Origin: a virus
Direction: 5' to 3' (one strand)
Length of the DNA stretch: 47,508 bases
IMG/VR virus record: IMGVR_UViG_3300036760_001544
Location: 1 to 47,508 of that record
Both the position numbers and the translations under genes were made by a program. Shown here piece after piece: positions 1 to 47,508 of the stretch (positions within the stretch are counted from its first letter, which is position 1; each line of letters starts with the position of its first letter). Under the pieces are notes generated by a model, which worked only from the letters and a program-made list of their open reading frames with translations, made no database searches and was not told the origin of the DNA.

Positions 1-2778
1 GTGGAAGCAGAGGCTCAGTTCCAACCCGGCGAACGGATCACCCACCACGAATTCGGCCAAGGTGTCGTTCTTGACCCAGCGCGCGATGGCTACTTGCGCG
101 CCTTCTTCGGTGTGGGCGAGCGCCGTGTGCCGGTTGGCGCTGTGCGCCGCCAGCTCTCGCGCACCGAGCGCATCCTGCGTTCCGTCGATGGCGGCGCAGA
201 TCGGTCGCGCAAAGCGTGGTTGTCCTACGAGGCGCACGCGCTGCCCGTCATGGAAAGCGCATCGGCGTTGACCTCGGCCAAAATCGACCTGCTGCCACAT
301 CAGGTGGTGCTGACGCACCGCATTGCCACCGCATCTCCCCGGCGCTATCTGATTGCCGACGAGGTGGGCTTGGGCAAGACCATCGAAACCGCGCTGATCT
401 TGCGTGAGCTGGCCAGCCGGGGCGAGCTGAACCGCGCGCTGATGGTGGTGCCTGCCGGGCTGGTGAACAACTGGCACCGCGAGCTGAACGAGGTGTTCAA
501 TCTCGATTTCGAAGTGTTCGGCTCCGAGGGTGACATCACCGACCGCAAGACCAACGCTTTCGCCAAGCACGACCGGTTGATCGCCAGCATCGACACACTG
601 AAGCGCCCAGCACGTATCAAGCGCCTGCTCAATGCGCCGCGTTGGGATCTGGTGGTGTTCGACGAAGCCCACCATCTGACCGCCTACCGCACCGGCGGCA
701 AGGTCAGAAAGACCGAGAACTACAAGCTGGCCGAGGCGTTGAAGGATCACTCGCGTGACCTGATGCTGCTGTCGGCCACGCCGCACCAGGGCAACCACTT
801 CCAGTTCTGGATGCTGGCGCAGCTTTTGAACCCCACGCTGTTTGGCAGCCCCGAAGAGATGCTGGAGAACCGCCACCGGCTCAATACGGTGATGTTCCGC
901 CGCACCAAGGCCGATGCCTGCCAGCCTGATGGTTCGCCGCTTTTTGCGCGGCGCTGGGTGCATACCGAGTCTTTCCTGATGAATCAGGATGAGCGGCTGT
1001 TCTACGAGAAGCTGCGCGAGTATCTGGAGGATGGCTTCGATCTGGCACGTCGCCAGGGTGGCCAGGGGCGAGCCCTCGGATTCCTGATGGCGATCTTCCA
1101 GAAGATTGCCGCGTCGAGCTTCGCTGCCGTGCGGCGAACCATGAAACGCCGACTGCTGATGCTGACGCTGCACGAGGCTTTCCTGCGGGACAAAGACCTC
1201 GACATCGAGGGACGCGAGCGGCTGACAGACGAGGCTCGGGAGCTGATCCACGAGGAGTTCAAACTCGCACGCGATAGCATCGGGCGCAGCGAAGTAGATC
1301 GTGTGCTCGCCGACCTCAAGTACCGCTTGGTCAAAAAGCTGGATGAGGAGGCGCTGGAAATGGCTTCCGATCCTTACGGCAGCGAATATTCCGCAACGCA
1401 CGCCGAGGAGGCTGCGTCGGCTGTCGTGGAGCTCCATCTGCCCGAGGAGCGCCTGCGCATTGGCGATCTGCTCAAGGTCTTCCCGCAACAGCGGGAAACC
1501 AAGGCGCAGAAGCTGCTCGATGGCCTGGGCTATTTGTGGCGGCAGAATGCAAGCGAGAAGATCGTCATCTTCGCCACCTACCTCGGCACTGTCGATCTGA
1601 TTGCCCGCGAGATTGAGCAGGCCTACCCCGGCCAGGGTGTGGTGGTGCTGCGTGGCGGCGACCACGGTGCCAAGCTGGCGGCAGAGCGGAAATTCCGCTT
1701 GAAAGACGGGCCGCGTGTTCTGGTGTGTACAGCGGCTGGCCGCGAAGGCTTGAACCTGCAGTTCGCGCGCATCCTGTTCAATTTCGATTTACCGTGGAAT
1801 CCGATGGATGTCGAACAGCGTATCGGGCGTATCCACCGCTATGGACAGAATCACACGGCGCAGGTCTACAACCTCGTACTGTCCGACACCATCGAAGGGC
1901 GAATTTTCCTGATGCTCGACGAGAAGCTGACGGAAATTGCCAAGACGGTCGGCAAGGTTGACGATCAAGGCAACGTGGCCGAAGACCTGCGCGCGCAGAT
2001 TCTTGGCCAGCTATCCGAGCGTCTCAATTACGACCGCCTGTACCAGGAGGCGTTGTCCGACCCTGAATTGAAACGCACACAGGTGGAGTTGGAAGCGGCG
2101 CTCTCGAATTCACGCGAAGCGCGGCAGGTGGTGTTTGATCTGTTCCAAGATCTCGATGGCTTCAGCCTCGATGACTACAAGCCGTTCTCCGACGTGTCGT
2201 CCAGCCTGGATCGGCTGGTGCGTTTCCTGTCGGCAGCGGTTGCGGATCGTCAGCAGCGCTTGGTCAAGATCGACGACGAGACCTACGACCTCGTGACTGT
2301 TGATGGCGCACGTCGGGCACGATTTACTTTGAACCGTGATACCGCTACAAGCAGCGAAAACGTGGAATTGATGGGCCTGGATCATCCGCTGGTACAGGAA
2401 GAACTTGGTCGCTGGCGCAGCGTTCCGCCCGAGGATATTGGCATTGCGGTTTCAGGGGACGTAGACGCGCCAGTTCTACTTTCTCTCTGGATGGTTGAGG
2501 CGTCTGCTGGCAACGGCGAACGCCGTGTCGTAGTTCAACCCATTGCCGTCAAGCAGGATGGCACACGGGTTCCGGCGGTCGAGCGGCAGGCTGAGCAATA
2601 CCTGCAGGCACCAGTAGCGTCACCGAGGTTTGCGCCAGAGCAGCGGCAGGAACTATTCACGCATGTGGTTGAGCCGACACTGCAGCGGGAACTGAAGCAC
2701 AAGGGCGCAGCGAATGGGGATGGCAGCTATTCGGCGGAGCTGATTGGATACGTTGAGATCATGAACCAGGGGGCGTGA
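1..2778 (+). CDS. SNF2-family helicase, RapA/DrmD-like, probable defence helicase
   Basis: A 925-residue SF2/SNF2 double-stranded nucleic acid translocase. Residues 10-45 (PGERITHHEFGQG onward) look like the small Tudor-like module found in RapA and UvrD. The ATPase follows: motif I GLGKT at 123-127, motif II DEAH at 221-224, motif III SAT at 258-260, and motif VI QRIGRIHRYGQ near residue 605. The last 250 residues are helical and match nothing I know. RapA is about 970 residues, and the DISARM helicase DrmD is of the same general type, so both are reasonable relatives. The start is GTG at base 1, so its promoter lies outside the window. The next gene overlaps its stop (TGATG), so the two are co-translated. 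The pairing with a HEPN-like partner favours defence over RNA polymerase recycling; that role is inferred. Confidence 0.85.
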   Translation: MEAEAQFQPGERITHHEFGQGVVLDPARDGYLRAFFGVGERRVPVGAVRRQLSRTERILRSVDGGADRSRKAWLSYEAHALPVMESASALTSAKIDLLPHQVVLTHRIATASPRRYLIADEVGLGKTIETALILRELASRGELNRALMVVPAGLVNNWHRELNEVFNLDFEVFGSEGDITDRKTNAFAKHDRLIASIDTLKRPARIKRLLNAPRWDLVVFDEAHHLTAYRTGGKVRKTENYKLAEALKDHSRDLMLLSATPHQGNHFQFWMLAQLLNPTLFGSPEEMLENRHRLNTVMFRRTKADACQPDGSPLFARRWVHTESFLMNQDERLFYEKLREYLEDGFDLARRQGGQGRALGFLMAIFQKIAASSFAAVRRTMKRRLLMLTLHEAFLRDKDLDIEGRERLTDEARELIHEEFKLARDSIGRSEVDRVLADLKYRLVKKLDEEALEMASDPYGSEYSATHAEEAASAVVELHLPEERLRIGDLLKVFPQQRETKAQKLLDGLGYLWRQNASEKIVIFATYLGTVDLIAREIEQAYPGQGVVVLRGGDHGAKLAAERKFRLKDGPRVLVCTAAGREGLNLQFARILFNFDLPWNPMDVEQRIGRIHRYGQNHTAQVYNLVLSDTIEGRIFLMLDEKLTEIAKTVGKVDDQGNVAEDLRAQILGQLSERLNYDRLYQEALSDPELKRTQVELEAALSNSREARQVVFDLFQDLDGFSLDDYKPFSDVSSSLDRLVRFLSAAVADRQQRLVKIDDETYDLVTVDGARRARFTLNRDTATSSENVELMGLDHPLVQEELGRWRSVPPEDIGIAVSGDVDAPVLLSLWMVEASAGNGERRVVVQPIAVKQDGTRVPAVERQAEQYLQAPVASPRFAPEQRQELFTHVVEPTLQRELKHKGAANGDGSYSAELIGYVEIMNQGA

Positions 2779-4079
2779 TGTTGGACGAATACTCCATCGA
2801 GCAGCGCGCGACGCAGATTTTCGACGCGCGCAGCAAGGAATATTTTTCCGAGGTGTTGAGCTGCTACTCGGCAGGCAACCATCGGTCAGCGGTCGTAATG
2901 CTCTGGTCGGTCGTGGTCTGCGACCTGCTGTTCAAGCTCCAGCACTTGGTTGATCTCTACGGGGATGGCAAGGCCAAGAGCATTCTGGCCGAAATCGGAC
3001 AGATGCAGCAGGATAACGAGCGGTCACCGGTGTGGGAAACGAAGCTAGTGGAGTCGGTGGCCGAGCAGACTCAGTTACTGGACATCGCCGAACGTGAGAA
3101 TCTGCTCCATCTGCAACGGCAGCGCCATCTTGCGGCGCACCCGGTGGTCAACGCAAATTTTCAGTTGCATCGCCCGAACCGTGACACGGCCCGCGCGCTG
3201 ATTCGCAACGCACTCGACGGTCTGCTCACGAAGGCTCCGATCTTGTCGAAGCAGATTGTGGGTGATCTGGTCGAAGACCTTGAACAGGCATCTGGCATCC
3301 TGATCGATGACAAGAAATTGAAGGCGTACTTGGAGAGCAAGTATTTCTCGCGCTTCAATCCGGAGGTCGAAAGGGCTGTATTCAAAGCCCTCTGGAAATT
3401 CGTATTCCGGCTGACCGACGAAAAATGCGAGAAGAACCGCGCCATCAACTACAGCGCGCTGACCCTGCTCTATAGCCGCAACCCCGGCCAGTTTCGGGCG
3501 CAGATCGATGCCGACAAGGATTACTTCAGCACGATAGCTACGGGTGGCACGGCGCTGGTCTGCCTGATCCATTTTCTATCGCGTTCGGGTCCGATCTACG
3601 GGCTGCTGGCAGATCACGCCAAAACCGCGATTCAGCACATCGTCGACAACGACGTGTCGTCCCGATGCTTGGCGTGGTTCACGGCAGCGTCCTTGCCGGA
3701 GCACGCCGAAAGCCTGCGTGCGTGGATTGTTGGCGATGCGTCTCCGGAGGTCGGGCGCGAAACCTGGGATGCTTTGCGGGAAATATCGGACTCTCCGGAA
3801 TGGGAGAAAACCGTAGTGCGTCTTGCAAGCGCGTACTACGTGGCAAGCTCCAGCTACGATGGCGCGGACAAACGCTTCAATGAGGCAATCCGGCCTTTGC
3901 TTCCGAAATTTGATCTGGACGACTGCATCGAGCTGATTCGAGGCATCGAGCAAAATGGTCAAACGTGGGAGCGACGCGGGGCCTACAGAGACCACCGGGA
4001 GCTTCGTGCCCGCGCGCTGGAGATAAATCCGGCGGCTGATTTGACCGAATACCAGGTATTCAATCGTCACCTCGGCTGA
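2778..4079 (+). CDS. HEPN-like protein coupled to the helicase, putative RNase effector
   Basis: A 433-residue protein with no family I can name outright. The N-terminal 150 residues are all-helical and end in QRQRHLAAHPV, which contains R116-H117-x3-H121. This is the R-polar-x3-H (Rx4-6H) signature of HEPN ribonucleases, at the expected place in the last helices of the domain. Residues about 160-433 look like a helical repeat array. The ATG at 2778 overlaps the helicase stop; GTG at 2775 is an alternative start, and a G-rich ribosome-binding site at 2769-2773 serves either. HEPN proteins often act as toxins that cut RNA once a partner senses infection, so a helicase-sensor plus HEPN-effector arrangement is inferred. 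It could also be a structural HEPN or DUF4145-like adaptor without catalysis. Confidence 0.6.
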   Translation: MLDEYSIEQRATQIFDARSKEYFSEVLSCYSAGNHRSAVVMLWSVVVCDLLFKLQHLVDLYGDGKAKSILAEIGQMQQDNERSPVWETKLVESVAEQTQLLDIAERENLLHLQRQRHLAAHPVVNANFQLHRPNRDTARALIRNALDGLLTKAPILSKQIVGDLVEDLEQASGILIDDKKLKAYLESKYFSRFNPEVERAVFKALWKFVFRLTDEKCEKNRAINYSALTLLYSRNPGQFRAQIDADKDYFSTIATGGTALVCLIHFLSRSGPIYGLLADHAKTAIQHIVDNDVSSRCLAWFTAASLPEHAESLRAWIVGDASPEVGRETWDALREISDSPEWEKTVVRLASAYYVASSSYDGADKRFNEAIRPLLPKFDLDDCIELIRGIEQNGQTWERRGAYRDHRELRARALEINPAADLTEYQVFNRHLG

Positions 4080-4102
4080 GGTTGGGTTGCTTAGGGTCTG
4101 TC
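4080..4102. other. Probable left prophage boundary
   Basis: Only 23 bp separate the stop of the rightward host gene from the stop of the leftward endolysin gene, so the attachment junction is here or in the extreme 3' end of one of them. GGGTC occurs at 4094-4098 and again near 44269 in the right boundary region; five bases are too few to count as evidence. Confidence 0.4.
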
Positions 4103-4564
4103 TCACCCGAGAAGCAAGGCGGCCTCCGCCTCCCGCCGGGCTACAAGCCCTGGCAGCACCTTGCCGCCCCCATAGACCCAGCGCCGCAGTTCCTGCCCCG
4201 CTGCATGCCAGTCTCGCTGGTTGATCCGCCGCCGAAGCGTCGAGGTCTGTAACCGGCCCGCGCCGAGGTTGAACGTGAAGTCCACGATGGCTGCGAGCCG
4301 CTCCTCCGGTTCAGCGGCCAGAACCGGGCAGTAGCGCAGGTTCGCCGCCAGTGCCGTCTGTAGATCACGCGCCAAACAGTTCTCGGCTTCCTCTTCGGTG
4401 ATCGGCGGATGCTTCGGGTCGCACAGGTGGCCGTAGCCAATTGTCCAGAACCCTGCTGGGCAAACGTAGGGAACGGCGGTAATTTCAACGCCACGCTTCA
4501 CCTTGCGCTCGAACCCTTCGAAGCGCTTCGCCAGATCGATGGCCGCCTTCGGAACCTCGATCAC
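4103..4564 (-). CDS. Phage endolysin, T4-lysozyme family (GH24)
   Basis: A 153-residue muramidase that cuts peptidoglycan at host lysis. The GH24 signature is clear: E16 in RFEGF, then C35 and T41 in VCPAGFWTIGYGH. Cysteine replaces the catalytic Asp of T4 lysozyme (E-D-T), as in the P1 Lyz and phage 21 E-C-T enzymes, and the C-x5-T spacing is kept. About ten extra residues lie between E16 and C35 compared with those enzymes. There is no signal-anchor or signal peptide, so it should need the holin for release. The GTG start at 4564 overlaps the holin stop (GTGA), giving strict coupling. It is the last gene of the late operon, next to the host junction. Confidence 0.9.
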   Translation of the reverse strand: MIEVPKAAIDLAKRFEGFERKVKRGVEITAVPYVCPAGFWTIGYGHLCDPKHPPITEEEAENCLARDLQTALAANLRYCPVLAAEPEERLAAIVDFTFNLGAGRLQTSTLRRRINQRDWHAAGQELRRWVYGGGKVLPGLVARREAEAALLLG

Positions 4565-5037
4565 GGCCGCACCCGGTCGAACACTCGGCCCAAGAACCAG
4601 AAGTTCAGCACCCCGGCCCACAGCGCCTGATCGGCCTCCGTCCATGCGTGCAGGATCGCCGTGCCCCAACCGGCACCGGCGGTGACTGCAGCCGCAAACG
4701 CCGCCGTTTTGGCCGCGCAGTAAAGGGCCATGAACCAGTACGTGATCACCGGTCGCACGCTGATCGACAACGCATCGGCCCAGCGCACACCGGATCGTTG
4801 CCCCTGTGCCGCAACTGCCTCACGCAAGGCATCTATCGCGCCGGTATTCCAGGCCGCATCAGCAGCGGCCCCAATCTCGCCCAACCGTTGAGCGCCACGC
4901 AGTTTCTCGAATTCCAGCGCCTTGTCCTGCATAGCCAGTTCGTGGCCGCGCTCGCTCTTGCGGTCGAGCCACTTGAGAATTTCCGGGGCAAGTCGGAAGG
5001 CCCCACCGAGAAGGCCGCCAAGTAGGGTCTCGATCAT
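4561..5037 (-). CDS. Putative holin (3TM type)
   Basis: A 158-residue membrane protein just before the endolysin, which is the usual holin position. The N-terminus (residues 2-20) is hydrophobic, followed by a charged helical stretch about 23-80. Two strong membrane segments follow near 97-125 and 139-153, and a basic tail ends the protein. The layout resembles the 3TM holin family found in phages and gene transfer agents. It would form the membrane lesion that lets the cytoplasmic endolysin reach the wall. It overlaps both neighbours by 4 bp. Position and topology support the role; sequence similarity alone is modest. Confidence 0.65.
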   Translation of the reverse strand: MIETLLGGLLGGAFRLAPEILKWLDRKSERGHELAMQDKALEFEKLRGAQRLGEIGAAADAAWNTGAIDALREAVAAQGQRSGVRWADALSISVRPVITYWFMALYCAAKTAAFAAAVTAGAGWGTAILHAWTEADQALWAGVLNFWFLGRVFDRVRP

Positions 5038-5327
5038 TGCCCACCTCCGAACAGCTTGAGTTTCACGAACGCACCAGCCATCAGTGCCATCACCAAGCCA
5101 GTGACCAACATCTTCACGATGGTCAGGCCGGCGGTTTTCTTGGCCTCGTTGAAGGCGTCGAGCAGGCCGCGCAGCTCTCGGATGTCGTGCGCAGCCTCCG
5201 GCCCATCGAGACCGACGTCGGCCAATGCGTGGCGGGCACCGCGCTCGGCGGCACGCTCCAGAATCGCCTCGAATTCCTCCTGCGGCAGCGTCACCATCTT
5301 TCGCCGCTCCACCTGGATTGCATCCAT
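5034..5327 (-). CDS. Small membrane protein of the lysis module (DUF6127-like)
   Basis: A 97-residue protein. Residues 10-70 are an amphipathic helical region (LPQEEFEAILERAAERGARHAL onward), and residues about 68-92 form one membrane segment ending in KLKLFGGGQ. It looks like the DUF6127 family, usually found next to phage holins. It could be a second holin or antiholin, or a spanin-like lysis helper; no Rz/Rz1 pair is visible in this window. The start has a good site, GGAGGATG with ATG at 5327. A stable hairpin lies 20-45 bases upstream in the transcript and closely resembles the one before the capsid gene. Confidence 0.55.
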   Translation of the reverse strand: MDAIQVERRKMVTLPQEEFEAILERAAERGARHALADVGLDGPEAAHDIRELRGLLDAFNEAKKTAGLTIVKMLVTGLVMALMAGAFVKLKLFGGGQ

Positions 5328-5346
5328 GTTTTCATCCTCCAGAAAT

Positions 5347-5374
5347 GCGAAACCCGCCTCGTGGGCGGGTTCGC
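5347..5374 (-). terminator. Intercistronic hairpin before the lysis genes
   Basis: The arms AACCCGCC (5351-5358) and GGCGGGTT (5364-5371) enclose a 5-base loop and are extended by GCG/CGC across a one-base bulge. There is no clean T-tract on the leftward transcript, so it may be an attenuator or RNA-processing site rather than a full terminator. The sequence that follows it (TTTCGCATTTCTGGAG) nearly repeats the one before the capsid gene. Confidence 0.5.
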
Positions 5375-5396
5375 GGGTACGAAAGTAGTTGTGGCG

Positions 5397-5633
5397 CTAC
5401 GGCTTCTTGCCGTGAGCCTTGGCCTGCGGATGCCCGGCCTTTCTGCTGGCCAGGACGGCAGCGCCGCCCACCAGCCGGCGCATGGCCAGCGCGCGCTGCT
5501 TCGGATGCACGTCACCGCGCTCAATGGTGTCCTGCGCTTCTGCCAGCGCCAGCAGCGTGTCCTTGTCGGCCCCATCGGGCAGCGCATCGATGGCGGGCCG
5601 TACCCGCTCCAGAAATGTCGTCGGTTGGTTCAT
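5397..5633 (-). CDS. Hypothetical phage protein between tail and lysis genes
   Basis: A 78-residue soluble, helical protein with a basic C-terminus (RKAGHPQAKAHGKKP). It has no membrane segment, no cysteine and no motif I recognise. ATG at 5633 is preceded at a good distance by an AGGAGAAAC-type site on the leftward strand. It lies between the tail module and the lysis cassette, so a late-expressed minor role is likely, but function is unknown. Confidence 0.55.
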   Translation of the reverse strand: MNQPTTFLERVRPAIDALPDGADKDTLLALAEAQDTIERGDVHPKQRALAMRRLVGGAAVLASRKAGHPQAKAHGKKP

Positions 5634-5654
5634 TCTCTGTTTCTCCTGTTGTCG

Positions 5655-5873
5655 TCAGACGGGAAATACCTGCCGCGCCACCGGTGACTTGGTAGCGATG
5701 CCGTTCTTGATCTGCACCCGGTCGCCAACCGCCACGACATCGAGCGTCCTGGCGGTGACCGCACCCCGTTCGGTCGCCACGCGCACCACGGCCCCGTCGA
5801 TGCCGACCACCGCGCCCACCACCAGCGTGTCCGTGGCCAACAGACGGGAGAGTTCCTTCAATGCGAAGCTCAT
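5655..5873 (-). CDS. Small tail-module protein, unknown
   Basis: A 72-residue protein that is mostly beta after a short helix. The stretch VVGAVVGIDGAVVRVATERGAVTARTLDVVAVGDRVQIKNG reads like a small OB- or SH3-like barrel. Similar little proteins follow the tail-tip genes of other siphophages. ATG at 5873 overlaps the stop of the gene before it by 4 bp, so it is coupled to the tail operon. Function is unknown. Confidence 0.55.
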   Translation of the reverse strand: MSFALKELSRLLATDTLVVGAVVGIDGAVVRVATERGAVTARTLDVVAVGDRVQIKNGIATKSPVARQVFPV

Positions 5874-6166
5874 CGCGGCTGCTCCAGGGTGAGTTGGGTT
5901 TCGATGGCGGCCTCCGACACCGTGATCTGGATGCCCGTCACCTTGGCGCGGTAGGGGCTCGCTGTGGACGGGTCGGTCGCCTCGACGATCTGCCCGAGGC
6001 GAAAACCCGGCCGGAAGACCACTGCCATCTCGACTCGGTTGAATGCGTGGGCATTGGCATCCATCTCGGCCACACCCCGGTGGATCAGCGCGTCGGCGGC
6101 GAGCAGCGGCTCGACGATGGGTGATCCCTCGCGCGCACCGTCACCCCGGTAGACCTCGATGATCAC
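5870..6166 (-). CDS. Tail-associated hypothetical protein
   Basis: A 98-residue protein. I place the start at GTG 6166, which overlaps the upstream stop (GTGA) and has AAGGGGA seven to eight bases before it. The longer reading in this frame overlaps the 168-residue gene throughout and is its shadow. The sequence is alpha/beta, with MAVVFRPGFRLGQIVEATD in the middle and a beta-rich end. It is probably a minor tail-tip or fibre-base component, from its position alone. Confidence 0.6.
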   Translation of the reverse strand: MIIEVYRGDGAREGSPIVEPLLAADALIHRGVAEMDANAHAFNRVEMAVVFRPGFRLGQIVEATDPSTASPYRAKVTGIQITVSEAAIETQLTLEQPR

Positions 6167-6669
6167 GATGCCGTCCCCTTGATGAGCGCCAGGATCGAGA
6201 AGTCCGTCTCGCCGTTGAGCGTGCTGGGCGACGACAGGGCATAGACCAGGGCCAGCGCGTCGTAGGTGACCTTGGCCACCGCCACGCCCTTGCTTGATGC
6301 CTTCACCGTGACCTTGTCGAATTGCAGGGTGAGGCCACCGAGGCTGCGTCCATACCAGACCGATTGCGAGAGGCTGGATCGAGCCGGCTTGCCCAACGTG
6401 GCAGTATCGGCATCCTCGAACATCAGCTCCTCTGTCACCGTGACCACCGTGCTGCCCTGGGCAGACAGCGACCCCGCCGAGCAGATGGTGTCGGTGATGC
6501 TGACGTTGTCGGACTTGTAGACGAGGATGTAGGCAGTTTCGCCCGGACTGAAGGAACTGCGGCCGCCGTTCAGGCCATCGGGCCGGGTGTCGACCTCGGC
6601 CGAGAGGTGACCGTCGGAACCCGATCCGTCCGGGTTGCCGAATTGAACGCGAATGGTGGCATTGGCCAT
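6163..6669 (-). CDS. Beta-rich tail-tip structural protein, unknown
   Basis: A 168-residue, Gly/Ser/Thr-rich, mostly beta protein with low charge, typical of a virion surface component. Serine-rich strands (FSPGETAYILVYKSDN; SAGSLSAQGSTVVTVTEE) suggest a jelly-roll or Ig-like fold. It lies downstream of the probable tail hub gene and is likely a tail-tip or receptor-contact protein. There is no recognised family. Confidence 0.55.
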   Translation of the reverse strand: MANATIRVQFGNPDGSGSDGHLSAEVDTRPDGLNGGRSSFSPGETAYILVYKSDNVSITDTICSAGSLSAQGSTVVTVTEELMFEDADTATLGKPARSSLSQSVWYGRSLGGLTLQFDKVTVKASSKGVAVAKVTYDALALVYALSSPSTLNGETDFSILALIKGTAS

Positions 6670-6678
6670 GATGTGTCC

Positions 6679-8214
6679 TCAAGCATCGACCAGCACGAAC
6701 TGCACTTCCTCATCGACGGGAAGCGCCACGCGCCAGTCGAGCGACGTGGTGGTGTAGGTGATTCGAAGCAGGCTGTAACCGCTGGTCGCCGCCGTGAGGG
6801 TCTGGCCTGCGGCGGTTACATCACCCAGACCGGTGTGCTGCCAGGCCAGATCGACGATGGCGGTCACCGGGTAGCGGGTGCTTGCCCGCCCTTCGACGAA
6901 CTCGACCGTTTCGATTTCTGTGCGCGTTGTCTCGCCCAGCGTGGCAATGACCGTGGCCGGGTGCCCGGTATGAGCCAGCACCAAGGTGCGGGCGCTGGCG
7001 AGATAGGCGCGTACCGTTCCCCGGTAGGCGTCGTCGATATCGGCCACATACTCGATGCGGTCAGTGGACATACTCACGCCGCCCTCGTCGTTGGCCAGGG
7101 TCACCCGGTTGTAGCCGCGCATCGGCGCAATCTGCGCCTGCGCCGACATCACGTCGGCGTCGAACAGGCTGTGGGCGACAGCGGCCGCGCCATACTGCGG
7201 GATGCTCACCGGGTGCCGGCGGCGGCAGATCACCGATCCATCCGGGTTGCTCTCGACGATGCCGCCGATAGCCGCCACGATGTTGCGGGCAGCCGCCAGC
7301 GGTGTCGCCCCTTCCAGCATCAGCCGGCCTGCTGGGATGACCCACTCGGGGAGACTCCAGTCAACCGGGCCGATCAGGAATTCCACCGCCTCGTGGGCAG
7401 CAATGGCTCCGGCCTCGTAGTAGCGGATCGTGCCGGCGAAGGGTGCATCCAGCAGCGCCACGGGCGAGACCGCCGTCAGTTCCATCCGCTGTTCAGCGAC
7501 CGAGGTGCGCGACAGGGTCTTGCCGTCGACCACCAGCACGAAGGTTTCCAGGCCGAGTGCGAGCGTGATCGTGTCGCCAATGCCGATGGCGGCGAAGTCG
7601 GCGATGGCCGCGATCTCGACCCGCGCGATCCAGACCGGACTCTCCTCGTCGCAGGAGAGCGTCGCCTCGACGATGCGAATCCGCTGGCCGTGCCAGACAA
7701 GCTCCGGGCTGTTCACCACCGCCTGTAGCCGGGCGTCGTCGAGGATCGACCAGGATGCGGTCAGCCGCTTGGCGACCGGGTCGACGTCGGTCACGTCGTA
7801 GCCGAGCACCATCCTGGCCGCGACCTGCTGGGTGAGCCAGTACGCAATCCGCATCGATTTCCGGCAAGCGCCAAGATCGGTGTACGGGATGACGTGGCGA
7901 GCCTTGGTCTGATGTACATCACCCCAGACCGCAGAAATGCTTCGGCGGTGCTGGCGCATGTCCCCGTAGGGATACCGACTTCCGCTCTCCAGCCGCAGTC
8001 CATAGGGTGACTGAAGATTCTGCGCGAAGCGGATTGACCAGCTTTCCGCGTGCTGCCACGCGCGCAGGCGGGTCATATCCCAGGGCGTGGCGTTGGCCAC
8101 GAAAACTTCCGTCTTGCCCCAGGCAGCCTCGAAGCGGCGCTTGAGAACGGTCGGGCCAGAGTCCGCGTAGAGCCCCGCCCCTAGCGTGAGGGCGAGCGAG
8201 ATGCCGAGGGTCAT
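6679..8214 (-). CDS. Probable tail hub/baseplate protein
   Basis: A 511-residue protein in the place where siphophages encode the central tail hub (gp27/gpJ-like) after the distal tail proteins. The N-terminus is alpha/beta. The middle, about residues 180-350, has beta-rich segments like hub domains, including AIADFAAIGIGDTITLALGLE and LDAPFAGTIRYYEAGAIAAHEA. It also contains VIPAGRLMLEGATPLAAARNIVAAIGG, which resembles the helical region of phage hub proteins. The C-terminal 150 residues are beta. It overlaps its upstream neighbour (ATGA at 8211-8214). The assignment is positional and structural only. Confidence 0.5.
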   Translation of the reverse strand: MTLGISLALTLGAGLYADSGPTVLKRRFEAAWGKTEVFVANATPWDMTRLRAWQHAESWSIRFAQNLQSPYGLRLESGSRYPYGDMRQHRRSISAVWGDVHQTKARHVIPYTDLGACRKSMRIAYWLTQQVAARMVLGYDVTDVDPVAKRLTASWSILDDARLQAVVNSPELVWHGQRIRIVEATLSCDEESPVWIARVEIAAIADFAAIGIGDTITLALGLETFVLVVDGKTLSRTSVAEQRMELTAVSPVALLDAPFAGTIRYYEAGAIAAHEAVEFLIGPVDWSLPEWVIPAGRLMLEGATPLAAARNIVAAIGGIVESNPDGSVICRRRHPVSIPQYGAAAVAHSLFDADVMSAQAQIAPMRGYNRVTLANDEGGVSMSTDRIEYVADIDDAYRGTVRAYLASARTLVLAHTGHPATVIATLGETTRTEIETVEFVEGRASTRYPVTAIVDLAWQHTGLGDVTAAGQTLTAATSGYSLLRITYTTTSLDWRVALPVDEEVQFVLVDA

Positions 8215-9074
8215 AGCGGCTCGGCATCCGGATCGTCAAACTGGGGCGGGGCTGGCACGGCGTAGGGCTGATCCCACTCGTCGCCGATCATCGCGATCCA
8301 GCCCGGCACCACGACCTCCTCCTGCGCGTAACCGTCGGTGAGGATCAGAATCTCGTTGAACTCGCCGAGGATGCAAGCGCTGATGCCACCGTCCCGGTTG
8401 GGGAACTGCGGCACGGCCATCTTGGGCAGAGGTGATCCGGCGTGGCGCTTGCCATTGAAACTCCATCCCTCGCCGAAGGGCGACCAGGTGCCCGTCCAAG
8501 GGTAAATCTCGATGACACCATCTTCATCCCTTGAATAGGCGGGCTCCCAATCGCCCCATGGATCCCAGATGCCGTAACGGGCGCACAGCCCCTGGTGGGT
8601 GTCGGAGGGATAGCGCCGCGATGTCGTGCCGGCAGAAGCGAAACGCATCGTGACACCAGTCGTGCTCTCACCATCAACGGCGGTGCAGTGCATCCACCAC
8701 CACCCTGCTGCGCCGTCGGCGGCGAACCAGACCGTGATCTCAGGCGATGGATTGCCCACCCACCCGGAATGCACGATGGTGTAGCTGTGAGCGTAGGCAT
8801 TGGCATCGAGATAGTCGTTGCCGTAGACCGGGTACGCGAAGATCGCCCCGTAGGGGTCTTGATCCTGGAAGCTGAACGCCCAGTGAGGAACGTCATCGTC
8901 GGCGGTGCCTACCGCTGAACCCATCCGGATAAAGTCGATGCCGTCGGCGGTGTCGAGCAGCACGTTGAATCCGGCGCTCGCCACGAAGGTCTTGAGATGG
9001 CCGAACAGAGCCTGCACGGCGGCCTTGTCGAAGGTACCGGCAGGAAACGTCTTCTTGAAACCGACACGGGGCAT
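8211..9074 (-). CDS. Aromatic-rich virion protein, tail module
   Basis: A 287-residue protein starting MPRVGFKKTF at ATG 9074, which shares a base with the upstream stop (TGATG) behind a GGAGAG site. Residues 130-220 are rich in Trp and Tyr (WWWM; WDPWGDWEPAY; YPWTGTWSPFGEGW), a composition seen in sugar-binding or adhesive tail proteins. I know no family for it. The 816-residue protein encoded upstream has the same aromatic bias, so the two may work together at the tail tip. Confidence 0.55.
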   Translation of the reverse strand: MPRVGFKKTFPAGTFDKAAVQALFGHLKTFVASAGFNVLLDTADGIDFIRMGSAVGTADDDVPHWAFSFQDQDPYGAIFAYPVYGNDYLDANAYAHSYTIVHSGWVGNPSPEITVWFAADGAAGWWWMHCTAVDGESTTGVTMRFASAGTTSRRYPSDTHQGLCARYGIWDPWGDWEPAYSRDEDGVIEIYPWTGTWSPFGEGWSFNGKRHAGSPLPKMAVPQFPNRDGGISACILGEFNEILILTDGYAQEEVVVPGWIAMIGDEWDQPYAVPAPPQFDDPDAEPL

Positions 9075-10084
9075 CACGCACTCTCCCCGTGAATGGCCAG
9101 CGACGTGTAGTCGTTCGCCAGGCTGAAGGTGCCAGCCGGTACCTGGCGGCGATACCAGATCGGGATCGCGGCAGGCTGGGTCGCAAAGCCCACCGTATCG
9201 TTCGTCTGGAACGTGCCGCCCCAAGCGATGGCCTTGATGGTGAAGTACGGCGTACCGGTCGCCGGATTCAGGGGTGCGTAGTCGGCGCTGACCGATCCCG
9301 GGCTGGCCAGGGTGCCGACCGTGTTCCCGGACACCATGAAGGTGGTGGCGCTCGTGAAGGTCAGCGTCCAGTTTTCCTCCACCGCCCCCTTGTTGTGGGC
9401 GACGAGGTTGCCGACGGTGGCGGAATCGAAGTTGCCACCACCGCTGGTGACCGACACCCCAGTGACGCCAGCCACCGCGTTGGGCAGTTCGAGGACGCTG
9501 GACACCAACGTGTTCGACGTGGCGTAGCTATTCACAAGCGTGGGCGAGACATCCACCGTGGCGAAATCGGTGCCGTAGCTCACGCCGCTGACCGTCACCC
9601 ACTCCTCGTTACCGGAACCGCCGGTGCTCGGTCTATCCGAGACGCGCAGCCGGTCGCCCACGCGGAACGGTTGTAGGGTGGTGTACTCGGCATTGCGCTC
9701 GCAGACGACCTGCAACTGGGTGGCCCCGCCGACTACCGGCGCGAACAGCGTGCCGATGCCGTAGGGCCGACCGGCGATCTGATCTTCGGTGTCGGTTTGC
9801 GTGCCCGGCTGGAACACCACGAAGTCGCCGGCAGGGGTCAGGCTGTCGAGGAACAGGCGCACGTTCAGGAGCGCCGTGTCCTGCGCGCTGTTGACGTGAA
9901 TGAACGCCTTGCGCCACTTCACCGCGCCGGCCAGTCGCTCGGACTGCGACACGTCGGGGAAGAGATTGTTCTTCACCCCGGACACCAGTTGCGAGAAAGC
10001 CATCCGCCCGCCGTTCTGGGCAGGCGTGATGTCGGACATCAGGGCGGCGGGCCGCCAGATGATTTCATTATCGAGAATGGGCAT
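9074..10084 (-). CDS. Tail-module structural protein, possible adhesin-type
   Basis: A 336-residue protein. The first 150 residues contain PILDNEIIWRPAALMSD and FLDSLTPAGDFVVFQPGTQTD and look like a conserved virion protein. The rest is low in charge and rich in Gly, Ser, Thr and Val, as in beta-helical or Ig-like surface proteins. It lies between the small distal-tail-like protein and the aromatic-rich 287-residue protein. A role in the tail tip or fibre attachment is inferred; no catalytic motif is visible. Confidence 0.5.
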   Translation of the reverse strand: MPILDNEIIWRPAALMSDITPAQNGGRMAFSQLVSGVKNNLFPDVSQSERLAGAVKWRKAFIHVNSAQDTALLNVRLFLDSLTPAGDFVVFQPGTQTDTEDQIAGRPYGIGTLFAPVVGGATQLQVVCERNAEYTTLQPFRVGDRLRVSDRPSTGGSGNEEWVTVSGVSYGTDFATVDVSPTLVNSYATSNTLVSSVLELPNAVAGVTGVSVTSGGGNFDSATVGNLVAHNKGAVEENWTLTFTSATTFMVSGNTVGTLASPGSVSADYAPLNPATGTPYFTIKAIAWGGTFQTNDTVGFATQPAAIPIWYRRQVPAGTFSLANDYTSLAIHGESA

Positions 10085-10093
10085 GTTTTCCTC

Positions 10094-10474
10094 TCAAACG
10101 GTCATGAGCTTCAGGGTGGCGAGATAGAAGTCGCCGGCTTGTGGATTGGCCACCGGCACCAGGGGCCGGGCCTCAAAGGCGGGCGCGTCCTGATGGCGGA
10201 ACATCACCTGCCGCGACTCGCCGCGCAGGGTCAGCGTGTAGACGCCACCGGGGCTTGCCGCCCGCAGCGCCAATGCCTCGATCTGGGCGCGCGTGAACCA
10301 GCCAGCGTCGGATTCCGACTCCAGGGTGATGGGCAGCCCGGCCTGCAACTGGCCGTAGAACACCACCACCGATCCGTCGAGCGTGCGGCGCACAGACTGG
10401 GCGACGCGGCTTGCAGTCCATTCGTCGGACCAAAGGAGGCCCGCCGGCAGTTGAATGCCGTCCAAGATGATCAC
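10094..10474 (-). CDS. Small minor tail protein
   Basis: A 126-residue alpha/beta protein (MIILDGIQLPAGLLWSDEW; SVRRTLDGSVVVFYGQLQAG) of the type found near the distal tail protein in siphophages. WSDEW and the RRTLDGS turn look like conserved motifs of such minor tail proteins. It lies directly after the 816-residue tail-tip gene, in the same leftward transcript. Assignment rests on position and general fold. Confidence 0.55.
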   Translation of the reverse strand: MIILDGIQLPAGLLWSDEWTASRVAQSVRRTLDGSVVVFYGQLQAGLPITLESESDAGWFTRAQIEALALRAASPGGVYTLTLRGESRQVMFRHQDAPAFEARPLVPVANPQAGDFYLATLKLMTV

Positions 10475-10483
10475 GTTGGTCTC

Positions 10484-12934
10484 CTACTGGAACTCGGGTC
10501 GGATGTGGTACAGGAAACGCGTGCTGACCGAGCCGAGATCGGCGAGGCTGCCGACCTCGACCATGTCGCCATTCGGGCCGAGCAGGTAGTCGCCCACCTC
10601 GAAGCCGCCGTTGTCGAGGAAACTGCCGAAGCGCACCGAAGGATGGATAACGATGTTCCGGTAGTTCGACCAACTGGCGGCGTTGTTGGCGATCACCGTT
10701 TGGAAGGCAGATCGCATCGCCGCGTCGTCGATCAGCGCCCCAGCCCGCGTGTAGAAGCGGTCGATCCACAAAACGTTCGAGAACGACTCGGGATAGGTCG
10801 GCGGGCTGTAGGTGACCGGCACGAACCAGCGAATGTCGTCGCCATCCATCACCACGTACTCGACGACACCGAGCATTGCCGCCACCTGCTGCATCATCGC
10901 GCGGGTGAGCGAAATCGACACCGCCTCCACCGGTACCCAGACGTACTGCGAGCCGTTCCATGTTCGCTGTTCACCGTTGATCATGATCGGCGCACTCAGG
11001 CTTCCCCATCCCGAGTAGCCGGGCCACGGGCGTTTGTGCCACGGACTGCTCCAGTCATACGGCGTCGTCTGGTAGCCGGTCACGAAGTAGGTCGCCGGAT
11101 TGATCAGCGGCTGGTAGCTGGGTTTGGTGATCGAGCGGTTGATGCTCGTGATCGCCACCGCATTCAGGTTGTATTGCTGAAGAACGTACTCATAGTCGTA
11201 GCGCCCGTCAGGAGCGTATTTCTTGATTGCGCCCCACTCGGGTTCGTACTGCGGGCCAAAGCTCGCCAGATCCCAATACCAGCGCTGCGTGGCCTTCTTC
11301 GCGGGCATATTGGCCGGCGTCGTTTCCGGATTGTCCGGTGCGGTCAGGAACAGGCTGAACGAGATCGAGCACTGTCCGTTGTACATCGAGATGTAGCTGC
11401 TGCCCCAGTTGCCCTGCCAGCCGTAATTCGGCGATTGCGGATGCAGCGGGTAGGCATTCCAGTTGGCCATCCCGGAAATCGAGACGCCGCCGGCCAGGTA
11501 TTTCGTCTCGCCGGGTTCCAGATGCACCCAGGCCTGCCAGCCCGATGCTTGAACCACCAATCCGACGGCGAAATCGAAGGCGTTGCCCACCTTGATCACG
11601 AAGCGGAAGGTGGTAATGTTCTTCATGTCGAACACGGCATCGAACAGGATGCCGGTTCCGTTTGCCGGCCACGGATAGAGCACCGGGCTCCTCGTGTACG
11701 TCACCTCGAACGGCGGGATGATCCCGTCGGTCATCCCCGGCGTGTAGCTGATCAGCGACGGCATGTGCGAGAGCCAGATCGACTTCCACGACATCCGCGT
11801 GTCGCCGGAGAGGCCAAGCGCAGTGCTGCTCACTGAACGGCTGTAGGTCTGGTAGCCATAGGCCAGCAGGATGTAGCGCATCCGGTAGGTGCCGGTCGTG
11901 GGCAGGCCGATGCTCGCCGGGTCGATGGTGTTGAACCAGTAGAACCAGTCGACGTTGTAGTGCCGGATGATGCCGTTGGCGTCCATCGACATCTGTTCCC
12001 AGCCACTCGGCCACCAGCTGTAGGTGGTCATCTGGCCGGGCGAGTAGTTCGAGCCGTGCACGCTCTGGTACCAGATCTGCCCTGACTCCAGATGGGTCAC
12101 CTCGATCACGGCGGCGATGCCGAAGTAACCGACACCAGTGCTGACCTGATAGGACAGAGCCTGCGCCGGATCGACGCGATCCGCGACGGCAGCCGGAATC
12201 GGCCTGGACTCGAAGCGTACCCACAGGTCGGCGACCCGGTCGATGATGAGATGCAGGCTGCCGAGGAACTGCGATCCACTGCTGCCGGAGAACTTCAGGG
12301 TGCGGCCGTAGAGCTCGAAATACGGGTCAGGCGTCACGGCCTGCTGATCGCGCCACTCCCAGCGGAAGTTGCCGCCTCCCGGCCCGTGCAGCACGTAGTT
12401 GAAGTCGACCGGCTTGGCAAAGAGCTCGCGCCGCAGCATCGGACAGGGCGTAGGCGGCGGCGGAGTTGTACCGCCCGCAAAGGGCACGGACAGCCGCGCC
12501 TCGATTCCGCTGGACTCGGTGCCGCTACCGCGCGTCACCCCACCCCGGTCAAGGCGGCTGGAAACGGTGAGACGCAAGCCGGGCTCCGGCTCGGACTGCG
12601 AGGCGTAGTGGCGGCTTTCGCACTGGCTGTACGCCTGACTCGTGGCGTTGTTGAGCTCGCTGATCACCTGGTCGTAGTAGCGGCGCGCCAGCGGACTGTG
12701 ATCCGGCTGCGGCTGAATCCACCAGTAGCTGTTACCGAACAGCCAGTAGAAATCGACGCCCGGCCAGTCGTAGATCCACCAGTCGCAGTCACGCTGCTGG
12801 CGCACCTCGTCCTGCGCACTCTCCCAGGTGCAGGCGAAGAAATCGATGGGCACCGCCTGCTTGAGGTTGGCCTTGACCGGGCCGCCCTGTGGCGGTGTAA
12901 CGTCCGGCAGAGGGGTTGGCGACGGTTCCTTCAT
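10484..12934 (-). CDS. Giant Trp/Tyr-rich tail-tip protein, unknown family
   Basis: An 816-residue protein immediately after the tape measure gene (ATGA overlap at 12934), where lambda has gpM/gpL and other phages have distal tail proteins. It is strikingly aromatic from the start (DWWIYDWPGVDFYWLFGNSYWWIQP) to the end (YTRAG...WSNYRNIVIHP). The N-terminal 30 residues are proline-rich. The middle, about 180-560, is beta-sandwich-like with many Gly, Ser, Asn and aromatic residues, as in carbohydrate-binding proteins. The last 150 residues (AVSISLTRAMMQQVAAMLGVVEYVV onward) look like a globular virion domain that could anchor it to the tail. I recognise no family. A role in host-surface binding is inferred. 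Confidence 0.6.
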   Translation of the reverse strand: MKEPSPTPLPDVTPPQGGPVKANLKQAVPIDFFACTWESAQDEVRQQRDCDWWIYDWPGVDFYWLFGNSYWWIQPQPDHSPLARRYYDQVISELNNATSQAYSQCESRHYASQSEPEPGLRLTVSSRLDRGGVTRGSGTESSGIEARLSVPFAGGTTPPPPTPCPMLRRELFAKPVDFNYVLHGPGGGNFRWEWRDQQAVTPDPYFELYGRTLKFSGSSGSQFLGSLHLIIDRVADLWVRFESRPIPAAVADRVDPAQALSYQVSTGVGYFGIAAVIEVTHLESGQIWYQSVHGSNYSPGQMTTYSWWPSGWEQMSMDANGIIRHYNVDWFYWFNTIDPASIGLPTTGTYRMRYILLAYGYQTYSRSVSSTALGLSGDTRMSWKSIWLSHMPSLISYTPGMTDGIIPPFEVTYTRSPVLYPWPANGTGILFDAVFDMKNITTFRFVIKVGNAFDFAVGLVVQASGWQAWVHLEPGETKYLAGGVSISGMANWNAYPLHPQSPNYGWQGNWGSSYISMYNGQCSISFSLFLTAPDNPETTPANMPAKKATQRWYWDLASFGPQYEPEWGAIKKYAPDGRYDYEYVLQQYNLNAVAITSINRSITKPSYQPLINPATYFVTGYQTTPYDWSSPWHKRPWPGYSGWGSLSAPIMINGEQRTWNGSQYVWVPVEAVSISLTRAMMQQVAAMLGVVEYVVMDGDDIRWFVPVTYSPPTYPESFSNVLWIDRFYTRAGALIDDAAMRSAFQTVIANNAASWSNYRNIVIHPSVRFGSFLDNGGFEVGDYLLGPNGDMVEVGSLADLGSVSTRFLYHIRPEFQ

Positions 12935-15894
12935 TACGCCCCCCGCGACAGTTCGCGCAACGCCTGCGCCAGTTGCATCGCCGTTTCGCGCGAGGACTGC
13001 ACCGTGTGCGGCTTGCCACCGACGTGGAAGCGCAGGTCGACCACGTCCCGGGCCGGCGTGCCGTTGTCGCCCGCCATCATCGCCACCTGACTCACCGTGT
13101 TGCCCACAGCCCCTCCGGCCGCGAAGCGAGGAAGCGCTGGCAGGAAGCCGGCATTGAGAGACGCGAAGAAGGCCTCGCCGAACTTGCGCACGCTCGCTGC
13201 CCGGATGACGAACTCGCCGTGAGAGAGCAGCGCTGGTACCGAATCCGAGGTCTCGGTGCCCGGCCCGAAAATGCGTCCCGACATCCGCCGAAATCCCTCG
13301 GCGACCGCCTGTCCGCCTTCGGCCAGTTTCTGGATCAGGCCGCCTTGCGCATTGGTGTAGACCTTGGTGACGTAGATCGTGTGAGTGCTCGACGTCGGCC
13401 GTAGCAGTTCCGATACAGCAGCCCGGTATTGATTCAGGTCGGGCTGCACGGTGTGGGTGGCCGAGGTCGGTGCCGAGAGCACGGTCTTGGCATCCAGGGC
13501 AAACGACGCCAACTGCTGCCGGGGCTGGTCGAAGGACACCAGCGCCGGGATTTCCACGTTGGCGCTGGCCAGTGTCCCCTTGAGCCGGTCGATGTCGGCC
13601 ATGACCTGCGTGGTATCGGCCTCGACCTTGGCGAGCAGTTGCAGGTTGTCCGCGTCGGACTTGAGTTTCTCCAGAGATGCTTGCGCCTCCTTGGTGTCGG
13701 CCTGAATTTTGGCGACGAGTTGCTGCGCCTCGGTCAGCGCCTTGAGTTTCTCGATGCCGGCCTTGGCAGCTTCGATGTCGATGTCGAGCTTGAGCTTGTC
13801 CTGAGTGAGCAAAGCTTGGCGCAGTTTGTCCAGTTCATCCGAAACGGAGGCCAGTGCGCGCTTGGCTTCGTCGGCACCTTGGCCAGCGGCGCTGGCGGCC
13901 TGCTTGTGCGCGTCGCCCAGTCCCTTGAGCGCCGCATCGGCGATGCCGGCTGCCTCCTTGATCTCGCCGATGGCGGTGGCCGCCGCCTGACCTTCCGACA
14001 CCACGGTCTGGGTCACCGTCTTGCCGTTCTGCTCGACCTGTCGGGTCACCGCCGAGGCGGTGCGCTCGGCCAGCGCGATAGCTTCCTCGGCGAGTTTCCG
14101 CGCCTGCTCGTAGTTGCCGGCGGCGAGTGCCGCGCGAGCCTGCGCCTGCTTCTCGTCGATCTGGCGCAGCCGATCCTGATAGGCCGCGTACTCGTCCATC
14201 CCCTTGCGGGAGAGTTCGCGGATGCGATCCTCGACCGAGAGGCGCAGGTTGAGCCGGGCTTCGTCGGCCGCCTTGGCCGCTTGCAGGTGGCGCTGCTCCT
14301 CGGCGATCAACCGGTCGACGGTGGCGCGGTAGGCCGACTCCAGTTGGCTGTAGATGGCGATGCGTGCCTCGACCGCTTGCCGCTCGATGGCCTGCACATC
14401 CTGTCCTGCGGCCCGGGCGAGCGCCACGGCCTGACCATAGGTCGCCTTCCAGGCCGACTCCATCTGCCGAGCACCGGCCTCCACCGCCGCGAGTTTCTCG
14501 CGTTCAGCAGAGAGCAGCGCTTGGGCCGACTCACGGATGGCGGCAGACTCGGAGCGCGCGGCATTCTGCGCCGCCGCTTCCTGCCGCTTGTAGTTCGATT
14601 CGATTTCGGCGACACGGGCATCCCAGATCGCCTTGATGTCGGCGGCGACCTGCTTGTAACTGGCCGACAGCTGCTTGACCGTCTCGGCCGCCTTCTTGGT
14701 TCCAGCGTCGAGCGCCTGCCGGATCGCTTCGCCAGCCTGGGTCGCCGCACCCTGGATGGCGCGCAGGGCGTCCGCCGTGCCGGGCAACGCCGCCTTGAGT
14801 CGCTCAGCGGCCTGCGCCGCCAGCATCATCTGGGTTTTGACGGAGAGCGTGCCGGTGTTGGCCAGTTCCTCCATCGCCGCCGACAGTTGCTGCAACTGCT
14901 CGCGCTGCCGATTCATCTCATCGATGGCGCGGTTGGTTTCGCGGATGTCCTGCACCATATTGACGATGCCGCGCCCCATTTTCCAGATGGCGACGGCGGC
15001 GAGCACCGGCAGGAAGCGCATGAAGGCCGCCTTCAGTACCGCCAAGGCACTACCCAGCGCAGCAACCGCCGCGACGCCCTTGACGGCCAGCACAGCGACG
15101 ATGATCTCGCCGAGTACTCGCAGCACGGCCATGATCTCTTCGCCGTGGGAGGCCAGTGCCACCAAGCCGTCAGCCAGTTTCTGCAAGGCTGGCAGTGCGG
15201 CTTCGGCCACTTTCATGGCGATGCCGGACAACGCCTGCTTCACCGTGTCGAGCGTGTCGTTGAACTTTTCGGCGGCCTTCGCGGTGTCGCCACTGATCTC
15301 GAGGCCCAGTTCCTTGAACTTCTGCTTCAGCTGCTCGATGCCGGCGCGCCCCTGGTTGAGGAACGGGATCAGCTCGACGCCGCTCTTGCCGAAGAGCTTC
15401 ACGGCCAGCGCCGATTTCTCGGCCCCATCGGGCATCGCGGCGAAGGCATCTGCCAGATCGAGTAGCACCTCCTCGGTCGGGCGCAGTTGCCCAGCGGCAT
15501 CCTTGACGGAGACACCCAGCCGGCTGAATGCCTCGACCTGTTCCTTCGATCCGCCCGCCGCCTCGACCATTGCGGTCGCGAGCTTCTGCATTCCCTTGGC
15601 CAGTCCCTCCAGCGAAATGCCGGACTGCTCGGCGATGGGTTTCAGCAGCGACAGCGACTCGACCGAGATGCCGGTCTTCTGCGAGAGCTTGGAAAGATTG
15701 TCGGCGGTGTCGAGCGCGGCCTTGCCGGCGGCCACCAAGGCACCGAGAGAAAGCGCTGCACCGAGCCCCGCCAGCACACTGTTGACCTTGCTGGCGGCGT
15801 TTGAGAGCCCTTCCAGATTGCCCTTCACCGAGGCGAGCGCCGACCGGGTCTGGTCGACGGCAGTGATGAGGATTTGGGCGCGGTCGGATGCCAC
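12934..15894 (-). CDS. Tail tape measure protein
   Basis: A 986-residue protein that sets tail length and is released into the host at infection. The start (DRAQILITAVDQTRSALASVKGNL) is the usual opening of proteobacterial tape measures. It is mostly helical. Hydrophobic stretches lie near residues 40-61 and 253-303, fitting membrane insertion. A very long Ala/Glu/Lys/Gln coiled-coil region follows, about 320-800. The C-terminus (AEGGQAVAEGFRRMSGRIFGPGTETSDSV and SHGEFVIRAASVRKFG) is the conserved end of the family. At 986 residues it predicts a tail of roughly 150 nm by the usual 1.5 angstrom per residue rule. It follows the chaperone and a DUF6441-like gene. Confidence 0.92.
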   Translation of the reverse strand: MASDRAQILITAVDQTRSALASVKGNLEGLSNAASKVNSVLAGLGAALSLGALVAAGKAALDTADNLSKLSQKTGISVESLSLLKPIAEQSGISLEGLAKGMQKLATAMVEAAGGSKEQVEAFSRLGVSVKDAAGQLRPTEEVLLDLADAFAAMPDGAEKSALAVKLFGKSGVELIPFLNQGRAGIEQLKQKFKELGLEISGDTAKAAEKFNDTLDTVKQALSGIAMKVAEAALPALQKLADGLVALASHGEEIMAVLRVLGEIIVAVLAVKGVAAVAALGSALAVLKAAFMRFLPVLAAVAIWKMGRGIVNMVQDIRETNRAIDEMNRQREQLQQLSAAMEELANTGTLSVKTQMMLAAQAAERLKAALPGTADALRAIQGAATQAGEAIRQALDAGTKKAAETVKQLSASYKQVAADIKAIWDARVAEIESNYKRQEAAAQNAARSESAAIRESAQALLSAEREKLAAVEAGARQMESAWKATYGQAVALARAAGQDVQAIERQAVEARIAIYSQLESAYRATVDRLIAEEQRHLQAAKAADEARLNLRLSVEDRIRELSRKGMDEYAAYQDRLRQIDEKQAQARAALAAGNYEQARKLAEEAIALAERTASAVTRQVEQNGKTVTQTVVSEGQAAATAIGEIKEAAGIADAALKGLGDAHKQAASAAGQGADEAKRALASVSDELDKLRQALLTQDKLKLDIDIEAAKAGIEKLKALTEAQQLVAKIQADTKEAQASLEKLKSDADNLQLLAKVEADTTQVMADIDRLKGTLASANVEIPALVSFDQPRQQLASFALDAKTVLSAPTSATHTVQPDLNQYRAAVSELLRPTSSTHTIYVTKVYTNAQGGLIQKLAEGGQAVAEGFRRMSGRIFGPGTETSDSVPALLSHGEFVIRAASVRKFGEAFFASLNAGFLPALPRFAAGGAVGNTVSQVAMMAGDNGTPARDVVDLRFHVGGKPHTVQSSRETAMQLAQALRELSRGA

Positions 15895-15897
15895 GGA

Positions 15898-16551
15898 TTA
15901 CAGGCCTTGTGCGTTCAGTTGTTGCAGGATGGTGGTGGAGAGCTTGGGCATTTGCGAGCGCACGAGGCCGGGCAGGTCGAAACGGCCGCGCAGGGTCACG
16001 ATCGGCACCAGCACGGCGATGGGAATCTCCTGGCCGCGCTTGATCGATTTCGCCCCGGTGCGGCCGCGCTCGGCACGCTTGAAGCGGCGTAGTTCGGTAG
16101 CGTTCTCCTTGATTGCTTCCGCCATCAGAATCACCTTGCCGTTTTTCTCAATGAAGAAGGCATTGCCGGCGCGCATCAGGCCGTCGACCACGCGCCGGAA
16201 GGCCTTGCGGCCAATGCGCTGGTGCTCGGGCAGGAGCGGAATCAGCATCCGCCCGCCGATGGTGCCGCCCCGGACGTGGATGCCAAGCCACGGGATCTTC
16301 GACCCGACGAGTAGCGCCGGGAATTTCTCCGGACTGCCAGCGTAGAGCTTGTGGCGCATCGACTTCACGAAGCCAGCCTTCCTCACCTTGAAGACTGACT
16401 GCATTCGAGCCTGGGCTGTCTGGGCGATCTCCTTGCCTGCGGTCTTCATCCCGGCCTCGACCGCCTTACGGATCGCCCGGCGCTTCGCCGGCACCCAACT
16501 ATCGAGCCGCTTCGGATCGAGCAGGCCCGAGGTGGTGAGCGAGAGTTTCAT
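15898..16551 (-). CDS. Minor tail protein (DUF6441-like)
   Basis: A 217-residue basic protein between the tail chaperone and the tape measure. It opens MKLSLTTSGLLDPKRLDSWVP and has a helical segment (RKAVEAGMKTAGKEIAQTAQARMQ) typical of tail-completion or gpZ-like proteins. The rest is alpha/beta. It resembles the DUF6441 family of phages. ATG overlaps the stop of the frameshift extension (16548-16551), so it is coupled to the chaperone. The exact role is unknown. Confidence 0.6.
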   Translation of the reverse strand: MKLSLTTSGLLDPKRLDSWVPAKRRAIRKAVEAGMKTAGKEIAQTAQARMQSVFKVRKAGFVKSMRHKLYAGSPEKFPALLVGSKIPWLGIHVRGGTIGGRMLIPLLPEHQRIGRKAFRRVVDGLMRAGNAFFIEKNGKVILMAEAIKENATELRRFKRAERGRTGAKSIKRGQEIPIAVLVPIVTLRGRFDLPGLVRSQMPKLSTTILQQLNAQGL

Positions 16552-17119
16552 CGGGTGAGTTCCTTCAGGAGTCGCTTGATCTCGGCGCTACCGCCGCGCT
16601 GCGCCGTGACCAGCAGGGCGAACTGCGCCGCCAGATCGTCACGTTCATCACGGTCGATGGCCGCGAGAAACGCCCGCAGCTGCGCGAGTGTGTAGGTCAG
16701 GACGTCGGGGTAACGGTGGCCGGATCGGATGAGTCGCTGGATGGCATCTGACCAGGGATCAGCGTGCCGAGGGTTTGGCTCACCCGCGTGATCTCCGGCA
16801 CCACGCGGCGGATAAAAAAATCCGCGTTCGCCCCGAACACCGCCTCGGCAAGCCGGATGGCATCGTCCAGGGCCAGGCCCGACACCCACTCCGGCGGACG
16901 ACGGCAGGCAATGGCCAGCGCCAGGATCACCGACTCGCCGTCCTCGGACAGCAGGCGCAGCCAGTCGGGATCGGGACCGAGCTTCCCGGCAATGGGACGC
17001 ACGGTGCGGGCGAAGATCGGCAGCTCGCCCACCTTGAGGGGCGTGATGTCGAGCGTCTCGCCGCCGATGATCACGGTTTCGGGTACCGGTGGCAGCGCCG
17101 TGAAGGTTTGCGCGTCCAT
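16548..17119 (-). CDS. Tail assembly chaperone, -1 frameshift product (gpGT-like)
   Basis: The long form of the chaperone. Translation of the 140-residue protein slips back one base at a TTTTTTT run on the leftward strand (T-TTT-TTT in the zero frame, complement of 16814-16820) after F102. It then continues for 88 residues to 16548, giving 190 residues. The extension (DAIQRLIRSGHRYPDVLTYTLAQLRAFL and onward) reads as true protein and has no start of its own. Lambda makes gpG and gpGT the same way, and the long form recruits tail tube subunits to the tape measure. The heptamer is a textbook slippery sequence, and no other decoding would use the 16548-16696 region. Confidence 0.8.
16697..17119 (-). 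CDS. Tail assembly chaperone, short form (gpG-like)
   Basis: A 140-residue acidic helical protein between the tail tube and tape measure genes. The motif VGELPIFARTVRPIA and the helical core LRLLSEDGESVILALAIACRRPPEWVSGL are typical of siphophage chaperones that coat the tape measure before tube assembly. The last 38 residues are low in complexity (QMPSSDSSDPATVTPTS) and lie past the frameshift site, so they occur only in the short form. ATG at 17119 is close behind the tail tube stop. Confidence 0.85.
   Translation of the reverse strand: MDAQTFTALPPVPETVIIGGETLDITPLKVGELPIFARTVRPIAGKLGPDPDWLRLLSEDGESVILALAIACRRPPEWVSGLALDDAIRLAEAVFGANADFFIRRVVPEITRVSQTLGTLIPGQMPSSDSSDPATVTPTS
16814..16820 (-). 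promoter_or_regulatory. Programmed -1 frameshift site TTTTTTT
   Basis: Seven T on the leftward strand, in zero-frame register GAT TTT TTT ATC. Both tRNAs can re-pair perfectly after a one-base backward slip. It lies 118 bases before the zero-frame stop and opens the only reading frame that covers the region up to the next gene. Confidence 0.8.
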
Positions 17120-17121
17120 GA

Positions 17122-17874
17122 TCAGATCTGCACGATGCGGCCGAACTGGCCAAGCACCGCGTCGTAGGGTTTCGTCGAGTCGGCTAGCAGCGAGCCTTCC
17201 ATTTCGAACTTGTTGAGGTCGTTCGAGATGATGTCGAACTTCTTCAACGGGTCGAAGGCGACGCGGTAGAGCTCGATCAGCACCTTGGCGTTGCCGGCAG
17301 CGGTGTTCACCCCTTCCAGGCGCAGGAAGCGCTCCGGCAGGGGCTGAGTGAAGATGCCGATCTCGGTCACCGCGCCGAACGTGTAGCTCGCCTTGAAGGG
17401 TTGCGTGAAGCCGGTGATGTCCAGAAATTGGATCGCACCGAAATCCTCGTCGGCCGTGTAGTGCGTGCCTGCGGTGAGCGTTGCCGGCGTGCCGGCCGAA
17501 TCGACCAGGCTCAGGGCTGAGACCTTTGGGTGGGCCAGGAAGTACCGGTCGCCGACGACCGGAGTAGTACCGCCGACGGGCTCGTTGGTGACGCTGCCAC
17601 CCGCATCGGTGACATGGCTGCCGTAGAGGGCGAGGGAGAGGTTCTCCTTGGTGAACTCCTCGATGGTGAGCGCGACGGTGGCGGACTTCTGCTTGACGAG
17701 ACGCAGATCGACGGCACGTTGTCCGGTCTGGCTCTCGTAGTGCTCGATGACGTCCGTCTTGAGCGAGAGCGACAGGTCGGCGACGTTGCCGGGCGAACGA
17801 ACTTCGATCGGTTCGCCGTTGATATCGCGTTTGCCGAGATAGACCCGGCCTTGGAACGATGCGTAGTATGACAT
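17122..17874 (-). CDS. Major tail tube protein
   Basis: A 250-residue beta-rich protein that forms the tail tube. The opening SYYASFQGRVYLGKRDINGEP and the block SLSLKTDVIEHYESQTGQRAVDLRLVKQKSATV are typical of tail tube proteins with a long N-terminal loop. The last 60 residues (RFLRLEGVNTAAGNAKVLIELYRVAFDPLKKFDIISNDL) carry the conserved end of the fold. It is followed at once by the chaperone pair, the standard siphophage order. Start ATG at 17874. Confidence 0.88.
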   Translation of the reverse strand: MSYYASFQGRVYLGKRDINGEPIEVRSPGNVADLSLSLKTDVIEHYESQTGQRAVDLRLVKQKSATVALTIEEFTKENLSLALYGSHVTDAGGSVTNEPVGGTTPVVGDRYFLAHPKVSALSLVDSAGTPATLTAGTHYTADEDFGAIQFLDITGFTQPFKASYTFGAVTEIGIFTQPLPERFLRLEGVNTAAGNAKVLIELYRVAFDPLKKFDIISNDLNKFEMEGSLLADSTKPYDAVLGQFGRIVQI

Positions 17875-17880
17875 GGTGAG

Positions 17881-18078
17881 TTACTCCTTCGGGGTCTTGG
17901 CGAACTTCGCCGAGGCATCGGGTGCATCCGGCGTCGGATCGGGGCGATGGGTGGCGGGTTCGCCGATCCGGTGGTCGATCAACCAGTGGGCGGTGTGCTC
18001 GTCCACGTCGAGGACGTGGTCAGCGGGATAGGCCACTCCGGCGTGGGTGTGGGTGACGAGAAGCTTCAGTTTGGGCAT
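17881..18078 (-). CDS. Small conserved tail-region protein (DUF7210-like)
   Basis: A 65-residue protein, MPKLKLLVTHTHAGVAYPADHVLDVDEHTAHWLIDHRIGEPA followed by a Pro/Asp tail. It reads like the small DUF7210-type proteins found beside tail genes. The start at ATG 18078 has a strong AAGGAGG site; upstream codons of the same frame are the shadow of the tail terminator gene. Function is unknown. Confidence 0.6.
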   Translation of the reverse strand: MPKLKLLVTHTHAGVAYPADHVLDVDEHTAHWLIDHRIGEPATHRPDPTPDAPDASAKFAKTPKE

Positions 18079-18079
18079 G

Positions 18080-18511
18080 TCAGCCTCCTTGAGTGATGTC
18101 GGAAACGAGGGTGCGGTAGGTGATGCGGTAAATGGCCGGGATGGCGATGGCCTCGATGTCGGCGTCCTCGGCCTGATAGTCGGCCTCCATCTCGGCCATG
18201 CCGAGCGCCAGGCCGCCAAGCGTGGTGTCCACAAACAGGGCGGCGTGGGCACGGCAGATCAGGTCGTCGGCCACGCCGTGGCCGTCGGTCGGATCGCGGG
18301 CATGACCGATGATGCGCAAGACGAGTTCGCGCTCCATGCGGTCATTGCTGCGCTTCACAGGAGCATCGGACTCGACGATCACGACGAGGGCCGGCGTCTG
18401 TTCGCGCGGGATGGCCGTGGTCGGCTGGCGTAGCACGATGACGGGGGCAACCGCCGCCTGGCAGCGCACCATCACTTCACGCACGATTTGCTCACGTCTG
18501 GATTGGGGCAT
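18080..18511 (-). CDS. Tail terminator / minor tail protein (gpU-like)
   Basis: A 143-residue alpha/beta protein starting MPQSRREQIVREVMVRC at ATG 18511, with a GGAG six bases upstream. The pattern of a short N-terminal helix followed by strands (APVIVLRQPT; TPALVVIVESDAPV; LVLRIIGHARD) is that of gpU-like tail terminators, which cap the tube and join it to the head. It stands just before the tail tube operon, as in other siphophages. Its 5' region also carries the opposite-strand promoter of the cargo gene at 18553. Confidence 0.65.
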   Translation of the reverse strand: MPQSRREQIVREVMVRCQAAVAPVIVLRQPTTAIPREQTPALVVIVESDAPVKRSNDRMERELVLRIIGHARDPTDGHGVADDLICRAHAALFVDTTLGGLALGMAEMEADYQAEDADIEAIAIPAIYRITYRTLVSDITQGG

Positions 18512-18528
18512 GAGAGCTCCGATACAAT
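18503..18528 (+). promoter_or_regulatory. Possible promoter of the rightward cargo gene
   Basis: TACAAT at 18523-18528 is a good -10 box. The bases upstream (GGATTG about 17 bp away) make only a weak -35. Transcription would begin near 18535, some 18 bases before the TTG start, with GGGAGA at 18541-18546 as ribosome-binding site. It lies inside the 5' end of the leftward tail terminator gene. Confidence 0.4.
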
Positions 18529-18552
18529 GAAACCGATAAAGGGAGATGCCGT

Positions 18553-19188
18553 TTGGCAACGGAAACCAAAACCAAGAAACACCGCAGCAGTCAGTCGACG
18601 CCGAGTCACTACGTCCTGCACGTCGATCTCATGGGGATCCAGCCGTCCATCTGGCGTCGCATCCACCTCGATGGCCGCACGCGACTCGATGCCCTGCACC
18701 ACATCCTTCAGGCCGCCATGGGCTGGTCGGATTCCCATCTGCACAAGTTCGAGATACGCGGCAAGCATTACGGCGTTCCGGATCCCGAGTTCACTGACCC
18801 CGGCTGGGAGGTGCTCGACGAGAAGAAATACCGCCTCAACCAGTTGCTGGCCGAGGGCGATATCTGCGACTACGTCTATGACTTCGGCGACGGATGGCTG
18901 CACCGCCTCAAGATCGAAGAGATTAGAGACGTCAAACCGAGTCCGAGCGATGGTGGCTTTGCCTGGGTCGAGGCCGGCGAGCGTGCCTGCCCGCCCGATG
19001 ATGCAGGTGGTTCAGGCGGCTACCAGGACTTTCTGAATCGGTTGGAAGACGATCCCTACGGCGACGAAACCAAGTCCTTCCAGGAATGGGCCGGACTGGA
19101 TTTCGATCCGGAGCGCTTCGACCGCCAGGCCGTGAATGCCACCATCAGCCGCATGCTCTGGAACCGCTGGATCAAGATCGGCCCCTGA
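18553..19188 (+). CDS. Cargo (moron) gene, plasmid pRiA4b ORF-3-like family
   Basis: A 211-residue protein of the pRiA4b ORF-3-like family, recognised by WRRIHLDGRTRLDALHHILQ, AAMGWSDSHLHKFEIRGKHYG, the acidic DYVYDFGDGWLHRLKIE and the C-terminal EWAGLDFDPERFDRQ. The family is common on plasmids and other mobile elements and has no firm function. It is the only rightward gene in the head-tail block, wedged with 5 bp to spare between gpFII and the tail terminator, which is the classic placement of a moron expressed from the prophage. The start is TTG at 18553 behind GGGAGA; an ATG at 18546 is out of frame. Confidence 0.8.
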   Translation: MATETKTKKHRSSQSTPSHYVLHVDLMGIQPSIWRRIHLDGRTRLDALHHILQAAMGWSDSHLHKFEIRGKHYGVPDPEFTDPGWEVLDEKKYRLNQLLAEGDICDYVYDFGDGWLHRLKIEEIRDVKPSPSDGGFAWVEAGERACPPDDAGGSGGYQDFLNRLEDDPYGDETKSFQEWAGLDFDPERFDRQAVNATISRMLWNRWIKIGP

Positions 19189-19193
19189 TCGAC

Positions 19194-19475
19194 TCACAGC
19201 CGGGCAAGGCGCGCCCGGCATTCACTGCCGTCGCGCAATGCCACGACCTCACGCACACGGTAGGGCTGGCCTGCGATCTCGACCGTGTCCCCGACGGCGA
19301 GCAGAAGACGCTCGGTCGGAAACTCGATCGTGTAGTCGCGGCTGAGCGCCAGACCGTCGAGCACCGTTTCGTCGGGTGCCCGGAAACCACACTCGACGAT
19401 CAGGGCGCCGACCTTGACGGGAGTGAGCAGCCCCGCACGGGCGGCTGCGTCATACAGATCGGTCATGCTGACCAT
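19194..19475 (-). CDS. Head-tail joining protein (gpFII-like)
   Basis: A 93-residue protein, starting MVSMTDLYDAAARAGLL at ATG 19475, which shares its A with the capsid stop (TGATG). ATG 19466 is a second option. A short helix is followed by beta strands (LLLAVGDTVEIAGQPYRVREVVALRDG) like the barrel of lambda gpFII, which completes heads so that tails can attach. Position directly after the capsid gene agrees. Confidence 0.7.
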   Translation of the reverse strand: MVSMTDLYDAAARAGLLTPVKVGALIVECGFRAPDETVLDGLALSRDYTIEFPTERLLLAVGDTVEIAGQPYRVREVVALRDGSECRARLARL

Positions 19476-20479
19476 CAGGCACTCGTCAGCTTCACCAGCA
19501 CACCGGGGCGGTGGCACATCGGCAGCGGGTTGGACTGCGTGTGCAGATCCGTGCCGCGTTCGAACTTGCGGGGTTCCTGCTTGGCATAGAGTGACTGGCC
19601 GAGGGTGTTCACCGTCTCGTTGAAGTCTGCCGGCGCGAAGTAGGTGGCAAAGGAGTCCACTGTGCCCAGCGGGAAGGCATGCGCCTCGCCTGGGGCGATG
19701 AACTTGCGCACGGTGCCATTCACGTCGCTCGCCTGGCCGCGATACTCCTCGAAGGTGATGCCGCCGAAGGTGAAGCCGGAGCGCACGTCGTTGATCAGGA
19801 TCGCCCCTTGCTGCCAGTTGGTGTAGGACTCCTTGACTGCCTTGTGGGTGGTGAGCGCCCGGAAAAACTGTGGCGAGCAGAGCACATGCACATCGGTCAT
19901 GAACTCGCCCTTGAGGTTGTCCTCGATTTCGGAGAGCACGTCGTAGCAGTGGCCCTTGATGTCGCTGTTGACGTTGGCGAGGTCGAAGTTGATCGACGTC
20001 TGGGAGAGGCCGAACTCGGCGTAGAGGTCGTAGATGGTGCTGCCATCGGCGTCCAGGATATGCCCCTTGAGCGCACCCATGCGCAGGTGCTCCAGAGTGA
20101 TCGCATGCTTGTTCCGCATCGCCTCCAGGTGCCGCGCCATGACACCAGAGATGGCTTCCATCTCGGTTTCGGAGCCGAAGGCGCGGATGCCCTGCACCTC
20201 CTCGGGCAACACGACGTCGTCGTGCGGAATGTGCGGGATGATGAAGGAACGCAGGGTGCGGGTGCCGCGCTCGCCCACGGTGCCAGGCGAGCCGGGCGCT
20301 TTCGTGGGCAGCAGGTTCAGCCGCCCGGCGTATTCCTCGACGATGATCTGGCGGGTACGCACCGGCTTGGCCGGGAAAAGGCCCAACTGCTCGATGCGAC
20401 CGTAGCGGTTGGGAATGATGTTGATGGCCGTAGTGAGGCTCGCCATCGAGAAGCCGGGATTGTCGAAGGGGTTCTGCAT
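19475..20479 (-). CDS. Major capsid protein (lambda gpE family)
   Basis: A 334-residue HK97-fold capsid protein of the lambda gpE type. The N-terminus MQNPFDNPGFSMASLTTAINIIPNRYGRIEQLGLF is the conserved opening. ITLEHLRMGALKGHILDADGSTIYDLY and VLCSPQFFRALTTH are characteristic core segments, and the end GVLVKLTSA is also typical. Length agrees with lambda gpE (341). It follows the gpD-like gene and a perfect 10-bp hairpin. A TGGAGAT site precedes the ATG. Confidence 0.93.
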   Translation of the reverse strand: MQNPFDNPGFSMASLTTAINIIPNRYGRIEQLGLFPAKPVRTRQIIVEEYAGRLNLLPTKAPGSPGTVGERGTRTLRSFIIPHIPHDDVVLPEEVQGIRAFGSETEMEAISGVMARHLEAMRNKHAITLEHLRMGALKGHILDADGSTIYDLYAEFGLSQTSINFDLANVNSDIKGHCYDVLSEIEDNLKGEFMTDVHVLCSPQFFRALTTHKAVKESYTNWQQGAILINDVRSGFTFGGITFEEYRGQASDVNGTVRKFIAPGEAHAFPLGTVDSFATYFAPADFNETVNTLGQSLYAKQEPRKFERGTDLHTQSNPLPMCHRPGVLVKLTSA

Positions 20480-20498
20480 TTTGGATCTCCAGAATGAC

Positions 20499-20522
20499 GA
20501 AACCCGCCGGATGGCGGGTTTC
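20499..20522 (-). terminator. Hairpin between decoration and capsid genes
   Basis: A perfect 10-bp inverted repeat, GAAACCCGCC (20499-20508) and GGCGGGTTTC (20513-20522), with loop GGAT. On the leftward transcript it ends TTTCGTCATT, 20-odd bases before the capsid ATG. It may be a partial terminator, or a processing or stabilising stem that tunes capsid expression. Confidence 0.6.
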
Positions 20523-20546
20523 TTGGGAATGAAGGAATGACTCGGA

Positions 20547-20924
20547 TCAGGCTGCGTCGCGCACCAGGATGCCGATCGCCACGAGTTGCGCTTCCGCTGC
20601 CATCTTCTGCGGCGCGGTGATGCCGGCCGGCCAGATCAGGGCATTGCGCGCGACGATGGCATGGCGTGATACCGCGATGCCTTCGTCGCGATCGATCAAC
20701 GTGGCGTCGGTGTCGACCGCGAGCACGCCCACGGCAGTTTCGGTGCCATCGGACGCGGCCGGGGCCAAGGCGTACAGCTTGCCGTCGGCGGTTTTCTTGC
20801 CGAGCACGGTGCCGAGTTGCAGGTTCTGGCCGGCGGCCACGGTGACGGCCTCGCGGGAATAGAGGTTCGGCGCCTCGTACTTCAAGAGGTCGCCGAGATT
20901 CTTGCTCTGGGTGATGACAGGCAT
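20547..20924 (-). CDS. Head decoration protein (gpD-like)
   Basis: A 125-residue beta-rich protein between protease/scaffold and capsid, the place of lambda gpD. Conserved features include the opening MPVITQSKNLGDLLKYEAP, the strand NLQLGTVLGKKTADGKLYAL, and the AVGVLAVDTDATLIDRDEGIAVSRHAIVA stretch typical of the decoration fold. Trimers would clamp the expanded capsid when DNA fills it. It is slightly longer than lambda gpD (110). Confidence 0.88.
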   Translation of the reverse strand: MPVITQSKNLGDLLKYEAPNLYSREAVTVAAGQNLQLGTVLGKKTADGKLYALAPAASDGTETAVGVLAVDTDATLIDRDEGIAVSRHAIVARNALIWPAGITAPQKMAAEAQLVAIGILVRDAA

Positions 20925-20927
20925 GTC

Positions 20928-21257
20928 TTACTCCTTGTGAATGAGTTTCTTGACGGCGGCGACCACGGGCGAGGCCTCGGGGCGCTCAGAGACTTCGGTG
21001 CCGGCTTCCGGCGTGATGGTCGAGTGGATGGGAGTGCCTTCCGACCGGGTGGCCTTGGCCTCACACAACACTCGGCGCACCTCCGCCTCGCCCTTGCCTT
21101 CCGCAATGAATGCGGCGGCCTTGTCGGGACAGCCGGCGATCAGGCATAGCTCGGCAATGGCCTGAGCGGATTGGGTGACTTCGCGGCGGGCTTCGGCAAC
21201 CAGGACGGCCGCCTGATCCATGCCGATCATTTCCATTTGAGTTTCTTCAGCAGACAT
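20928..21257 (-). CDS. Nested scaffold protein (Nu3-like) from an internal start
   Basis: A 109-residue in-frame product equal to the last 109 residues of the protease. The internal ATG at 21257 is preceded by CAGGAGGACGAT, a perfect ribosome-binding site at the right distance, which a coding region would not keep by chance. The product (MSAEETQMEMIGMDQAAVLVAEARREV onward) is helical and acidic, with a basic end (AAVKKLIHKE) as scaffolds need to grip the capsid protein. Lambda C/Nu3 uses the same nested design. Confidence 0.75.
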   Translation of the reverse strand: MSAEETQMEMIGMDQAAVLVAEARREVTQSAQAIAELCLIAGCPDKAAAFIAEGKGEAEVRRVLCEAKATRSEGTPIHSTITPEAGTEVSERPEASPVVAAVKKLIHKE

Positions 21258-22163
21258 ATCGTCCTCCTGTAAGTGCATCGCCCCGGGTCGTGCAACTGCC
21301 CGAGTCGGGGGCGCCTTGCGGCCTCGGGAGCTGAGGTGAATCGAGAATTCGGTGAGCGTCGCCTCTAGCGTTCCGACGGCATCGGCCAGGCCGGCGGCCG
21401 TGGCGTTCGGACCGAAGTAGAGGGCTGCCTCGGTGGCGCGCACCGCCATTTCCGGCAATCCGCGCATGGCGGCCACGTGGCAGACGAAGATGTCGTGGAG
21501 GCGATCCACCTCGGCTTGGAGTTCGCCCTTCGCGGTATCGGTGAGCGGTTCGTGCGGCGAGAAGTCGTTCTTGTGCCGGCCAGCTGTGATCGCGGTGTAG
21601 CGGTAGCCGTCGTTGGCGTCCTTCACCGACTGGTCGATGTGCAGCGCAATCACGCCGATCGAGCCGACGCCGCCGGTTTCGGTGATGACGATGCGTTCGG
21701 CGGAAGATGCGATGGCGTAGGCGGCCGAGAAGGCGGCATCGTTGGCCACGGCCCAGACCGGTTTCACGGCGGTGGCCTCGCGCACGCGGCGGGCGAGCTC
21801 GAAGCTGCCCGAGGCCTCGCCACCCGGCGAATCGACATCCAGCAGAATGCCGGTAACGCTCGAATCGGCCAGCGCCCCGTCGAGCATCGTGCCGATGTCC
21901 TGATAGCTGGTCAGTCCCGAGGCAGCCTCCAGCCCCAGGGCGCGTTTTACCAAGGTGCCGTGGATCGGAATCACGGCGATGCCGACAGCCCCCGGCAGGG
22001 TTGAGCGCGCTGCGGGCATTGCCGCCAGCAGTTCGGGAGGATCGGCCGCGATCGGATGTTCGATTCCCAATCGCGGGCCGAGGGCTGACAGGATCACGTC
22101 GAGCTTGGCGCGATGGACGAGCAGCGGCGTCCCGAAGATCCGGGAGGCGAGATGTGGCAGCAT
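20928..22163 (-). CDS. Head maturation protease, S49 family (gpC-like)
   Basis: A 411-residue ClpP/S49-type serine protease that trims the portal-scaffold complex during prohead maturation. The signature DVDSPGGEASGSFELARRVRE precedes the nucleophile S146 in NDAAFSAAYA, and the general base K198 lies in GRHKND. The S-K spacing of 52 equals that of lambda gpC (S166, K218). Residues 303-411 are a Glu/Ala-rich scaffold-like tail that can also be made alone from an internal start (separate entry). It follows the portal gene by 3 bp. Confidence 0.92.
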   Translation of the reverse strand: MLPHLASRIFGTPLLVHRAKLDVILSALGPRLGIEHPIAADPPELLAAMPAARSTLPGAVGIAVIPIHGTLVKRALGLEAASGLTSYQDIGTMLDGALADSSVTGILLDVDSPGGEASGSFELARRVREATAVKPVWAVANDAAFSAAYAIASSAERIVITETGGVGSIGVIALHIDQSVKDANDGYRYTAITAGRHKNDFSPHEPLTDTAKGELQAEVDRLHDIFVCHVAAMRGLPEMAVRATEAALYFGPNATAAGLADAVGTLEATLTEFSIHLSSRGRKAPPTRAVARPGAMHLQEDDMSAEETQMEMIGMDQAAVLVAEARREVTQSAQAIAELCLIAGCPDKAAAFIAEGKGEAEVRRVLCEAKATRSEGTPIHSTITPEAGTEVSERPEASPVVAAVKKLIHKE

Positions 22164-22166
22164 GGG

Positions 22167-23642
22167 TTACTCCGTGGGTTGTTCGGTTTGTGGAGGCGGC
22201 GCGACAGCCGGTGCCTGGTCGTGGCGCGGATCGGAATCGAAGACAAGGCCCAGCGCATCGGCGCGGGCGTTGTCAGTCGCGATCTCCCGATCGACATCCT
22301 CGGCGTCGTAGCCGTAGGCCGAGATCGCCTCCGAGCGACTCGTGAGGCCGGCGCGGATGGCGAGCTTCATGGCGTTGAACTCCTTCTGCGGGTCGACCCA
22401 TTGCCAGCCCTGTGGAATCCACTTGGCCACTTGGTACTCACGCCGACGACGGCTGTATCCAGTGAGCGTCAGCGAACCTTCGAGCACCGCCTGATCCATC
22501 CAGGCACGCCAGATCGGGCGGCACAACTGATGCACGATCACGCCATGCTGGATCACTTCGCAGCGGCGGCGGAACTCCAGTAGGCCGGCGCGGATCGATG
22601 AGTAGTTCACTTGGGTGAGATCGCCTGTGAGCATCTCGTAGGTGATGCCCATCGCGGCCGCCACTGCCCGGAATTGCTGGCGCATGAACTCGGCGTAGGA
22701 GGAGCCGACGTCGGCCGGCGCGGAGAACTTGATGTCCTCGCCCGGCTCCAGTATCTGCAGGGTGCCGGGTTCGAGCCCGGCCAGTGCCACGCCATTGGCG
22801 TCCGACAGTCCCTCGCCCATCAGGTTGTCCTCGGGAGCGAGCCGAGTGATGAACCCCGCGAACATCGCGGCGGTCTTCTTGCGCACCAGTTCCGCGTCGT
22901 CGTACTGGTCGAGCTCGTTCAACTTCACCAGGGCACGGGCGAGCCATGGCTCACCCCGGATCTGGCCCGGCCGCAGCGGTCGGAACAGATGGATCACTTC
23001 CTCGGCCGGCACACGAACCGTTTCGACACCTCCGGCCCCGGACATGGGCGCGAGACCGCCGTCGTTCGGATGCGAGCGATACAGGTGGTAGGCCACCCGC
23101 CGCCCCAACCGGTCGAATTCGATGCCGGCGCGGACAGAGTTTCCGTTTTGCAGCTCACGGTTCATGGCGAGCGGCAGATGTTCGGCCTCCAGCACCTGGA
23201 CTTGCAGCGCCACCGGCAGCCCATCCTCGGGACGCCGCCAGCGCAGCCTCACGATCGCTTCACCACCCTCCAGCATCGCTCGACAGGCAAGCGACTGCAG
23301 ACCGTAGAAGTCGGTGAGTCCTGCTGCATCGGCGCTCTCGCACCAATCCCACCAAAGGCGCTGGATGGCTTCGCGCAGGGACGCGTCGTCCACCATGCTT
23401 TGCGGCTTGATGCCGGTGCCGATGGCGTTGGCCACGAAGGCATCGATACCGGCGGCAGCCCAGGCGTTGCGCCGAACGAGGTCGCGGCTCTTGGCACGCA
23501 GCTGCTCCTGCGTGTAGGCAAGCGCTGCCACAGCGCCGGGGTTGGCCACCGCCCAGGCGAGCGTGCGCCGACCGCTGCCCGTACCATCATAGGTGGGCGT
23601 GCCCCCGAAAACACGGCGTTTGATGGTTCCGAACCAGCTCAT
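22167..23642 (-). CDS. Portal protein (lambda gpB family)
   Basis: A 491-residue portal that forms the dodecameric DNA channel. Clear family marks are the opening W-x2-TIKRR, ANPGAVAALAYTQEQLRAKSRDLVRRNAWA, the QRLWWDWCESADAAGLTDFYGLQSLACRAMLEGGEAIVR block, VLEAEHLP, HLFRPLRPGQIRGEPWLARAL and MGITYEMLTGDLTQVNYSSIRAGLLEFRR. Its ATG overlaps the gpW stop (TGATG). The C-terminal 25 residues are Pro/Gln-rich and probably disordered. Confidence 0.95.
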   Translation of the reverse strand: MSWFGTIKRRVFGGTPTYDGTGSGRRTLAWAVANPGAVAALAYTQEQLRAKSRDLVRRNAWAAAGIDAFVANAIGTGIKPQSMVDDASLREAIQRLWWDWCESADAAGLTDFYGLQSLACRAMLEGGEAIVRLRWRRPEDGLPVALQVQVLEAEHLPLAMNRELQNGNSVRAGIEFDRLGRRVAYHLYRSHPNDGGLAPMSGAGGVETVRVPAEEVIHLFRPLRPGQIRGEPWLARALVKLNELDQYDDAELVRKKTAAMFAGFITRLAPEDNLMGEGLSDANGVALAGLEPGTLQILEPGEDIKFSAPADVGSSYAEFMRQQFRAVAAAMGITYEMLTGDLTQVNYSSIRAGLLEFRRRCEVIQHGVIVHQLCRPIWRAWMDQAVLEGSLTLTGYSRRRREYQVAKWIPQGWQWVDPQKEFNAMKLAIRAGLTSRSEAISAYGYDAEDVDREIATDNARADALGLVFDSDPRHDQAPAVAPPPQTEQPTE

Positions 23643-23872
23643 CAGAAGCCCTTCCCGGTGGTCACCCGAATCTGGCGCGGCGCACGCGGATACAGGCCGG
23701 TAGCCACGGCATCCTTGTGCATCGCGGCTTCAACCTCGGCGATGGCCTGCTTCAGTTCCTCCACGGTGCGGTACTCGACCGTCTTGTCGCCGAAGGTCAC
23801 GCGCTTCTCGCCCTTGGCCAGCGCATCACGCAGAGCCTGCAACTGAGTTTCGGTGTAGGTCGGGATGCTCAT
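23642..23872 (-). CDS. Head-tail joining protein (gpW-like)
   Basis: A 76-residue alpha/beta protein. YTETQLQALRDALAKGEKRVTFGDKTVEYRTVEELKQAIAEVEAAM is the gpW fold of two helices with a hairpin between. It precedes the portal gene, as in lambda. It stabilises the filled head and offers a platform for tail joining. The start at ATG 23872 overlaps the preceding fibre-like gene's stop. Confidence 0.88.
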   Translation of the reverse strand: MSIPTYTETQLQALRDALAKGEKRVTFGDKTVEYRTVEELKQAIAEVEAAMHKDAVATGLYPRAPRQIRVTTGKGF

Positions 23873-24261
23873 CGATAGACCACCAGGTTGATTTCTGTGG
23901 TGTCGGCAAGCGAGTCGGAACTGGAGATGCACACCAGATCCAACGTTGTGGTCGTCTTGCCGTCAGTCGTACTTCTTGCAGCGGCGAAGCGGATGGTTTT
24001 TGTCGCTGTATTGCTGCGTCCTGTCGCCACCCAGCAGTAATCGGTATCAGCGAACGGCGCGGCGAAGGTGATCTGGTAGCGACCGGCGGCTAACCGTGTG
24101 ACGCTGTTCACGTTGAAGGCCGAGCGCAACTGCATCGCGCCACCCACATAGCCAAAACTGGCCCACGCCCGGGCAAGCCCCGGATGGTCTGGACGAATCA
24201 AGCCTTTGATTTCGGTGCCAATGCGCGTAACCAGCGCCGACAACTGCGCGACGAGGCTCAT
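23869..24261 (-). CDS. Fibre-like virion protein inserted in the head operon
   Basis: A 130-residue protein with a short helical start (MSLVAQLSALVTRIGTEIKGLI) followed by beta structure (FNVNSVTRLAAGRYQITFAAPFADTDYCWVATGRS). The second half is the kind of small receptor-binding or C1q-like module seen at fibre tips. GTG 24264 is an alternative start. In lambda nothing stands between gpA and gpW, so this gene and the next are an insertion. A head fibre or decoration role is inferred. Confidence 0.6.
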   Translation of the reverse strand: MSLVAQLSALVTRIGTEIKGLIRPDHPGLARAWASFGYVGGAMQLRSAFNVNSVTRLAAGRYQITFAAPFADTDYCWVATGRSNTATKTIRFAAARSTTDGKTTTTLDLVCISSSDSLADTTEINLVVYR

Positions 24262-24264
24262 CAC

Positions 24265-24756
24265 TTACACCAGAGCCGCGTTGAAGATCGCGACGAAGTC
24301 GGTGGTGGTATCCCCGATGTCAGTGGCGGCGACCGCACCGATGTTGTCGCGGGCCTGCTGTTGCTCGGGCACCGTCAGCGTTTGCGCGGCATCGAAGCGC
24401 ACGCGCTTGTCGATGGCAGCGGTGAGCGCGGCGATGCCGGTCTGGTCGTTCTGCAACGCTTGCTGGAGTTCGAGCAGAGTGTCGTAGGCCGGGTCGGCAC
24501 CGCCCAGGATGTCGGCCTTCAGCGCATCGAGCAAGGTGACCACTTTGTTCGACGAATACGTGGTGGTCGTCGATACCTGCAGGTCGTCGATGGCCGCCGC
24601 CGTGAGGATGGCGGATTTCAGTTCGTTGATCGCCGCCACCAGGCTCGACTTGTCGGTGGTGGACAGCGCCGTCAGCGTGCCCGTGCGTCCTTTGACGGTG
24701 TTGAATTCCTCGGCGACGCGCAGGACGAAGCTGTTGAGTTGGGTTTGCAGACTCAT
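24265..24756 (-). CDS. Coiled-coil fibre-shaft-like virion protein
   Basis: A 163-residue protein of repeated polar helices and Thr/Ser/Ala-rich stretches (TVKGRTGTLTALSTTDKSSLVAAINELKSAI; TYSSNKVVTLLDALKADILGGADPAYDTLLELQQAL). The pattern LSTTDKSSLVAAINELK and the C-terminal RARDNIGA-like element (QQQARDNIGAVAATDIGD) are common in phage fibre shafts. It begins MSLQTQLNSFVLRVAEEFN, and the following gene begins in a comparable way, so the pair may form a two-part fibre. Position between terminase and gpW is unusual. Confidence 0.65.
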   Translation of the reverse strand: MSLQTQLNSFVLRVAEEFNTVKGRTGTLTALSTTDKSSLVAAINELKSAILTAAAIDDLQVSTTTTYSSNKVVTLLDALKADILGGADPAYDTLLELQQALQNDQTGIAALTAAIDKRVRFDAAQTLTVPEQQQARDNIGAVAATDIGDTTTDFVAIFNAALV

Positions 24757-24780
24757 GGTGGGGTTCTCCAGTGGTGGTGA

Positions 24781-26745
24781 TCAGCCGAACCAGCGACTGC
24801 GGATGACGCGCCGGCTCGTTCTCGGGGTTCCAGAAACAGCGAGGCCACCGCGTTGGGTGGCCTCAGTGGGTTGCTCGACTTGCGGATCGGGATCGCCGGG
24901 CGGCGACAATCCGATCTGTCGTTCCAGTTCACGCCAGTGCCGCTCCTCGAAGCGGTCGAGGCCGGCGGCACTCGCCGCAGCGCGGGCATACACGTAGCAG
25001 TCGAGCGCCTCGTTGCGCTCGCGCATCTTCTGCCACTCGCGGATAGCGAAGCCGTTGCGGTCGCGCCGGGTGATCAGCTGCTCGGCACACAACTGCTGCA
25101 CGAATTCGGCATCAACTTTGGGAAGATGCACAAAGCCGGTGGGGTAACGCAGGGTGATGCCGTCCTCCAGCACGTCCGCCGCTTTGCGCAGGTTGTTGTA
25201 GAACTCCAGCTTGGCGATACCGACCGCGACCGAGAACACCTTGATGCCCCGGCGCAGCTTCTTGCCGCCCTGCGACAGGTCGACCGCCGTTGGTGTGCCG
25301 ACCAGGGCCGCACCCTTGGGCACGCCCTTGACCGCCATCACGCGGGGATCGCGTACCAGCCGCACGAAGGTGTAGGCCTCCTGCGTGGCAAAGCCCGTGT
25401 CCAGGGCGAACCGGGCGAGTGGCAACTGCGCGCCGGACTCGTGCGACCACGTTTCGGCGATCAGTTCACCGAGGCGCTTCCAAACCGCGTCACGTGCGGT
25501 GTCGCCCATCAACACCCGGTGCTCGACGAGCCAGGATTCCTTGCCGCGCCCGAAGGCCCAGATCGACGCCTCGATGCGATCCTTTTGCACATCGGCACCG
25601 CCCACCAGCAGTAGGCCGCCGGAAGGGATGCGCCCGACCGGGTAGTCCTCGCGCCGCTCGATGAGGCGTTGCCAGTCGGGAGCTTCGCCTTCCTCGACCC
25701 AGGTCTCGCCAAGCTCGGTGTTCTTGAAGGTCTTGATGGCGGCGGCCGATCCGGATTCCTTGTTCACTGCACTCTCCCAGGCAGCGGCGATCTCCCGCCA
25801 GCTACGCCAGCCCACCGGGCTGTAGAGCGACGACAGGTGGAAGCCTGCCGTCTTGGCCCCGTTCTCGGGAGCCATTGCCCGCCACTCGCCGTGCTCCAGC
25901 ATCCAGGTCTTGTGGCTCTCCGGGATCGCCTCGTCGCATGCCTCGCACACGTAGGCCGCCGTCTCCGGCTGCCCCTTCTCCCAACGCAACTGCTCGAAGC
26001 GCAACCACTGCCGGTGCGAGCAATGCGGGCACGGCAGGAAGTAGCGACGCTGGTCGCTGGCCTCGTACTCGCGCTCGATGCTGCTCGCTCCGGCGATGGT
26101 CGGCGTCGAGACGATGAAGATTTTGCGCCGGGCGAAGGTACGAGTGCGCGCCTCGGCGAGCGAGATCGCATCGCCCTCGCCATCGACGTCGGACGGGTAG
26201 CCATCGACCTCGTCCAGGAACAGGTAGCGCACCGGCATCGAGCGCAGGCCGACAGCGCTGTTCGCACCGGTCATCACCAGCACGCCGCCGCGAAACTCCT
26301 TCGCCAGGATCGTGTTGCCGGCATCACGGCTCCGGGCTGGCGCAATCAGTTCGGCCAGCACCGGCGACTCCTCGATCAATGGGTCGATGCGCTGCTTGGA
26401 GTTGCGCTTGGCCATCTCCACCGTCGGCGACACAGCCATCATCGGGCCGGGGGCGTGGTGGATCACGTAGCCGATCCAGTTGTTGCCCATCTCGGTCGCG
26501 CCCAGCTGCGCCGCCTTCATGAACACGATCCGCTCCACCGCCGACATCGGCGACAGGCTATCCATGATCGCCTTCAGGTACGGCGTGCGGCTGGTGCGCC
26601 AGCGGCCCGGCTCGGCGGATGCCTTGCTGGACAGCATCCGGTGGCGATCCGACCACTCGGACACCGTAAGCAAGGGATCGGGCGTCAGCCCTTCGCGCCA
26701 AGCGCGCTCGATGTCGAGCCCGCCCTCGTAATCCGCATCCATCAT
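24781..26745 (-). CDS. Terminase large subunit (GpA family)
   Basis: A 654-residue packaging motor with ATPase and nuclease domains. The family hallmarks are SEWSDRHRMLSSKASAEPGRW, the Walker-A region FMKAAQLGATE (the GpA family uses a non-classical P-loop), the Walker-B segment YLFLDEVDGYPSDVDGEGD and a Cys4 pair (CPHC, CEAC). The nuclease region holds GGADVQKDRIEASIWAFGRG and the late Asp in DCYVYARAA. GpA enzymes cut cos sites, so this phage should have cohesive ends. Several start codons (TTG 26748, ATG 26745, ATG 26742) cluster at the small-subunit stop. Confidence 0.95.
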   Translation of the reverse strand: MMDADYEGGLDIERAWREGLTPDPLLTVSEWSDRHRMLSSKASAEPGRWRTSRTPYLKAIMDSLSPMSAVERIVFMKAAQLGATEMGNNWIGYVIHHAPGPMMAVSPTVEMAKRNSKQRIDPLIEESPVLAELIAPARSRDAGNTILAKEFRGGVLVMTGANSAVGLRSMPVRYLFLDEVDGYPSDVDGEGDAISLAEARTRTFARRKIFIVSTPTIAGASSIEREYEASDQRRYFLPCPHCSHRQWLRFEQLRWEKGQPETAAYVCEACDEAIPESHKTWMLEHGEWRAMAPENGAKTAGFHLSSLYSPVGWRSWREIAAAWESAVNKESGSAAAIKTFKNTELGETWVEEGEAPDWQRLIERREDYPVGRIPSGGLLLVGGADVQKDRIEASIWAFGRGKESWLVEHRVLMGDTARDAVWKRLGELIAETWSHESGAQLPLARFALDTGFATQEAYTFVRLVRDPRVMAVKGVPKGAALVGTPTAVDLSQGGKKLRRGIKVFSVAVGIAKLEFYNNLRKAADVLEDGITLRYPTGFVHLPKVDAEFVQQLCAEQLITRRDRNGFAIREWQKMRERNEALDCYVYARAAASAAGLDRFEERHWRELERQIGLSPPGDPDPQVEQPTEATQRGGLAVSGTPRTSRRVIRSRWFG

Positions 26746-27275
26746 CAATCCACCCGTGGGCGGACATCGCCCAGTTCCTGCAAGTGCTCGCGCACAGCGG
26801 TTTCCAGCGCGACGTGCAGCGCGTGAGCATCGACGCTGAGCTTCGCCGCCATCTGTGCCGAGATGCGCGCCGGCCAGTTGAGCCAGGCATCCCGCTCGGC
26901 CCGCGCCAACTTGAATACGTGGGCAATGGCCTGGGGCCGGTCGACCAGTTCGCCCTTGAGGCGCGCCAGGCGCACCTTGTTGGTCTGCGCCTTGACGACC
27001 TCATTGACGGTGCGGGCCTGCAGCAGCGACGTGCCACCGGCATTCAGCACCGGCGCAACCGGCTCGCCGGCAGGCTCCTTGACGGCGACCGTCTCAGCCC
27101 GGCGCTTGGTGCCCTCCTTGGGGGTGTCGGAATTCTTCGCCCACTCCCGGTCGGCCTTGTCCGGATCGATGCTGCCATCGGCCTCCGGGGTGATCCGCCC
27201 GGCACGAATGGCCTTGTGCACGGCGGTGTCCGATACCCCTCGGTGCCGGGCGTAGGCGCGAATCGACAGTCCCAT
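26745..27275 (-). CDS. Terminase small subunit (Nu1-like)
   Basis: A 176-residue DNA-binding protein. MGLSIRAYARHRGVSDTAVHKAIRAGRI is a winged helix-turn-helix like lambda gpNu1, which binds cos. The helical middle and C-terminus (TVNEVVKAQTNKVRLARLKGELVDRPQAIAHVFKLARAERDAWLNWPARISAQMA) are typical of the proteobacterial small terminases paired with GpA. I choose ATG 27275, where homologues normally begin; ATG 27284 and TTG 27287 are also open. The cos site should lie close by, possibly in 27276-27317. Confidence 0.85.
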   Translation of the reverse strand: MGLSIRAYARHRGVSDTAVHKAIRAGRITPEADGSIDPDKADREWAKNSDTPKEGTKRRAETVAVKEPAGEPVAPVLNAGGTSLLQARTVNEVVKAQTNKVRLARLKGELVDRPQAIAHVFKLARAERDAWLNWPARISAQMAAKLSVDAHALHVALETAVREHLQELGDVRPRVD

Positions 27276-27317
27276 GATCTCCATCAAGCATTGGTGCGGC
27301 CCCCGATCAGATTCAGC

Positions 27318-27346
27318 TTGGCTTCTCTCTGGAACAGCGCGTTCAT
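27318..27346 (+). promoter_or_regulatory. Repeated start-associated element, copy 1
   Basis: TTGGCTTC, six variable bases, then GAACAGCGCGTTCAT, ending 34 bases before the ATG at 27381. TTGGCT and GTTCAT are 17 bp apart, the spacing of -35 and -10 boxes. The GAAC and GTTC halves form a short inverted repeat. Confidence 0.75.
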
Positions 27347-27380
27347 ACGTTCGTCATCAACCACATCGAAGGAGACGAAC

Positions 27381-27650
27381 ATGAAACCCAACCCCATCGA
27401 CACCCTGGGCAAGAAACTCGGCGACGCCGCCTTGACTCTGCTCATCCGCCTATACCCGGACGTGCGCAACGCCTCGACTGCGCAACTGGACGATGCCTGC
27501 GCGGCGATGCGCGCCAAGGCCAAGCCGGTGGTCGACGAACTCATCGACGATGCCCGCGATGCCCCCGGGGTGGCGCACCTCGCGTTTCAAACCGCTGCAC
27601 TGACACTGGCGCACGAGGGCATCCGTGTGCTCCAGGAAAGCCGGAAATAA
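27381..27650 (+). CDS. Small phage accessory protein 1
   Basis: An 89-residue, all-helical, soluble protein (MKPNPIDTLGKKLGDAALTLLIRLYPDVRN, then helices to QESRK). I recognise no family. GGAG lies seven to eight bases before the ATG. It is the first gene of the rightward cassette and has its own copy of the repeated upstream element. Overlapping leftward reading frames are shadows. Confidence 0.6.
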   Translation: MKPNPIDTLGKKLGDAALTLLIRLYPDVRNASTAQLDDACAAMRAKAKPVVDELIDDARDAPGVAHLAFQTAALTLAHEGIRVLQESRK

Positions 27651-27675
27651 ATCGGCAAAGCCTGGCAGAAAGCGC

Positions 27676-27704
27676 TTGGCTTCACTTCGGAACAGCGCGT
27701 TCAT
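27676..27704 (+). promoter_or_regulatory. Repeated start-associated element, copy 2
   Basis: The same 29-base element, ending 35 bases before ATG 27740. This copy has the longer lead-in AGCGC before TTGGCTTC, as have copies 3 and 5. That AGCGC lead-in, with the AGCGC inside the element, also allows an RNA stem. Confidence 0.75.
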
Positions 27705-27739
27705 GCCATCACCATCAACGACGCCACAAGGTGAAAAAC

Positions 27740-27928
27740 ATGACGAAGCAAGCCGACAAAGCCCTCGAAACCCTGCTCCAGCAGATCGCGCTGGACCACC
27801 TGTTCATCGAAACCCTGGAAACCCGCAACAGCGACCGCCTGGACTTCCACGAGGTCAGCGTCTGGGGCGTCAAGAGTGCCCTGATGGCCGCCTTCGAGGC
27901 AGGTCGGCAGGCCGCGAATCAGGACTGA
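27740..27928 (+). CDS. Small phage protein, DUF6900-like
   Basis: A 62-residue protein, MTKQADKALETLLQQIALDHLFIETLETRNSDRLDFHEVSVWGVKSALMAAFEAG. This matches my memory of the DUF6900 family, a small domain common on phages and plasmids of proteobacteria. ATG 27740 is preferred over GTG 27731 because the AAGGTG at 27728-27733 then serves as ribosome-binding site. Function is unknown. Confidence 0.7.
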   Translation: MTKQADKALETLLQQIALDHLFIETLETRNSDRLDFHEVSVWGVKSALMAAFEAGRQAANQD

Positions 27929-27946
27929 AAAAGAAGCGGAAAGCGC

Positions 27947-27975
27947 TTGGCTTCACTCTCGAACAGCGCGTTCAT
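27947..27975 (+). promoter_or_regulatory. Repeated start-associated element, copy 3
   Basis: The same 29-base element with AGCGC lead-in, ending 34 bases before ATG 28010. It directly follows the stop of the 62-residue gene. Confidence 0.75.
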
Positions 27976-28009
27976 GACCACACCATCAACCACCACGAAG
28001 GAGCATCAA

Positions 28010-28558
28010 ATGACCACCATCCAATTGACCCCTGCCCAGCACGCGATCCTGGCCTACGCCATCGAGCACACCGCCGGCAAGATCGAATGGTTCCCCGACA
28101 ACATCAAGGGCGGCGCCCGCACCAAGGTGCTGGAGGGCCTGTTCAATAGGGCCCTGATCACCCGCGATAGCACCGACTGGTTCGTCGCCGCCGAGGGCTA
28201 CGACGCCCTGGGGCGCGCCCGGCCGACGCCGGCCACCATGCACCCCGACCCCGAGGTCGAGGCCGCCGTGTCGGCCGCAGAGGCCAACTGGGCGCAAGAA
28301 AAACGGGACGCGGCCAAGCAACTGCTCAAGGTGGGCGTCGAGGGCAAGCCCCGCACCCGCGAGAACAGCAAGCAGGCCGCCGTGGTCCAGATGCTGCAGC
28401 GCCCGGAGGGAGCCACCATCAACCAGATCTGCGCGACCACCGGCTGGCAGGCGCACACGGTGCGGGGCACCTTCGCCGGGGCCTTCAAGAAGAAACTCGG
28501 GCTCACCATCACCTCGGAAAAACCCGAGGGCGGCGAGCGCATCTACCGGATCGGTTGA
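28010..28558 (+). CDS. DUF3489-domain protein
   Basis: A 182-residue protein. The C-terminal half (residues about 115-182: TRENSKQAAVVQMLQRPEGATINQI, TGWQAHTVRGTFAGAFKKKLGL, SEKPEGGERIYRIG) is the DUF3489 winged-helix-like domain, a family that often travels with DUF2924 and serine recombinases. The N-terminal part contains MTTIQLTPAQHAILAYAIEHTAGKIEWFPDNIKGGARTKVLEGL and looks like a second small DNA-binding or sensing module. It may regulate genes of the element. GGAGCATCAA precedes ATG 28010. Confidence 0.82.
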   Translation: MTTIQLTPAQHAILAYAIEHTAGKIEWFPDNIKGGARTKVLEGLFNRALITRDSTDWFVAAEGYDALGRARPTPATMHPDPEVEAAVSAAEANWAQEKRDAAKQLLKVGVEGKPRTRENSKQAAVVQMLQRPEGATINQICATTGWQAHTVRGTFAGAFKKKLGLTITSEKPEGGERIYRIG

Positions 28559-28567
28559 ATTCGAGAT

Positions 28568-28594
28568 GGGGTGGCGGCATATCCACGCCACCCC
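28568..28594 (+). terminator. Hairpin after the DUF3489 gene
   Basis: A perfect 9-bp inverted repeat, GGGGTGGCG (28568-28576) and CGCCACCCC (28586-28594), with a 9-base loop, ten bases past the stop codon. There is no T-run after it, so termination would be weak or Rho-assisted. It separates the third cassette gene from copy 4 of the upstream element. Confidence 0.5.
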
Positions 28595-28614
28595 AACGCG
28601 ATCCCTGAAATAGC

Positions 28615-28643
28615 TTGGCTTCCAGATTGAACAGCGCGTTCAT
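28615..28643 (+). promoter_or_regulatory. Repeated start-associated element, copy 4
   Basis: The same 29-base element with short lead-in (AGC), ending 34 bases before ATG 28678. Confidence 0.75.
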
Positions 28644-28677
28644 ACGACTGTCATCAACGCAATCAGGAGCAACCACC

Positions 28678-29010
28678 ATGACCACCGAAATCAGCAACCC
28701 CGCCAACCCTCTCCGTGTTCGATTCACCCGCAAGCCGGTCGACTTGCAGGAGGTGCTGGCGGCCACGCCTTACGACGAACGCCCGGAGCCGGTGGTGATC
28801 AGCGAAACCCGCGAATTGACCACCGCCGAGTACGATGTCTTCGCCAGCACGCTGCTGCAGGATCGCGACTGGCTGGCCGGCAAGGGAGGGTACCCCGACC
28901 AGACCACTCGGCACGTCGTCGAAGTCAAGGCCGAGAATCGCAAGACCCTGTACGTCGACCCCTCGGGCAGCGCCTACGGGCGTTACGTCGGGATCGCGGT
29001 GGAAGCCTGA
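28678..29010 (+). CDS. Small phage accessory protein 4
   Basis: A 110-residue alpha/beta protein. The N-terminus contains RVRFTRKPVDLQEVLAATPYDERPEPVV, and strands follow at the end (TRHVVEVKAENRKTLYVDPSGSAYGRYVGIAVEA). It is slightly acidic and has no cysteine pair or membrane segment. Similar proteins occur in phages and plasmids of proteobacteria, but I cannot name the family. AGGAGC precedes the ATG. It could be a small inhibitor of a host system, in view of its cassette. Confidence 0.6.
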   Translation: MTTEISNPANPLRVRFTRKPVDLQEVLAATPYDERPEPVVISETRELTTAEYDVFASTLLQDRDWLAGKGGYPDQTTRHVVEVKAENRKTLYVDPSGSAYGRYVGIAVEA

Positions 29011-29029
29011 AAAATGATTCAGAAAGCGC

Positions 29030-29058
29030 TTGGCTTCTCAATCGAACAGCGCGTTCAT
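29030..29058 (+). promoter_or_regulatory. Repeated start-associated element, copy 5
   Basis: The same 29-base element with AGCGC lead-in, ending 36 bases before ATG 29095. This copy has a slightly longer spacer before the ribosome-binding site than the others. Confidence 0.75.
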
Positions 29059-29094
29059 ACGGGTGTCGCAACGATCAACCCGAAGGAGAAAACG

Positions 29095-29463
29095 ATGAAC
29101 ACCACCACGCAAATCCCCGCCACCCAAAACGATGCCTGGGGCTTTTGGGGCACGATGAACGCCAACGCCCAAGCCGCCTGGCCCATCGCGATGACCGCAA
29201 TCTCGGACGCCACCTGCCAGCCCCTCGAATCGGTCAGGGCCTTCCTCGACAGCCGCCACGGGCGGCATTTTGCCGACGACGTGCTCAACGAGATGCTCAG
29301 GAGCCAGACCATCAAGCAAGCGGTCGACGCGGCGGTCACCCGCTGGATGGGCTGGACGACTGGCCGTCAGACCAGCAAGGAGTACGGCATCCCGCGCGGC
29401 CTGCCTTACCTGACGGGCTTCGTGATTCACTGCGAGATCATCGAAGAAGAACTCGCCGCCTGA
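29095..29463 (+). CDS. Small phage accessory protein 5
   Basis: A 122-residue helical protein (DAWGFWGTMNANAQAAWPIAMTAISDAT; then LESVRAFLDSRHGRHFADDVLNEML and AVTRWMGWTTGRQTSKEYGIPRGLPYLTGFVIHCEIIEEELAA). The Trp-rich start and the GRHFADDVLNEM stretch look well conserved. I do not know the function. AAGGAGAAAACG precedes the ATG at 29095. It is followed 10 bases later by the last cassette gene, which has no element of its own and is probably co-transcribed. Confidence 0.6.
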   Translation: MNTTTQIPATQNDAWGFWGTMNANAQAAWPIAMTAISDATCQPLESVRAFLDSRHGRHFADDVLNEMLRSQTIKQAVDAAVTRWMGWTTGRQTSKEYGIPRGLPYLTGFVIHCEIIEEELAA

Positions 29464-29473
29464 GGAAATCGAC

Positions 29474-29680
29474 ATGGCCGCCGTCATCACCAACCCGACC
29501 ACCGAAGCCAACTATGACCAGTTCGTCGCTGAACTGACCGCGCTCTCCCGCAAGTACGGAGTGGCGATCCAGTCAGTCGGCGGAGTTATCCTCGCCGACC
29601 AGGCCGACGAGTTCCGCGACGTCACCTACGTCGCCGACATCACGAGCGGCGACCTCTACCCGCGATTCCCCGACGCCTGA
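29474..29680 (+). CDS. Small phage accessory protein 6, overlaps the methyltransferase tail
   Basis: A 68-residue protein, MAAVITNPTTEANYDQFVAELTALSRKYGVAIQSVGGV onward. A GAGGAAATCGAC site precedes the ATG. The last 108 bases overlap, on the other strand, the end of the leftward methyltransferase. The helix followed by a hydrophobic strand (YGVAIQSVGGVILAD) reads like real protein, so I keep both genes. Function is unknown. Confidence 0.55.
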   Translation: MAAVITNPTTEANYDQFVAELTALSRKYGVAIQSVGGVILADQADEFRDVTYVADITSGDLYPRFPDA

Positions 29681-30919
29681 CAGGTCGTCGAAGGCGACAC
29701 CATCGGATAGCCGGGTGGCGTCACCGCCGCTGAAATCCTGCCAGCGGCGCACGATCACATCAACGTACTTCGGGTCGAGCTCGATGATCCGCGCCCGCCG
29801 TCCCGACTTCTCGGCGGCAATCATCGTGCTGCCGGATCCACCGAATGGGTCGAGCACTACGTCGCCCGGGCGACTGGAATTCCGTATCGCCCGCTCCACC
29901 AGTTCCACCGGCTTCATCGTCGGGTGCAGGTCGTTCTTCTGCGGCTTCTTGATCTGCCAGACGTCTCCCTGGTCGCGGTCGCCGCACCAGTGGCGCTCGC
30001 AACCCTCTGGCCAGCCATAGAGGATCGGCTCGTACTGGCGCTGATAGTCGGCACGCCCCAGGGTAAAAGTGTTCTTGGCCCAAATGACGAATGTCGACCA
30101 GTGACCACCGGCAGCCCGGAAGACGGATTGCAGGGTGTCCAGTTCGCTGGAGGACATCGCCACGTAAATGCCACCCCGGCAGTGCGCCAGGGTAGGCGTC
30201 AGTGCCGCCAGCAGGAAATCGTAGAAACCCTCGCCAAGATTGTCGTTGAGGATCGCGCGGTTCTTGCCGCGCATCTTGTCCTTTGCACTGTTGGCGTAGT
30301 TCACGTTGTACGGTGGGTCGGTGAAAACCATGTCGGCCAATTCGTCGCCCAGCACCGTGGCGTAAGCATCAGCATCGGTGGCATCGCCGCAGAGCGCACG
30401 ATGCTCGCCGCAGATCCAGACGTCGCCCGGTCGGGAAACCGGGATCTCCGACACCTCGGGCGCAGCATCCTCGTCGGTCTGACCCTCGGTGGTCGTCTCG
30501 CCGCCGGCCAGCAGGTCGGCCAAGGCATCGGCATCGAAGCCGGTCAGAGTCAGATCGAAGTCATCATCCTGCAGGGCCACCAACTCCACCTGCAGCATCG
30601 CCTCGTCCCAGCCTGCGTTCTCGGCGATCCGGTTGTCCGCGATCACCAGCGCTCGGCGCTGGGTTGAGGTCAGGTGGTCGAGCACCACCACCGGCACAGT
30701 TTCGATGCCGAGCTTCTGAGCGGCGGCCAGTCGGCCGTGCCCAGCGACGATCACGCCGTCGCTGCCTGCGAGAATCGGATTGGTGAATCCGAATTCCGCA
30801 ATCGAGGCCGCGATCTGCGCCACTTGCGAATCGGTATGGGTGCGCGCGTTGCGGGCATATGGAACCAGCCTCGCGGTCGGCCATTGCTCGATCTTGTCGG
30901 CGAGCCAGGAGATGCTCAT
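29573..30919 (-). CDS. ParB-domain DNA methyltransferase, DPPY type
   Basis: A 448-residue fusion. Residues 1-100 are a ParB/Srx-like nuclease-type domain with GHGR at 60-63. Residues 165-410 are a DNA (N6-adenine or N4-cytosine) methyltransferase of the beta order, with catalytic motif IV DPPYNVNY at 201-208 and the SAM motif LDPFGGSGST near 375. DPPY points to N6-adenine. It would modify phage DNA, possibly against host restriction. The last 35 residues (GVGESRVEVAARDVGDVGDVAELVGL) lie antisense to the 68-residue gene and are repetitive, so the real functional end may be near residue 412. ATG 30919 overlaps the stop of the sister gene. Confidence 0.88.
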   Translation of the reverse strand: MSISWLADKIEQWPTARLVPYARNARTHTDSQVAQIAASIAEFGFTNPILAGSDGVIVAGHGRLAAAQKLGIETVPVVVLDHLTSTQRRALVIADNRIAENAGWDEAMLQVELVALQDDDFDLTLTGFDADALADLLAGGETTTEGQTDEDAAPEVSEIPVSRPGDVWICGEHRALCGDATDADAYATVLGDELADMVFTDPPYNVNYANSAKDKMRGKNRAILNDNLGEGFYDFLLAALTPTLAHCRGGIYVAMSSSELDTLQSVFRAAGGHWSTFVIWAKNTFTLGRADYQRQYEPILYGWPEGCERHWCGDRDQGDVWQIKKPQKNDLHPTMKPVELVERAIRNSSRPGDVVLDPFGGSGSTMIAAEKSGRRARIIELDPKYVDVIVRRWQDFSGGDATRLSDGVAFDDLSGVGESRVEVAARDVGDVGDVAELVGLVGEDNSAD

Positions 30920-32322
30920 GCCTGCGCTCCCAATCGTTCGGCGGCGACCTCATCGAAGGTCTGCCCGGTGGCAGCCAAGGTCACCGGCACGTCGGGAAAG
31001 TTCTGCTGGAAGCGCTTGACCACCACATCGACGTACTCCGGTGCAATCTCAGTCGCCCGGGCCATTCGCCCGGAACGCTGGGCTGCGAGGATGGTGGTGC
31101 CCGAACCGCAGAACGGTTCGAACACGATCTCGCCCTCGTCGGTGTAGGACTCCAGCACGAACTCGGGCAGCGCCACCGGAAACACGGCCGGGTGATCGAT
31201 GTCCTGACCGATCTTGCCCTTGTGCCGCATGATGCGAATCACCGAGTCGGGAATGCGGAAGTCCTGGGTGACCGTGCCGACGTGGTTCCACGCTGTCTTG
31301 CTGCCGTCCTTGTTGCGCATGCCCCCGGCACTGGTGCCGTCGCCGCGCAGATGAGTGTCGCGCCCGGCGTAGATACAGGGCACGATCTTGTTCGGGCGAC
31401 GCGCCTCACTGTCCTTCCGGTTGAAGTGGAAGACGAATTCGAAGGCCGGCGCGAGCCGACCGTTCCAGTCGCCAGGCAGCCCCGGCCCCTGGTCCCAGAC
31501 GTACCACGCGAAGCGCCGCCAGCCCTGGGTACGCATCCAGTCGAGCCAGGCATCCCAGTACGGGATGACTTCCTGCTCGCGGTGGATCAGCCCGAGATTG
31601 ACCAGCACCTGGCCGGTCGGTGCCATCGGCAGCTGGGCGAAGACGCCGCGCATCAGGGCGTCCCAATCGATGATGGTGTTCGTGTAGTCGCGCTGGTTGC
31701 CGTAGGGCGGCGAGGTGAAGCAGAGCGCCGCTTGCTCGCCGGCCATCAGCGCCCCGATCACAGCCGGATCGGCGGCATCGCCGCAGATCACCCGGTGCGC
31801 ACCCAACTGCCAGACGTCACCGGGCTGAGAGACAGGCGTCGCCGGAGTGGCTGGTACGTCGTCGGCCGCATCGGGTTCGTCGTTCTCCTGCGCGTCGTCC
31901 GCTTCGCCGTCGACTGCGACTTCAGTGGCGAGCAACTGCTCGATCTCGGCATCGTCGAAGCCGGTGAGCGCGAGGTCGTATCCCGCCTCGGACAACTCGG
32001 CCAGTTCCAGCGCCAGCATCGCGTCATCCCATCCGGCATCGAGCGCCAGTCGGTTGTCTGAGATCACGTAGGCGCGCTTCTGGGTGGGCGACAGGTGAGC
32101 CAGTTCGATGACCGGCACCTCAGTCAGCTCCAATTTGCGCGCGGCCGCCAGCCGACCGTGGCCGGCGATGATGCCGTTCTCGCCGTCCACCAGGATCGGA
32201 TTCGTCCAGCCGTACTCGACAATGCTGGCGGCGATCTTCGCCACCTGCTCGTCGTTGTGCGTCCTTGGATTCCGGGCGTAGGGGATCAGCGTCTCGACCT
32301 TGCGGTACTCGACGTTGAGCAT
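30916..32322 (-). CDS. ParB-domain DNA methyltransferase, SPPY type
   Basis: A 468-residue sister of the next gene with the same layout: ParB-like domain 1-100 with GHGR at 54-57, an acidic linker (about 135-165), then a beta-class methyltransferase with motif IV TSPPYG at 203-208 and SAM motif FEPFCGSGTTILAAQ near 415. SPPY is more frequent in N4-cytosine enzymes, so the pair may set two different marks. The start is ATG 32322, matching the opening of the sister protein (IPYARN); a longer reading from GTG 32385 runs through a hairpin region and is unlikely. The ribosome-binding site is weak. Confidence 0.88.
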   Translation of the reverse strand: MLNVEYRKVETLIPYARNPRTHNDEQVAKIAASIVEYGWTNPILVDGENGIIAGHGRLAAARKLELTEVPVIELAHLSPTQKRAYVISDNRLALDAGWDDAMLALELAELSEAGYDLALTGFDDAEIEQLLATEVAVDGEADDAQENDEPDAADDVPATPATPVSQPGDVWQLGAHRVICGDAADPAVIGALMAGEQAALCFTSPPYGNQRDYTNTIIDWDALMRGVFAQLPMAPTGQVLVNLGLIHREQEVIPYWDAWLDWMRTQGWRRFAWYVWDQGPGLPGDWNGRLAPAFEFVFHFNRKDSEARRPNKIVPCIYAGRDTHLRGDGTSAGGMRNKDGSKTAWNHVGTVTQDFRIPDSVIRIMRHKGKIGQDIDHPAVFPVALPEFVLESYTDEGEIVFEPFCGSGTTILAAQRSGRMARATEIAPEYVDVVVKRFQQNFPDVPVTLAATGQTFDEVAAERLGAQA

Positions 32323-32412
32323 GTTCAGTTTGGGTTTCCAAAAAAGGTGCGGCCCGGACGGGTGAAAGGAGGAAAGCCCCGTCACGGGCCGCGAGGGTCG
32401 CTGCTGCGGTTG

Positions 32413-32441
32413 AAACTAAAAGGCCCGCGCAGTGGCGGGCC
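32413..32441 (-). terminator. Rho-independent terminator, leftward
   Basis: The stem is GGCCCGC (32422-32428) with GCGGGCC (32435-32441) and a 6-base loop. On the leftward transcript it is followed by TTTTAGTTT. It would end the early transcript before the methyltransferase genes. Confidence 0.7.
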
Positions 32442-32454
32442 GATAGGACTGGGG

Positions 32455-32489
32455 TGCAAACCTGCAAACCCTGCAAACCTCGGTTTGCA
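32455..32489. repeat. TGCAAACC repeat cluster
   Basis: Three direct copies of TGCAAACC (32455-32462, 32463-32470, 32472-32479) and one inverted copy (32482-32489). The last two form the perfect palindrome CTGCAAACC-TC-GGTTTGCAG at 32471-32490. It looks like an operator or a small iteron array. Confidence 0.65.
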
Positions 32490-32711
32490 GTTTGACGCTA
32501 GCGAAATGCCGCGCTCGCGCCCCCCGCATGGGATTTTGGACAGGAAGGACCCGTCGAATTTTCTGACTGAGAGCGATGTATCTTCACACCCACACCGCTC
32601 GCCAGATCATAGCTGTCATCCTACCCAAAAACCGGCTCTGATGTTGCACGCTCAAAAAGCGCTCATTGCCGCTGATGGCCGGCCATGCACGCCCATTACC
32701 GACAATTCACG

Positions 32712-33110
32712 TCAAAACACTACGACGCGACAGGTCGGCTCGTTGAGCCGGCCGGCCACCACCTGCAGTGCCTTCTGCCACCGTCGCCATGCCGTCGTGC
32801 GGTCGCACCCGAAGCGCCGGCAGATGTCCTTCCACTCGCGCTGCTTGGCCCGCATCCAGATCAGATGGCGTTGTTCCTCATCGAGCCACTGCACCCAGCG
32901 CATCGCCTCCAGCATCCGGTCGATGGCCTCGGGGGTGGGTGGCAGTGGCCGGTACTCATGGTCCTTGTCCGTGAAGCCTTCCCACTCCTTGCGTGCGAAG
33001 GCGGGCCACACATTGAAGTAGCCCTGGACTCTGACCGGAGGCAGCCGGCGTCCTGTCTCAGCCGCCTCGGAGAAGCGTGCTGCCACGTTATCCATCGTCC
33101 ACTCAGCCAT
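32712..33110 (-). CDS. Phage HTH protein (DUF6362-like)
   Basis: A 132-residue protein starting MAEWTMDNVAARFSEAAETGRRLPPVRVQGYFNVWPAF. The LPPVRVQGYF-x-WP block is the mark of the DUF6362 family as I remember it. The C-terminus (DEEQRHLIWMRAKQREWKDICRRFGCDRTTAWRRWQKALQVVAGRL) is a sigma-like helix-turn-helix. Proteins of this kind stand near replication or terminase genes in many phages and may be late regulators. ATG 33110 overlaps the previous gene's end by 8 bases. Confidence 0.68.
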   Translation of the reverse strand: MAEWTMDNVAARFSEAAETGRRLPPVRVQGYFNVWPAFARKEWEGFTDKDHEYRPLPPTPEAIDRMLEAMRWVQWLDEEQRHLIWMRAKQREWKDICRRFGCDRTTAWRRWQKALQVVAGRLNEPTCRVVVF

Positions 33111-33306
33111 GACGCTTCCCTCCGTACAGGCGTTCCCCAATCCGTCGCACGAACTCCCGCTCGACGAAATCCAACCGCGCGTCTTCCTCGGACACCACGA
33201 GGATGTGCTGGTCACGCCAGCCGGTTTGCTTGATGGCTTCCAGGTCGGAGGTCTGCGGTTGCAGGCGACCGAGAGGGCAGCGGTATTGCTGTGCCGGAAT
33301 CTTCAC
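33103..33306 (-). CDS. Small conserved early protein
   Basis: A 67-residue protein starting at GTG 33306 (VKIPAQQYRCPLGRLQPQTSDLEAIKQTGWRDQHILVV), behind a strong GGAGG site. Its middle (GWRDQHILVVSEEDARLDFVEREFVRRIGERLYG) is alpha/beta. It is found between the RuvC-like and DUF6362-like genes, whose ends it overlaps or nearly touches. Function is unknown. Confidence 0.62.
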   Translation of the reverse strand: MKIPAQQYRCPLGRLQPQTSDLEAIKQTGWRDQHILVVSEEDARLDFVEREFVRRIGERLYGGKRHG

Positions 33307-33307
33307 G

Positions 33308-33772
33308 TCACACCTCCTGCGCCTCGATGGCCCAGTACAGCAATGCCAGGGCATCGGCTTCGTTGTCGTCCTTGGGATCGTGACCACGTGACTGTGCGGC
33401 TGCGATCATCTCGTCCTTGCCGGCATTGCCTTTGCCCGTCGCGTGTTTCTTGATCGTGCCGACTGGCACGCCCTGGTACGGAATGTTCTGATGCTCGCAC
33501 CACGCGGTCAGGTGTCCCATGAAACCGCCGTAGGCATGTGCGGCATCCACGCCTGCGTGACGCCGTACCTCTTCGAAGTACACCGCGTTGATGGATTGGC
33601 TGGCCGAAAGCAGTTCGTTGAGCCAGCGTTTGAAGCGCAGGAAGCGCATCCCGCCGCCTTCGAACCGCTGCGGCTTGAAGCATTCCGTGCCGCTGATGAT
33701 GCTGCCGTCCAAGTGGTGCAGCGCCCACCCGGTATTCGTGCCCAGATCGAGGGCCAGGATCGTCGTGTTCAT
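33308..33772 (-). CDS. RuvC-like Holliday junction nuclease
   Basis: A 154-residue RNase H-fold nuclease. The first strand ALDLGTNTGWALHHLDG carries catalytic D9; YFEEVRRHAG carries the second acidic pair; GHDPKDDNEADALALLYWA carries the last Asp pair. This D-E-D layout is that of RuvC-type resolvases used by phages to clear branches before packaging. The start at ATG 33772 has AAAGGAA upstream; the longer frame reaches into the inverted-repeat region and the primase 3' end and is a shadow. Confidence 0.85.
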   Translation of the reverse strand: MNTTILALDLGTNTGWALHHLDGSIISGTECFKPQRFEGGGMRFLRFKRWLNELLSASQSINAVYFEEVRRHAGVDAAHAYGGFMGHLTAWCEHQNIPYQGVPVGTIKKHATGKGNAGKDEMIAAAQSRGHDPKDDNEADALALLYWAIEAQEV

Positions 33773-33798
33773 GTGTTCATTCCTTTCTTGCTCTCGGT

Positions 33799-33891
33799 CT
33801 GACGCAGCCGACACGGTTTGTCGAAACATTCCATGAGGCGCGCACGCGCGCACGTGTGGAGAGTTACGTGAAACAGCGTCGGCTGCGTCAG
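33799..33891. repeat. 14-bp inverted repeat around an alternating purine-pyrimidine tract
   Basis: CTGACGCAGCCGAC at 33799-33812 and its exact complement GTCGGCTGCGTCAG at 33878-33891 enclose 65 bp. Inside, 33838-33858 is 21 bases of unbroken purine-pyrimidine alternation (GCGCGCACGCG core), a Z-DNA-prone pattern. The site lies between the primase and RuvC-like genes. It may be an origin or a control element. Confidence 0.7.
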
Positions 33892-33912
33892 GCGAATGGT
33901 TTTTCATGAGCG

Positions 33913-36207
33913 TCAGTTGTCTGCGTAAGGGGTGTAAGCGGGCGCGGGCGGGTTCTTGAGGCCAATCCCCTGAAATCCCCGCACACCCACGCTGTTGCGC
34001 CATTTCTCAATGCCGCGTGTGATGAGCAGATCGGAAAAACGCCGCTGCGACCCGCTGAATTCGCCCGCCGCTTCCGACCATTGCTTCCAGTCGGTGAACA
34101 GTTCAGCAGTCAGCGACTTGGCGTTGGGCTCGCGCACGCAACACTCCTCCAGCCAGCGGCCCAGTGCATCCTCGGCTTCGAAATACTCCTCGGTTGCCTC
34201 CACGACCCGCTGAGGAGGGTCGAGCCGCCCCAGGCGTTGCCAGTCGAGACAGCCCTGCACCGCCCAAGCCAGGATGCCGTCACGCTCGGCCAGCAATTTC
34301 TGCTGGAGATGCTTGTCACGACGCTCGGGCGGCACGGTGATCGTGAACGGGATCAAATGCAGGCGCCGCTTCATCGCCTCGTCAATGTTGCGAATGGCCG
34401 GCTTGTGGTTGCCCGCCACGAACAACTTGAACTGTGGGAAAAACTCGAAGAAGTCCTGGCGCATAAAACGCGCGGAGATCTTGTCGCCCCCGGTCAGGTT
34501 CTTGACCTTCGATTCGGCCCAGCGTCGCCCCTGTTCGGTTTCGATGGCTGCCACGAAGCGTGCGCCGCGCAACCCGGCCATATCGGTCGGATGCCGGTCG
34601 GTGCGCGTTTCCATGAAGGTATCCATTGGCGCGTTAGTCGCGTAGTCACCGAGGATGGTGGCCAGCGTGTTCACGAACACCGACTTGCCGTTCGCACCCG
34701 TGCCGTACAGGAAAAACAGCGCGTGCTCTCGCGTTGATCCGGTGAGTGCATAGCCGACCATTCGCTGCAGATAGCTCTGCAACTCCGTGTCGCCACCCGT
34801 GACCTCGTCGAGGAACTGACGCCAGATCGGACACTCGCCCCCGGGCGTAGCTGTCGTGATCTTCGTCATCCGGTCAGCACGGTCATGTGCGCGCTGGCGG
34901 CCAGTCTTGAGATCGACCACGCCACCATGGGTGTTGAGCAGCCATGGGTCGGCATCCCACTCTTCGGTGGTGGCGGCGTGCCTGCGGTCCGCCCGTGCCA
35001 GCCGTTCCACGCCACTGACCGTGCCTGAGCTGGCGAGCTTGGCAGCCACCTTGGGGTTCTCGGCGCGCACGGCGGTATGCCGGCAAACACTGCGGATTAG
35101 GTCGGTGGCCGCCAACGTGTCCTCGGTACGCCAGCGATTGCCGTCCCACACCAGCCAGCGGCCCCAGGTCGCAACGTAGCGCCAGTCGCGGTGGTAGCGC
35201 CGCGTGAACGCAAGGGCCAATGCGTCCTCCGTACCCCAGACCGATTCGTCGCTACTGACCACGGGCTCGGCGGCCACGGTGACGTCGTGCATCTGCAGGC
35301 GCGGGCCATGAGCGAGAAAGGCCGCGACGTCAAAGCCTTCGGCGATGGCGTCCGCCGCATCCCATCCCTCAGCCGCTTCCTCGGGCGGGTACAGGATGTG
35401 GCAGGTCTTCGCGTCTGCCGACAGGATGGCCTGCGCTGCCTGTGTCGCATAGTCCCAGCCCGGCTTGTCGCGGTCAGGCCAGATCAGCACGGACTTGCCT
35501 GCCAGCGGCGACCAGTCGGTTTTCTCTACCGGGGCATTCGCACCGTGCATCGCCGTCGTGGCCACGATGCTCGCATCGATGAGTGCCTGCGCGCATTTTT
35601 CGCCTTCGACCAGCACCACTTGCGCGGCATTTGTCATCCCCGGCTGGTTGTAAAGCGGGCGTGGATCGGGCGGTGCCATCTTGCGACGCTTGGCATCCCA
35701 TGGCCGGAACTGCTTCTTCTGCCCGGGCGGGTCGTAGCGGTAGACGACGGCGATGAGATGGCCCGCCGGATCGAGGTAGTCCCACTTCGAAGTGGCTGGG
35801 CCGAGCTCGTCGACCGGGGCTTCCTTCTTGCCAGATTTGTGCGCCGGCATCACCCGAGCACGACCGAGCAGGTCGGCAGCTGCATCGAGTACACGATTGA
35901 AGTCGGTGTGGATGTTTAGCGCTAAATGTCCGGCGATCAGCGATAAAATGTCGCCGCCATCGCCCGTCGCGCGATCCGTCCAGAGTCCTGTCTTCTCGCC
36001 GTCGAGCACCACCTCGAGACTATCGCCGGGACTGCCCAGCACGTCGCCGATCAGGAACTTGCCCCGGCGCTTTTTGCCTGCCGGAAACATCGTGACCAGT
36101 ACCGATGAAAGGCGCGCGATCAGCCCGGCCCGAAGTTCCTCGCGCTCGCTATCATTGAGGATGCTCGGGGGTTCGACAGATTGCGGGGTGTCGTTGAAAT
36201 CAAGCAT
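33913..36207 (-). CDS. Primase/SF3 helicase, P4-alpha type
   Basis: A 764-residue replication protein. The N-terminal third is primase-like, with a TOPRIM domain (EGEK at 201-204, PDRD at 244-247). A D5-N region, about 360-480, leads to the SF3 helicase with Walker A GTGANGKS at 502-509. The C-terminal domain carries LQQKLLAERDGILAWAVQGCLDW, typical of the D5/P4 family. It would unwind the phage origin and prime synthesis. I use ATG 36207 behind GGAGGTG; an upstream GTG at 36216 is possible. It overlaps the regulatory gene by 8 bp. Confidence 0.92.
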   Translation of the reverse strand: MLDFNDTPQSVEPPSILNDSEREELRAGLIARLSSVLVTMFPAGKKRRGKFLIGDVLGSPGDSLEVVLDGEKTGLWTDRATGDGGDILSLIAGHLALNIHTDFNRVLDAAADLLGRARVMPAHKSGKKEAPVDELGPATSKWDYLDPAGHLIAVVYRYDPPGQKKQFRPWDAKRRKMAPPDPRPLYNQPGMTNAAQVVLVEGEKCAQALIDASIVATTAMHGANAPVEKTDWSPLAGKSVLIWPDRDKPGWDYATQAAQAILSADAKTCHILYPPEEAAEGWDAADAIAEGFDVAAFLAHGPRLQMHDVTVAAEPVVSSDESVWGTEDALALAFTRRYHRDWRYVATWGRWLVWDGNRWRTEDTLAATDLIRSVCRHTAVRAENPKVAAKLASSGTVSGVERLARADRRHAATTEEWDADPWLLNTHGGVVDLKTGRQRAHDRADRMTKITTATPGGECPIWRQFLDEVTGGDTELQSYLQRMVGYALTGSTREHALFFLYGTGANGKSVFVNTLATILGDYATNAPMDTFMETRTDRHPTDMAGLRGARFVAAIETEQGRRWAESKVKNLTGGDKISARFMRQDFFEFFPQFKLFVAGNHKPAIRNIDEAMKRRLHLIPFTITVPPERRDKHLQQKLLAERDGILAWAVQGCLDWQRLGRLDPPQRVVEATEEYFEAEDALGRWLEECCVREPNAKSLTAELFTDWKQWSEAAGEFSGSQRRFSDLLITRGIEKWRNSVGVRGFQGIGLKNPPAPAYTPYADN

Positions 36208-36799
36208 CGGCGGCACCTCCGATTACGTCGGCGATACCGGCCAGATCACGCGGGATGCGCGATTCATGACGTAACTTGCGCAGCGCCTTGACTTCGATCT
36301 GGCGGATGCGCTCGCGCGAAACCTCCATCTGCTCGGCGATCTCATCCAGCGACGAACCGACAAAGAAGCGCTCGCGGATCACATTCGCCTCACGAGGCGT
36401 CAGCGAATTGAGGGCGTCCTGAAGGATGCGGCCTGCCTGTGCACGGCTGGCCAGCCGCAAAGGGTCATCGGCGGTGCGTGTGCCGCAGACCAGCGCCTGC
36501 ACGCTGTCCGCGTCCAGATCGACGCTCGAATGGTTCTGCTTCAGCGGCTGCAGTTGGGCATCCGACCACAGGTCGGATGGCGATGCGCGCAGGTAGTCAC
36601 ACAAGGCCCACGCGCACTCCCGCAGCAGCCCCTCCCGGTTGAGGGGGGAGCGCGTGAGGTTGAGGTAAGGCAGCAGCGATCCGTAGTAGCTGATCCCGAC
36701 GGCGGCGGCGAACTGCGCCCCCGGCCTGTGGCCTGCCTGCTCGATGGCGCGCAGCAAGCGTGCATTGCGCACCGTGATTCGGACACGGTAGTCACTCAT
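36200..36799 (-). CDS. Regulator with sigma-70 region 4
   Basis: A 199-residue protein. Residues 128-178 (LNSLTPREANVIRERFFV; SLDEIAEQMEVSRERIRQIEV; KALRKLRH) are nearly identical in character to region 4 of primary sigma factors, which contacts the -35 box and polymerase beta flap. No region 2 is present, so it cannot act as a whole sigma factor. The N-terminal 75 residues look like an XRE-type helix-turn-helix. It could redirect host polymerase to phage promoters or interfere with host sigma, as other phage region-4 proteins do. ATG overlaps the upstream gene by 8 bp. Confidence 0.82.
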   Translation of the reverse strand: MSDYRVRITVRNARLLRAIEQAGHRPGAQFAAAVGISYYGSLLPYLNLTRSPLNREGLLRECAWALCDYLRASPSDLWSDAQLQPLKQNHSSVDLDADSVQALVCGTRTADDPLRLASRAQAGRILQDALNSLTPREANVIRERFFVGSSLDEIAEQMEVSRERIRQIEVKALRKLRHESRIPRDLAGIADVIGGAADA

Positions 36800-37004
36800 G
36801 AGTGACTCCCTGCGTTGCCGCCCATGTGGAGAGTTCCGAAATCCGAAAGCGAACCATCTGGCCGACCCGATAGTGCGGGATACGCTTCGAAGCGCGGCTG
36901 CTGGGCTTGGTGAAGAAATGCAGCGGCAGAGCCAAGGTGCGTGCGGCGTACTGCGCGCCGACCATCGGCTCCACTGCCTGTGGTTGTGAATAGGAATGCT
37001 TCAT
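36792..37004 (-). CDS. Small AlpA/excisionase-like HTH protein
   Basis: A 70-residue protein starting MKHSYSQPQAVEPMVGAQYAARTLALPLHFFTKPSSRASKRIPHYRVGQMVRFRISELSTWAA. This is the MerR/AlpA-like winged helix found in excisionases and small phage activators. ATG 37004 overlaps the nuclease stop (ATGA) and has GGAGG eight bases before it. A regulatory or excision-helper role is inferred. Confidence 0.68.
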   Translation of the reverse strand: MKHSYSQPQAVEPMVGAQYAARTLALPLHFFTKPSSRASKRIPHYRVGQMVRFRISELSTWAATQGVTHE

Positions 37005-37738
37005 GGTGTTGTCCTCCAGCAGCGGTCTTGCCACGCGCACATCCGGCATTCGAAATGGGTCTGGTCATTGAAGGCACGTGGCAGGAGCTCTCCCGCCTCG
37101 GTTGCTGTGATGACCTTCACCGCTCGATCCGACATGCGCTGCGCCAGGGCTGCATCAAAGGGCACAAGCTCGGTGTAGATCTCCATCGTGTCGGCGTGGA
37201 GCGCCGTGAAGATTGCCGGGTGCTCGTGCAGTTCGAGATAGGCTTGGTAGATCGCTACTTGCGCGGCGTAGATGGGCTTGGAAGTCGCCAGTCCCTTCTT
37301 GTCCAGGTCGCTCCACGACTTGTTGCCGAGGCATTTGCATTCCCAGAGCGCGGGATAGGCGAAGCCCTCAGGGCCACCGACGATTACGCCGTCGATGTGG
37401 CCCTGGAGGCGGTCGTCTGCTACCGAGAAACCAAACTGCTCGCCGTCGGCCTTGCGGGTGCGCAGGTCGAACCCTGCATCCCGCAGCCACACGACCATGC
37501 AGTCCTCCATGACGTGGCCACGCTCGAAGATGCGCAGCATCTGCCCGGGGATCTCTCGCCCGTGGTCGACGGGTGCCTTGGCGTACTCGAACTGCAGCGC
37601 GCGCTCGCAGGCCACACCCAGACGCGAGGCACCGAGGTACTGGCGCTCGGGCTGGCTTGCACGGGCCTGCTGCATTCCTGCGTTGATCAAGGCAGTGACT
37701 TGGCCTGAAATGCTCGATGAGGAGTTGAAGTCCATCAT
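37001..37738 (-). CDS. Cas4/RecB-like PD-(D/E)XK exonuclease
   Basis: A 245-residue nuclease. The active site is D116 in GHIDGVIVGG and E133-x-K135 in LWECKCLGNK. Four cysteines (C44, then C231-x2-C234-x5-C240) form the C...CxxCx5C iron-sulphur pattern of Cas4 and AddB. It is likely the exonuclease of the phage recombination set, feeding single strands to the Sak4-like ATPase and ssDNA-binding protein encoded upstream. ATG 37738 and 37735 are both possible. No cas genes are nearby, so it is a phage recombination enzyme rather than an adaptation protein. Confidence 0.85.
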   Translation of the reverse strand: MMDFNSSSSISGQVTALINAGMQQARASQPERQYLGASRLGVACERALQFEYAKAPVDHGREIPGQMLRIFERGHVMEDCMVVWLRDAGFDLRTRKADGEQFGFSVADDRLQGHIDGVIVGGPEGFAYPALWECKCLGNKSWSDLDKKGLATSKPIYAAQVAIYQAYLELHEHPAIFTALHADTMEIYTELVPFDAALAQRMSDRAVKVITATEAGELLPRAFNDQTHFECRMCAWQDRCWRTTP

Positions 37739-38235
37739 GGCTTTTCCCCCTTCGGTTCATCCCACGGCAGGTCGTCTTCCAGATCGGCGAACGGATTGGC
37801 GCTGTCTGGCGACAAGGGATCGGGCATCGGCGGTAAGCCCCGCACGGGCGGGAACTTGCTCTGCTCGTGGTGCGCGACCATCGCGTCCGACCAGCAGGTG
37901 ACGATGGCGTCAATCACCTGCAGCGCCTCAGCTTCGGAGTAGTCGCCCAGCGGTTTGGCAAAGCCGATCTCGCCCGCCGCCTCGCCGAAGGCCTTGAGGC
38001 ACTGCTTCATCGCGGCAAGCTCGATATCAGACGGATCGATCATGGCGACCTCCTTGATATCGATTCGGCCTTCCTTGGCGCGCAGCCAGTTGCCGTAGAG
38101 CAGGTGGAAGGTGTCCTGACAGCGGCGCGAGCAGAACACCCAGTCGATGGGGTAGCGGTGCGGGTCGGCTGTCTTGAATCGACCGTCCGAGTGCCCGTAG
38201 CCGCGTGCTTGACGTTTGCAGACCCAACATTTCAC
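37735..38235 (-). CDS. Zinc-motif phage protein (DUF6511-like)
   Basis: A 166-residue protein. The N-terminus has a treble-clef-like zinc site, C3-x2-C6 and C35-x3-C39 (MKCWVCKRQARGYGH; VFCSRRCQDTFH). A helical middle follows (ELAAMKQCLKAFGEAAGEIGFAKPL) and the tail is Pro- and acid-rich. It resembles the DUF6511 family of phages. Lying within the recombination operon, it may bind DNA or a host protein. Confidence 0.65.
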   Translation of the reverse strand: MKCWVCKRQARGYGHSDGRFKTADPHRYPIDWVFCSRRCQDTFHLLYGNWLRAKEGRIDIKEVAMIDPSDIELAAMKQCLKAFGEAAGEIGFAKPLGDYSEAEALQVIDAIVTCWSDAMVAHHEQSKFPPVRGLPPMPDPLSPDSANPFADLEDDLPWDEPKGEKP

Positions 38236-39089
38236 GCCTCCTCCTCGAACTCATCGAGCAGCAGGCCCAATTGCAGGGCAGCGCCAGCGAAGGCGGCCTC
38301 GCAGCGGCGCTTGAAGTCGGGGTAGCTCATTGAACTGCGTGCGATGGCCGTGACCGCGTGAATCTGCGATTCCAGATGCGCGAGGCCTTTGTCGGACAAC
38401 CACTGGTGGTGCTTCTGCGAGATACCCTTGCGGTTGCGGATCTCGCCCAGCAGATCCTCTGGCAATACCGGGCCGTACACCCAGCGCAGCGTGATTTGGC
38501 CGATGACGTGCGGCGGGTTCTGCTCGTGCCCCTGATACCGCCAGTTGAAGAGGCGGTACAAAGCTCGGTAATAATCGGGATGGAAGCGCCGCTCCCATGA
38601 CGAGCAGGATTGGCGCAGCAGCTTGGAGATCAGTTCTTGCAGCGCGTCGGGTGCGCGGTGATACTGGAACCCGGTCGCCTCGTCGATCAGCGCGGTTTCG
38701 CCGGTGACCGCCAGCGCCGACAGAATCTTGCGGCAGTTGGGAATGAGGTGCTGGCGCTTGGGATGCAGCTGTCCTAGCAATGCGGCATCGATGACGCCGA
38801 GCGCCACATCACCCACAATTCCCGCCGGAAAGAATGTCCCGGTCTGCCCCGAGGGTAAGCGTACCTTTGCGTACCCTTTTTTCTCGAACGCTGACAATGA
38901 CTTAGCGGCAAATTCGCGGATCAAAGCGCCAATCTGCGTACCAGGGCTTTTTTCCCGCAGACCCAGAGCTCGAGCTAGTTGGCGCTGGACGTAGCCGCGT
39001 TCGCCGTTGGTGAGCACAACAGCTTCGCAGTCGAGATCACCGAAATGCACGACGCCGTAGTGGCTGGCGGTGAGGACGGATGTGTTCAT
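38232..39089 (-). CDS. P63C-domain phage antirepressor-like protein
   Basis: A 285-residue protein of the P63C type. The N-terminal part (VVLTNGERGYVQRQLARALGLREK) looks like an antirepressor or KilA-like element. The middle carries GVIDAALLGQLHPKRQHLIPNCRKILSAL. The P63C domain (DEATGFQYHRAPDALQELISKLLRQ) spans roughly residues 140-245. P63C proteins are common in phages and bind DNA or regulators. ATG 39089 is the second of two ATGs in GAGGAGATGGCCATG; the second fits the ribosome-binding site better. Confidence 0.8.
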   Translation of the reverse strand: MNTSVLTASHYGVVHFGDLDCEAVVLTNGERGYVQRQLARALGLREKSPGTQIGALIREFAAKSLSAFEKKGYAKVRLPSGQTGTFFPAGIVGDVALGVIDAALLGQLHPKRQHLIPNCRKILSALAVTGETALIDEATGFQYHRAPDALQELISKLLRQSCSSWERRFHPDYYRALYRLFNWRYQGHEQNPPHVIGQITLRWVYGPVLPEDLLGEIRNRKGISQKHHQWLSDKGLAHLESQIHAVTAIARSSMSYPDFKRRCEAAFAGAALQLGLLLDEFEEEA

Positions 39090-39099
39090 GGCCATCTCC

Positions 39100-39726
39100 T
39101 CACTGTGCCCAGGACGGTTTGCCCGTCACGGGTGCGCGTTGCTGGACCGGTGCCGCGTAAGCAGGAGCCGCCTGCGCCGGAGCGCCGGAATTACCATCAT
39201 CGCTGGTCTTGAGCGACACCCCCATCAACTTGGCGTAATCGGGGTGGTCGGGTTCGACCGCGACCTTGACCACGTTGCGGTCTTGGCCATTGCTGTCCTT
39301 CTCGATGTCCACGCGGGCCAGGAACTCAAGGCCATCCAGTTCGTGGAAGCCCTGGATGCGGCGCGCGGCGGTGGCCTGCGGGCTGTTGTCCTGCGGATGG
39401 ACATTGCGGGCGCTGTTAAGCGCAGCACGGATGAAGCTGCGCCCCATCTGGCCCCAGGTCGGCCCCTTGCGGGAGTAGAGCCCGATGTTCGACCACAGCT
39501 TGCGTTTGGCGTACTCGCCGCCGGTGATGACGAATTCGGCGGCGAGATAGACCGCTCCGGTATCGAAGGACTCGGTGGCGTAGCCGCCCGTCCAGCCCTG
39601 ACTCGCGTCGTCATGGCCGCCCGGTTTGAAGGTCATGCGCATCGGCGCGATGACCCCTTTGGGGATCAGATCGAAGCCAGACTGTTGGGGATCAGCATCT
39701 TGAAAATCAAAAAAATTGGACGACAT
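39100..39726 (-). CDS. Putative phage ssDNA-binding protein
   Basis: A 208-residue protein. The core (FDFQDADPQQSGFDLIPKGVIAPMRMTFKPG; TGAVYLAAEFVITGGEYAKRKLWSNIGL) reads as an OB-like phage ssDNA-binding protein of the DUF669 sort. The tail is rich in Ala, Pro and Gln, as in SSB tails. It lies between the Sak4-like ATPase and P63C genes. ATG 39726 has AAGGAG at a good distance. The role is inferred from its neighbours as much as from sequence. Confidence 0.65.
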   Translation of the reverse strand: MSSNFFDFQDADPQQSGFDLIPKGVIAPMRMTFKPGGHDDASQGWTGGYATESFDTGAVYLAAEFVITGGEYAKRKLWSNIGLYSRKGPTWGQMGRSFIRAALNSARNVHPQDNSPQATAARRIQGFHELDGLEFLARVDIEKDSNGQDRNVVKVAVEPDHPDYAKLMGVSLKTSDDGNSGAPAQAAPAYAAPVQQRAPVTGKPSWAQ

Positions 39727-39731
39727 GGTTA

Positions 39732-40565
39732 TTACTCCTTGGATTCGGTGGTGTTGGGGGTGGCGGACGTGGCCGATGCGCACTTGGCGATCAGCGCGCC
39801 GAGATGCGGCGGCTCCAGCAGGTCGAGGCGACCGCTGCGGTCTTTGGCTGGGAAGCCGTAGGGATTGACGGTGTGCGTGACGAAGGCGCGGTAGGACGTG
39901 TCGTCCTCGGCCTTGATCTCGGCCAGCGTCACGACCTCGTCCACAATTCCGACGATTTCGAGACTGGTCTTGCTGCCCTCGATCTGGGGTGTAAAGATGC
40001 TGCGCCCATAGTCATCAACTCGGTTTTCGAGGATGGCCACGAACACCACGTTCTTGCCCCGTGCATGCTGCAAGTGGGTCAGCGCACCGACCATCTCCTG
40101 CCCGAGCAAGCCGTAGGCAGCGCGCAGATCGGGTTTGCCAGAGCGGTCGCTGGTGGCACCCGGCTGCGTCTTGCACCATGAGAAACACTGGCGCGAGAGC
40201 TGCGTGATCGAGTCGAGGAAAAAGGTCTGGTAACGCTCGAGCTGTGCCGGGTCACCGAACTTCTCGACGACATGGTCGTAGTGAGCCTGCGAGAACGCAC
40301 TCTCCGGTGGCAGCGACTTGTCCGGGCCCGCGAGGAACACGAAGAAATCGCGGCTCTCCGGCCACGATGCTGGGCGAATGGTGTCAACCGGATGGTCGGC
40401 AATGGCCAGATCGCCTGCCTCGACATCGATGAACAGCGTGGTGGCCGGGTCGAGATCTTTGATTCGGGTGGTTTTGCCGATGCCGGATTTGCCGAGCATC
40501 AGCAGCTTCACGCCCTTGCGCTCGGCCATGCGCTCGACGGCGGACACGATTGGGAGCTTTTTCAT
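39732..40565 (-). CDS. Sak4-like RecA-fold ATPase (single-strand annealing)
   Basis: A 277-residue P-loop ATPase. Walker A is GKSGIGKT at 25-32, Walker B is the hydrophobic strand before D in TFFLDSITQL (about residues 114-123), and the core ends near residue 230. The length and lack of extra domains fit Sak4, the minimal RecA-like annealing protein of phages. It would pair homologous strands in phage recombination with the nuclease and ssDNA-binding protein of the same operon. ATG overlaps the upstream stop by 4 bp. Confidence 0.82.
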   Translation of the reverse strand: MKKLPIVSAVERMAERKGVKLLMLGKSGIGKTTRIKDLDPATTLFIDVEAGDLAIADHPVDTIRPASWPESRDFFVFLAGPDKSLPPESAFSQAHYDHVVEKFGDPAQLERYQTFFLDSITQLSRQCFSWCKTQPGATSDRSGKPDLRAAYGLLGQEMVGALTHLQHARGKNVVFVAILENRVDDYGRSIFTPQIEGSKTSLEIVGIVDEVVTLAEIKAEDDTSYRAFVTHTVNPYGFPAKDRSGRLDLLEPPHLGALIAKCASATSATPNTTESKE

Positions 40566-41044
40566 GCCGCCTCCCCATCGATGGTCAGAGTGATGGTCGG
40601 CTTGCCTTCATCCACCGTGCGTGCGGCGGCGAATTGCTGCTGCAGTGTCGTGGGCCAGCTCGTGTAACGGGTTTCGGACACCGACAACTTGATGTCGATG
40701 TAGTCCTCGACCTTGTCGCCCGATGCCACGATGCGCTCGGCAATCTCCTTCAGGATCGTCTGGTTCCAGTTGACCTTTTTGGGCAACTCGAACTTGACGT
40801 GTAACGGGCCGTCGCTGATGTGAGCGGTACCGAAATCGCGGCCGGCTTCCCGCAGTGCGACGCGGGCCTGCTCGCCGAAGCGCTGCGCCTTGGCAGCATC
40901 CAGCTTGGTACGCACTTGTTTGAGGTAGGCGATGGCCTCGTCGACGTGGTCCTCGGACTCCATGAAGTCACGAATCGGCAAGGACACCAGTTGGGCGACC
41001 GTCATGCTGGCGAGGTCTGCTGGATAGTGGGTAAGTTCTTTCAT
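40562..41044 (-). CDS. Unknown protein of the recombination operon
   Basis: A 160-residue protein starting MKELTHYPADLASMTVAQLVSLPIRDFMESEDHVDEAIAYLKQVRTKLDAAKAQRFGEQARVALREAGRDFG. The first half is helical and the second half beta-rich (PLHVKFELPKKVNWNQ; YIDIKLSVSETRY). I know no family. It opens the operon of Sak4, SSB and nuclease and may be an accessory to them. ATG 41044 is preferred over 41050 because GAGGAG sits directly against the first ATG but six bases from the second. Confidence 0.6.
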   Translation of the reverse strand: MKELTHYPADLASMTVAQLVSLPIRDFMESEDHVDEAIAYLKQVRTKLDAAKAQRFGEQARVALREAGRDFGTAHISDGPLHVKFELPKKVNWNQTILKEIAERIVASGDKVEDYIDIKLSVSETRYTSWPTTLQQQFAAARTVDEGKPTITLTIDGEAA

Positions 41045-41054
41045 GGCCATCTCC

Positions 41055-41366
41055 TCAACCCGGTACACGTTCGGAGGTCGAGACGTAGAGGTGGCGTTTC
41101 TCGTAATCGAGCACGCCGTTCTCGCCGTCCAAGGGATAGGCCACCTTCTTCGAGAACTTATTGAAGACCGGGCCCCGGCCAAGACCGCGCCAGCGCGTGA
41201 GCGTCTTGGGGGACATGCCCCAGCGGCTGGCCAGCTCGACTTCGCTTAGGAAGCGGCGCTCGGACAGCGCAGAGGATTGAGGGGTAGGCATCGAGTTGAA
41301 CCCGACGCCGGAATTGAGGCCCGGTTTGCCACCGAAGCCAGGGGACATTGCCATTGAATAGGCCAT
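41055..41366 (-). CDS. AlpA-like helix-turn-helix regulator
   Basis: A 103-residue protein. The C-terminal half (ERRFLSEVELASRWGMSPKTLTRWRGLGRGPVFNKFSKKVAYPLD) is a MerR/AlpA-type helix-turn-helix, and the first 35 residues are low in complexity. It is the first gene of the early operon and the likely excisionase or early regulator. ATG 41366 is the second ATG after GGAGC, at proper spacing. The gap upstream carries two operator-like palindromes and two hairpins. Confidence 0.72.
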   Translation of the reverse strand: MAYSMAMSPGFGGKPGLNSGVGFNSMPTPQSSALSERRFLSEVELASRWGMSPKTLTRWRGLGRGPVFNKFSKKVAYPLDGENGVLDYEKRHLYVSTSERVPG

Positions 41367-41408
41367 TGCCATGCTCCTTTCCCGTTCAGGGATTGGGGCG
41401 TGAGCGGT

Positions 41409-41462
41409 GGCCAGTCCTGTACTGGCCGTTGATGCCGTTTCACGCCTTCATCGGGGAAGGCG
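41409..41462 (-). terminator. Two adjacent hairpins in the early-operon leader
   Basis: GGCCAGT (41409-41415) pairs with ACTGGCC (41421-41427) over a 5-base loop. CGCCTTC (41443-41449) pairs with GAAGGCG (41456-41462) over a 6-base loop. Neither is followed by a T-run. They lie between the recombinase cassette and the early operon and could terminate or attenuate read-through. Confidence 0.45.
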
Positions 41463-41499
41463 CTACATCCGGCGTAGCAACAGCTACATTTGGCGTAGC
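41462..41499. promoter_or_regulatory. Paired 17-bp operator-like near-palindromes
   Basis: GCTACATCCGGCGTAGC at 41462-41478 and GCTACATTTGGCGTAGC at 41483-41499, same orientation, four bases apart. GCTAC and GTAGC are mirror halves. The centres are 21 bp apart, two helical turns, as expected for cooperative repressor binding. The site is just upstream of the early operon. Confidence 0.7.
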
Positions 41500-41525
41500 G
41501 GAAAACTTTTTTTCTCGTCCCTCCG

Positions 41526-42002
41526 CTAACCGAGTGACGCGATCAACCGGCGTTGCTCATCCCAGTCGAAGGGCACCTTGGCCCGCAGGATGGCTTCCAG
41601 CGACACTGCTCGTGGGAGTGTTCCTTCGTAGGCGGCCTGGATGATGTCCGGGGCGAGAAGCGCCAGCCGCAGCAGTTCGTTGATCGTGGAGCGGTGGACG
41701 CCTTCGCGCTCGGCGATTTCCATCGTTGAGGCCACCGCCTCGGTATCGAGTAGTTGCTGCCAGTAGATGCCGCGCCCCATCGCCTTGAGCAGGGGCTGAT
41801 CCTGCTCGGGGGTGAGTACGGGCGACGCGGTGACGGCAACCGGCTGGCTGACTCCGTCCGGGGCGACGATCACCTTCTTGATGCCCCGCTTCTTGAAGTG
41901 GAAAGGCACAAAAGTGGTGATCCGCACGCCGCCGCTGTCCAGTGGATGGCGGCGCTCGTGGGGCAACCCGTCACCAATCAGCTTTTTGGATGACCGATTC
42001 AC
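41526..42002 (-). CDS. KorB-like HTH protein of the recombinase cassette
   Basis: A 158-residue DNA-binding protein. Its C-terminal half (LLKAMGRGIYWQQLLDTEAVASTMEIAEREGVHRSTINELLRLALLAPDIIQAAYEGTLPRAVSLEAIL) is the helix-turn-helix seen in the partner protein that commonly follows DUF2924-type serine recombinases. GTG 42002 overlaps the recombinase stop (GTGA) with GAGGTGG upstream; the longer frame is a shadow of the recombinase. It may be the repressor or directionality factor, since no CI-like protein is visible. Confidence 0.72.
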   Translation of the reverse strand: MNRSSKKLIGDGLPHERRHPLDSGGVRITTFVPFHFKKRGIKKVIVAPDGVSQPVAVTASPVLTPEQDQPLLKAMGRGIYWQQLLDTEAVASTMEIAEREGVHRSTINELLRLALLAPDIIQAAYEGTLPRAVSLEAILRAKVPFDWDEQRRLIASLG

Positions 42003-43366
42003 GACGCCACCTCGATTTCCAACAGCTCGCCGCCGATGGTGTCCGGACTCAGTTCCCCTGCCAGCTCGCGCCATCCGGATTCGCGCCAGACGATGTCAAC
42101 GCCGTCGGAGAGCAACTGGACACGCTCGATCAGCAGATTGACCAGGCGCACCTGCTCGGCAGGGAACAGCTGCCGCCAGACGTCGCCGAGGCGGCGCATG
42201 GCCAAAACGGTGGTCGGTTCGTCGATCTCCGGGTATTTGTCGCAGACGGCATTCCAGACCCCTTGGATGCTCTCCGGTGACTGGAGCGCGCCCACCAGCA
42301 GGTTCACCACCACTTCCTCGATCTGGTCGGCCGGAATCATCCCGGTAGCGCTGCTGCGGTAGCCGTACCGCTTGTCCGCCTTGGGGATGTAGTAGCGGTA
42401 TTTCTTGCCCGAGGGTTTCTTGCTGTAGGTGATGTGGTACTTGCCGCCGTCAGGCCCGTACATCAACCCGCGCAGCAATGCATCGGTTTTGTGGCGAGTC
42501 TGGGTCTTGCCCATCCGCTCGTGCGCATCCTCGGCCAGGATGGCCTGCACCCGATCCCACAGTTGCCTGCTGATGATCGGCTCGTGCTGGCCCGCGAAAA
42601 CCGCGCCTTTGTGGCAGATCTCACCGACGTAGATCGGATTGCGCAGCAGCTTGGAGATGTACTTCTTGTCCATCGGCGTACCGTTACGCACGCCGCCGTT
42701 CTTCAAACGGTTGGGCTTGGTGGTGATGCCTTCGAGGGAGATTTCTCGGACGATGTCGGTGATAGAGCGCACCTCGGTGAATCGCGTAAAAATGCGCCTG
42801 ATGATCTCGGCGTCCTTTTCCTCGATGATGAGCTTGCGGTCTTTGACCTCGTAGCCCAGAGGCGTGTAGCCGCCCATCCACATGCCTTTGCGCTTGCTGG
42901 CCGCGATCTTGTCGCGGATGCGCTCGCCCGTGACCTCGCGCTCGAACTGGGCGAAGGACAGCAGGATGTTGAGCATCAGCCGCCCCATCGAGGTGGTGGT
43001 GTTGAACTGCTGCGTCACCGACACGAACGACACCTTGTGCCGTTCGAACACTTCCACCAGCTTGGCGAAGTCGGTCAGGCTGCGCGTCAGGCGGTCGATC
43101 TTGTAGACCACCACGATGTCGATCTGGTCGGCGGCGATGTCGGCCATCAGGCGCTTCAAGGCCGGGCGCTCCATGTTGCCGCCGGAGTAGCCGCCGTCGT
43201 CGTAGTCGTCGCCCACCGGCATCCAGCCCTCAGCGCGCTGGCTCACGATGTAGGCTTGGCCCGCCTCGCGCTGGGCATCGAGGGAGTTGAAGGACTGGTC
43301 GAGACGCTCGTCCGTGGAAACGCGTGTGTAGACGGCGCAGCGCTTTTTGGTCACGACGGCGTTCAT
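41999..43366 (-). CDS. Large serine recombinase (phage integrase)
   Basis: A 455-residue enzyme. The resolvase catalytic domain starts at residue 9 (RCAVYTRVST) with nucleophile S17, continues with DYDDGGYSGGNMERPALKRL and KIDRLTRSLTDFAKLVEVFE, and ends in the long E helix. Then comes the recombinase domain (PLGYEVKDRKLIIEEKDAEIIRRIF, YISKLLRNPIYVGEI). The zinc-ribbon region lacks the usual cysteine pairs. It integrates and excises the prophage by recombination between short att sites. I use ATG 43366 (MNAVVTKKRC), which has GAGGTG upstream and overlaps the DUF2924 stop by 4 bp. Confidence 0.92.
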   Translation of the reverse strand: MNAVVTKKRCAVYTRVSTDERLDQSFNSLDAQREAGQAYIVSQRAEGWMPVGDDYDDGGYSGGNMERPALKRLMADIAADQIDIVVVYKIDRLTRSLTDFAKLVEVFERHKVSFVSVTQQFNTTTSMGRLMLNILLSFAQFEREVTGERIRDKIAASKRKGMWMGGYTPLGYEVKDRKLIIEEKDAEIIRRIFTRFTEVRSITDIVREISLEGITTKPNRLKNGGVRNGTPMDKKYISKLLRNPIYVGEICHKGAVFAGQHEPIISRQLWDRVQAILAEDAHERMGKTQTRHKTDALLRGLMYGPDGGKYHITYSKKPSGKKYRYYIPKADKRYGYRSSATGMIPADQIEEVVVNLLVGALQSPESIQGVWNAVCDKYPEIDEPTTVLAMRRLGDVWRQLFPAEQVRLVNLLIERVQLLSDGVDIVWRESGWRELAGELSPDTIGGELLEIEVAS

Positions 43367-43824
43367 TTCGCACCTCGCTTCGATTTGCCCTTGATGATTC
43401 CGAAGAACAGCGGCCCAGACCATTGGGTGCCGGTGATGTGGCGGGCTACGGCGGACAGACTCTTGTAACGGCGGCCCTCGTACTCAAAGGTGCCATCGGC
43501 CTGCGCCGTCACGCGGTGCTCGCGACTGTCGAACTCGCGTACCAGCACCGTGCCAGGCACGACCTGGACCTCGACGCCGCGCTGCGTTTTGATGTTGGAT
43601 TGGGCTTCGCCGATTCGCGCCATCTGGGTCTGCACGGTCAGCTTGGTGCTCAGCGCTTCCTCCTGAATCTTGTAGGCGACGCGACCTTCGACGTAGGCGC
43701 GGTTGTTGTGTGGTGGGCGGCGCGGGAAATACTTGTCCCAAAGCGCCCACAGATCGTTCATGGCCAGCCTGGGCAGATTGGCAATTTGCGCCGCCAGGGA
43801 CGGGCCGGTTATCGGTATATTCAT
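43363..43824 (-). CDS. DUF2924 protein
   Basis: A 153-residue protein, MNIPITGPSLAAQIANLPRLAMNDLWALWDKYFPRRPPHNNRAYVEGRVAYKIQEEALS in part, then a basic beta-rich C-terminus (GTVLVREFDSREHRVTAQADGTFEYEGRRYKSLSAVARHITG). This is the DUF2924 family, which nearly always stands beside a serine recombinase. A role as recombination or expression partner is inferred. ATG 43824 overlaps the upstream gene's stop and has AAGGAG at 7 bases. Confidence 0.85.
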   Translation of the reverse strand: MNIPITGPSLAAQIANLPRLAMNDLWALWDKYFPRRPPHNNRAYVEGRVAYKIQEEALSTKLTVQTQMARIGEAQSNIKTQRGVEVQVVPGTVLVREFDSREHRVTAQADGTFEYEGRRYKSLSAVARHITGTQWSGPLFFGIIKGKSKRGAK

Positions 43825-44009
43825 TTGCAAACTCCTTCTGTAGAGGGGTTTGTATGAACGCGCTCGGGTGGCGAGAAGCCAAGTGGAATATCGCTGTCGC
43901 CAGGCCGGGTGGAATGCAGGCGGGCAATGGCGGCTGCGATGATTTCAGCGGCCTCACGCGCCCGCTGTCGTGGAGACATCAATTCAGGGAGAGTTTGTTC
44001 GACGGTCAT
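43821..44009 (-). CDS. Small leader protein of the recombinase cassette
   Basis: A 62-residue helical protein, MTVEQTLPELMSPRQRAREAAEIIAAAIARLHSTR and a polar tail. It overlaps the DUF2924 start (ATGA). The only in-frame ATG is at 44009; a TTG at 44117 would add 36 residues that do not look like protein. Similar small proteins precede DUF2924 in other elements. Function is unknown. Confidence 0.55.
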   Translation of the reverse strand: MTVEQTLPELMSPRQRAREAAEIIAAAIARLHSTRPGDSDIPLGFSPPERVHTNPSTEGVCK

Positions 44010-44281
44010 TTCGGCATCCAGTAAAGTAATCAGACCGTCACGAAGAATATGCGCGCAAGGCGGTCGGAGTATCCCGTTTGGGAGCGCATCAGCAGGGGTG
44101 AGCGAGATTGCGAACAAATTCTTGATGGCATTTCTGGTCGCCTTGGGCTTTGCCGAACAAGAGGCACGGGCCAGTCACACCGGTCTTTGGCACGACGTCG
44201 AGCCGGTTGCGCCATGGGACTGGCGGCGCACGTCTCGTCCGTAGTCGGTCGAGAGCGAATTTCTGACCGGGGTCGCCTCCA
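44010..44281. other. Probable right prophage boundary, gene-free
   Basis: A 272-base stretch between the recombinase cassette and the host promoter. The leftward cassette must have its promoter here, and the right attachment junction should be here as well. I see no convincing repeat shared with 4080-4102 and no coding frame that I trust. Confidence 0.4.
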
Positions 44282-44310
44282 TTGACCTGATGTTCATCAG
44301 GTCATATATT
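44282..44310 (+). promoter_or_regulatory. Strong sigma-70 promoter with palindromic operator
   Basis: TTGACC (44282-44287) and TATATT (44305-44310) are exactly 17 bp apart. A perfect palindrome GACCTGATGTTCATCAGGTC (44284-44303) covers the end of the -35 and the whole spacer. Transcription should begin near 44317, 19 bases before the ATG of the winged-helix gene. A dimer bound to the palindrome would block polymerase, and the winged-helix protein encoded next is the obvious candidate. Confidence 0.8.
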
Positions 44311-44335
44311 TACGCAATTGGCGAGGAGCAATGCC

Positions 44336-44569
44336 ATGAGCAAGCAAAAGACCGAAGGCATTACGGAGCCGCAGGCAAGAACGCTGAGAGCGATCTGCCA
44401 AATCCTCGATAGCACGGGCCTGCCGCCCACCGTCAAGGAACTGGCCGAGGCGCTAGGAATCAGCCACGCCAGCGCCCACGAACAGATCGCGCAGTTGGTA
44501 CGCAAGGGGTATTTGAGGAAAGAAGAAAAAAAGGCACGGAGCATCGTCATCGTGAAGCGCAACGAGTGA
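44336..44569 (+). CDS. Stand-alone LexA-type winged helix, probable autoregulator
   Basis: A 77-residue protein equal to a LexA DNA-binding domain without the peptidase: EPQARTLRAICQILDSTGLPPTVKELAEALGISHASAHEQIAQLVRKGYLRKEEKKARSIVI. The start is ATG 44336 with GAGGAG at 44323-44328; TTG 44318 is in frame but too close to the promoter. As it lacks the self-cleaving half, it cannot respond to RecA like LexA; relief of repression must come by another route. It heads the operon of the Met-Gly protein and the QueC-like enzyme and most likely represses it through the palindrome at 44284-44303. Confidence 0.85.
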   Translation: MSKQKTEGITEPQARTLRAICQILDSTGLPPTVKELAEALGISHASAHEQIAQLVRKGYLRKEEKKARSIVIVKRNE

Positions 44570-44603
44570 CAGCGATGCTCTGATATCAACAAGGGGGTCC
44601 TGG

Positions 44604-45392
44604 ATGGGGCATGTTCGGCTTGGGGTACTGCCAAGAACGAGGGCGTGGAAGGAGGTCGTCGGGCTAATCGCTGCCGGTGCCGACGTTTCTCAGATCGCCA
44701 ATGCCACCATCACTGCGGCGGAAAAGGCCTTTTCCTTCGTCATGAAGGATGTGGGCTACACCGAGGCTGTCTGGCTGATGACGCAGATGGCGATTGCCGC
44801 CAAGAAGCCCGACATCCAACAGCACCTCGCAGTGGCAGGTATCCATCTCCCCGGATACCCTTCGCTCATCGATGTGACCACGGCGATTACGGAGGCGCTG
44901 GATCGCCGCGTTGACAGCAACGGCCAACGATCTGACCTTGGGAGCCTCGCTAACCGGGCCATCGTCGGAGCCGTCAATGATGTTCTGTCGCCCAAACTCC
45001 ATTCACTGTTTTCTTCCGACCCGGACACGATGCGGGCCGCTCTCGCGGATTTGGGAAAGCCGAAGGAATTCGGCGAGTTTTCGCGGCGCTTTTTTGCACG
45101 GCTGGCCAACGAGGGGCTGCAGTATTTCCTGAGCAAGGTTGTCAATACGCAGATTGGCGACGGGATGCGGTTTGCGACGATGAATCAGTCGGCCCAGTTC
45201 AATGCGGCGTTGGAAACCCACACCCGGGAGGCATCGGTCATTGTCGAGAAATTTTCGAACGAGTGGTTTTCCAAGAACCGATTTCAGGAGGGCGGCGATA
45301 TCTCCAGAAAGACATCAGACAAGTTCGCGGGTTACGCGCTGAAAAAAATGAAGGACGAGTTGAAGGCGGGAGCGCGCAGCGATGCAAGATAA
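44604..45392 (+). CDS. Met-Gly protein, candidate substrate of the QueC-like enzyme
   Basis: A 262-residue protein of no family I can name. It starts M-G-HVRLGVLPRTRAWKEVVGLIAAGADVSQIANATITAAEKAF, so after methionine removal it exposes an N-terminal glycine. The rest is mainly helical, amphipathic and without membrane segments or catalytic motifs. The last bases overlap the QueC-like start by 11 bp, so the two are made together. QatB of the Qat system and the nucleotidyltransferase of type IV CBASS also sit beside QueC-like enzymes. It does not resemble QatB, which as I recall is Gly/Ser-rich at its start. A role as modified sensor or effector is inferred. Confidence 0.6.
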   Translation: MGHVRLGVLPRTRAWKEVVGLIAAGADVSQIANATITAAEKAFSFVMKDVGYTEAVWLMTQMAIAAKKPDIQQHLAVAGIHLPGYPSLIDVTTAITEALDRRVDSNGQRSDLGSLANRAIVGAVNDVLSPKLHSLFSSDPDTMRAALADLGKPKEFGEFSRRFFARLANEGLQYFLSKVVNTQIGDGMRFATMNQSAQFNAALETHTREASVIVEKFSNEWFSKNRFQEGGDISRKTSDKFAGYALKKMKDELKAGARSDAR

Positions 45393-47508
45393 GCGATACA
45401 TCCTTTGCGGCAACGCGTCCGCCAAAGGTATCAGCGAAGACCCGGTACGTGATCTGCGGCTGCGGCTTTCGGGTAAGGAAGGGAAAGGCAACATCACACT
45501 GCGCATCGAGGACGTACACAGGAAGATGTTCCAACCGGTACCTTCGCTGTTCAACGATCTGTTGGAGGTCGCCACCTACGTCTATAGCGCCGACCAGATC
45601 ATCAGGCGCGGTGCGGATGATGTCGATTCCTTCGGTGACGGCTGGCGGCGAGATCTGCACTTCGTCGTGCCCGTGCGTAACCCCGACTTCTGGAACAGCC
45701 CGCAGGTTCAGGAGGCGCTGTGCTCGACGCTCGGATTCCTGTCAGATGACCAGTACCGGTTCGACTTCGTTAAGCTCGACCAGGATCACCCATTCCAGGA
45801 GTACCTTGGGTTCGACGACACCCAGCAGATGTACCGCAAGCCTGAGCAGGTGGTGATGTTCTCCGGCGGACTGGACTCGCTGGCCGGTGCTATCGACGAG
45901 GTGGTGAACCAGAAGCGGCGCGTGCTCTTGGTGACGCACAAGGCCACCTCCAAGCTCAACAAGCGCTACCAAACCCTCGAGCAACTGCTGGCCGAGAAGG
46001 CCGATGGCAACGCGCCGCCTCGCATTAGCGTCCGGGTTCACAAGATCAAGGAGCTGAACCACGAATATACCCAGCGCAGCCGGTCATTCCTGTACGTCTC
46101 CATCGGCGCGACGATTGCCAGGATGCTGGGCTTGAGCAGCGTGCGCTTCTATGAAAATGGCGTAATCAGCTTGAACTTGCCGGTGTGCGCCCAAGTGGTC
46201 GGCGGCCGCGCCACGCGCACAACCCACCCCAGGGTGATGAAGGGCTTTCAGGACATCATCTCGCTGGTAGCGGGCGAGCCCTTCACGGTCGAGAACCCGT
46301 ATATCTGGAAAACCAAGGCCGACGTCGTCAAGGTCATCACGGATGCGGGCTGCCAAGACCTGATCAAGCATTCGATGACATGCACGCACACTTGGGAGAT
46401 GACGAACCAGCACACCCATTGCGGTGGTTGCTCGCAATGCATCGACCGTCGCTTCGCGGTTCTCGCAGCGAAGGCCGACCAGTACGATCCGGTGGAGCAG
46501 TACAAATTCGACGTATTCACTCAGAGCCGTGATGCGGAGGACAAGAAAAAGAACGTGGAGAAGATCATGGCGGCGGCCTATCTGGAGCGCGCCAACCAGG
46601 TTAAGAATCTGTCCGACGTGACGCAGTTCATCACCAGCTACCCCGACGTGGGACGCGTGTTCAAGTTCCTGGGCGGTGACACCGGACAGGCGGCGCAGCG
46701 GGTGTTCGATCTCTACAAGCGGCATGCCAACGAGGTGATGGGGGCGCTGGACGAGCTGCTCAGTCGACACAGCAAGGGGATTCGTGAGCGCACTCTGCCC
46801 GGCGACTGCCTGCTCCGGACGGCCTACGAGTCTGGATCGACGATCTCGATGTCGTCCGTCGTTTCGGTGGAGAAGCTACCGGAGAACTTCTTCCGCAAGC
46901 GCGGCGCGGTCTGGGAGACGCGATTCCAGGGCCGCAACACCATCCATCTGCTCAACGTCGACAAGGGCGCGGAATACATCAACCTCCTGTTGGCGTTTCC
47001 GGATCGGGAGACGTCGGTCTACGAGATTGTTTGCGGCCACGCATTGGGTTTTGGTGGAGAGGCAAATTCCGGGCTGGAGCACGACGAAATCGAGGAAGGC
47101 TTTCAGGTGACGACTGGAGCACCGCTGGGCGACGCTGGAGTGGTGGTGGACAGGAAGGCTTTAACCCAATACCAAGCCCGCTTCCAGCTGCTGGCCACAG
47201 AAAAGGCAGAAGCGGAGGAGGATGGTGATCACCAGCGCGTGCAGGAAATCGATGACGAGATGGCTCAAATTGCCGACGAGATTACCGGCGGTACCGGCAA
47301 AGGTGGAAAGCTACGCAAAGCAGGGGACAAGCGCAAGAACGTCCGCGATGCCTTCCGTAATGCCGTCAACCGCGCCATCAAACAAATCGAGAAGTACGAC
47401 AAACCGCTGGGGGAACACCTGAAGGCTAGCATTACGCACAGCAACGAGGTCGTCTACCGGCCCGGGATTCCCATTACATGGGACGTCCGGCCCATCGTGA
47501 ACTCGTAG
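45382..47508 (+). CDS. QueC-like ATP-pyrophosphatase with long C-terminal extension
   Basis: A 708-residue protein. Residues 1-150 are an N-terminal domain of the QatC sort (DLLEVATYVYSADQIIRRGADD; LHFVVPVRNPDFW). Residues 155-365 are the QueC-like fold: PP-loop SGGLDS at 161-166 and a zinc site C334-x12-C347-x2-C350-x2-C353 followed by DRRFAVLAA. QueC makes preQ0; its defence relatives instead attach the deazaguanine to a protein. The C-terminal 340 residues are extra: a globular part, a coiled coil near 594-635 and a last module (655-705, GEHLKAS then YRPGIPITW) that I remember from other bacterial sensor proteins. It ends at the last base of the window. There are no queD, queE or tgt genes nearby. 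Confidence 0.85.
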   Translation: MQDKRYILCGNASAKGISEDPVRDLRLRLSGKEGKGNITLRIEDVHRKMFQPVPSLFNDLLEVATYVYSADQIIRRGADDVDSFGDGWRRDLHFVVPVRNPDFWNSPQVQEALCSTLGFLSDDQYRFDFVKLDQDHPFQEYLGFDDTQQMYRKPEQVVMFSGGLDSLAGAIDEVVNQKRRVLLVTHKATSKLNKRYQTLEQLLAEKADGNAPPRISVRVHKIKELNHEYTQRSRSFLYVSIGATIARMLGLSSVRFYENGVISLNLPVCAQVVGGRATRTTHPRVMKGFQDIISLVAGEPFTVENPYIWKTKADVVKVITDAGCQDLIKHSMTCTHTWEMTNQHTHCGGCSQCIDRRFAVLAAKADQYDPVEQYKFDVFTQSRDAEDKKKNVEKIMAAAYLERANQVKNLSDVTQFITSYPDVGRVFKFLGGDTGQAAQRVFDLYKRHANEVMGALDELLSRHSKGIRERTLPGDCLLRTAYESGSTISMSSVVSVEKLPENFFRKRGAVWETRFQGRNTIHLLNVDKGAEYINLLLAFPDRETSVYEIVCGHALGFGGEANSGLEHDEIEEGFQVTTGAPLGDAGVVVDRKALTQYQARFQLLATEKAEAEEDGDHQRVQEIDDEMAQIADEITGGTGKGGKLRKAGDKRKNVRDAFRNAVNRAIKQIEKYDKPLGEHLKASITHSNEVVYRPGIPITWDVRPIVNS

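What the first reader, a model, noticed from the sequence alone, without database searches (positions are those of the whole stretch)
44282..44338. Operator palindrome embedded in a near-consensus promoter of the QueC operon
TTGACC-17-TATATT encloses a perfect 20-bp palindrome, and the first gene encodes a LexA-type winged helix without a peptidase domain. This is a compact, self-repressing switch in front of a probable defence operon, like the WYL, CapW or Cro-type controls of other systems but with a LexA-like domain. Release cannot be by RecA-driven self-cleavage.
Basis: partly seen in the sequence, partly recalled or inferred. Interest (0 to 1): 0.65.

Follow-up and report, generated by a model that had tools for sequence, protein, structure and literature searches.

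The report
LexA-like autorepressor switch of prophage QatBC
A prophage carries a two-protein anti-phage system (QatB and QatC type) behind a promoter whose core is a DNA palindrome kept nearly unchanged across distant bacteria, almost certainly the docking site of the small LexA-like repressor made by the first gene of the same operon.

Summary
The palindrome and promoter are real. TTGACC-17-TATATT lies at 44282-44310, and a 10+2+10 bp palindrome (44283-44304) fills the -35 box and the whole spacer. By itself such a palindrome is unremarkable (2 in the window, 0.53 expected in shuffles). Its conservation is what counts. In 22 lineages with unlike flanks, up to Desulfosarcina, the site is kept (0.955 against 0.456 for flank columns). 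A collection-wide search finds it almost only in front of this 77-aa gene: 29 of 30 viral contigs, and one site per genome. The only exception that keeps the gene is a recombinant whose gene start is also replaced. The gene encodes a stand-alone LexA-type winged helix with no S24 peptidase. Gene 2 has the QatB fold and an invariant N-terminal MGH; gene 3 is a long QatC. So the operon is a QatBC-only relative of qatABCD, at the right end of a serine-recombinase prophage. Best reading: a one-component autorepressor, working like RptR or CapW but with another fold. Binding, repression and release are inferred, not shown. The novelty is moderate: a new variant of a known kind, and the first candidate switch for a Qat-type system that I know of.

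The parts
44282..44287 (+). -35 hexamer TTGACC of the operon promoter
   Evidence: 100% identical in 22 diverged lineages
44283..44304 (.). Operator palindrome TGACCTGATG-TT-CATCAGGTCA (core GACCTGA-N6-TCAGGTC)
   Evidence: found almost only upstream of this gene
44305..44310 (+). -10 hexamer TATATT, 17 bp from the -35
   Evidence: conserved in relatives
44323..44328 (+). Probable ribosome-binding site GAGGAG of gene 1
   Evidence: sequence
44336..44569 (+). Gene 1: 77-aa stand-alone LexA-type winged helix, candidate autorepressor
   Evidence: PF01726 E 2.4e-14; TIGR00498 LexA far below its cut-off; recognition helix ISHASAHEQ invariant in 22 lineages
44604..45392 (+). Gene 2: 262-aa QatB-like helical protein, N-terminus MGHVRLGVLPRTRAW
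   Evidence: fold match to QatB 9y02_A, Z 12.4 over 206 residues; MGHxRLG kept in a 23%-identical Leptospira relative
45382..47508 (+). Gene 3: 708-aa QatC-like QueC-family enzyme with a C-terminal extension of about 300 aa
   Evidence: PADLOC QatC 2.2e-59; NF041925 224 bits, cut-off 280; solved QatC 9vlk 3.4e-32; SGGLDS and Cys motifs invariant
41999..43423 (-). Serine recombinase (phage integrase type), divergent neighbour conserved with the operon
43363..43830 (-). DUF2924 protein, neighbour
43821..44117 (-). 98-aa protein without family, neighbour

Best explanation
The palindrome is the operator of the 77-aa LexA-type winged-helix protein made by the first gene. Two copies of the protein, one per half-site GACCTGA, would sit on the -35 box and the spacer and keep RNA polymerase off, so the protein represses its own operon and with it the QatB-like and QatC-like defence genes. 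The circuit would set a low, self-limiting level of a potentially costly defence protein in the lysogen and give a burst when the prophage enters a cell that has no repressor. Shown here: anatomy, domains, conservation and exclusive linkage. Inferred: DNA binding, dimerisation on DNA, repression, and the trigger (if any) that relieves it. RecA-dependent self-cleavage is not possible for this protein because it has no S24 domain.
For: Domain: LexA DNA-binding domain only. Footprint: site columns 0.955 against flank 0.456 in 22 lineages; the left nine bases and all core arm positions are invariant. Specificity: 29 of 30 IMG/VR contigs with the exact pattern have it in front of gene 1, and the other has neither promoter nor gene; 3 of 369 gammaproteobacterial genomes have the 16-base pattern: G143 has it in front of gene 1, and G001 and G007 are the genomes of loci L043 and L041, where it lies in front of gene 1. 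One site per host genome among the six that match exactly. In a profile search of 274 genomes the short gene occurs only in two genomes that also have the site; the other 27 hits sit in open frames of at least 147 codons, nearly all of full LexA length. Desulfobacterota-type relatives with unlike surroundings (recombinase about 46%, DUF2924 about 34% identical) keep the site. Arms show no compensatory changes, as expected of a DNA site read by a protein. The -35 and spacer position implies repression.
Against: No binding or expression data. An isolated LexA DNA-binding domain binds DNA weakly without a dimerisation domain (my own knowledge), and no dimer could be modelled here. One chimeric locus (L022/L148) keeps most of the gene without the site. 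No distant homologue with a different recognition helix and a matching different operator was found, so a covariation test of helix against half-site could not be made.
Confidence: 0.85

Rival explanations
1. The palindrome is a host LexA (SOS) box, so the operon is an SOS gene of the host.
For: CTG...CAG triplets occur in the arms and the neighbouring gene has a LexA-like fold.
Against: The triplets are 8 bp apart here, against 10 in the E. coli box CTGT-N8-ACAG (own knowledge). The site is the same in hosts from different phyla, and there is one per genome rather than a regulon.
Confidence: 0.03
2. It is a stem-loop RNA or intrinsic terminator for the nuclease gene that lies upstream in some relatives.
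For: The pattern scan lists it as terminator-like; an SNase gene precedes it in L041.
Against: The following bases (TATATTTACG) are a -10 box, not a T-run. Arm bases are fixed and never compensated, and outer pairs are broken in several lineages. The promoter hexamers overlap it exactly.
Confidence: 0.04
3. It is a recombination or crossover site of the neighbouring serine recombinase.
For: The recombinase gene lies about 0.9 kb away and is conserved with the operon.
Against: Both sides of the site belong to the same conserved element in nearly all lineages with long enough contigs, so it is not a junction. The nearest visible end of the element is a tRNA-Ala or tmRNA gene behind QatC. The site keeps its place relative to the gene 1 start, not to the recombinase.
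Confidence: 0.04
4. Gene 1 binds the site but activates, or the main control is by another protein, gene 1 being only a modulator.
For: No functional data; in the beta- and gammaproteobacterial group a second conserved box GGTCGCCTCC lies just upstream of the -35.
Against: The operator covers the -35 box and spacer of a near-consensus promoter, where binding of an ordinary dimer blocks polymerase. The upstream box is absent in the Desulfobacterota-like lineages and L145, while the palindrome stays.
Confidence: 0.08

Closest known systems
RptR, repressor of a type I restriction-modification defence island (PMC12255303)
   Same: Small one-component protein without a sensor domain, first gene of a defence operon, represses its own promoter through palindromes about 31-58 bp upstream of the start codon; protein and site conserved across genomes
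   Different: Different fold (all-helical, bZIP-like reading of one groove); the site is repeats of TAGCTA over the -10, not one long palindrome over the -35 and spacer; another defence system
BrxR and CapW (WYL-domain winged-helix repressors of BREX and CBASS; PMC9122601, PMC9122588)
   Same: Winged-helix protein encoded at the start of a defence operon; BrxR binds an inverted repeat in its promoter region
   Different: They carry a WYL ligand domain; gene 1 has none
CapS with kinase CapK (PMC13373217)
   Same: Winged-helix autorepressor of adjacent immune operons on palindromes
   Different: CapS has a STAS domain and is released by phosphorylation after DNA damage; no kinase gene or STAS domain here
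LexA
   Same: Same DNA-binding domain family (PF01726)
   Different: No S24 peptidase or dimerisation domain, a different operator, no regulon
Short LexA-domain phage regulators (phrog_362 'transcriptional repressor', e.g. phage mEp390 gp43, 106 aa)
   Same: LexA-type domain without a peptidase, in temperate phages
   Different: Lie among replication genes next to rusA, about 40% identical, not linked to a defence operon
qatABCD (PMC13279940)
   Same: Genes 2 and 3 match QatB (fold, N-terminal Gly, Pro and Trp) and QatC (ATP loop, Thr pair, Zn cysteines); QatBC alone can defend in the published system
   Different: No QatA or QatD; QatC is about 250 aa longer; QatB has no long disordered tail and starts MGHVRLG, not MGTS; has its own repressor and operator

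Membership tests
LexA (SOS repressor) | N-terminal LexA DNA-binding winged helix | tested here: met
   PF01726, E 2.4e-14, residues 7-68
LexA (SOS repressor) | C-terminal S24 self-cleaving, dimerising domain | tested here: not met
   77 aa in all; no peptidase family; TIGR00498 49.8 bits against cut-off 110.95
Qat system (qatABCD) | QatC: QueC-family enzyme with SGGxDS loop, Thr pair in place of Tyr/Asp, four Zn cysteines | tested here: met
   SGGLDS 161-166, T278/T280, C334/C347/C350/C353 invariant in 15 sequences; aligned with 9vlk QatC
Qat system (qatABCD) | QatC reaches the NCBIfam NF041925 cut-off | tested here: not met
   224.3 bits, cut-off 280
Qat system (qatABCD) | QatB partner: helical domain plus N-terminal glycine motif | tested here: met
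   9y02_A Z 12.4, rmsd 4.8, 206 aligned; next unrelated row Z 5.8. Foldseek alone did not list it among its top 50. G2, P10, W15 invariant
Qat system (qatABCD) | QatB N-terminal MGTS motif on a tail of 30-90 residues | tested here: not met
   N-terminus MGHVRLG in nearly all; first predicted helix at residue 13
Qat system (qatABCD) | qatA (KAP NTPase) and qatD (TatD nuclease) in the operon | tested here: not met
   No such gene among the ORFs around the operon; in L028, the near-identical locus, QatC is followed about 260 bp on by tRNA-Ala with no ORF of 120 aa or more starting on the + strand
WYL repressors (BrxR, CapW) | WYL domain | tested here: not met
   No WYL match in Pfam or PADLOC
RptR | TAGCTA repeats in the promoter | tested here: not met
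   Absent from 44260-44335
Self-binding repressor | Protein binds the palindrome and lowers transcription | not testable with these tools
   Needs gel shift and reporter

The most novel reading that the evidence does not exclude
The switch is inducible without RecA: during infection a phage factor, or QatB/QatC or a cargo protein, takes the LexA-type protein off the operator, so that a QatBC module and whatever gene is plugged in behind it are switched on only when needed. This would be a stand-alone LexA-domain control module for interchangeable defence cargo, carried by prophages across phyla.
Probability: 0.15. Interest if true: 0.75.

Novelty: new variant of a known kind. Interest (0 to 1): 0.5.

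Why it matters
How Qat-type systems are controlled appears not to have been described: the two QueC-family papers I searched never mention LexA, and the qatABCD structure paper holds no mention of a promoter, repressor or transcription. This gives a concrete operator (GACCTGA-N6-TCAGGTC) and a 77-aa protein that can be tested with a simple gel shift. It also shows that QatB and QatC travel alone as a compact pair on prophages, in line with the finding that QatBC is the minimal defence unit (PMC13279940), with variable partner genes behind them in relatives.

Tried and rejected
Palindrome as a chance feature: rejected on conservation, although its raw chance expectation is not small. Host LexA box, terminator, recombination site: see rivals. 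Covariation of recognition helix and operator in distant homologues: a search with phrog_3502 and with the gene 1 profile gave almost only full-length LexA, and a weak phage hit (MT835640) turned out to be a full LexA, so no test was possible. AlphaFold2 model of QatC was poor (pLDDT 53) and was not used. A tRNA-derived att repeat on the far side of the L041 prophage was not found in 60 kb; the ends of the element were not mapped. Foldseek alone gave no significant match for gene 2.

Full report
What is there. At 44282-44310 of the window lies TTGACC-17-TATATT, ten of twelve consensus positions. From 44283 to 44304 runs TGACCTGATG-TT-CATCAGGTCA: two perfect 10-bp arms around a two-base centre. 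The left arm uses five of the six -35 bases and the right arm ends at the base before the -10 box, so the palindrome occupies the -35 box and the whole spacer. Gene 1 starts at 44336 behind GAGGAG and encodes 77 residues, then come gene 2 (44604-45392) and gene 3 (45382-47508), the last two overlapping by 11 bases.

Is it more than chance? Palindromes of this kind occur twice in the window and 0.53 are expected in shuffles, so the palindrome alone would not convince. Relatives do. I fetched loci with gene 3 in IMG/VR and GTDB genomes, with the palindrome and with gene 1. Of 118 fetched loci with gene 1 (over 65% identity; some are duplicates of the same contig), 116 have the site; they hold 38 distinct upstream sequences. 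After reduction to 22 lineages whose left flanks are under 85% identical, the mean majority frequency is 0.955 over the 29-bp site, 0.456 over the distal upstream flank and 0.56 just downstream. TTGACCTGA and TCAGG are identical in all 22. The lineages reach Desulfosarcina alkanivorans (L052) and its IMG/VR relatives, where the recombinase is only about 46% and DUF2924 about 34% identical and the leader is some 30 bases longer, yet TTGACCTGAT-N4-ATCAGGTC-G-TATATT stands. The one exception that keeps the gene is a contig (L022, L148) in which the first residues of gene 1 and everything upstream are replaced. L051 has lost gene 1 and broken gene 2, and L034 has lost both.

Specificity. In IMG/VR the exact 18-base pattern is found in 30 contigs; 29 have it in front of gene 1, and the remaining one (L056) has neither gene nor promoter. 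In 369 gammaproteobacterial genomes a 16-base version is found in three: G143, where it stands in front of gene 1, and G001 and G007, the genomes of L043 and L041, where it does too. The six host genomes that match hold exactly one site each. In 274 genomes searched with the gene 1 profile, only two (G001, G143), both with the palindrome, have the short protein; the other 27 hits lie in open frames of at least 147 codons, nearly all of full LexA length. Protein and site therefore travel together.

DNA site, not RNA. Per pair of the palindrome, six arm positions never vary; the outermost pair is broken in three of 22 lineages and the third in two, always on the right side, where the left side is held by the -35 box. 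No pair of the nine outer arm positions is ever compensated. That is the pattern of a site read as DNA. Gene 1 is under purifying selection: 37 codons have an invariant residue and 36 of these vary synonymously; the helix-turn-helix stretch ISHASAHEQ is invariant.

What the proteins are. Gene 1 is a LexA-type DNA-binding domain (PF01726 2.4e-14) with no peptidase. Gene 3 is QatC: PADLOC QatC 2.2e-59, solved QatC chains at 3.4e-32 and 1.7e-25, with the ATP loop SGGLDS, the Thr pair and the four cysteines invariant. It is below the NCBIfam QatC cut-off (224 against 280 bits) and has about 300 extra C-terminal residues of unknown kind. Gene 2 has no family match, but its AlphaFold2 model (pLDDT 75, ten helices) aligns with the crystal structures of QatB at Z 12.4 and 11.4 over 206-209 residues, while the next unrelated chain has Z 5.8. 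Caution: the aligner's own note warns that helical bundles can reach Z 13 by common arrangement, and Foldseek alone did not rank QatB in its top 50. The N-terminus supports the match: residues MGH.RLG.LP.TR.W are shared with a 23%-identical relative next to a QatC-like gene on a Leptospira noguchii plasmid, and G2, P10 and W15 are invariant in the alignment. In QatB of Pseudomonas aeruginosa a glycine at position 2 is essential, and Pro16 and Trp18 are conserved in a stretch whose deletion abolishes defence; QatBC alone defends against some phages (PMC13279940).

Setting. The window is a temperate phage: gpA terminase, lambda-type portal, capsid E, tail and lysozyme genes, with a serine recombinase next to the operon. 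In a near-identical locus (L028) the operon ends with QatC and a tRNA-Ala gene follows about 260 bases later. In relatives a tRNA-Ala(CGC) or tmRNA gene likewise marks the end. Some relatives have further genes plugged in behind QatC in the same direction, within about 15-100 bases: a helicase (L035), an Avs1-like protein (L050, L004), a PtuA/PtuB-like pair (L042), and small proteins of 173-275 aa. The promoter may therefore drive interchangeable defence cargo.

Mechanism. Most likely gene 1 dimerises on the palindrome and blocks polymerase from the -35 box, repressing itself and QatBC. Shown: anatomy, conservation, exclusive linkage, domain content. Inferred: binding, repression, dimer on DNA. 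Release: self-cleavage is excluded by the missing domain; there is no WYL, STAS or kinase partner either. The simplest view is homeostasis plus a burst on entry into a new cell; infection-triggered release is not excluded.

Known or new. Small autorepressors in front of defence operons are known: RptR (PMC12255303), BrxR (PMC9122601), CapW (PMC9122588) and CapS (PMC13373217). RptR is the nearest in design, a sensor-free protein whose own palindromes lie 31-58 bases before its start codon. What is new is the fold (LexA domain alone), a single long operator of this sequence, and control of a QatBC pair. Neither QueC-family paper mentions LexA, and the qatABCD paper has no mention of promoter, repressor or transcription. 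I file it as a new variant of a known kind.

Noticed in passing
window 1-4079: Left end of the same prophage carries a BrxH/HmaA-like SNF2 helicase (1-2778) and a PD-T7-3 defence protein (2775-4079, PADLOC 1.7e-164): a second defence cargo site opposite the QatBC end.
   Followed up: partly
L035:9130-12093, L050:9206-15253, L042:9217-11609, L016, L020, L030: Different genes stand directly behind QatC in relatives (helicase, Avs1-like, PtuA/PtuB-like, small unknown proteins), as if the QatBC operon were a socket for extra cargo.
   Followed up: partly
L028:9386-9461, L041, L033, L050, L051: The element ends at a tRNA-Ala(CGC) or tmRNA gene a few hundred bases behind QatC or the cargo; no long att repeat was found on the other side of L041, which fits a serine integrase.
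   Followed up: partly
L041:5138-5860; remnant in window about 44080-44250: Relatives have a staphylococcal-nuclease-like gene with what looks like a signal peptide between the 98-aa gene and the promoter; in the window it seems mostly deleted.
   Followed up: partly
window 44270-44281: GGTCGCCTCC just upstream of the -35 is conserved (0.8-0.9) in the beta- and gammaproteobacterial group but absent in the Desulfobacterota-like group and L145; a second regulatory site is possible.
   Followed up: no
L153:5207-7851: Leptospira noguchii plasmid p1 has a two-gene relative (MGHERLG... protein and a 621-aa QatC-like protein) without gene 1, directly behind an IS982 element.
   Followed up: partly
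window 46600-47508: C-terminal extension of about 300 residues in this QatC group has no family match and no usable model.
   Followed up: no
L052, L146, L149, L151 upstream of gene 1: Desulfobacterota-like relatives share a leader about 30 bases longer between the -10 and gene 1 that is itself conserved.
   Followed up: no
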